From Gammaproteobacteria bacterium (GTDB lineage: Bacteria; Pseudomonadota; Gammaproteobacteria; Enterobacterales; Psychrobiaceae): a stretch of DNA of 33,044 bases. Under the pieces are notes generated by a model, which saw nothing but the letters and a program-made list of their open reading frames with translations, had not been told where the DNA came from and did no database searches. Location of the stretch: positions 1 to 33,044 of the forward strand of contig JABSRU010000046.1 in assembly GCA_013214965.1 (NCBI GenBank), given 5' to 3'. Shown here in pieces: positions 1 to 33,044 of this stretch (positions are counted from its first letter, which is position 1; every line of letters starts with the position of its first letter). The translations under genes and the position numbers were made by a program.

Positions 1-406
1 AAATTCGCCGAATTAATCACAAGTCGATACGAAGTCCTTTTTATGAGGGTTTTCTTCTTTATGGGGTTTGATAATTTTAAAATCGTACCTACTTTTAGTG
101 GAATCCTTAAATGCGACTCAGCAGACATTTAATTACAATGAAACTCATACTGTAAAACATCAGCTACAACACACATCTGTCTCTCAGATTTTATTGCCTA
201 ATGCGCCTAAAAAAATAGATGTTTCAACGTTGGTTTTCTGATTAGGTTTTGTATGGGTAATATCGAATTACTTAACAGGCTATTGCTGTGGAAACGAGTT
301 GATCAGAAATAACCAAACCAACAACAGCGATATAACCATTTACAAGTTCTTCAGAGCCTGATTAGGCTCCATTTGATTCAGTTTAATTTCAAATAATTAT
401 TTAAGA
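1..406. other. left-edge region without an identified gene
   Basis: I see no recognisable gene here. A frame on the + strand is open from about 47 to a TGA at 239-241 and its C-terminal half (for example NETHTVKHQLQHTSVSQ) has protein-like composition, but there is no start with a ribosome binding site and I recognise no family. It could be a gene remnant belonging to the same scarred region as the truncated integrase at 1569-2058. Confidence 0.3.
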
Positions 407-916
407 CTAAATAGCGCAGCCATAATAAGTGAAGACGAGGTATTTCATATCCGTTGCTAATAATCCTTTACCCGACACATTGTGTACGTTCATTGTTAAA
501 TCAAAAGATACGACATATTTAGTTCCTTCAATTAAAGGGTAAAAATCGCCCAAATTTATTAGCATATCCTTCGTTGCATTAGCATCTACATAAGCTAAAT
601 CAGGCAAGTCATATAGAAAGCGTCCCTTACGTTTTAGACCTATAACGTTTGATAAACGTTTATCAGTGCCGATTATTTTTAGGCGTAGGAATGCACCTTG
701 ATATACCGATGGAACAACCGCCCTTTGAGGTAAAAGAATACGTTCTGCTAACTTATTTATATAACTGACAGTTAACATTTGCTCTCCATTAACGCAACTG
801 AGGTTTAGTGCTAACCCCAATGGACTATTTTCAAGCTCTTGCCTAACAGTTTCAACACTCGCAATCGTAGATAAAGGGAGTGTGAAATACAATATAAAGA
901 GTATTATTAAGCGCAT
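407..916 (-). CDS. secreted protein of unknown function, partner of the HEFAH ORF
   Basis: A 169-residue protein of unknown function. Residues 1-19 form a clear signal peptide (MRLIILFILYFTLPLSTIAS), so it should be exported. The rest is predicted by eye to be mostly beta-strand, with a Cys near residue 41 and one near the C-terminus (YYGCAI) that could form a disulfide. The ATG overlaps the last codons of the upstream zinc-protease-like ORF by 10 bases, and an AGGAG ribosome binding site lies inside that ORF, so the two are translationally coupled. The pattern LSCV...LTVSY...LPQ...LGDFYPLIEGTKY loosely recalls the beta-sandwich propeptide-like domain beside some M35 proteases, but this is a weak impression. 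It could be an immunity or inhibitor protein for its neighbour; that is inference from coupling only. Confidence 0.7.
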   Translation of the reverse strand: MRLIILFILYFTLPLSTIASVETVRQELENSPLGLALNLSCVNGEQMLTVSYINKLAERILLPQRAVVPSVYQGAFLRLKIIGTDKRLSNVIGLKRKGRFLYDLPDLAYVDANATKDMLINLGDFYPLIEGTKYVVSFDLTMNVHNVSGKGLLATDMKYLVFTYYGCAI

Positions 917-1617
917 GGTTCATCTCCTGCTAGTTCAAGCATATGCTCAAAGAAATATGGGTTGTCTATCATATCTCGAAAAGTAACGTCTGCTGACATT
1001 TTATCATCTTTACGAACAATAAAAAGATTCACTATACGTTGATTATATTCATCTGAATCTTCATATCCTACTTTTTGTTCTCCTTCATGTACCATTTTTA
1101 TTACCGCATGTGCAAATTCATGTCCTAGATCTAACGAAGCATCATTACTCCATTCAACATTACTTAAACGACTTTGGTCAAGTTCTATTCTGTAATCCTT
1201 TGTTCCGGTTTTAATGGCACAAGTTTGAGCATCGGCTCCCCCAATACCTTTAGAAGCCATGATAAAGCTACTATCTTCAAGACTATCGTTAATATCTTTT
1301 ATTATTTCTGAAGCCACACTCAAATATTTCCCCTTAAGAAGATCAAACCATTCTGATTCAATAGTATTATTTACCTCGTTATAAATACCGAACTTCTTAG
1401 CAACTAATTCAATATATCTAGCAGCACAAGGAGAAGAGGATGAACTTAAATATTCACTCATATTATTGACTCTCTGTTTTAACTGGTTTGCAGCCAGTTG
1501 ATATTGAACCTTTTGATGAGCTAGTAATGGATAGGCATTTTTTACTTTTTTTATAACGTCAGTTTGATTTAATGTATCACAACTTTCTTCGTATACTGGG
1601 ACAGTTTTAGGGGCCAT
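907..1617 (-). CDS. HEFAH-motif putative zinc metallopeptidase / effector-like protein
   Basis: A 236-residue protein with a zincin signature: H166-E-F-A-H170 inside LDLGHEFAHAVIKMVHEGEQ, followed by an acidic stretch (GYEDSDEY, 184-191) that may supply a third zinc ligand. The arrangement LGHE-x2-HA followed by an E-rich helix ending in R-I-V resembles the core of M91 (NleD-type) effector peptidases; this is a family-level impression, not a demonstrated match. There is no signal peptide. The N-terminal half is helical and polar. The ATG at 1617 lacks a good ribosome binding site and a stop lies nine codons upstream; the in-frame codons before it read FNPADIANA, which looks like integrase sequence, so the reading frame may be a fusion created by deletion. 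It is coupled to the secreted protein at 407-916. A toxin/immunity-like pair is possible but unproven. Confidence 0.55.
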   Translation of the reverse strand: MAPKTVPVYEESCDTLNQTDVIKKVKNAYPLLAHQKVQYQLAANQLKQRVNNMSEYLSSSSSPCAARYIELVAKKFGIYNEVNNTIESEWFDLLKGKYLSVASEIIKDINDSLEDSSFIMASKGIGGADAQTCAIKTGTKDYRIELDQSRLSNVEWSNDASLDLGHEFAHAVIKMVHEGEQKVGYEDSDEYNQRIVNLFIVRKDDKMSADVTFRDMIDNPYFFEHMLELAGDEPCA

Positions 1618-2058
1618 GGCGTTTGCAATGTCAGCGGGGTTAAATCATGGCTAAAACAATAGCCGAGTCGCTTAGTCGTATTAGGTGCCCAATTTTCATC
1701 AGCAAACAATAAAAACTCACTAATTAGATCACCCATTGATGCAAGTGCCTGTTCTTTTTTTCGCTCAGCTGCCGCTTGGTCTTTTTCCGCGGTAGAGTTG
1801 CCGCCCTGCTCTACCATTGCGCTATACTCAAAAAACTTTTTACGGGCATCAGCTAATGACCAAAGGGGATATTTTCCGATTTCTAAACGACGCTTTTTTA
1901 ATTCAAAATAATATTGATTTTGAAAGGAAGTAACTCCCGATGGATATACTTTAATTTGGAAACGCCCGACTCCACGACCATCGTTCTCTTCGGTGATAAC
2001 ATAGGGTTGAGGCTTGGGGTTTAAAGATGAAAACAGATTAATTACAAAAAGAAAAAAC
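1569..2058 (-). pseudogene. truncated tyrosine integrase (Arm DNA-binding/DUF4102 N-terminal part)
   Basis: Reading the minus strand from about 2058 gives a frame containing GRFQIKVYPSGVTSFQNQYY, then RRLEIGKYPLWSLADARKKF, then WAPNTTKRLGYCFSHDLTPL. This is the order seen in P4-type phage integrases: the Arm-DNA-binding domain (substrate-like 'PSG..SF..RY', 'LGxYPxxSLAxAR') followed by the start of the SAM-like core-binding domain. The family identification is from established motif knowledge. The catalytic domain (R...HxxR...Y) is absent, and the true start is missing: upstream of about 2060 the frame closes without a start and ribosome binding site. The frame runs out at 1569 inside the HEFAH ORF in another frame. 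This is a dead integrase marking an old mobile-element insertion. Confidence 0.72.
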
Positions 2059-2161
2059 AGAGCGTCTACTCATCCAAAGTAATTCACACATTCAACAAAA
2101 TCCACGATCAAAAGATCTAATCTCATCATTGGTTAAACAGCGCCTCTTTACGCATCATTAG
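2036..2161 (+). pseudogene. possible C-terminal gene remnant
   Basis: An open + strand frame beginning after a stop reads LQKEKTERLLIQSNSHIQQN and then PRSKDLISSLVKQRLFTHH before a TAG at 2159-2161. The composition is that of an amphipathic helical protein end. An ATG four codons upstream (ATG AAA ACA GAT TAA) is immediately stopped. I cannot name a family. It may be the tail of a gene truncated when the neighbouring integrase arrived, or it may be chance. Confidence 0.22.
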
Positions 2162-2242
2162 AGAGAAGAAATGACCTGACTATTATCCTTGCTGAACCGT
2201 AATTAGCAACACCAACCATTCCTTGAATTTGTGTCTGATATC

Positions 2243-2737
2243 TTAATATAGTTGAAGATTAACTAACTCTCGTTTAATCGCTTTTTTTTCATGCTCAACT
2301 AAGCGCTCAAATTCAACATCAGTCACCAGCGTTGTAGCCGTAGCATATTCGAAATTGATTTCAGGTAATATATGGCTAAACACCAATTCAGCTCGTTTTA
2401 TATGAAAGTCAGAAGTCACTAATACAACATCTGTGATAGCATTTTTCTGTAAGATTGGTTTAGCTAATGTCGCATCTTCTAAGGTGAAAGCGCTTAAGGC
2501 TATTTCTAGAAAAGCAGTTGACGCTATACCTTTTCGCTCTAAATACTGCTGCACATAACGACCATGTGGATTATTTGTGACATTAAAATACTGACCAAAA
2601 CCGCCAGTGCATAGGATCTTACAATCACCAATTCGATGGTATTCTTGCAACGCCTTTTCACATCTTGAAATAGCGATGGGTAATAAATTACCCAGCGGAT
2701 CGTTAGGAGAACCTAACACAATAATGGCACAAGTCAT
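2243..2737 (-). CDS. YdcF/SanA-like DUF218 domain protein
   Basis: A 164-residue protein of the DUF218 (YdcF/SanA/ElyC) family. Visible family features are the N-terminal strand CAIIVLGSP, a central glycine-rich segment (ILCTGGFGQY), and the late conserved segment VVLVTSDFHIKRAELVFSHI, where DFH-x2-RA matches the family's S-x-x-H-x-x-R-A block. E. coli YdcF binds S-adenosylmethionine, and SanA/ElyC act in envelope integrity; the substrate here is unknown. There is no signal peptide or membrane segment, so this is the short cytoplasmic form. The ATG at 2737 is preceded by AAGGG at good spacing. It stands alone, with a terminator-like hairpin on the far side of its upstream region. Confidence 0.85.
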   Translation of the reverse strand: MTCAIIVLGSPNDPLGNLLPIAISRCEKALQEYHRIGDCKILCTGGFGQYFNVTNNPHGRYVQQYLERKGIASTAFLEIALSAFTLEDATLAKPILQKNAITDVVLVTSDFHIKRAELVFSHILPEINFEYATATTLVTDVEFERLVEHEKKAIKRELVNLQLY

Positions 2738-2832
2738 GCTATTACCCTTTAATTTAATCGTTGAAAAACTATGCTATCAGCCTACCATAACGGAGCATAT
2801 TTGAATGACATCATTAGCCTAATTTTAAATAA

Positions 2833-2863
2833 AAAAGCAGCCCCCCATCGGAGTGCTGCTTTT
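2833..2863 (-). terminator. rho-independent terminator of the protease/cohesin operon
   Basis: A 9-bp perfect stem (AAAAGCAGC / GCTGCTTTT) with a 13-base loop lies 26 bases beyond the stop of the PEP-CTERM gene. On the minus strand it is followed by a run of T (TTTTTTATTT). It sits where termination of the 6995-2889 transcription unit is expected. Confidence 0.8.
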
Positions 2864-2888
2864 ACTTATTATTATTTAGTCGCTAATG

Positions 2889-3428
2889 TTAGCTTTTGCG
2901 GTTAACTCTCACCAACGCAAAGCCAGCAACTAGCATCATTAGCGCTATACTCGGCTCTGGGACTGACACAGCAGCGTTAACTTGAGTTAAAGAAGTTCCC
3001 ACATAACTCGCGCTATAATCAACGGCATAATCTGACCCTGTCGCGCCAAAATCACTAACGCCAACAGCCATTGCGATTAAATCAAAACTCGCCAACACGA
3101 AATCACCAGTAACGGGGGTGAAGAGATCGGTCAAAAAATTAAATGAAATACCATCACTTTGAGATTCAAATTCTAAACCATAAAATGGATCTACCCCATC
3201 AAATAAAGTTAAATCAGTGGTTAATGAAGCGCTGTCAAACGAGAATACGCTGGTATCGAATGCAAAATCGACCCAAAATATATCTGTATCGACAAAATTT
3301 TGAGCGTTAATGGTAACGGTTAAACTGTCACCGACATTCACTTCATTTGACTGAACATCAATAGTTAACAAACTTGCATTGGCACTAAAACCAAGTATTA
3401 GTGCCATAATTGCGATAAATTTTTTCAT
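2889..3428 (-). CDS. cohesin-like PEP-CTERM protein
   Basis: A 179-residue exported protein. The start MKKFIAIMAL (3428) is preferred over the frame's first ATG at 3449 because AAGGAAATAATA precedes it. A signal peptide ends near SANA (residue 19). Residues about 20-140 have the character of a cohesin domain: TIDVQSNEVNVGDSLTVTIN, then a strand pattern FWVDFAFDTSVFSFDSASL, and late GDFVLASFDLIAMAVGVSDF, matching the 'VNVGDTFTV...V.Y....L.F' and 'G.LA.ITF.A...G' blocks of cohesins. Residues 156-179 are a PEP-CTERM tail: VPEP, a hydrophobic helix, then RVNRKS. PEP-CTERM tails are recognised by an exosortase (not in this window). The gene follows the dockerin-containing protease by 24 bases and shares its terminator, so it is probably the protease's cell-envelope partner. 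The cohesin call is by motif reading. Confidence 0.75.
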   Translation of the reverse strand: MKKFIAIMALILGFSANASLLTIDVQSNEVNVGDSLTVTINAQNFVDTDIFWVDFAFDTSVFSFDSASLTTDLTLFDGVDPFYGLEFESQSDGISFNFLTDLFTPVTGDFVLASFDLIAMAVGVSDFGATGSDYAVDYSASYVGTSLTQVNAAVSVPEPSIALMMLVAGFALVRVNRKS

Positions 3429-3452
3429 TATTATTTCCTTTTTAAACATCCA

Positions 3453-6400
3453 TTATTGAACAGGACGACAGCCAGCAGTGTCATAATCAACCACAATGGT
3501 TGCCCCTGCTGAAGCGCCTTGTAACTGGATATAACTCCAGTAATTTAATGTCGAGTCGAGCTCAATATAGATGCAAGCCTGATTATTTGATTCAACCGCA
3601 CTATGGTCATAATCGCCATTGGCAATATTTGGCCACGTACCATTTCGGTAGTAAAGCGACAAATCACCAGCGCCATGAGCAACGGTAATAGCCATCGTTT
3701 GATGGTTTTTCACGTCTGGAATCGCAAAGCTTCGACCTAATGCATCGCCTAAACAAGCAACACTACCCGCTTCTAACGTGCCTTCCTCAAACACTGACTC
3801 TATGGCACAGCTATTAACTAGAGCACCGTAATTAATGTTAATCGTTAAGCTATTAGTCGCAGTCATGCCATCATTATCGGTAACGGTTAATACCACGTTG
3901 AATTGACCGGTGGTGTGAAATACATGGCTAGGATTTGGTTGAATGCTGCTTTCACCATCACCAAAATTCCACGCGTAACTGACAATACGTCCGTACTGAT
4001 CAGATGAACCATCACTGCTAAAACTAACCGCTTCAAATTGAGTCGCACTCCCTTCACCAGAAGCGACTGCAACAGGTGCTTGCGGTGGCGGTGCAACATT
4101 AGAACAACGATCATACGAACAAAGTCCACGCATTAATCGGACATCTCTGGTGTTAACCACGCCATCTTGATTAAGATCGAATGAATCATCGAGAGTTTGA
4201 CCAGCACGGATGGCACGCATAAATGCTCGAATGTCATCACGGTCGACATCACCATCGCCATCCATATCACCGACAGGGATAACGGTTACTTGACTGGTTG
4301 ACGTTGCTGTAGCCCCTTCATTATCGGTCACGGTTAACCCAATGTTATATTGGCCCACTTCGTTATAAACATGAATTGGATGCTCAAGTTCACTGGTACT
4401 CCCATCACCAAAGCGCCATAAATAACTAACAATTTCACCGTCAGCATCCGTAGAACCTTCGCTTGAGAAGGTCAATTCATTACCGCTAATTACCTGATAG
4501 TTACCATTGGTGTTAGCAATCGGCAATTCATTAGGTAACGAATGATCTGCATCATCTCGAATATCGTAATAGGCTTTAAGTGTCACTGCACTATAAGCTT
4601 TAAAGGGATCAATCATGACATTAAAAATGCCACCAGCGGTAAACTTACACTGTTCCATCGCGCCTGGACCTTCCCAAGGTCGACAGCTATAGACTTCTTT
4701 CGATACAGCAACATTATGTCCAACGTGTAAATCAGGATCGCCATTAGAACCCGCTACAATTTCAATCACTACTAATGACGCAGCATTAGGGACACTGAAA
4801 TGATAAGTACGAGGTGTGGCTCCTTCTGGTGATGACAAATCAACATCTTGTGCTAAATAAACCCGACGACAACCGTCACAAAGTGGCTCATCATTTGGAT
4901 TATACAAAGTAATATTAACTGGTGAAGTCGTTGATGACGTAGCGCCATCATTATCAGTCACCGTTAGTGTCACTGAGTATTCACCAAGATCTTGATACTG
5001 ATGAACAGCATTAGTCTCGTCGCTGGTATAACCATCGCCAAAGTCCCAATGATATTGCGTTATCTCACCATCAACATCGACCGCAGCGCCGCTATTAAAA
5101 TGAAGTTGATGATTAATAATCCCTTGATAGCTTGCGGCAATATTTGCAAACGGCGGCTGGTTATTTTGATCGCGCGTTTCATAATAAACATGTAGCTCAG
5201 CATCCCAATATTCGGCAAAGGGATCAATCATGATATTAAATACACCACCTTGATTAAATTGACAATATTCTGCCAATTTAGCGGCGCTAAAAGGTTTACA
5301 GTCGGCGGTCGTCGTATCCACCGGCTTATTACGGCTCACGTACATGTCGGGATCGCCACCATAGGCACCGGCAAGTACCACCACCACTTTTTCTGCATTA
5401 TCAGGGATCGAAAATTGATACCTTTTAGGAGCATCATCTTTAGGCGACCATAACCCAGCTTGCTTAATCACGTGAAAACGACGCTGACCAGCTTCAAGCA
5501 GCGGATCATCAACCGCTAAGACTTGTAATGTTGCATTATCATAGGCAGTGAACGCGTGAACAGCAGCATGATACGACTTATCAGTTTTAGGCCCTAATAT
5601 AGCAACAAATTCAGGTTGTCCAGCGGACAAAAATGAAATGAAGTCAGCTTGCCATTTACCATCAGCTTGTAGAGCTGGCACTTGCCCAGCTGAAACATAC
5701 ATATCAGGATCTTGAGTATAGCCGTCTAAATAGAATGCCAATGCTTGCGTACCTTGCGGTGCATCAATAACAAAGGTATCAACATCACCTTTATTCGCTG
5801 ACATATTGTTAAATGTGGCAATCTCCTCCCCTTGAGGGCCAAAATCCAGTCCCGAACGACCATCCCACTGATGTGGTGCATCAGTGGTTAAATCGCTTAA
5901 GCCCACAGCCACTAAATTCTCATTAGTCCATAACGCGTTACGAGCATTACCGTGTAAAGCAGCGGTCATTCTCGCGACTTGATCTTGGGTAAACATCGCG
6001 TAATTACTGGTGTAATGCATGAAGTTTTCAGTATTAGTCGCCTGGCCCAAACAATTTTGTGAATTTTCATACATATCAGTCGACAGTGACATTTGTGGTG
6101 TATCACAACTTCTGTCACCCGTTAAGCTACAAAATGTTTCATTAGCCAGCGAACAAGTGTCACCAGAAAACGTATGCGGTAGGTTGAGCCAATGGCCGAA
6201 CTCATGAGTTAACACCGAGCGAAAATTCTCATCAGTGTTATCGCCAACGTACCAACCGTTATAAACAACTCGCGCCGTGTTTGCTGCGGTCATTGCACTA
6301 TCTGGGTACCAGGCAACCCCAGAATTATTAGTTGAACCGTCATCATATAAATCGTTCATGATATAAACGTTCATATATTTGTTGTTGTCCCAAGCATCAG

Positions 6401-6995
6401 CGGCGATCAGTTGATCTGATCCCGTGCCATTACCATAACCGGCTTGATCACGGTTATAACGTACAATACCAGTACTTTGTTGGCCAACCGGATCTTTTTT
6501 AGCCAGTACAAATTCAATATTTAGATTTTCTCTAATCGCCTGAAATTGTGCAGCAATCGGACTATCGTGGGTATTTGTTCCTTGAAAATCCTCATTGAGT
6601 CGCAGTAAAGCATTGACGATTTTATCATCGGTTAAACAACTTTCTTCACTATCACTACAGGTGAATTGCTCACCATAAACGTGAAAAACTACCGGAATAT
6701 AATATCGCCCAGCAATGCCATCCCCAAATGATAACGCATTAGTTGTCGCAGCACGTAAACGACTTAGCAACGATTTAGGTTGTTGCTGCTCGATAGCAGA
6801 GTATCGTAATTCTTGGCTTATTTTTTTTTGTAATTTTGCCCAGTCTTGACCATTTCCATCAATGGCACATACCTTACCGGCAGAAGTGTTTGAATAATTT
6901 GTTAATGGAATGTGTTGCCCAGCAATGGATGAAAATGATGCCGACAACAGCATAATCATAGACAGTGCTTTTCTCTGTTGATGTATACGAAGCAT
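3453..6995 (-). CDS. secreted M43-type metalloprotease with PPC-like, PKD and dockerin modules
   Basis: A 1180-residue secreted protein. The signal peptide is about residues 1-26 (...FSSIAG). The catalytic domain (about 95-350) carries the metzincin motif HEFGHWLNLPH (zinc ligands H264, H268, H274; catalytic E265) and a Met-turn around M326 (ENFMHYT), as in pappalysin/cytophagalysin M43 enzymes. Cys residues flank this domain as is usual there. After it come modular repeats: PPC-like beta domains near 385-495, 505-610 and 712-815; PKD domains near 615-700, 825-905 and 970-1055, each with W-x-FGDG; and a dockerin type I-like double EF-hand at about 908-960 (DMDGDGDVDRDD and DLNQDGVVNTRD). A last PPC-like domain ends the protein. 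There is no PEP-CTERM tail. AAGGA precedes the ATG. It should degrade extracellular protein; retention on the cell could be through the cohesin-like protein encoded just downstream. Confidence 0.9.
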   Translation of the reverse strand: MLRIHQQRKALSMIMLLSASFSSIAGQHIPLTNYSNTSAGKVCAIDGNGQDWAKLQKKISQELRYSAIEQQQPKSLLSRLRAATTNALSFGDGIAGRYYIPVVFHVYGEQFTCSDSEESCLTDDKIVNALLRLNEDFQGTNTHDSPIAAQFQAIRENLNIEFVLAKKDPVGQQSTGIVRYNRDQAGYGNGTGSDQLIAADAWDNNKYMNVYIMNDLYDDGSTNNSGVAWYPDSAMTAANTARVVYNGWYVGDNTDENFRSVLTHEFGHWLNLPHTFSGDTCSLANETFCSLTGDRSCDTPQMSLSTDMYENSQNCLGQATNTENFMHYTSNYAMFTQDQVARMTAALHGNARNALWTNENLVAVGLSDLTTDAPHQWDGRSGLDFGPQGEEIATFNNMSANKGDVDTFVIDAPQGTQALAFYLDGYTQDPDMYVSAGQVPALQADGKWQADFISFLSAGQPEFVAILGPKTDKSYHAAVHAFTAYDNATLQVLAVDDPLLEAGQRRFHVIKQAGLWSPKDDAPKRYQFSIPDNAEKVVVVLAGAYGGDPDMYVSRNKPVDTTTADCKPFSAAKLAEYCQFNQGGVFNIMIDPFAEYWDAELHVYYETRDQNNQPPFANIAASYQGIINHQLHFNSGAAVDVDGEITQYHWDFGDGYTSDETNAVHQYQDLGEYSVTLTVTDNDGATSSTTSPVNITLYNPNDEPLCDGCRRVYLAQDVDLSSPEGATPRTYHFSVPNAASLVVIEIVAGSNGDPDLHVGHNVAVSKEVYSCRPWEGPGAMEQCKFTAGGIFNVMIDPFKAYSAVTLKAYYDIRDDADHSLPNELPIANTNGNYQVISGNELTFSSEGSTDADGEIVSYLWRFGDGSTSELEHPIHVYNEVGQYNIGLTVTDNEGATATSTSQVTVIPVGDMDGDGDVDRDDIRAFMRAIRAGQTLDDSFDLNQDGVVNTRDVRLMRGLCSYDRCSNVAPPPQAPVAVASGEGSATQFEAVSFSSDGSSDQYGRIVSYAWNFGDGESSIQPNPSHVFHTTGQFNVVLTVTDNDGMTATNSLTININYGALVNSCAIESVFEEGTLEAGSVACLGDALGRSFAIPDVKNHQTMAITVAHGAGDLSLYYRNGTWPNIANGDYDHSAVESNNQACIYIELDSTLNYWSYIQLQGASAGATIVVDYDTAGCRPVQ

Positions 6996-7408
6996 AGGTG
7001 TTCCTTAGTTTTCATATTAATACATAAGGTTATGTAAGCTAACAGCTAAAACAAGTAGTCACTGTTATTTACAAGCAAACACCATACAGTAAGATTATAT
7101 TGTATACAATATAACAATCTGACAACAATTATTTAACTAGAGAAATTATTTTGTTGCTTAGTGGCAATCAATAAAATTAACCCTCTCCATCGAACGATCA
7201 ATTAGTAACCAATATCTGTGCTAATTACAAATCATTAGTCGCCATATAGTCTTATTCCATTAAATATGACAGCACTAAAGTTGTATTTGTTATAAATGAT
7301 AAATACTATTAACAAATGTAAAATCCCTTAAAAATTAACAGATTAGGCTTCTAATCAAACAAAACAACAGATAGAATACTGCATACAACATTCAATTAAG
7401 GAAATATA
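6996..7408. other. divergent intergenic region between protease and VWA-like PEP-CTERM genes
   Basis: A 413-base AT-rich spacer that must hold the promoters of both divergent units. It contains the 20-bp palindrome listed separately and a second dyad, GATTAG-gctt-CTAATC at 7341-7356, 53 bases before the + strand ATG. I could not assign a convincing -24/-12 (sigma-54) or -35/-10 pair on either strand. No coding sequence is evident. Confidence 0.5.
7095..7114. promoter_or_regulatory. 20-bp perfect palindrome, candidate operator
   Basis: TTATATTGTATACAATATAA is its own reverse complement over all 20 bases. The core TTGTATACAA has the spacing of GntR/FadR-type operators (T-x-GT-x2-AC-x-A). It lies 100 bases upstream of the protease start, in the shared divergent region, so one regulator could control both surface-protein units. 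The regulator is not identified and no GntR gene is in the window. Confidence 0.5.
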
Positions 7409-8167
7409 ATGTTTAATAAATTTGTTGCTTCAACTTTGCTATGCAGTGCTGCGTTAGCTGGGATGGCAAATGCCACATTAGTGGATTTAGAACTTCAACT
7501 GTTAACGGATGTATCGACTAGTATTTCAGATGCTCCTTGGGGCAACGAGTACGGACTACAATTACAAGGATATTCAGCAGCATTTAGAAATGAATCGATT
7601 ATTGACGCAATCCTAGCTGGAAAAGAAGGTAGCATAGCGGTTCAATACATTGAATGGTCTGATTTTAATAAACAAGCCGTTCAGTTAGACTGGATATTAA
7701 TTGACAGTAAAGAGTCTGCTTTAGCTTTTGCTGATTCACTTGATGCACTAACTCGTCAATATCATGGTAATACAGCGATTGGTTCAGCGATCAATTATGG
7801 TGTTTCTAAATTCTTTAACAACGGTTTTACCAGCAACAGACAGGTTATTGACATTTCTGGTGACGGTGAGATTAACGATGGTGCGCCTATTTCAGAAGCT
7901 CGTGATGCAGCATTTTTAGCTGGTATAGATACCATTAATGGTATCACTATTGGTGATGAGTCTGGTCTTAGTGAATTTTATATCAATAATGTTATTGGCG
8001 GTTCAAATGCCTTTCATTTACACGCTACAGATTTTTCTACCTTCAATGCTGGCATTCAACAGAAGCTATTAAGAGAAATTTCAACTCAAGTGCCAGAGCC
8101 AACATCCATTGCTTTGTTTGGTCTAGGTCTACTTGGTATGTCACGGTTAAATCGTAGTAAAAAATAG
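7409..8167 (+). CDS. VWA-like DUF1194 protein with PEP-CTERM tail
   Basis: A 252-residue exported protein. The signal peptide ends near ANA (residue 22). The body is a von Willebrand A-like domain of the DUF1194 type: D34-V-S36-T-S38 (MIDAS DxSxS), a Thr in GNTAIGSAIN, and DISGDGEINDG, all expected metal-site positions. Residues 228-252 are a PEP-CTERM signal: VPEP, a hydrophobic helix, and the basic end RLNRSKK. It is probably processed and anchored by an exosortase encoded elsewhere, as is the cohesin-like protein on the other side of the divergent region. AAGGAAATATA precedes the ATG. A ligand is not predictable; VWA domains usually mediate metal-dependent protein binding. It is monocistronic, closed by a strong terminator. 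Confidence 0.88.
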   Translation: MFNKFVASTLLCSAALAGMANATLVDLELQLLTDVSTSISDAPWGNEYGLQLQGYSAAFRNESIIDAILAGKEGSIAVQYIEWSDFNKQAVQLDWILIDSKESALAFADSLDALTRQYHGNTAIGSAINYGVSKFFNNGFTSNRQVIDISGDGEINDGAPISEARDAAFLAGIDTINGITIGDESGLSEFYINNVIGGSNAFHLHATDFSTFNAGIQQKLLREISTQVPEPTSIALFGLGLLGMSRLNRSKK

Positions 8168-8173
8168 TAAATA

Positions 8174-8205
8174 AAAGTAGGAATGGGCTATCCCATTCCT
8201 ACTTT
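8174..8205 (+). terminator. rho-independent terminator after the VWA-like gene
   Basis: A 14-bp perfect stem (AAAGTAGGAATGGG / CCCATTCCTACTTT) with a CTAT loop starts 7 bases after the stop codon. The symmetric A/T flanks could let it act in both directions. Confidence 0.85.
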
Positions 8206-8262
8206 ATAACCCTAGCGCAAACCATGATATAATGTCGAAAATTTATCGAACATAGTCCCCTC

Positions 8263-8985
8263 ATGCACGCTATTCAACGTTTACACCAATATCGAGAAAG
8301 CATCAGTACCAGACCATTTAAAGGTCGTGGCTATAAAATAGATCGCTGTCAAAACTGCCGAATTAATCATAAATATTGTATCTGTCAGCATAAACCTAGC
8401 TGTCAATCTAATGCCGCCTTCCTATTGATAATGTGGGACGATGAAGTATTAAAACCCAGTAATACCGGCCGTTTAATAGCAGACTTAATTGACGATACCC
8501 ATGCGTTTATTTGGCAACGCACCGAAATAGATCCACAACTTATCGCATTAATTAACGATCCCCAGTACCAACCTTTTGTGGTTTTTCCGCAGGAATTTGC
8601 GCAAGAAGCAACCCAAGTACATAACGAGGTACCACCGATAGCTCAAGGCAAGCGTCCATTGTTTATCTTGCTAGATGGCACATGGCGCGAAGCTAAAAAA
8701 ATATACCGTAAAAGTCTCTATCTTCAAGCGTTACCCATTTTATCAATCCAACTTAACGACGATAGTCCCGACCAACGTTATCGTGTCCGTAAAGCGATTG
8801 CCGATGGTCAATTAGCCACTGCTGAAGTGGCTGCACAAGTGCTGCACAGTTTTGGCGAACATCACAATGGTCAGCTGTTAGATTTATGGTTTGATGTCTT
8901 TAGCTATCATTATCAGCACGGCGCATCACACCGCTATCAAGGTAATGACCAAGCATTAGCACAACTAAAATCCTTAACGAGTTGA
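8263..8985 (+). CDS. DTW-domain tRNA-uridine aminocarboxypropyltransferase
   Basis: A 240-residue DTW-domain protein. Members such as E. coli TapT (YfiP) transfer the 3-amino-3-carboxypropyl group of S-adenosylmethionine to uridine in tRNA (acp3U). The family signature D-x-T-W is present as LLDGTWREAKK, followed by RYRVRKA, the second conserved block. An N-terminal Cys cluster (RCQNCRINHKYCICQHKPSC) is the expected zinc-binding part. The length is that of the bacterial family. The ATG at 8263 lacks a strong ribosome binding site but the N-terminal HAIQRLHQYRESISTRPFKG is typical of gammaproteobacterial members. The next gene starts within about 10 bases of its stop, so they are probably cotranscribed. 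Confidence 0.88.
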   Translation: MHAIQRLHQYRESISTRPFKGRGYKIDRCQNCRINHKYCICQHKPSCQSNAAFLLIMWDDEVLKPSNTGRLIADLIDDTHAFIWQRTEIDPQLIALINDPQYQPFVVFPQEFAQEATQVHNEVPPIAQGKRPLFILLDGTWREAKKIYRKSLYLQALPILSIQLNDDSPDQRYRVRKAIADGQLATAEVAAQVLHSFGEHHNGQLLDLWFDVFSYHYQHGASHRYQGNDQALAQLKSLTS

Positions 8986-8993
8986 TAAAAGCG

Positions 8994-10232
8994 ATGACAA
9001 AAGAAAAGTTTATTCCTTTTTCTCAACAAGATGTAATCACGATGTGTTTAGCCCATCATAGACAACATGTTGAAAATGATGGGTTAAATGAAATAGCTCA
9101 GTTACTATCTGCGTTATTACATCACCAATATCATGGTATTTTGGAAAAATTGACTCAAAGTTATGCCCCCTTTGATCCCTCACCTGATGTTCAAAGTTTG
9201 GTCCAATATAGCCCGCAAGATTTAATTCAATGCCGTCAGGAATTTAGCAAAAATTTAATCAAAGTATTACAAGGTGCTAATTTCTCTGAAGTAACTCAAG
9301 ATGATTTAACCGCAGCGCTGACCGAAGAGTCTTTATTCAAAGTAAGGCTAGCCGTTGATTTTAACGATTTTTCTCAAATTATTTTTTATCATCGTGGCGA
9401 GTCTATTCGGCAAGAAACGCTGAATTATTTGTGGGGATTAAAAAAGAAAACTATCGAGTTTACTCACTATGATCGCGTCGCAATATTAATCAGTTTTAAA
9501 GACGCCAGTTATTTTGAGGGTAAAAAATCAAAACTGCCTGCAGGTTGTCAACCCGGTTCAACCGTTATTAAACTGTTTCAAAATATACCAAAAGCCGACT
9601 TAGAAATGTTATTTCCCAATAGTAAAATCAAAATGCGACCGTTAGATAAATTAATTATTGGCGGCTCAGCGTTAATTGGTGGCACAGTCGTATTAGTGAC
9701 CAAGCTAAGCGCCTCTATTTTATTGCTAATAACGTTATTCTCTTTTTGGCTAGGATTAAGTGATGAAAGGGTCGAAATATCTGAAAAACAACTGATCGCA
9801 CTTGCGCTTGGTATGGGGGTGTTTGGTGGTTTTATTTTTAAAGAATGGAGTAAGTTTAAAAATAGAAAAATAAAATTTATGAAAGCTCTAACCGATAGTT
9901 TATATTATAAAAATATGGATAATAATGCGGGAGTATTCCATACCTTAGTCAATGCAGCAGAAACTGAGGATGTTAAAGAGAGTGTTTTAGCCTACTGTTT
10001 TCTTTTACAACATCCTGAAGGTTTATTGGCGAAAGCGCTCGACCAACAGATTGAAACATGGTTTTTACAACAACATCAGTGCAAATTAGACTTTGATATC
10101 AGTGATGCGTTGCAAACACTCACTAAGTTTAATTTAGTCACAATGAAAAATGACGTTTACCGGGCTATTAATATCACTAAAGGAAAAAAAGCACTGGATA
10201 ATCATTGGGACAATTTATACCGTTATAATTAG
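8994..10232 (+). CDS. DUF3754 (TMEM143-like) membrane protein
   Basis: About 412 residues. An in-frame TTG at 8982 would add four residues and overlap the previous stop; I prefer the ATG at 8994. The N-terminal EKFIPFSQQDVITMC, the central KDASYFEGKKSKLPAGCQPG, FQNIPKADLEMLFPNSKIKM and the following two hydrophobic segments (about 220-255 and 265-280) correspond to the DUF3754 domain also found in eukaryotic TMEM143. The function of this family is not established. The protein is probably an inner-membrane protein with two helices and large cytoplasmic ends. It follows the DTW gene closely, but I see no functional link. Confidence 0.8.
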   Translation: MTKEKFIPFSQQDVITMCLAHHRQHVENDGLNEIAQLLSALLHHQYHGILEKLTQSYAPFDPSPDVQSLVQYSPQDLIQCRQEFSKNLIKVLQGANFSEVTQDDLTAALTEESLFKVRLAVDFNDFSQIIFYHRGESIRQETLNYLWGLKKKTIEFTHYDRVAILISFKDASYFEGKKSKLPAGCQPGSTVIKLFQNIPKADLEMLFPNSKIKMRPLDKLIIGGSALIGGTVVLVTKLSASILLLITLFSFWLGLSDERVEISEKQLIALALGMGVFGGFIFKEWSKFKNRKIKFMKALTDSLYYKNMDNNAGVFHTLVNAAETEDVKESVLAYCFLLQHPEGLLAKALDQQIETWFLQQHQCKLDFDISDALQTLTKFNLVTMKNDVYRAINITKGKKALDNHWDNLYRYN

Positions 10233-10293
10233 CCATCTATTTATCTAGCGATCCGAAACGTTAACTCGCTACACTAAACTCAGCCTTTTTTAA

Positions 10294-12663
10294 CTAGTTG
10301 ATCGCTTGGTGTAATCTATCCATCAAGTAATCAATGATTTGCTCACCGTCGGCATCATTGGTTAAGGTCAAAATATAACTAAATAGCTCATCAAAAATAG
10401 TGCGAACGGCGGCATTTTCACGGGACAGAAAAGTATTAATTTGTCGTTGCCAATAACTGATATCACTCATAAACAATCCACCTGAAAGCTTGAGTAATTC
10501 ATTTGGCAGAGTTAATGACAGAACGTCAATAGCCAATGAGCTATCAATATTAATTAACTTTTCGATGGTTAAATATTGCGCTACTGGCTTTTCAAGAATG
10601 TTGTCAGCTCCGGCCAAGATACAAAAATCGAGCAGTGAATATACAGAGCTCGCCGTGTATGCGTAGATAACCGTCTGTTTATTTCGACCAAATAACCGGC
10701 ATCGGGTGATAAAATCATAACCTAACTCACCGTCAAATAACTTGAGATCAACCAAAATCAAGCTAAAAGAATTTGCATTACTCGCAAGCTGTGCGTCATG
10801 AATATTATCAGCAACCCAAATAGTATAATCATTACCTGCCATCTGTCTGATCGGTAAAATATTGCTAGGAGTATCATCTAATAACAAGATGTTGCCACGA
10901 TAGTGATGCTCAGATGTTATATCACCAATTAACTCGTTGATAATAGTAGGTGTTAAACGACTGCTATTGGAATGATTATCGTTAAGTAAGTGGCCAAAAA
11001 CATCAGGACTGGACAATTCAATAACTTTACTTGTTTGATTGTTGATATTAGCCGTTATCTCACGGGTCAAGTGACTCGTCGTTTCGTGGCAAACAATCAG
11101 ATCATAACTTGGTTGCTCTAAGCTAAGGTGTTCCAAGAAACTATGCTCATTAACAAAAGAATCAATCAACACTTTATCACCGCAAGCTTGAGATAGTGCC
11201 AGGCATACCGGACTCTTATTACCAACAAAAGCGATGCACGCACCTTGATTTTTCGGTGACTGCTCGCTTAAATCTTTAACCTCACACTTGAGCCTAACTT
11301 CAAAGATAGATCCTTGAGGAATAGCATCATAGACCTTGATGGTTGCATCAAGTGAATGACAAATATTACAAATAATATGCAAGCCAAGCCCGATACCTTG
11401 ATATTGATGATTGTCATCAATATTACCTCGCTCAAACGCATGGAATATTTTTTCTTTGGTGTCATTAGGAATACCCCTGCCGTAATCTCGTACGGTCAAT
11501 AACAAATTATCGGTTCTGGCGGGATCGAGTGAGATATCTAAATGAACGAAGTTACCACCATATTTCATCGCGTTGGTTAGTAAATTAATACAAATTTGTT
11601 TAATACGTAAGGCATCGATTAAACATTCTACTTGAGTAAGACTGTGGGTAAAGACAATATCTCGAGTGTTTGCGTTATGAGAGGCGGCAATATCAATCGC
11701 TTCTTCAACAATCACATTTAAATAACACCATATTTTGTTGACGCTAAATTTACCATTATCTTTTTTAGCCAATTCGATAAAGTCATCCAAAAAGGAGCTT
11801 AATAGTAATTGGTTTTTTTCAATGATCTTACCATGTTGTTGCCATTTATCCTTATCGGCCACTTTCTTGATCATCGCATAAAGCGATGTTAACGGGGTTT
11901 TAATCTCGTGACACAGATCAGCCACAAACAAGCTCTTACCAATGCGTTGTTGTTTAACAATTTCACTCAACAAATCTTTGTCGTCATGAAGAGATAATAT
12001 GGTCTCCGTTAACATAATCTTTTGTTGTTGCAGCTGATTATGCCGATCATTTAAATCACTTTTACTAACGAGCAGTGCATTAATCGAATGAGTTTGGCTG
12101 TCACATTGTTGATTGACGTATTGAAGCTTACGTTGATAGAGGTTTTCTTGTGATCGACGACTGAATAGAAAAAGAACGATGTAACCCATTAAAAGTACAA
12201 ACCCCGATAAAAAGGTCACATTGAGTAATTTAACGGTTTTAAAAATCACTTTAATCGTTAAATTTTCTTTTTTTACTTCACCAAGCGCCCACATATCACT
12301 ATCTTGCTGGATCACAATGGGAAAAGATGTCTGCGGTTGACTGCTCGTTTGATCAGAAGTTTCAGTCATCGGTTGATTAAACATCAGCACAGTGCCAAAA
12401 CTGTCAGTAACTTGCCATAATTCGATAGTTTGAGTGCTGTGCAACTCAAGTACATCTCTTAAAGCATCAAGATTTTGATAAGTGGCGGCAGATAGCGTTT
12501 TAACCACAATTTTTTTATTGATGGCTAATAAAGATTCTTGATGGTGGCACCATTGTACATTAGCAGCGACAATCAAAGTAATGCTAATCAAAGATATAAA
12601 AAATAGAACACTATAATATTTAAAACTTTTCAACTTAACCTCTAATAACGGCATCAAAGCCAT
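10294..12663 (-). CDS. hybrid sensor histidine kinase
   Basis: A 789-residue inner-membrane hybrid kinase. Start: the first possible codon is TTG at 12666; I use the next codon, ATG at 12663. TM1 is near 14-35, a periplasmic sensor region of about 100 residues follows, and TM2 is near 147-166. A coiled-coil linker (170-235) leads to the HisKA H-box LCHEIKTPLTS with H252. The ATPase domain has NLLTNAMKYGG (N box), DYGRGIP (G1) and GIGLGLHI (G2). A first receiver-like segment (about 460-560) has C/H at the phosphoacceptor position (YDLIVCHETT), so it looks degenerate. The second receiver (about 575-690) is canonical, with acidic pair LLLDD and acceptor D639 (LILVDLKLFDG), and K in EKPVA. No HPt is evident, so a separate one is expected. 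It is divergent from the TonB receptor gene, whose ligand it may sense. Confidence 0.92.
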   Translation of the reverse strand: MALMPLLEVKLKSFKYYSVLFFISLISITLIVAANVQWCHHQESLLAINKKIVVKTLSAATYQNLDALRDVLELHSTQTIELWQVTDSFGTVLMFNQPMTETSDQTSSQPQTSFPIVIQQDSDMWALGEVKKENLTIKVIFKTVKLLNVTFLSGFVLLMGYIVLFLFSRRSQENLYQRKLQYVNQQCDSQTHSINALLVSKSDLNDRHNQLQQQKIMLTETILSLHDDKDLLSEIVKQQRIGKSLFVADLCHEIKTPLTSLYAMIKKVADKDKWQQHGKIIEKNQLLLSSFLDDFIELAKKDNGKFSVNKIWCYLNVIVEEAIDIAASHNANTRDIVFTHSLTQVECLIDALRIKQICINLLTNAMKYGGNFVHLDISLDPARTDNLLLTVRDYGRGIPNDTKEKIFHAFERGNIDDNHQYQGIGLGLHIICNICHSLDATIKVYDAIPQGSIFEVRLKCEVKDLSEQSPKNQGACIAFVGNKSPVCLALSQACGDKVLIDSFVNEHSFLEHLSLEQPSYDLIVCHETTSHLTREITANINNQTSKVIELSSPDVFGHLLNDNHSNSSRLTPTIINELIGDITSEHHYRGNILLLDDTPSNILPIRQMAGNDYTIWVADNIHDAQLASNANSFSLILVDLKLFDGELGYDFITRCRLFGRNKQTVIYAYTASSVYSLLDFCILAGADNILEKPVAQYLTIEKLINIDSSLAIDVLSLTLPNELLKLSGGLFMSDISYWQRQINTFLSRENAAVRTIFDELFSYILTLTNDADGEQIIDYLMDRLHQAIN

Positions 12664-12933
12664 CAATATCTAATTGACTTTTATCGCTGCTAAACTAAAA
12701 TGCAGTTTTTATTGCAAAGTCGTTTGAATGTATTTTATTTCTTTTATCTATATGATTTTTTACTAATCCACTTAAATTTTCATATATCGGCTTAATGGCT
12801 TTATTATTACATACAGTAAATGGATTTAACAATGTTCTGGTGATTGATAGCCTTGGATTTTGCTGAGCGAACTCAACACTTCATTAACGTTTTTTAGCTT
12901 TAAAATTTTTAACTTATCCGATGTAGAGAACAC

Positions 12934-15042
12934 ATGAATAAATTGATGGCCATCATCATGGCTATGCTTATAACCCCTAATGCGCTCGCGCAAGATTTAT
13001 GGCAAAAACTAGAGCAAGACGACTCTTTGCTAGAGTTTGAAAAAAGCATGCTTGATACACCATTACCAATGTCAGTGATCACCGCAGAAGATATTGCCGC
13101 TTTCGGTATTGAGTCGATAGCTGACGCTATTACACTATTGCCAGGCATATCAATGGCTCGTAATGAATATTCTGACATTGCATTAGGCTATCACGAGCTA
13201 TCTCCGGTATCGCCACGACGGATGTTAGTAATGATCGACGATACCACTATTTTACAATCGGGACTGCAAAATGTGTCATGGTGGAATTTGCCCATTTCTA
13301 TTGATGATATCGACCGAATTGAACTGACCAGAGCGCCTGATGCAACGAATTATGGCTCTAATTCATTCAATGGCACTATTCATATCAAAACGAAACGCAA
13401 AACCCATCGCCGTATTTCTTCGGCTAAATATTACGCAGATGGCCGTTCAAAGCGATTAACAGCGCGCTATCAAGACCGATTTGACCATTCATTGTTCGCG
13501 GCTACCGTAAGCAAAGTCAAATCAGATGGTTTTAATGACTTGAATGATAATAGTGGCCATAATGCCATTTCATTGTCCTATGATTATTCAAACCAAGACC
13601 TTGCGTTGGGCATGACTTTTAAACGATCTATCGGCACCAAACAGGCTGGTTTAGAAAAAAATGGAATAACGCTTACTAATGTTGATCAAGCCATGACCCT
13701 GTACGGTCTATCGGCACAATATGTGTTTAATTCACACCACAAGATTGAATGGTCGCTAAATGTGAGTAAATGGCATCAATTCCAACAGCTTTATGCAAAA
13801 TCTCCACTGGTCGTATTATCAAAATCCTTGAGAACCTTACATCGTTTAGACAGCAAAGTGGCACGGGCTATCGTTTACCAGGGCTTTACACCAAACTCCG
13901 ATTATCGCCACTATGATTTATATCTAAAGGTAATACAAGAAGGGATATCAACAGGCTTATTAACCGGTGAAACCTATCAAATGAGCGCACCAATTGAGGT
14001 GGATGAAAACAAACGTTCATTACAGGTTGCCTATGGATTTGACAATAATATTTGGGCACTGTCATTGGGTTATAGCTTAATTAAAGATGCTGTATTTTCA
14101 CCAGTGTATTTACTGGATTACGCTAAGCACCGTCAAACAACTGAACAACTATTTGTTAGTGCCTCCTATTCCCTTGGTGATACGACATTGTCGAGCAATT
14201 TTATGCATGAAACATCATCTCTGATAAAGCAAGGAGATGAGCATCAGCATGTCCATAATAATCAAGCTCGGATATCGGGTTTACACCGACTAGATGATTC
14301 ATCATCAGTTCGCGCCAACGTCTCATATTCTTACCGCTTACCAAGTATTTGGGAACAGCAAGGAGGCTTTCGCTATTTCCTTGAGGTCGAAGATAATGAC
14401 TATGACATTACGTCGGGTATTTGGTTTCAAGATCAAGTTTCTGCTGGCAATCTATCTTCAGAGGAAAACACTTATGGTGAAGTGGGCTATCACTATGCCA
14501 ATTTATTAGCACGTACCGAATTCGACTTTAGTGTCTTTTATTCCCATTATCAACGCTTAATTGTTGAGCAAACAACCCTTGAAATTTTTAACCCAACCAA
14601 TAAACATTTCGTCGATTTATATGGCATTGAAACAGAACTAACGACTAAAATTGGGGGTCATAATCTTAAGATATTTGGCAGTATTGCCGATAGTCGAGTT
14701 AAACAGGGCCAACCTATTATTGACACTAATCGTGGGTATTCCTTAAATAATGCGGGATTTACTGCTCAATTTAAACTTAATGTTCTACATTCATATCAGA
14801 TCAACGATTTGTTGAGCCTAAACTCTACTGTGGGTATTACTCGCGGTAGCTCACAGCTTAACAGTCATTTTATTAAGCTCGGATTTTCTAAGGTAATCAA
14901 AGTGTTTGGCCACAGCCAAATAAAGACCACTGGATTTGTCCGCTATACAGACCAATTATTAATTGCATCGCCATTTATCCGAGAGCAAACACGCTCATCA
15001 AATAATGTCGTGCTAGGTGGTTCAATTAAAGTTAGCTTCTAA
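12934..15042 (+). CDS. TonB-dependent outer-membrane receptor
   Basis: A 702-residue TonB-dependent receptor. The signal peptide ends at NALA/QD (residue 19). The plug domain (about 40-155) includes PLPMSVITAEDIAAFGIESI, DAITLLPGISMAR, RRMLVMIDD and RIELTRAPDATNYGSNSFNG, the standard plug blocks. The remainder is a 22-strand barrel type with alternating aromatic residues, ending in ...GGSIKVSF with the terminal Phe needed for outer-membrane insertion. It brings a TonB-energised ligand through the outer membrane; the substrate is not predictable. It lies 14 bases before a periplasmic binding-protein-like gene and is divergent from the hybrid kinase, which suggests that ligand import and sensing are linked. 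Confidence 0.93.
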   Translation: MNKLMAIIMAMLITPNALAQDLWQKLEQDDSLLEFEKSMLDTPLPMSVITAEDIAAFGIESIADAITLLPGISMARNEYSDIALGYHELSPVSPRRMLVMIDDTTILQSGLQNVSWWNLPISIDDIDRIELTRAPDATNYGSNSFNGTIHIKTKRKTHRRISSAKYYADGRSKRLTARYQDRFDHSLFAATVSKVKSDGFNDLNDNSGHNAISLSYDYSNQDLALGMTFKRSIGTKQAGLEKNGITLTNVDQAMTLYGLSAQYVFNSHHKIEWSLNVSKWHQFQQLYAKSPLVVLSKSLRTLHRLDSKVARAIVYQGFTPNSDYRHYDLYLKVIQEGISTGLLTGETYQMSAPIEVDENKRSLQVAYGFDNNIWALSLGYSLIKDAVFSPVYLLDYAKHRQTTEQLFVSASYSLGDTTLSSNFMHETSSLIKQGDEHQHVHNNQARISGLHRLDDSSSVRANVSYSYRLPSIWEQQGGFRYFLEVEDNDYDITSGIWFQDQVSAGNLSSEENTYGEVGYHYANLLARTEFDFSVFYSHYQRLIVEQTTLEIFNPTNKHFVDLYGIETELTTKIGGHNLKIFGSIADSRVKQGQPIIDTNRGYSLNNAGFTAQFKLNVLHSYQINDLLSLNSTVGITRGSSQLNSHFIKLGFSKVIKVFGHSQIKTTGFVRYTDQLLIASPFIREQTRSSNNVVLGGSIKVSF

Positions 15043-15056
15043 GGATAGAAAGCACG

Positions 15057-15842
15057 ATGAAAATCATATTTTTAGTTTTATTGTTTTTTAGTAGTCACAG
15101 TTTAGCTAATCCTGAAATATTCCATATTAATGATGGCAATAAAATACAACAAATCATTATTGGTTTTCTTAAGGAAAATTCTAAGTTAATGATGCAACGC
15201 AGTGGCATTAAAGATCTTATTATTGTGCCTTGCAGTTATCAAGGCAGCAGTAAAGCGATACGAGTTTGCACTGAACATCGATTCATTAAACCTCAAAACG
15301 GCATATTGACCTACAGTGTACAACAACAAAGCTACGCTTATTTGATCCGAAACGTATTACCGGCGATCAAACGGGTGTTGGTTATTGATCCGCCGAGCAG
15401 CCAGTTGGCCACCCTATTGAATGATTTAGGTATTATGACGACCTCAATTCATTATAGTAATATGCGAGAGCTAGTTAAGGCGATGGATTTACCCGGTCAA
15501 TTTGATGCGGTAGTCTTTGGGGTTAATCACGGCATGGGTACGGATACTCTTAAAGAAAATCTAAGCTTTTTGGCTAAACAACGATTAATCGTCTTTACCG
15601 CCGATCCAACCGAGTTATCACTCGGCGCTACCATCGCGATTGCACCATCGCAAGATGAAATATTAGGGTTATTTACCAACATACTCCAGTTTTACAAAGT
15701 AACGGGGATTCTTAAGAGTAGCCCAGCCGTGTGTGTTGGCTCTGTTCGAGTGAATAAACGGGCTGCGCGTGCTTTAAATTTGGATTTATCCCCAGCAAGA
15801 TTAGCCACATTGAAAAATAATTTACGTACCGCCTGCTTATAG
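15057..15842 (+). CDS. periplasmic ABC_sub_bind-like (PF04392-type) protein
   Basis: A 261-residue exported protein; the signal peptide is about residues 1-17 (...SSHSLA). The C-terminal part reads VGSVRVNKRAARALNLDLSP, matching the end of TrpX/YtrR-like ABC_sub_bind proteins ('INLKTAKALGL.IP'), and RLIVFTADPTELSLGATIAI fits the ligand-cleft region of that family. It is shorter than the usual 300-330 residues, so the N-terminal lobe is reduced or diverged. No ABC permease or ATPase is nearby. Instead it is in one operon with the TonB receptor (AGGATAG ribosome binding site, 14-base gap) and close to a hybrid kinase, so it may be a sensory ligand-binding subunit. That role is inference. Confidence 0.72.
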   Translation: MKIIFLVLLFFSSHSLANPEIFHINDGNKIQQIIIGFLKENSKLMMQRSGIKDLIIVPCSYQGSSKAIRVCTEHRFIKPQNGILTYSVQQQSYAYLIRNVLPAIKRVLVIDPPSSQLATLLNDLGIMTTSIHYSNMRELVKAMDLPGQFDAVVFGVNHGMGTDTLKENLSFLAKQRLIVFTADPTELSLGATIAIAPSQDEILGLFTNILQFYKVTGILKSSPAVCVGSVRVNKRAARALNLDLSPARLATLKNNLRTACL

Positions 15843-15851
15843 CTTCAAAAT

Positions 15852-16433
15852 TTAGCGAGTAACATCATCAAAAAGCTGATTCGCTAACTCATTTAACACC
15901 TCAATTTGAGGATCGGTTTGTGCGTAGGTCCGTAATCCATAAATTCCCATCACCAAACTTTGAACTCGTTGTTTTGGGGTCCGGCTATTGTTTATCTCAC
16001 CATTAAGTAAAGCTTGTTCAAAAATAGCCACAAAGCGCTCTTGCCACTGCTTCATATTTTGAGCAATCACTTGCTCAACCAATGGCTCTTGTTCAGCTAA
16101 CTCATTTAACGCTTTTTGCGACAAACAGTTTTTTTGTGGCCCATCTTGGGAACATGCACTAACAGTACAATTTAAATAGCTTTTTACGCCAGTTAGTACC
16201 TGTGTATTACCTGAAAAATAATGAGTAAACTCGTTGGCTTTATCTTCGTTGTATTGTTCTAACGCCGCAAGTAACAACCCTTGCTTATTTTTAAACGCGC
16301 AATAAATAGAACCTGGATGTAGACCGGTGACTTTTTTGAGATCTTGCATACTGGTTTTACTATAGCCCTTGGTCATAAAGGCCGTGATAGCAGCTCTTAA
16401 TACTTGTTCTCTATCAAACTCTGCACTTCGCAT
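15852..16433 (-). CDS. TetR/AcrR-family repressor of the adjacent alkene reductase
   Basis: A 193-residue TetR-family regulator. The N-terminal helix-turn-helix covers about residues 8-55: EQVLRAAITAFMTKGYSKTS, then the recognition part GLHPGSIYCAFKNKQGLL. The C-terminal ligand domain contains several Cys (C87, C92, C101 region: NCTVSACSQDGPQKNCLSQK), which may sense electrophiles as NemR does; that is inference. It is divergent from an old-yellow-enzyme gene, and the 125-base spacer holds two TetR-like palindromes, so it probably represses both itself and the reductase and is released by reactive electrophiles. Confidence 0.9.
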   Translation of the reverse strand: MRSAEFDREQVLRAAITAFMTKGYSKTSMQDLKKVTGLHPGSIYCAFKNKQGLLLAALEQYNEDKANEFTHYFSGNTQVLTGVKSYLNCTVSACSQDGPQKNCLSQKALNELAEQEPLVEQVIAQNMKQWQERFVAIFEQALLNGEINNSRTPKQRVQSLVMGIYGLRTYAQTDPQIEVLNELANQLFDDVTR

Positions 16434-16498
16434 GGATTATTCTCAAAACATAGGTTGCAAGCATTATAAATTAATTTGAGTGGTTGTTCAAAAAAGTT

Positions 16499-16543
16499 CT
16501 TGAATGATCGTTCAAGATTGTTTATCTTGAATGAACATTCAAG
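16499..16543. promoter_or_regulatory. paired TetR-type operators
   Basis: Two 18-bp near-palindromes, CTTGAATGATCGTTCAAG (16499-16516) and CTTGAATGAACATTCAAG (16526-16543), have centres 27 bases apart. Both share the arms CTTGAA..TTCAAG. They lie between the divergent TetR gene and the alkene reductase, the second ending 15 bases before the reductase ATG, where bound repressor would block transcription or RNA polymerase. A third half-site, TTGTTCAA, is near 16484. Confidence 0.78.
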
Positions 16544-16558
16544 TAAGAGAAACAAACG

Positions 16559-17602
16559 ATGATCGACAACTTATTTCAATCCTATGCATTAAACGAAGCC
16601 ATTGAATTGCAAAACCGTATTGTGATGGCGCCGTTAACACGCTGCATGGCCGATCAAGACCTAGTACCAACACCGCAAATGGTTGACTATTATGCCCGTC
16701 GCGCCGACAGCGGTTTGATTATTTCTGAAGCGACCATTATTCGCCCCGATGGTCAAGGCTACCCAAATACTCCAGGGTTATTTAACGACAAACAAATTAG
16801 CGGATGGCGTAAAGTAACTGATGCAGTACACCAAAAAGGTGGAAAGATATTCGCCCAACTTTGGCACACCGGTCGCGTTGCACATCCGCACTTTTTTAAT
16901 GGTGAATATGTATTAGCACCATCGGCTGAAAAAGTAACGGGATCAGTGCCCCGGATGCGAGAATTAGAGTATACCCTGCCAAAAGCGGCATCAATAGATG
17001 AAATTACCCTACTGATTACAGATTATGCTCAAGCCGCGGCTAATGCCATCGAAGCAGGATTTGATGGTGTTGAGATTCATGGTGCTAACGGCTACTTAAT
17101 AGACCAATTTTTACACTTTGATGCCAATAAACGTGATGATGACTTTGGCGGTAGCCCACAAAATATGACACGTTTCCCGCTAGCGGTGATTGACGCGATT
17201 ATTGAGCGTATTGGCAGCAATAAAACCGCATTAAGAGTATCACCCGGTGCCTATTTCAATATGGCTGGCGATCCGCGAGATCGTGAGGTATTTGAATATT
17301 TACTCGCACAATTAGAGCCTAAAAACTTAGCTTATTTACACTTAGGATTGTTCGATGACACCATGGAATTTGATTATTTGGGCGGTAGTGCAACGGATTT
17401 CGTTCGTGCCAATTACAGTAAAACATTAATGGGGGTTGGTGGCTATACAGCACAAACTGGCAGTGCCGCTATCAGTAATAATCGCTTCGATTTACTAGCC
17501 ATTGGTCGCCCTTTTATCGCAAATCCAGATTATGTTGCTAAGGTCAAAAGTGGTGTAACGCTTACTGAATACAATGACGACATGCTTGCCGAACTAGTTT
17601 AA
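16559..17602 (+). CDS. old yellow enzyme family alkene reductase (NemA-like)
   Basis: A 347-residue FMN-dependent alkene reductase of the old yellow enzyme family. It reduces activated C=C bonds of enals, maleimides and similar electrophiles, or nitro-esters, using NAD(P)H. Visible landmarks: LQNRIVMAPLTRC near the start (FMN-binding, with the Thr that tunes the flavin), FAQLWHTGRVAHP, the substrate-binding pair H174/N177 in VEIHGANGYLIDQFL, the conserved RDDDFGGSPQNMTRFPL, and the FMN-phosphate segment MGVGGYT...AIGRPFIANPD. The length matches the class. An AAGAGA ribosome binding site follows the second operator. It is a single-gene unit closed by a strong terminator, under probable control of the divergent TetR repressor. 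Confidence 0.95.
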   Translation: MIDNLFQSYALNEAIELQNRIVMAPLTRCMADQDLVPTPQMVDYYARRADSGLIISEATIIRPDGQGYPNTPGLFNDKQISGWRKVTDAVHQKGGKIFAQLWHTGRVAHPHFFNGEYVLAPSAEKVTGSVPRMRELEYTLPKAASIDEITLLITDYAQAAANAIEAGFDGVEIHGANGYLIDQFLHFDANKRDDDFGGSPQNMTRFPLAVIDAIIERIGSNKTALRVSPGAYFNMAGDPRDREVFEYLLAQLEPKNLAYLHLGLFDDTMEFDYLGGSATDFVRANYSKTLMGVGGYTAQTGSAAISNNRFDLLAIGRPFIANPDYVAKVKSGVTLTEYNDDMLAELV

Positions 17603-17608
17603 TCCAAA

Positions 17609-17640
17609 CAAACAGCCCGTTAAATTAAACGGGCTGTTTG
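17609..17640 (+). terminator. rho-independent terminator after the alkene reductase
   Basis: A 13-bp perfect stem (CAAACAGCCCGTT / AACGGGCTGTTTG) with a 6-base AT loop starts 6 bases after the stop codon. The stem has a GC-rich centre and T-rich 3' flank. Confidence 0.88.
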
Positions 17641-17767
17641 TACTTTGTACATCATAATCCGTTAAGCAAGATTTATGCACTGGCATTGAAATACCACCAG
17701 TAATTGCTATTATCAGCGGGAAAATAAAGTTAAACCAATCATTTTAATCCGTTAATCATCGAGTATT

Positions 17768-18625
17768 ATGAAATATTTAAGTGCAGTCACCCTGTTGTGG
17801 GCCTTTTCATTTAGTTTAATTGGCGTTTATCTCGCTGGGCAAGTGGACCCCTGGTTTTCGGCAGCAACCCGAATTGCCCTAGCAGGATTGGTTTTCTTAC
17901 CCTTTTTACGCCTTAAAAATGTCAGTTTAAAATTTGCGCTGCAAATAGCCGGTGTTGGCGCCTTTCAGCTGGGGCTGATGTACTGCTTTTACTACCAATC
18001 ATTTCTCTATTTAAGCGTGCCTGAAGTGTTACTGTTCACAGTCTTAACCCCCATTTATGTCACGTTACTTTATGATTTTGGTCAGCGCCGTTTTACCTCA
18101 AAATCACTACTGTGTGCCAGCATTGCGGTGCTCGGCGCAATATGCATTAAATATCAAGGGATCAACAGTGGTTTTATCACGGGTTTCTTGATTGTTCAAG
18201 GCGCTAATTTAAGCTTTGCAATTGGTCAGGTTGCCTACAAACAGATTATCGAACAACAACCAAACGCGATTAACCAGCTCAGTATTTTTGGCTTATTTTA
18301 TTTAGGCGCACTGGCAGTAGCATTGCCAATGTATGGATTATTTGGTGATAGTAGTCAACTTCCAACCAATAATACCCAGTGGGGAATATTAGTCTATTTA
18401 GGCATTATTGCCTCGGGTATAGGCTATTTCGCCTGGAACAAAGGCGCGACCCTCGTTAGCTCTGGCACCCTAGCAGTAATGAACAATGCATTAGTCCCGG
18501 CGGGCTTAATCGTTAATATCGTGATTTGGAATCGCGATGCCGACATTATTCGCCTAGGCATTGGCGGTGCAATTATTCTATTCGCACTGTGGTTAAATCA
18601 ACGTTGGAGCGAGGATAAAGCTTAA
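17768..18625 (+). CDS. EamA/DMT-family transporter
   Basis: A 285-residue integral membrane protein with about ten hydrophobic helices in two repeats of five, the EamA (drug/metabolite transporter) pattern. The first helix carries TLLWAFSFSLIGVYLAGQVD, and each repeat begins with the expected small-residue/aromatic helix. Members export or import amino acids, vitamins or other metabolites; the substrate is not predictable. The N-terminus is MKYLSAVTLLWAFSFSLIG; the ATG has only a weak ribosome binding site (TCGAG). Its stop overlaps, tail to tail, the end of the decayed gene on the minus strand (18622), so little 3' space remains. Confidence 0.88.
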   Translation: MKYLSAVTLLWAFSFSLIGVYLAGQVDPWFSAATRIALAGLVFLPFLRLKNVSLKFALQIAGVGAFQLGLMYCFYYQSFLYLSVPEVLLFTVLTPIYVTLLYDFGQRRFTSKSLLCASIAVLGAICIKYQGINSGFITGFLIVQGANLSFAIGQVAYKQIIEQQPNAINQLSIFGLFYLGALAVALPMYGLFGDSSQLPTNNTQWGILVYLGIIASGIGYFAWNKGATLVSSGTLAVMNNALVPAGLIVNIVIWNRDADIIRLGIGGAIILFALWLNQRWSEDKA

Positions 18626-19950
18626 GCCATAAAGCGGTTCACTTTATCTAGTTCGATCAAGTAGTACCGCTTGAAATCTTTATTGTTAGTCAGGTTATCT
18701 AAATCATCAATTAACGTCGCTAATTTTTGGCTTTATTATGCCCTCAACGATCCGTTCGTTTTTATTCATTCGCTCACTATTCTCATTGGTCTCAAGCCAA
18801 ATATCGTCAATCAGTCGAATACTACTATCATGGGTTACCTGCTCACCGTCACTTCTCGACATCATTAAATTAAACTGATATAGATTCTCGCCTGACCGAT
18901 ATGTTTTTGATCAATATTTACTTGATGGTGCTGACCCAGTCCGATTAATTGTTTATTTTTGACCGCTGTGCCAATGGTGTAATTTTCTGTTTTCTCATAA
19001 TAATCAGAACGCAAAGACTGATACTTAAAGCCATTACTAACGCTTTTACTCTGGGTTACGCCAGAAAATTCACCCGACTTTTTCTGCTCGGTCACTTGAC
19101 TCATCTCGACACTGATTTTAGGGCGAACTTGTCCCCATTCCTCATGTGAAAATGAAAACTGACCATCGAAGTCCGCTAATTTTGAAATCCCAGCGCCCAG
19201 AGTATTGTTTGCTCCACTGCCAAGGCCTTGATACCGAGGATCATGAGTGATCATGAGTGATCATGTTATCAACTAACTCAGCGACCATTGCTCGACCATC
19301 AGTAAACTGTTGCGCTGCTACTGACTCTAGATTGCTATAACGCTGTACGACCGATGACATGTTAGCCATCGCCCCTTTAAATAAGGCTAAACCCTGTCGC
19401 ATCGTTGAATCATTTTTGCGATCAAATGCTGATAAATTATTGTGATCTTTGCTGTTGTCGCGACTATCTTCGAGGTTTGTATCCAGCGTGGCTAAGTATT
19501 GCGCCATCTGCTGAACATCGGTGCCACCAAAAATAGACATGTCTAAATTAAACGCTATTTGCTTTACCCCCTCTTTCCATTCGAATTCAAGAGCTTGTTG
19601 TTGAGAGTCTTGGTCGAATTGGTTCAAGTGTTCAAGTGTTCAATCAACTCATCGCTATTCTCATTATTAAGCAAGCCTTCTTGTTGGCTCATTACCACTG
19701 TGAGTAGAGCCAATGCTTCGTCTGACTGTGGATAACTGGTTACTTTTTCCTAGCTCGATACAACAATGAGTGACACGAGTTGCTGCTGCAGAATTTGTTC
19801 TACTTCCTCATCTCCGTGTTGACTCAAGTGTTCAGGAGTAGTTTGTGACACAACATTTTTAAGCTCGGTAGTTAAGCTGTTATTTGAACCCGTTACCGGC
19901 TGAGCAGACAATAAGTTCAAGTCAGCACCATGGGTTAATAAATTGATCAT
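18622..19950 (-). pseudogene. decayed gene of unknown function (one nonsense and four frameshift breaks)
   Basis: An originally single gene of roughly 440 codons, starting at ATG 19950 with an AAGGG ribosome binding site. The frame is broken by: a TAG at 19750-19752, after which the same frame continues (EKVTSYPQSDEALALLTVVM); an exact 8-bp tandem duplication TTCAAGTG x2 at 19623-19638; an exact 10-bp tandem duplication TCATGAGTGA x2 at 19241-19260; a shift near 18895; and a likely +1 in an A5 run near 18730. Removing one copy of each duplication restores IEHLNQFDQDS and NMITHDPRYQGL. The restored frame continues through ENLYQFNLMMSRSDGEQ and ends RYYLIELDKVNRFMA at 18622. There is no signal peptide; the protein is polar with repeats of Gln and Ser. 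I recognise no family. It is divergent from another decayed gene. Confidence 0.75.
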
Positions 19951-20161
19951 TATTACCCTTAATATTTAACCCACATCTTAAAAAATTATGCTTCAGAACT
20001 CAGGTTATATATCGTCAAAATGACTAAATACTTTAGCGGACTTGTGCATAAATTAACGAGGGCAGCATTTATAAAGACTAAAACAGCCAATCGAAGTGAG
20101 AGAATCGCCAGCTAGATAACACTATTAGATCAAGGTCAACAACTTCACCTTCGGAGTGAAA

Positions 20162-22241
20162 ATGAAAAGTGTAAATGATTCAGTCACCACTAACAGTAAA
20201 ACACAGCGCCGTCCCGTTACTTCGCTACTGTTAGTGATAGCATCAGCAACAGCTGGTCAATGGCGACTATTTTCGCCTTACCACCGAAGCTAGTAGTGAG
20301 TTTAATCACGCCTTAGAACGATTTTACAGTTTTAATGAGTACGGTAGTTTAGCGTCCAAACACTTTTCCTATCAAGATTTACGCGATGGTAACTGCCCCG
20401 ACAATTCAAAAAAAACTTACAAAATAAACAACAATCAACTTATAAGCTACACCAACAAGTATTTTGTTCACAGTTGCTTCGCGGTCGCACTAGACTCACT
20501 ATTACCAGATCCTAATAATACCTTTAGTCAGTTTTTCATCGCGAGCCACGCAGGCAAGATTTTAGCCCAGCGCGGCAATAACAAGTCATTATCATTAGCG
20601 ACCATGACATCACTAAATCAAGCGATTAGGCGTCGTGACCAGCAATCTGTATTTAGTTTTACTAAAAAGAGCACGTCAATCGACACGGCTTCTCACATGC
20701 CGGCCCATCAAGAATATATCGATAAAAAAATGGGAAACACCAATATGCGGGTATTCATTCTGCCATTTAAATGAATTCGAAACATCAAGAGTATCTCTAT
20801 ATCGTGGCTATTCTGCCGAAACAAAAAGTGATGGATAAACAATCAGAATATTACAGTGTGCCATTAGTATTGGCCGCGACCGCATTATTAGTCGCTATCT
20901 GGTTTCTCGCTAACCTATTTTTCTTGCCGCTCAATAAAGTACTCAACAAGTATATCCAATGGCTTACGATCTCTACTTGCTTCACGTTACTGATCAATGG
21001 ATTTTCGGTCATTGTCGCCAATATCCAATTAAAACAACTGAATAATCAACGAATACAGCAAACACAACGTTTAATGGCCAACACCAATAACTCATTGACA
21101 GCAGACATTGATAAGGCATTACAACAGTTACAATCGTTTGGGCTCTTTTTCAATAAAAATCAAGCCACAACTTACAAAATACCACTAAAAACAACGACCT
21201 AGCTAGGATTAATAGTGACGTCTATGTGACAAGTTCTCCTGACTGTAAATCATTAGCTGAGTGTATCAACAATGCGAAATTTACTGCCATGGTTAGCTCT
21301 GAATTAAGTGCTAGTAAATATCGTTTGCCGGACAAAAAAGATAATACTCATAGTATTGCTATCGCCTTTATCTTGCTAAGCATTATTGCACTATTCTCGG
21401 TCTCATGTTGGAGCGCGTGGTGCGCTATTTGTCGTCACAGAGAAAAAATGAGCCAGGACATTATGACTTCTATTACTATCAAATATCGCTAATCTCCTGC
21501 TGCTTCACGCTACTATTGATACAGATATTTATTGGCAGTTACGCGACAACTCTCTCATTACTGGCACTGGCATAGTGTCGAAAAAATAGCAAAAAAACGT
21601 CCAATATTACATTATGGCGACACGATCACTGGCGGCCGCTCACTGGTATCACAGCTCAAACATGCCACAACAAGCACGACCTCATTAGACGTGTCCAAGG
21701 TCATGGACCATTTACGCCAAGAACTCTATCCCGACAGTAATGCTCGCTGTAAAGAAGATGATTTCCCAAACATAAAATTAGCAGTAAACTACGCTCATAA
21801 TAAAATAGAAGTTGTGCTGTGGGATATCGAACTCGCATTAAGCCAACAACAGTCACGCAGGAATTTATTCGTGCTGTTAGTGACATTAAAAGACCTTCAT
21901 CAAGAAAAAATCATCAACGCATTGGAGATAAAGTGTGGCTACAACACCTTTCAACGCTTAAGTTGGCATGACGATTTCATTTTAATCGATGGCAGCGAGT
22001 TTGAACGACATGAATTACTGTCATGGGCCGAGTATTTAATTGATTTTGAGGTATCCGTCGACGACAAATTTAAAGAACACATCAATAGCACCTTACTGGC
22101 ACAAGAAATACCACAACATTAGATCATTGCACCCTCAACTTCGCTGTCCTGCACTTCGAGTCGCTATATCGTTTTAAATGGGAGCTTTGCAACGCCGTAG
22201 AAAAACTCGCCTTGTTTCATCTGGCCAAAGGTCACTATTAA
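20162..22241 (+). pseudogene. decayed multi-frameshift gene for a membrane protein of unknown function
   Basis: Protein-like reading passes through successive frames over about 2.1 kb, consistent with a gene of roughly 690 codons. The start MKSVNDSVTTNSKTQRRPVT leads to a hydrophobic segment (first membrane helix). An extracytoplasmic region follows (ALERFYSFNEYG, GNCPDNSKKTY, FFIASHAGKILAQRGNN), ending with QEYLYIVAILPKQKV and then a membrane helix (PLVLAATALLVAIWFLANLF). Two more hydrophobic segments lie near 20960 and 21360, another near 21500, and a long soluble C-terminal part ends LALFHLAKGHY at 22241. At least six frame changes are needed, one a lost A near 21190 (CTAAAAACAACG). The sensor-then-membrane layout recalls Cache-type receptors; I cannot name the family. 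Confidence 0.7.
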
Positions 22242-22257
22242 CCCACGTAACGAGAGC

Positions 22258-22458
22258 ATGATTAGTCACCTGGCAATCAAAGGACTGTGGCAACAGTACA
22301 AACTACCGTTCACGGTGCTTATCGTGATGGCAATATTCGCATTAGCGTTCTTCTCCGGACAATCATTCTTGGTTGTGTTGGGTGCAATTACCGGGGTATT
22401 TTCGTCATTTGTTGGCTTATCGAATAATTTAGGCATGCTGCGCATTGGTAATGGCTAA
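22258..22458 (+). CDS. small two-helix membrane protein, unknown
   Basis: A 66-residue ORF with a GAGAG ribosome binding site 3 bases before the ATG region. It has a basic-start segment (IKGLWQQYKLPF), a membrane helix (TVLIVMAIFALAFFSG), a short loop and a second helix (FLVVLGAITGVFSSFVG), ending LRIGNG. It begins 16 bases after the end of the decayed membrane-protein gene and could be its former operon partner. There is no recognised family. The uncertain spacing of the ribosome binding site lowers confidence. Confidence 0.45.
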   Translation: MISHLAIKGLWQQYKLPFTVLIVMAIFALAFFSGQSFLVVLGAITGVFSSFVGLSNNLGMLRIGNG

Positions 22459-22463
22459 TTGGC

Positions 22464-22649
22464 TTAAGTTGTGTTGATTGTATCCGTTAGGTGCTGGGCA
22501 GGCTTAACTTTTTTCTGGCGATATATAGCCGTAATCAATGAAGTTTCAGGTCTTATGGTGCTTAAAACCCTATTTACTGCATTTACAATGGTCACGGGAG
22601 AAACCTGTACTTCGAGCTTAGTATCCTTACCAGATGCTAAGATTTTCAT
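22464..22649 (-). CDS. small hypothetical protein
   Basis: A 61-codon ORF, MKILASGKDTKLEVQVSPVT... to ...HLTDTINTT, of normal soluble composition. A TAGG lies about 9 bases before the ATG. I recognise no family. It is the more protein-like reading of this stretch (the overlapping + strand frame is cysteine- and aromatic-rich and has no ribosome binding site). It could also be a fragment. Confidence 0.35.
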   Translation of the reverse strand: MKILASGKDTKLEVQVSPVTIVNAVNRVLSTIRPETSLITAIYRQKKVKPAQHLTDTINTT

Positions 22650-22823
22650 AGTTAACCTATTATTATATTATTGCTTTGAATAGAGTTGTTACGTAATTAT
22701 CGGAAAGAGTGACAATTACTTAAGTCTTTAATTCGATAAACGAATAGATTGTAAGGTGCAGATGTTTTTTTGCTGGGTCGATCACATAACCAAACCACTG
22801 CCTGTATATTTTATAAGCAACTG

Positions 22824-22851
22824 TTGACTTTCATTCTAAATTCTATAAAGT
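22824..22851 (+). promoter_or_regulatory. possible promoter of the cold-shock gene
   Basis: TTGACT (22824-22829) is followed after 16 bases by TAAAGT (22846-22851). Transcription from here would give a 5' leader of about 150 bases, the length typical of cold-inducible csp messages. The rest of 22650-23004 shows no coding sequence; a short dyad TTCAAG-cct-CTTGAA lies near 22958 in the leader. Confidence 0.35.
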
Positions 22852-23004
22852 ACTCCCCAGCAAGAAAGAAAGCCTTTTGTTTACATTCTCCATTTCGTTG
22901 TTTTATTAATAATACCACGCTCTGTAGTTTTTAAGTTCCAGTCTGTTTTTACGCTATTCAAGCCTCTTGAAGGCAATTTTATATTAAAATTACAGGATAT
23001 TATT

Positions 23005-23214
23005 ATGTCAAATAAAGTACAAGGAACCGTTAAGTGGTTCAACGAATCTAAAGGTTTTGGTTTTCTAGAGCAAGCTTCTGGTCCAGACGTTTTCGCTCAC
23101 TTCAGCGCTATTTCTGGTGACGGATTCAAGACGCTTATTGAAGGTCAAAAAGTTGAATTTACTGTTAGCGATGGTCAAAAAGGCCCGCAAGCAGACAATA
23201 TCGTAGCTCTTTAA
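23005..23214 (+). CDS. cold-shock protein, CspA family
   Basis: A 69-residue single cold-shock domain, the full normal length. RNP1 is KGFGFL (residues 16-21) and RNP2 is VFAHFS (29-34), with W11 and F12 in the [11 protein letters not shown] motif. CspA proteins bind single-stranded RNA and DNA and act as RNA chaperones at low temperature or in stationary phase. AGGAT precedes the ATG. The long untranslated leader and two hairpins after the stop suggest post-transcriptional control and strong termination. Which csp paralogue it is cannot be said from the sequence alone. Confidence 0.95.
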
Positions 23215-23225
23215 TTAGCAGCGAC

Positions 23226-23295
23226 TTTTAGCGCCAACTCGGCGCTAAAATCGATATTAAAAATGGTAAACCTTTACGGGTTTGCCATTTTTTTT
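23226..23295 (+). terminator. tandem hairpins terminating the cold-shock transcript
   Basis: The first hairpin is a 10-bp perfect stem, TTTTAGCGCC / GGCGCTAAAA (23226-23250). The second is AAATGGTAAACC / GGTTTGCCATTT (23261-23290, one T-G pair) followed by an eight-T run, a classical intrinsic terminator. The first may stabilise the 3' end. Confidence 0.88.
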
Positions 23296-23357
23296 GATCT
23301 TAATTTGTACCATAAAATGATAGGTTGTAACTACACCACTTGCTGGCGTCAATGCTG

Positions 23358-23650
23358 CTACCTCGCCCGCCTGCTGCGGTTGAACGAACGACCGCCCTTT
23401 AACAATGCACCACCACGAATAAAGTCCATTTTCTCACCAGATCTAAACAGTTTAGGAACATCCGACAAGAAAATAAGCACGTAATCCGCGTCACCACGAT
23501 TAACCAGCGGCCGAGTTAAATCAGAGACAAAATAACAACGATATTTTAAGTGACATTAGTCAGCGATAACGCATGTTGCGCCAGCGCATCTAGCAACACC
23601 CTCGGCGTTGCGGCCAGACATATTCCCTTTTCTAAGATATTTATTCCCTG
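23358..23650 (-). pseudogene. remnant of an acetyl-CoA hydrolase/transferase-family gene
   Basis: On the minus strand one frame reads AATPRVLLDALAQHALSLTN then stops, and the next frame continues RCYFVSDLTRPLVNRGDADY and VLIFLSDVPKLFRSG, ending at a TAG (23358-23360). The motif 'VNxGxADYxxIFLSxxPxLFR' is the characteristic N-terminal-domain segment of the acetyl-CoA hydrolase/CoA-transferase family. The order and spacing fit, but about 40 codons between the two pieces appear lost and everything downstream (the catalytic Glu domain) is absent. This is a decayed fragment. There is no ribosome binding site or start. Confidence 0.6.
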
Positions 23651-23668
23651 ATACTTTAAATACCTACC

Positions 23669-24061
23669 TTAGAGCAGTGATGATTTATGGTTTTTTTCAT
23701 TGAATAAAATAACACTAAAACCAATCAAGGCAATATTAGTGGTAACGGGATTAAATGCTTCAATGAGTAAATGAGGCTGTAATAAAGCAACAAACCCCAA
23801 AAGGCCTGCAAGTCCAATAATATTTAACAACACAACGACGTTACTACGATATAAAACAAAGAAGAGTAGCCCGAAAATAACTTCAGCCACGCCGGCAGAC
23901 TTAGTCACCAAATAAGACAATTCATTAGATAAACCTAAACTAGCAGTCATTACTTTTTCTAATGGTGCGATATGAATAAGTTTTGGAAAAATCCCATGAT
24001 ATAACCAACTAAAGGAGATGATGAATCTTGCAATTTGTATTGATGACAAAGTTAGCCTCAT
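23669..24061 (-). CDS. DoxX-like membrane protein (second copy)
   Basis: A 130-residue protein with four predicted membrane helices and the DoxX-like N-terminal pattern ARFIISFSWLYHGIFPKLIH. The later conserved AGVAEVIFGLLFF fits DoxX_3-type members. Its ATG overlaps the TGA of the upstream DoxX-like gene by 4 bases (ATGA), so it is translationally coupled. It is the last gene of the four-gene operon. DoxX-like proteins of this type often accompany NAD(P)-binding oxidoreductases; biochemical function is not established. It resembles its upstream neighbour in layout, suggesting an old duplication. Confidence 0.8.
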   Translation of the reverse strand: MRLTLSSIQIARFIISFSWLYHGIFPKLIHIAPLEKVMTASLGLSNELSYLVTKSAGVAEVIFGLLFFVLYRSNVVVLLNIIGLAGLLGFVALLQPHLLIEAFNPVTTNIALIGFSVILFNEKNHKSSLL

Positions 24062-24465
24062 GACTGATTTGATCTTGATTGAATATGATTAATGTTACTA
24101 ACATAAACATAACCAATCAAAGCAATGATTGGAATATTCTTGGTAAGCGGCCCAAAAGGATGTAACCAAAAACTGGCATCAATAAACGTTAATAACACGG
24201 TATAAGTGGTAATGACTGAAATTTGTACCATGCAACACAACTTGGTTTTAAACGACGTGATAAACCAAAGACCAAGTATTATGTCCAATATTCCACCGAA
24301 ATAAATAGCAACATCGGCAACCAAACCGGTGATATTGGCGTTCGATAATATGTCATAGCCAATTTCAGGAGAGAAATATATCGACGTTAACCCGGTAAAT
24401 ATCCATAAAAAGGATAATGAGTATTTTGCTAATTTGTGTATTATTTGTTGGTTTAAATTATTCAC
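24058..24465 (-). CDS. DoxX-like membrane protein (first copy)
   Basis: A 135-residue four-helix membrane protein with SFLWIFTGLTSIYFSPEIGY, the DoxX-like 'Sxx W...G..K..' region, and GGILDIILGLWF. The start is GTG (24465) with AAGGA seven to ten bases upstream. It overlaps the following DoxX-like gene by 4 bases and lies 11 bases after the DUF2269 gene, inside one operon with a saccharopine-dehydrogenase-like protein. Function in the membrane, perhaps quinone-linked redox, is only inferred. Confidence 0.8.
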   Translation of the reverse strand: MNNLNQQIIHKLAKYSLSFLWIFTGLTSIYFSPEIGYDILSNANITGLVADVAIYFGGILDIILGLWFITSFKTKLCCMVQISVITTYTVLLTFIDASFWLHPFGPLTKNIPIIALIGYVYVSNINHIQSRSNQS

Positions 24466-24476
24466 TAAGCTTTCCT

Positions 24477-24935
24477 TTACGCCAATGGAAACGGTTTAAA
24501 AACCATTAACCAAAAGATCCCTAAAATAGCTAAAAATGCGGGAATACCTAGCAGAGTCCATGTTTTCATCAATGACTTAAACTCAGGCGTTACTTCATTC
24601 GAGTCTAGTGATATTTTGGCTAGCTCCCGTAACTTATATTGAATTTTCAACACAGGTAACCAACAGACCCCAATGAAAACAAACAACCCAATAACCCAAT
24701 AAAACCAAGGTGATGAAAATGAATATCCCTGTATGTTCATCAAAAATATTCCGGTAACTATCTGGATAATAACCGCAGGTGTTGTAAAGATCCAATCAGC
24801 GACAATAACGTGTTTAGCCGTAATATATATGACTTGAGGGTTATTAGAGCGATTCGCCATAAACATAAAAAATGCAATTCCCGCCCCCGTTCCTGTGACA
24901 ACAACCGCGGCTAGAATATGAATTAATTTAAGCAT
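24477..24935 (-). CDS. DUF2269 family membrane protein
   Basis: A membrane protein of about 152 residues with four helices, of the DUF2269 type: LKLIHILAAVVVTGTGAGIAF near the N-terminus and the segment ADWIFTTPAVIIQIVTGIFL. I choose ATG 24935 because GGAG lies nine bases upstream; the earlier ATG at 24950 would overlap the stop of the dehydrogenase gene by one base (TAATG) and lacks its own ribosome binding site. The His in LIHIL may bind haem or metal, as suggested for this group; that is inference. It sits between the oxidoreductase and two DoxX-like proteins. Confidence 0.82.
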   Translation of the reverse strand: MLKLIHILAAVVVTGTGAGIAFFMFMANRSNNPQVIYITAKHVIVADWIFTTPAVIIQIVTGIFLMNIQGYSFSSPWFYWVIGLFVFIGVCWLPVLKIQYKLRELAKISLDSNEVTPEFKSLMKTWTLLGIPAFLAILGIFWLMVFKPFPLA

Positions 24936-24949
24936 TAAATAATACTCCA

Positions 24950-26116
24950 TTATATTTGCTGCACTAGTGCTTCAAGCGAGGTGCTTTGTTCAAAGTAAAT
25001 ATCTAAAGCTGCAAAAGAAGTACTAAAGTCACTCAGCTGCAATAAGCCAACACAGGGTTTAGCTCCGCTTACTAAGTTGGTGTCCTCGCTTTGAGTGCTT
25101 AGGAGCTTTCTTGCTAAAATGATCGTTGAAAGCGTTGGAATATAAGGGCCATTACCTTTAGGGGCATACAGGGTCCATTTTATTTTTTTGATATTTCCAT
25201 CGCTGTCTTTGCCACGAATAAGCACTTCCATCGCCCCATTATCGCTACCAAAAGGGAGGAATATATTACTGGCGCTAACGATTATTTTTGATAATAGCGC
25301 CCAGTTTCTTACTAAACCGATTTTAGAAAGATATGCCATACCAACCATCGTTAGATGCAGTAATGGCAGCTCTAAACCTGCCTGAAAGCTAACTTGCTGT
25401 GTTACCCGGTAACGATTAGGGAATAATTCCAAATCAGGCGCATCGACATTAGCCAAATGACGTTTACCAACATAACCACCAAAGTCATTTATTTTGGGAT
25501 CCATCCAACCATAGATGTCTTGCCAACGGCCTTGTTTAAAAACATTTAAGGGATGACCAGTATAAGAAAGAATGGCGGCAACGGTTGCTAAGCCTCGCTC
25601 TGCTTTATTACCTGGCGCAATAGCCAAATCTATCGAATCGATAGTACTAAACTGATGTTGAAAATGATCGACAACGGCACAAGATAAACCAGGAACAGAG
25701 CTGGCCCCGCTAACAAGTAACACCCCTCTTTCTTTAGCTTGCTTATCTAACTGCACAATATCACAAACAAACCTTCGGTCATCGGCTAAATCAATATAAT
25801 GCGCGCCACATTCAATACATGCTTTAGGAACACGGTAATCTTGACCTTGAAAAGGTCCCCCCGTGTGAATAACAAGGTATGGTGACTGGCTAGATAATTG
25901 TTCGTTGAAATCATCAGCTAATATATCTATCACCAAAGGTGACAAGCTCGAAAGTGCAACCTGCTTTAAGCTTTTGACCAAGGCTGATGACTTACTTAAG
26001 TTTCTACCAGCAATCAGTAGGTTTATGCCTTCTATACTGGCCAGATTTTCGACAATTCTTTTACCAAAATTACCATATCCACCTAGGATGACGACATTTT
26101 TCACTTTTGAGTGCAT
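24950..26116 (-). CDS. saccharopine dehydrogenase-like NAD(P)-binding oxidoreductase
   Basis: A 388-residue protein. The frame is open further upstream, but the start MHSKVKNVVILGGYGNFGKR (26116) is chosen for its AGGAG ribosome binding site. A Rossmann motif GGYGNFG opens the NAD(P)-binding domain, followed by LLIAGRNLSKS, VIHTGGPFQGQDYRVPKACI and GAHYIDLADD, all typical of saccharopine-dehydrogenase-like proteins (SCCPDH type). The C-terminal domain has VSFQAGLELP. True saccharopine dehydrogenase activity is not implied; substrates of this group are mostly unknown. It leads the operon with a DUF2269 and two DoxX-like membrane proteins, which suggests a membrane-associated redox function. 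It is divergent from the DEAD-box helicase. Confidence 0.85.
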   Translation of the reverse strand: MHSKVKNVVILGGYGNFGKRIVENLASIEGINLLIAGRNLSKSSALVKSLKQVALSSLSPLVIDILADDFNEQLSSQSPYLVIHTGGPFQGQDYRVPKACIECGAHYIDLADDRRFVCDIVQLDKQAKERGVLLVSGASSVPGLSCAVVDHFQHQFSTIDSIDLAIAPGNKAERGLATVAAILSYTGHPLNVFKQGRWQDIYGWMDPKINDFGGYVGKRHLANVDAPDLELFPNRYRVTQQVSFQAGLELPLLHLTMVGMAYLSKIGLVRNWALLSKIIVSASNIFLPFGSDNGAMEVLIRGKDSDGNIKKIKWTLYAPKGNGPYIPTLSTIILARKLLSTQSEDTNLVSGAKPCVGLLQLSDFSTSFAALDIYFEQSTSLEALVQQI

Positions 26117-26304
26117 GTAGGTTCTCCTGCCTGCCGCACAATAATGCGGTATGCAACAAATTATCACCAGAAATTGGTGTACAACGTCATTAGACCACAA
26201 TAGATAACTTTGACGTAGCGTTAGGCACAAATTTCACTAACTTAACGAGCCATAAATACGCTAAAATAGTCGGCTATTATTTTAGCTTTGAGCCCTTTAT
26301 ATTA

Positions 26305-27600
26305 ATGAGCACCATCACAACACCAATCAACTTCACCGAACTTGGCCTTATTTCACCTTTGTTAGCTCGATTAACTGAGCTGAAATACCAACAGCCAACG
26401 CCTATTCAAGCGCAAGCTATCCCAAGTGTTTTAGATGGACACGACTTAATTGCAGGGGCTAATACCGGTTCGGGTAAAACTGCGACTTTTGCACTGCCAC
26501 TATTACAGCAGATTTTTGTACAACAGCAGGCTGACAAAACGCTAAGCAGTAGTCGTGGTAAAGGCAATTACGTGACTGGGCTAATTTTGGTGCCGACCCG
26601 TGAACTAGCCAAGCAAGTTGCCGATAGCATTAAATCTTATGCGGTACATTTTAACGGCGCAATTAAAACCGTTGCTGTTTTTGGTGGGGTATCATCCAAT
26701 ACTCAAATGCTCGCATTACGCGGCGGCACTGACATTTTAGTGGCAACGCCAGGTCGATTACTCGATTTAATTACAAACAATGCCATTAAACTCGATAAGG
26801 TTAAAACCTTAGTGCTTGATGAAGCCGATCGCATGTTAAGCCTAGGCTTTACTGAGGAGCTCGCTGCACTATTAGCATTACTGCCAAAGAAAAAACAAAC
26901 CCTATTGTTTTCAGCGACCTTTCCTGAGCAAGTACAAACGTTAACGCAAGAATTGCTCAATAATCCGGTTGAGATACAATTGCAAAGTGCCGATGCTAGT
27001 ACCTTAGTGCAACGTGTTTTTACCGTTAATAAGGGTCAAAAAACAGCATTATTAGCGCACTTAATTAAGCAACATCAATGGCGACAAGCGCTTATTTTTG
27101 TTAATGCCAAAAATAACTGTAATCACTTAGCTGACAAACTATCTAAACGTGGTATTACCGCAGAAGTGTTTCATGGCGATAAAGGTCAAGGCGCTCGTAG
27201 TCGTGTGCTTGAAGCATTTAAAGCCGGCGAGATTGACGTATTGATTGCAACAGATATTGCTGCCCGAGGTTTAGATATCGAGAAACTTCCTGTGGTGATC
27301 AATTTTGACTTACCAAGAAGTCCATCTGACTACATGCATCGTATTGGTCGAAGTGGCCGTGCCGGTGAAGTGGGTTTAGCATTATCACTTATTGATCATG
27401 AAGATTATCATCATTTTAAAATCATCGAAAAGAAAAACAAAATCAGGCTTGAACGAGAACAAGTAGCAGGATTTGAAGTGGCCGAAGATGATTTATTGAT
27501 TGCCGCCGACAAACCGATGGCAAAGCCTGAAGGCAGTGGTAAGAAAAAGCGCAAAAACAAAGCGCCAACCAATGCCGATATTTGGTTGAAAAATTCTTAA
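26305..27600 (+). CDS. DEAD-box ATP-dependent RNA helicase
   Basis: A 431-residue RhlE/SrmB-like RNA helicase. All core motifs are intact: Q-motif PTPIQ (31-35), Walker A ANTGSGKT (52-59), PTRELA (97-102), TPGR (148-151), DEAD (172-175), SAT (203-205), RGLD (321-324) and HRIGRSGR (345-352). The short C-terminal tail is basic (SGKKKRKNKAP), for RNA binding. Such helicases act in ribosome assembly or mRNA turnover, often at low temperature. The ATG has only a weak ribosome binding site. It is monocistronic with an intrinsic terminator and is divergent from the dehydrogenase operon. Confidence 0.95.
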   Translation: MSTITTPINFTELGLISPLLARLTELKYQQPTPIQAQAIPSVLDGHDLIAGANTGSGKTATFALPLLQQIFVQQQADKTLSSSRGKGNYVTGLILVPTRELAKQVADSIKSYAVHFNGAIKTVAVFGGVSSNTQMLALRGGTDILVATPGRLLDLITNNAIKLDKVKTLVLDEADRMLSLGFTEELAALLALLPKKKQTLLFSATFPEQVQTLTQELLNNPVEIQLQSADASTLVQRVFTVNKGQKTALLAHLIKQHQWRQALIFVNAKNNCNHLADKLSKRGITAEVFHGDKGQGARSRVLEAFKAGEIDVLIATDIAARGLDIEKLPVVINFDLPRSPSDYMHRIGRSGRAGEVGLALSLIDHEDYHHFKIIEKKNKIRLEREQVAGFEVAEDDLLIAADKPMAKPEGSGKKKRKNKAPTNADIWLKNS

Positions 27601-27949
27601 CCTCAAAAAATAATCTAACTTTTTGCGATATACACTCAGTACCATAAGTTTGCTGGGTGTTTTTCGTTTTAAGGCACAGAGATAGGAATTTGAACCTAAT
27701 TCCGAAGTTGTGCTATAAAATGATGCATAATCGCTCAAGCTCAACGCAAAAAATCCGTTTATCATGACTAATTGGGCTCTTTAAAATAAACGATATTGGT
27801 GAAAAACCTTTAATCAAAACTAACACCTGTAGTTTGGATTGAGTGACTTTAATTCTATCCCCATGACCAATAATTGATCGTCAGGGTTGCAACAACGTGA
27901 AGATGCAAATAATATGTCGGTTAAGAGTGACAATAGATAATGAGTTACA
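27601..27949 (+). other. intergenic region before nsrR
   Basis: A 349-base spacer holding the helicase terminator at its left end. No gene is evident. AAGATGCAAAT at 27900-27910, 40 bases before the nsrR ATG, matches the NsrR half-site AAGATGCATTT in 9 of 11 positions and may mediate autoregulation. Confidence 0.4.
27632..27665 (+). terminator. rho-independent terminator after the helicase gene
   Basis: Stem ACACTCAG / CTGGGTGT (8 bp with one T-G pair) and a 13-base loop, followed by TTTTCGTTTT, about 30 bases past the stop. Confidence 0.6.
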
Positions 27950-28381
27950 ATGCAATTAAACCGCTATACCGATTATGGCCTGAGGCTGTTAACCTATTTG
28001 GCCTTGTTACCACCTGGCCAAAGAGCCAGTATTGACGAAATCAGTAAGGTCTATGATTTGTCCAGAAATCATATCAATAAAATAGTCCACCAGCTGGGCA
28101 AGGAAGGAGTTATAGAAACCAAGCGCGGTAAAGGCGGTGGCTTCTCTTTAGCTCGCCCCCCTGAGCAGGTCAATATTGCAGATATGGTGATATTACTTGA
28201 AAAATCGATGCTAATTATTAATTGCCAGACTCCCACCTGTCGGATATCTCCGGTATGTAAACTCAACGGGATATTGTTAGAAGCTGGCTCTGCCTTTATC
28301 GATAGTCTGAGAAAATATAGCCTAGCAGACCTCGTTAAAGATAACCGCCAGCCTCTGATTCAGATCTTAGATCTAAAATAA
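27950..28381 (+). CDS. nsrR: NsrR, nitric-oxide-sensing Rrf2-family repressor
   Basis: A 143-residue Rrf2-family protein. The N-terminus MQLNRYTDYGLRLLTYLALL, the helix-turn-helix region DLSRNHINKIVHQLGKEGVI and GKGGGFSLARPP are typical NsrR segments. The three cluster cysteines are C92, C97 and C103 in NCQTPTCRISPVC, spaced C-x4-C-x5-C exactly as in E. coli NsrR, so it should carry an NO-sensitive iron-sulfur cluster. NsrR represses NO-detoxification genes and is inactivated by nitrosylation. Its length is normal. A candidate NsrR half-site lies 40 bases upstream (27900-27910), and a strong operator precedes the next operon, which it very likely controls. Confidence 0.93.
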   Translation: MQLNRYTDYGLRLLTYLALLPPGQRASIDEISKVYDLSRNHINKIVHQLGKEGVIETKRGKGGGFSLARPPEQVNIADMVILLEKSMLIINCQTPTCRISPVCKLNGILLEAGSAFIDSLRKYSLADLVKDNRQPLIQILDLK

Positions 28382-28568
28382 GCCAGCATCGGTCCACCTC
28401 AGTTGACTCTGTTACTTAGACGTAACGAACATCCATTCGCTTTACCCGCTTCTCATGACCTTAATAATCACCGAGTACAGGCTTTAAAATTATTTAAAGT
28501 CAATTTCCTCCCTTAATTAAACTGACAACAACTATTTAATACTTAACATATTCATTATTTAGTTAACC

Positions 28569-28609
28569 ACACCCTTAAAGATGCATTTGACATGTACCTT
28601 TAAGGGTGT
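28569..28609 (+). promoter_or_regulatory. NsrR operator inside an extended 41-bp dyad
   Basis: The centre is AAGATGCATTT (28578-28588), one base, then ACATGTACCTT (28590-28600), the 11-1-11 layout of gammaproteobacterial NsrR sites; the left arm matches the consensus AAGATGYATTT perfectly and the right arm in 8 of 11 positions. Around the same centre (28589) 12-bp perfect arms occur: ACACCCTTAAAG (28569-28580) and CTTTAAGGGTGT (28598-28609). A further NsrR half-site, AAATGTATCTT (reverse of AAGATACATTT), is at 28616-28626, just before the GGGGAG ribosome binding site. Confidence 0.82.
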
Positions 28610-28642
28610 ATATTTAAATGTATCTTATAGGGGAGATCTATT

Positions 28643-29695
28643 ATGCAAGCAATGCAAACTGATGTAGTAATTATTGGCGCCGGACCAGTGGGCCTGTTTC
28701 AAGTATTTGAGCTAGGACTTCAAGGGCTTAAAGCGGTTGTAATTGATAGCCTAGATCAAATAGGGGGTCAGTGTAGTGAGCTATATCCTGATAAACCTAT
28801 TTATGACATTCCTGCTATACCTCACGCTAGCGCCCGCGAAATTATTCAAAGTTTAGAGCGCCAAGCGGCTCCTTTTGATCCTATTTATCTGTTAGGACAG
28901 CGAGTCGAAAACATTGCTAAGGTCGCAGAACAAAGCTTTATTGTCAACACAGATCAAAATCTGCAACTGCATTGCAAAGCAGTGGTAATTGCTGGCGGCA
29001 GTGGTTCTTTTGAGCCAGTAAGACTTAAGGTAGCCGATATTGAACAATTTGAAAACGACCAATTACATTATCGGATCCCCGACATCGAAAAGTTCAAGGA
29101 TCAATCAGTCGTAATTCTAGGGGGCGGTGATTCGGCGGTAGACTGGGCTCTGTCGCTACAAAAAGTCGCCAGTAGCGTATTACTGATCCACCGGAGCCTT
29201 AATTTCAGGGCAAGTCAGAGTAATATTGACAAAGTATTTTCGTTATGTGACCAGCTCGAAATGCAATTTTTATGTGGTCAAATCACTGGTTTCAAACAGC
29301 AGCAGGGGCGATTAACATCTCTAACTGTCAGCTCAAAAGATGGCGTGAACCGTCATGTTGAAGTAGAGCAGTTGGTCGTGTTTTTCGGCTTATCCCCCAA
29401 GCCGGGTCCGATAGCTAGCTGGGGTCTTAAGATGCAGCATCATCAAATCTGTGTCGATACTGAGAAATATCAAAGTTCAGTTGCCGGAATTTACGCCGTA
29501 GGTGATGTAAATTATTACCCGGGTAAGAGAAAACTTATTTTAAGTGGTTTTCATGAGGCAGCGCTGGCAGCTTTTGCTATCGCCGGGCAGCTAGCACCGA
29601 ATAAACGAATTACCACTCTTTATACCACCACTAGCCCGATAGTTCATCGGCGCATGGGAATTTTAGATAATAACCAACAATTGGAGAATGTATAA
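28643..29695 (+). CDS. FAD/NAD(P) ferredoxin-NADP reductase-like oxidoreductase
   Basis: A 350-residue two-dinucleotide-domain flavoprotein of the thioredoxin-reductase-like ferredoxin-NADP+ reductase class. The FAD motif is VVIIGAGPVGLFQVFELGLQ, followed by QIGGQCSELYPDKPIYDIPA, characteristic of this FNR class. The NADPH motif is VVILGGGDSAVDWALSL and the second FAD motif is GIYAVGDVNYYPGKRK. The Cys pair of true thioredoxin reductase is missing, which supports FNR. It should move electrons between NADPH and ferredoxin or flavodoxin. GGGGAG lies before the ATG, and the NsrR dyad lies directly upstream, so it is probably induced by nitric oxide and may reduce a partner in NO or nitrite detoxification encoded elsewhere. 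It begins a three-gene operon. Confidence 0.9.
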   Translation: MQAMQTDVVIIGAGPVGLFQVFELGLQGLKAVVIDSLDQIGGQCSELYPDKPIYDIPAIPHASAREIIQSLERQAAPFDPIYLLGQRVENIAKVAEQSFIVNTDQNLQLHCKAVVIAGGSGSFEPVRLKVADIEQFENDQLHYRIPDIEKFKDQSVVILGGGDSAVDWALSLQKVASSVLLIHRSLNFRASQSNIDKVFSLCDQLEMQFLCGQITGFKQQQGRLTSLTVSSKDGVNRHVEVEQLVVFFGLSPKPGPIASWGLKMQHHQICVDTEKYQSSVAGIYAVGDVNYYPGKRKLILSGFHEAALAAFAIAGQLAPNKRITTLYTTTSPIVHRRMGILDNNQQLENV

Positions 29696-29937
29696 TGCAT
29701 GGTTATCCTAAACACGTTTATATTAAATTGATAAAATACGCCAATTGGATCCTCAGTCTAGCAGCGCTCATTTTCTTGGGATCAATATTAATCGCCTATC
29801 CCTATGCTGAACATTTTCACTTGCCAGTTCAAATAACAGCGCACATTCTAGTTATGGTGTTAGCTGGTGTTATTAAAGTTGCTTTAGTCGTACGAATGGT
29901 CGCGCAAAAAGGCATTAACGAAAGTTGCGCTGGCTAA
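29695..29937 (+). CDS. small two-helix membrane protein in the NO operon
   Basis: An 80-residue protein with two membrane helices (about 17-35 ANWILSLAALIFLGSILIAY and 45-67) and cytoplasmic basic ends. I recognise no family. The ATG overlaps the stop of the reductase gene by one base (TAATG), and GGAG lies eight bases upstream in the reductase, so the two are coupled. The NsrR-controlled position suggests a role in NO or nitrite stress, possibly anchoring the reductase; that is inference. H10-less, it has His in HFHLPVQITAHIL that could bind haem or metal. Confidence 0.72.
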   Translation: MHGYPKHVYIKLIKYANWILSLAALIFLGSILIAYPYAEHFHLPVQITAHILVMVLAGVIKVALVVRMVAQKGINESCAG

Positions 29938-29967
29938 TTAAAATATTTATTGAGGAGAAAATTACTA

Positions 29968-30303
29968 ATGTCTAACATTCCAAAAAATTATATTAACTAC
30001 AAATCGAGCCCAGTGTTTGACCCGAGCAATGTTCCCAAAATGTTTCTCCACCTGCACAATACCCGCGCCGGTGTCTATGGCAAGATCTGCGTTTTATCTG
30101 GCAGTCTCAAGTTCTATGGTTTTGCTGATCGCAAAGCTGAAGTAGAGCAAGAGATTGTTATTCAGGCCGACAACTCCGCTATTTCACCTCCCGAGTACTG
30201 GCATAAAGTAGAGTTTCTTAGTGCTGAAACCACATTTAGAGTAGATTTTTATGCTGATAAAGACTCGCCGATAGCTCAGCAAAGTCTGAGTGAACGCAAC
30301 TAA
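29968..30303 (+). CDS. YeaR-like DUF1971 cupin protein
   Basis: About 111 residues. The start is ATG 29968 with GAGGAG upstream; an earlier in-frame TTG is rejected. The protein matches the DUF1971 (YeaR/TehB N-terminal-like) family: SSPVFDPSNVPKMFLHLHNT, GVYGKICVLSGSLKFYGF and ISPPEYWHKVEF, the last containing the conserved 'PxxWHxV' element of this single-domain cupin. E. coli yeaR is induced by nitrate, nitrite and NO and is repressed by NsrR, which fits this position as the third gene after an NsrR operator. The molecular function is unknown. The family match is by motif. Confidence 0.8.
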   Translation: MSNIPKNYINYKSSPVFDPSNVPKMFLHLHNTRAGVYGKICVLSGSLKFYGFADRKAEVEQEIVIQADNSAISPPEYWHKVEFLSAETTFRVDFYADKDSPIAQQSLSERN

Positions 30304-30386
30304 TTTCAAAACGAAAGAGCCAAAAAAACGGTAAAAACTAGGATATTGATAATGTCTGGGCGGTAAGAATAACGGTGTTTTAACTC

Positions 30387-30423
30387 ACTTCGATTAACAT
30401 TCACTAGTAATATTAATCGAAGT
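30387..30423. terminator. inverted repeat between the converging NO operon and norR
   Basis: An 11-bp perfect stem ACTTCGATTAA / TTAATCGAAGT with a 15-base loop lies between the + strand YeaR-like gene and the minus-strand norR. The flanks have only short T runs, so it is a weak bidirectional terminator at best. Confidence 0.4.
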
Positions 30424-30444
30424 TTATCACAATTAAATCAACCG

Positions 30445-31992
30445 TTATTTAAGACCTAAGCGCTTGCCTAGCCGGTGAATATTACTTTTGTCAACATTGA
30501 GTAATTGTGCCGTTTTATTCCAATTTCTTTGACTGAGTTTAAACGCACTCATTATCAAATTACGTTTATAATCATCGACCATTTCTGAAAAATCTTTTGT
30601 TATTTCGGAGACTTCAGCCGACAACTTATTGTTGTTTAGATTAAGAGAGACCTTCATATCATCGCTAATACTATCAATATCGCTTGGCATTAGGGTCGTA
30701 ATTCGTCCAGGTCTGGTACCTGCCCTAAGCATTGCCCGACTAATGATATGTTCAAGTTCCCTGACATTGCCAGGCCAAGAGTATTTCAGCAATATCGGCA
30801 TCAACCTTGGATCAAGTCTGACGCTTTGCAAACCGAGTTTAATCCGGTTATTTTCAATGAAATAGCCAACCAATAGTTCGATATCACCGCTTCTTTCACG
30901 TAACGGCGGTACATTCACTGGATATACGCTTAACCGATGATATAGATCTTCCCTAAATTTACCTTGTTGTACTTCAGCTTGTAGGTCTCTATTGGTGGCG
31001 GCAACCAACCGCACATCAACCTGAATATGTTTGTCACTACCAACACGTTGAATATCACCATTTTGAATGGCCCGTAACAGCTTCGCTTGAATTGATAAAG
31101 GTAGCTCACCTATTTCATCTAAAAATAAGGTGCCACCATCAGCTAACTCAAATTTACCACTACGATTGCTGCTCGCCCCGGTAAATGCTCCTTTAACATG
31201 ACCAAATAATTCAGACTCGGCGATCGACTCCGGCAACGCGGCACAGTTAACATAAATGAGTGGTTTGTTGAAAACTTTCGATGACGAATGAATGGTACGC
31301 ACGACGACTTCTTTACCGACCCCAGTTTCTCCGGTGACCAACACAGATAAAGAGGAAGGCGCGACAATTTCAATTTCTTGCTTTAAATGTTGCATCGGTG
31401 CTGACTGGCCAATTATTTCATGGCTGCTACGCAACGAATTTTCTATTAACGTCTGATTTAAAAGTGTTTTGTTTGATAACTGTTCATTGAGGTTGTGATT
31501 TTTTAATGCCTGTAAAACTATTTTTGCAACAATAAAAGCGGCGGCGTTAAAATTGTCCTTAGGGAATTTTTTAAATACACCCAAATTAAGCGAATCCAAG
31601 GTGATAACACCATGTAGCTTACCATGTGATTTAATCGGGATGCCGCAACAAGAGTGTACATGTAAACGTTCTTGCTTATCCTGAATCAGACCATCGAAGG
31701 GATCAGGTAATCCAACATCATCATTAAATATTGTCGCTTGATCGCCATAAACTATCGCAGATAACCTTGGGTTATCTGCGATATCTAAACGACGCCCAAA
31801 GGTCTCTTTTGAAAGACCAAATAATGCCACTGGCTGTAATTTGGGGGCTTTATATTCTAAAATTGATACGGCATCAGCATCAAAATATTGCGCAATTATT
31901 TCGGTAAAGGCAGATAAACAATCATCCTCACCTATTGCTTCCAACAGCTTTAGACATAATTCCTCGGTGTCTATTGCATAAGTTTTTGTCAT
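30445..31992 (-). CDS. norR: NorR, nitric-oxide-responsive sigma-54 activator
   Basis: A 515-residue sigma-54-dependent activator with the NorR layout. A GAF domain (about 20-165, including [20 protein letters not shown]) would hold the NO-sensing mononuclear iron. The AAA+ domain has Walker A GETGVGKE (221-228), the sigma-54-contacting GAFTGA (268-273) and [11 protein letters not shown] (Walker B region). The C-terminal Fis-type helix-turn-helix ends [20 protein letters not shown]. The length is close to that of E. coli NorR (504). NO bound to the GAF iron relieves inhibition of the AAA+ domain. No norV, norW, hmp or norB is in the window and no clear sigma-54 promoter is next to it, so its target lies elsewhere or outside. 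The ribosome binding site is GAGG, ten bases from the ATG at 31992. Confidence 0.92.
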
Positions 31993-32048
31993 GAAAATAT
32001 AACCTCAAATTTATGGTGTAAATAATATAACCAATAGCATACAACTAT

Positions 32049-32216
32049 TTATTCTTCACCACCACAGCCACCACAACACACACCGTTGGTGCCATGTACT
32101 GGTTGTTTTTTAGTTTCTTCCAATGGTTCATTGTTTGCACGTTCACTTAACTCACCATTGTTCCTAGGTGTCTCTTTGGTATTTTTATCTTTATTACTTT
32201 TGAATATATTAAACAT
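32049..32216 (-). CDS. 55-residue Cys-rich protein ending in CCGGCGGEE
   Basis: A short ORF: MFNIFKSNKDKNTKETPRNN, a polar middle, HGTNGV, then the end CCGGCGGEE (C47, C48, C51). An AAGGAT ribosome binding site precedes the ATG. The N-terminal FNIFKSN plus charged middle looks disordered. The CC-x2-C end could bind a metal ion or an iron-sulfur species; that is inference. It lies between a MetA-pathway-like outer-membrane gene (its probable operon partner, about 70 bases upstream) and norR (57 bases downstream). I know of no named family; it resembles small gene products ending in CCxxCG seen near metal genes. Confidence 0.6.
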   Translation of the reverse strand: MFNIFKSNKDKNTKETPRNNGELSERANNEPLEETKKQPVHGTNGVCCGGCGGEE

Positions 32217-32287
32217 GTTAGTATCCTTGTCACAGTTATAAAGATCGGAGCTGGCTATCCTTTACCAACTCCGATGTCATTCACTCG

Positions 32288-33044
32288 TTAAAACGCTTTT
32301 TGCCAACCCAATGTAAAGGCGGTACCTGAATTCATGCCTATACCATCATAACGTTCGTCAATATCACGACCCAATTCAAAAGCCAATCGATGACCTTTAA
32401 GCGTGCCACTCGTAAACAGATAGTTTGCACCAACCAACAGTGATGTTTTACGCATTGCATAATTATCAGGCTCAAGCGTAGGTGATACCTTCATCATCAG
32501 TCGCGGTAGCCGACTATCGATACCATTAATGCTATCGCGATCGATGTGATTTAGCCTGATTGAAACGGACAACTGCGGGGTTAACAAGTACGCCAGCCAA
32601 GCATTGGCCGTTAATTTATCGCCTGGCTTATAATGTTGGTCATTATTTTCAAGCGCCGATTGCCAAAGTAATTGGCCGCCCCAAGACAAATCGCCATCAA
32701 TTTGGTGACCGGTATAAGTAAATCCACCTTCTAACTGCCAAGTTTTAAAACCAGTTTGCATCATGTAAGGTAAAAGCATATTTTTCATCATCGGTCCGTC
32801 ATCACGGGCTGATAGGGATGCCGTCGGTAAGGTCAGCGTGATATTGGCATGCAGCTTATGGGTCTTGTTACTTAAAGCGGGTACGCGTACTAGCGCCCCA
32901 AGTTTAGCGTCTCCCCACCCGCTAGATTCAGTGCTAAACGATGCGCCAGTACGTGATATGTCCATGGTCATATCATTGCTGATATAAGGCATGCCAAGCA
33001 TCAAGGTCACGTCATCGCTTGGCGCATACATCATGCCTAACATG
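32288..33044 (-). CDS. MetA-pathway-like outer-membrane protein (5' end beyond the window)
   Basis: A partial protein of at least 251 residues; the frame runs off the right edge, so the N-terminus and signal peptide are missing. The visible part reads LGMMYAPSDDVTLMLGMPYI, then FSTESSGWGDAKLGALVRV, LTLPTASLSARDDGP, and ends FTLGWQKAF with a terminal Phe. This matches the Phenol_MetA_deg/alpha-type transporter-like barrel proteins of marine gammaproteobacteria (FSTESSGFGD, GKGHRLAxEFG), which often sit near copper or metal-stress genes. Substrate is unknown. A short Cys-rich gene follows. The family call is by motif. Confidence 0.75.
   Translation of the reverse strand, partial: MLGMMYAPSDDVTLMLGMPYISNDMTMDISRTGASFSTESSGWGDAKLGALVRVPALSNKTHKLHANITLTLPTASLSARDDGPMMKNMLLPYMMQTGFKTWQLEGGFTYTGHQIDGDLSWGGQLLWQSALENNDQHYKPGDKLTANAWLAYLLTPQLSVSIRLNHIDRDSINGIDSRLPRLMMKVSPTLEPDNYAMRKTSLLVGANYLFTSGTLKGHRLAFELGRDIDERYDGIGMNSGTAFTLGWQKAF

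Follow-up and report, generated by a model that had tools for sequence, protein, structure and literature searches.

A dockerin-bearing M43 protease and a PEP-CTERM cohesin as a putative enzyme–anchor pair, with related gene pairs beside other secreted enzymes

The window, i.e., the whole 33,044 bp stretch analysed here (contig JABSRU010000046.1 of a gammaproteobacterium of the Psychrobiaceae), contains a gene for a secreted M43 metalloprotease (P0002) followed by a gene for a small PEP-CTERM protein (P0001). Comparison of sequences makes it probable that the two products form a matched pair, in which an exosortase-sorted cohesin holds the dockerin-tagged enzyme at the envelope. The order of the two genes is more than chance, because it recurs elsewhere, and since it recurs beside unrelated secreted enzymes the gene pair looks like a general surface-holding device.

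Results

The protease and its dockerin domain

The reading frames and coordinates that an earlier sequence-only reading had given for the two genes were correct. The features of the unit are as follows.

3453..6995, minus strand: P0002, secreted M43 metalloprotease, 1180 aa, with PPC stretches, three PKD domains and an internal dockerin
5955..6419, minus strand: M43 catalytic domain of P0002, residues 193–347, motif HEFGHWLNLPH (PF05572, E = 3e-54)
4098..4271, minus strand: dockerin domain of P0002, residues 909–966, two calcium loops and a CxxxxC pair (PF00404, profile A2)
3429..3452, minus strand: 24 bp gap between the P0002 stop and P0001, with the likely ribosome-binding site AAGGA (from sequence)
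2889..3428, minus strand: P0001, cohesin-like PEP-CTERM protein, 179 aa from the ATG at 3428 (frame open from 3449)
2970..3371, minus strand: cohesin domain of P0001, residues 27–160 of the long frame (weak PF00963 match; family profiles against PDB)
2892..2963, minus strand: PEP-CTERM tail of P0001, VPEPSIALMMLVAGFALVRVNRKS (TIGR02595 above cut-off)
2826..2868, minus strand: hairpin followed by a U-run after P0001, likely terminator of the two-gene unit (-20.1 kcal/mol, z = -5.1; absent from the listing of a pattern scan)

P0002 belongs to Peptidase M43 by its PF05572 match and the HExxH...H zinc motif, and its N-terminus, judged by eye, resembles a signal peptide. It lacks a PEP-CTERM tail, as had been noticed from the sequence: PEP-CTERM models did not match it, and no hydrophobic tail was found at its C-terminus, where the best 15-residue mean hydropathy within the last 40 residues was 1.07 vs 2.37 in P0001.

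The double EF-hand of dockerin type recognized earlier in the protease was confirmed. PF00404 matched residues 909–955 (E = 5.5e-4); its 20.5 bits fall short of the per-protein cut-off (22.9), but in a whole-genome Pfam scan, which revealed one copy of PF00404 and zero copies of PF00963, the P0002 match reached 25.5 bits, above the cut-off. Our dockerin profile A2 gave 95 bits (E = 1e-26), P0002 itself being among its 12 seeds. The domain is of dockerin type I, with two calcium-binding loops, DMDGDGDVDRDD and DLNQDGVVNTRD, in F-hand repeats. The calcium-ligand columns are invariant across 12 aligned dockerins, and the CxxxxC pair is present in 38 of the 41 dockerins collected with A2. The best match of the dockerin family profile among solved dockerins had E = 3.4e-7; calcium-binding EF-hand proteins were matched too, more weakly. 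The AlphaFold2 model of the dockerin, built from a 3-row alignment, was poor (pLDDT 57).

The cohesin-like PEP-CTERM protein

P0001 probably starts at 3428, behind AAGGA, because its relatives start with MKK; the length of 179 residues reported previously fits this start.

Searches with the single P0001 sequence were discarded as a basis for cohesin identity: phmmer against PDB returned only antibody chains (E about 1), and PF00963 gave 15.6 bits (E = 0.019), not reaching its cut-off of 24.1. Generic PF00404 and PF00963 overlook the present branch, and family profiles were therefore used. A profile of 14 P0001 relatives had its best PDB match at E = 1.3e-12, and profile A6, made from 34 tail-less cohesin domains, at E = 4.1e-13. 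At E ≤ 0.01 A6 matched 24 PDB sequences, 19 of them named scaffoldin, cohesin region or cellulosome anchoring protein; the other five were four fragments of NagJ, which we take to represent a cohesin module, and 7urp_A, named 'Ribonucleases G and E'. PF00963 itself matched 13 of 34 P0001 relatives at E ≤ 0.01 (best 3.2e-6). P0001 can thus be assigned to the cohesins at the family level, without single-sequence support. In the comparison with Pfam models proposed in the sequence-only reading, the dockerin exceeded its cut-off in the genome scan and the cohesin was recognised as a family, while P0001 alone stayed below the PF00963 cut-off. The cohesin fold is a nine-stranded jelly-roll; the AlphaFold2 model of P0001, a poor one based on a 3-row alignment (pLDDT 56), contains only strands between the signal and tail helices.

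The tail of P0001 scored 17.3 bits with TIGR02595 (cut-off 16) and 14.5 with PF07589, below its cut-off of 20.7; PF07589 matched 12 of 34 relatives at E ≤ 0.01, and several relatives have VPAP/SAP tails in place of PEP. With a PEP motif, a hydrophobic helix, a basic end and a signal peptide, P0001 is a PEP-CTERM protein, so that both parts ascribed to the gene downstream of the protease, a cohesin-like domain and a PEP-CTERM tail, were recovered. No CBM or SLH match was found on P0001 with Pfam, and its comparison with plasmids gave no match.

Recurrence of the gene pair

The P0001 search was run alone, without dockerin information, in 394 genomes of the order, and gave 13 matches in 11 genomes at E ≤ 1e-5; a further one, at E = 4e-5, came from the genome of P0001 itself. 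At all 14 P0001-type loci (P0001 counted) a dockerin gene lies directly upstream on the same strand; the dockerins of two of them, L021 and L025, exceed the Pfam cut-off. This is the gene pair that the sequence-only reading had suggested looking for in other genomes. The enzymes paired with cohesins are unrelated and include M43 proteases, M9 collagenases, ExeM-type nucleases, a glucuronyl esterase, a porphyranase (L105), a BNR_4 protein (L093) and others. The window's genome alone has three dockerin–cohesin pairs with three different enzymes, on contigs C91, C130 and C44, their three small cohesins being detected by A6 and none by Pfam; the arrangement is therefore not a single case. A scan of genome contigs with a dockerin yielded three confirmed named loci. 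Thalassomonas sp. RHCl1 has an M43 dockerin gene with a cohesin, and Bowmanella pacifica has a 1348-aa dockerin protein resembling nucleases L018, L019 and L028, with a cohesin; at a dockerin locus of a Methylococcaceae MAG no cohesin was matched. One of the genome scans scored at most eight candidates in each genome; tail-only matches were frequent among these and included weak ones in three same-genus genomes.

Profile A2 detected 41 dockerins at E ≤ 1e-6, including its 12 seeds. An adjacent cohesin is present for 27 of them (15/29 with the seeds omitted) and absent for 14 (14/29). In the paired group, the cohesin gene lies upstream for all four N-terminal dockerins and downstream for 21 of 23 C-terminal or internal ones (p = 9e-4). 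At the unpaired loci 349–2029 bases upstream were fetched, and the whole-genome A6 search, which spans all their genomes, found no cohesin in G022, G046, G109, G123, G136, G223, G243 and G272. A Pfam cohesin match in G109 was rejected, as it is sub-threshold and sits in an Ig-like protein.

The one-enzyme arrangement assumed previously proved too narrow: in L138 a single cohesin gene lies between the genes for an M43 and an M9 collagenase enzyme, whose dockerins are identical at 46 of 57 positions. It can be asked whether several dockerin enzymes, coded in the same operon or elsewhere, share one PEP-CTERM cohesin in a minimal single-cohesin surface complex. Besides L138, this would fit genome G271, where four dockerin proteins (GH42-like, GH86-type porphyranase, BNR_4 and LTD nuclease) have no adjacent cohesin and two cohesins are located elsewhere. 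Cross-binding also appears likely in the window's genome, because the M43 dockerin there shares 60% identity with that of the M9 enzyme. However, the 34 aligned cohesin proteins are 172–245 aa long, with room for one cohesin domain each, and the 27 paired dockerins have an adjacent cohesin of their own, and we regard such a shared scaffold as rather unlikely.

Covariation and co-occurrence of the two domains

Across 31 pairs, dockerin similarity correlated with cohesin similarity (r = 0.49; 0 of 5000 permutations), and the correlation was kept when only unrelated enzymes were compared (346 of 465 comparisons; r = 0.39; 0 of 5000 permutations). Among M43 relatives a downstream cohesin was found for 8/10 with a dockerin vs 0/10 without (p = 7e-4), and in the ExeM sample for 14/18 vs 0/22 (p = 1e-7; three of the 18 dockerins are weak). 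In this test a cohesin was counted only if located downstream within 400 bp, the fetched stretches being mainly downstream; no other cohesins were present in them. The ExeM regions L180 and L183, which stop before the protein end, and L166, which has a dockerin-like end overlooked by the profile, were counted as lacking a dockerin. Two G442 fragments that came up in the M43 search were left aside, and L154 and L173, which apparently duplicate L089 and L090, were never counted together with them in one test.

It had been stated that orthologous proteases keeping the dockerin without the partner would speak against capture. This was partly the case: 11 M43 relatives of P0002 with a dockerin were examined, and for three of them (L109, L149 and L150) no adjacent cohesin was found. 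For L149 (G546) and L150 (G516) about 300–370 bases upstream were covered, and the whole-genome A6 search left out both genomes; in G243, the genome of L109, no cohesin was detected and exosortase was not matched. These three proteins, together with the 14 unpaired dockerins and the internal position of the dockerin, followed next by a PKD domain, in P0002 and L016, would agree with a calcium-stabilised structural module whose cohesin-like neighbour binds otherwise, the adjacency reflecting operon history. Against this stand the adjacency kept across unrelated enzymes, the covariation of the two sequences, the lack of cohesins beside dockerin-less relatives and the location of the cohesin gene mostly on the dockerin-coding side of the enzyme gene, which make such a module improbable. 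A reading in which the cohesin fold serves to bind polysaccharide or matrix, with some other surface component as the partner of the dockerin, is highly improbable: the identity of cohesin domains is low (mean column 23%) and no dockerin gene was seen alongside cohesins L123 and L136 (the latter 3.4 kb in all), but the nearest solved relatives of the cohesin family are scaffoldin cohesins and all 13 non-self P0001 matches adjoin a dockerin gene. Capture of the dockerin protease by the PEP-CTERM cohesin, as the sequence-only reading proposed, is thus favoured by the profiles of both families, the adjacency, the covariation and the co-occurrence, with the three partnerless relatives on the other side.

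Exosortase and genome context

Exosortase (PF09721, above cut-off) was detected in 25 of 26 genomes with A2 dockerins vs 83 of 394 overall (p = 1e-17), a co-occurrence that is confounded by ancestry. The exosortase of the window's genome is located at G000:C95:13070-13816 (E = 5e-71). In eight same-genus genomes no cohesin was found by P0001 or A6, and exosortase was absent in five of them. To judge from the search output, contig C91 consists of the window alone, and the estimated contamination of the assembly is 3.25%; transfer or mis-binning of this contig is possible.

Discussion

In the matched pair that we propose, a signal peptide would export P0002, which has no anchor of its own; P0001 would likewise be exported, and its sorting tail would be recognised by the exosortase of the same genome. 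Binding of the P0002 dockerin to the P0001 cohesin would then hold the protease at the envelope or matrix by means of a separate, co-expressed adaptor, and in related bacteria the same module may act beside other exoenzymes. We infer co-expression, binding, calcium dependence, exosortase processing, the final location and outer-membrane crossing.

Cohesin–dockerin pairing is best known from cellulosomes. By profile, the domains described here belong to the same families as cellulosomal pairs (cohesins of scaffoldin adaptor B, e.g., 3l8q; dockerins, e.g., 2y3n_B), and, as in cellulosomes, the dockerin is on the enzyme and the cohesin on the anchor. Unlike in cellulosomes, the P0001 anchor has one cohesin, no CBM/SLH match and PEP-CTERM/exosortase sorting, the partners are mostly nucleases and proteases, and most dockerins have the CxxxxC pair. 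A cellulosome would be defined by a multi-cohesin scaffoldin that also has a CBM; P0001 is not of this kind, and Pfam and A6 found no such protein in its genome. Of the solved structures, one of the closest to A6 is the cohesin of NagJ, a secreted O-GlcNAcase (2jh2, 2ozn_A; E = 3.2e-7). NagJ is presumably non-cellulosomal and its cohesin a part of the enzyme, whereas the cohesin here forms a small protein of its own, which bears a sorting tail.

Non-cellulosomal cohesin and dockerin proteins are the subject of a review (Peer et al., 2009). The available parts of two accounts of ANME archaea describe cohesins and dockerins beyond cellulose degradation, with surface attachment suspected (PMC5244752, PMC9012536); one of them calls cohesin–dockerin function outside cellulosomes unknown (PMC5244752). 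These parts give domain lists and suggested functions, but no two-gene unit of conserved order whose single cohesin is sorted by exosortase, as in the present case. The C-terminal sorting device is known to vary within enzyme families, ExeM included, between PEP-CTERM/exosortase and GlyGly-CTERM/rhombosortase, according to the sections available (PMC3237569; for ExeM, PMC6085458). The PEP-CTERM tail is shared with such systems, but here it is on a separate cohesin protein and not on the enzyme. In the literature searched, nothing similar to a system of this type was found.

It is conceivable, though we do not yet lean towards it, that Gram-negative bacteria have in this way acquired a detachable sorting tag: the exosortase signal would have been detached from exoenzymes and be carried by a small cohesin instead, and a cognate-specific dockerin–cohesin module, fitted to many unrelated enzymes (proteases, collagenases, DNases and algal polysaccharidases), would replace covalent GlyGly-CTERM or PEP-CTERM tails. 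Such sorting in trans, if true, would allow one anchor to serve one or several enzymes, perhaps with release at low calcium.

The window offers a compact case in which a single enzyme, cohesin and sorting system come together. It recurs across many genomes with different enzymes, and its role is therefore testable via deletion of a single small gene. The pairs are small binding modules, perhaps orthogonal, for Gram-negative surface display, and, if the proposed pairing is true, exosortase would gain a concrete job, the retention of active exoenzymes.

The Gene Pair in the Window

Both genes lie on the minus strand, and the reading frames re-derived from the sequence gave the same positions for the two ORFs as the earlier sequence-only reading.

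3453–6995, minus: P0002, secreted protease with an M43 metallopeptidase domain (PF05572, E = 3e-54)
Residues 909–955 of P0002: dockerin (Pfam, E = 5.5e-4)

P0002 begins with a signal-peptide-like stretch and also contains PPC stretches and three PKD domains (Pfam). The computed hydropathy of its C-terminal end revealed no hydrophobic stretch there, which bears out the claimed lack of a PEP-CTERM tail. The cohesin-like protein P0001 (179 aa), encoded directly downstream, probably starts at 3428, because its relatives begin with MKK; this start is preceded by AAGGA and lies 24 bp from the protease stop. P0001 opens with a signal-peptide-like segment, followed by a domain of 134 residues, and ends in a PEP-CTERM tail (TIGR02595, above the cut-off). 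Judging by the strong hairpin with a U-run 3′ of P0001, the two genes look like a single unit, as had been read from the sequence.

Identity of the Domains

As a single sequence, P0001 gave only a cohesin match of E = 0.019 in Pfam, and PF00963 was matched at E ≤ 0.01 by 13 of 34 relatives. The cohesin-like assignment was upheld by family profiles compared with PDB: both the profile of 14 relatives (best E = 1.3e-12) and that of 34 tail-less domains (best E = 4.1e-13) matched solved cohesins. Among the 24 PDB sequences matched by the latter at E ≤ 0.01, 19 have names of scaffoldins, cohesin regions or cellulosome anchoring proteins, four are fragments of NagJ (a cohesin module), and the last (7urp_A) goes by a different name. 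The dockerin of the protease, a PF00404-type match, was confirmed in the same way, its family profile placing solved dockerins on top (2y3n_B, 3.4e-7) and calcium-binding EF-hand proteins lower. Predicted structure models of P0001 and the dockerin were of too poor quality to contribute.

Distribution of Paired and Unpaired Copies

With P0001 as the sole query, 13 matches were found in 11 of 394 genomes of its order (E ≤ 1e-5); a weaker third copy in the window's own genome came from a separate search. At all 14 cohesin loci, P0001 included, the cohesin gene is immediately preceded by a co-oriented gene that encodes a dockerin, so the same gene pair does recur in other genomes. Twelve of these dockerins form alignment A2, with invariant calcium ligands and two invariant cysteines, and the remaining two (L021, L025) have another sequence that scores above the Pfam cut-off. 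The window's genome carries three pairs with three enzymes, the M43 protease, an M9 collagenase (contig C130) and an ExeM-type nuclease (contig C44). The cohesin-side search also revealed three pairs with weaker dockerins (L124, L125, L126) and two cohesins with no dockerin gene seen beside them (L123; L136, a short stretch). The cohesin-like L136 protein (1315–2019, G347) has a PTPEP repeat run before its hydrophobic tail, and the next gene downstream is a glycosidase-like ORF cut off by the end of the sequence; the 3.4 kb of L136 revealed no dockerin. In nine cohesin proteins (L019, L022, L026, L027, L095, L096, L097, L110, L111) VPAP or SAP replaces PEP before the hydrophobic tail, and all seven genomes carrying them gave an exosortase match.

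The A2 profile detected 41 dockerins in 26 of the 394 genomes (E ≤ 1e-6), and all 41 neighbourhoods were inspected. A cohesin is encoded in the adjacent gene for 27 of 41, the fair figure being 15 of 29 since 12 of the dockerins were A2 seeds taken from paired loci. Of the 14 unpaired dockerins, four (L112, L113, L115, L116) have as neighbour a different small protein whose tail is PEP-CTERM-like, and ten have neither kind of neighbour. In eight genomes with unpaired dockerins no cohesin was found anywhere by profile A6, built from the 34 tail-less domains; thus, this dockerin can exist without this cohesin. The one Pfam cohesin match in these eight genomes was sub-threshold and belonged to an Ig-like protein.

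In L112 (545–4389), L113 (691–4741) and L116 (841–4681) the cysteine pair of the dockerins, which are carried by P-domain proteins, has shifted, with one residue in the first calcium loop and the other at the end. The different small proteins beside them (254–280 aa, with a PEP-CTERM-like tail and a CTL motif in common) are perhaps a second kind of anchor. Three ExeM-type nucleases with no cohesin next door (L101, L103, L171) extend beyond the dockerin (...SLFSR, ...AGLFSR and a Ser/Lys/Asn-rich tail).

Covariation, Gene Layout and Cysteines

Dockerin similarity correlates with cohesin similarity (r = 0.49 over 31 pairs), and does so between pairs with unrelated enzymes too (r = 0.39), with 0 of 5000 permutations as high in either case. 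Such covariation would be expected from shared descent as a unit as well as from selection for binding. Dockerin position is associated with the side of the cohesin gene in the 27 paired A2 loci (p = 9e-4): all four N-terminal dockerins (L117–L120) have the cohesin gene upstream, and the other 23 have it downstream in 21 and upstream in two (L105, L114). In the mirror layout of L117, L118, L119 and L120 the partner's dockerin lies at residues about 30–95; this layout occurs twice on one contig of G291, with partner proteins of 1871 and 2185 aa. A CxxxxC motif is present in 38 of 41 dockerins and no cysteine in any of the 34 cohesin domains; therefore, the cysteine pair probably clasps the dockerin internally.

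Of the 26 genomes with A2 dockerins, 25 have an exosortase match (PF09721) above the cut-off, against 83 of all 394 (Fisher p = 1e-17). Ancestry explains part of this co-occurrence, because most of the 26 genomes come from one family (f7).

The Same Enzymes With and Without Dockerin

The protease part of P0002 gave 23 matches in 14 of 191 genomes of family f7; 20 were inspected together with G243 (L109), and two short G442 fragments were left out. A cohesin gene is downstream in 8 of 10 M43 proteases with dockerin and 0 of 10 without (p = 7e-4). For 3 of 11 proteases with dockerin, G243 included (L109, L149, L150), no partner gene was found next to them, the rest of the 11 being partnered; the sequence-only reading had held such proteases to speak against its proposal, and in part they do. 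G243 gave no exosortase match.

ExeM-type nucleases occur in 141 of the 191 f7 genomes, and the ExeM query and three others tested matched NF033681. We sampled 40 of the matches listed: 38 were picked at intervals of about four rows among loci not examined before, and G416 and G417 were added. Dockerins were present in 18 (15 strong, 3 weak), with a cohesin in 14 (12 strong, 2 weak), and the 22 without dockerin had no cohesin (p = 1e-7). In three of these dockerin-less nucleases (L161, L162, L172) the C-terminus instead consists of a hydrophobic segment with basic residues, a tail type named GlyGly-CTERM (PMC3237569, PMC6085458). None of the 40 was seen to have both a dockerin and a covalent tail, and the two devices look like alternatives. 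Another case of tail versus dockerin is offered by DUF1194/vWA proteins: the one encoded divergently from the protease gene (window 7409–8167, plus strand) bears a PEP-CTERM tail itself, and the one in L114 has a dockerin instead, with a cohesin gene nearby upstream.

Discussion

In a library of open-licence PMC papers we found none joining a dockerin or cohesin domain with PEP-CTERM, PEP-CTERM with cellulosomes, or dockerin, cohesin and Alteromonadales; single examples may exist outside it. Cohesin, dockerin and exosortase appear there together only in domain counts for ANME archaea in PMC5244752. A passage of PMC9012536 reports similar ANME content and notes archaeal cohesin–dockerin bonds as verified, and subtilisins are among dockerin-bearing proteases listed earlier (PMC2605481).

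Transfer or mis-binning of the contig is possible and its host uncertain, since neither P0001 nor A6 detected a cohesin in the eight genomes from the same genus. This leaves the pair itself untouched; it recurs in the named records Thalassomonas sp. RHCl1 (L089) and Bowmanella pacifica (L090).

We infer that both enzyme and cohesin are exported and that exosortase would process the cohesin tail, so that the cohesin would stay in the envelope or matrix. The dockerin would then plug into the cohesin and retain the enzyme close to the cell, where the enzyme's products would be of use. The one-enzyme arrangement proposed earlier fits the single pair in the window but not L138 (205–8041, G424), a three-gene row of M43-dockerin, cohesin PEP-CTERM and M9 collagenase-dockerin genes. 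Its two dockerins are identical at 46 of 57 positions with a single cohesin gene between their enzymes, suggesting that one anchor may be common to more than one enzyme. In G271, GH42-like, GH86-type porphyranase, LTD nuclease and BNR_4 proteins with dockerin (L098, L099, L102, L104) have no adjacent cohesin, and two cohesins, the orphan L123 and that of pair L124, are encoded elsewhere; together they possibly form a small multi-enzyme set.
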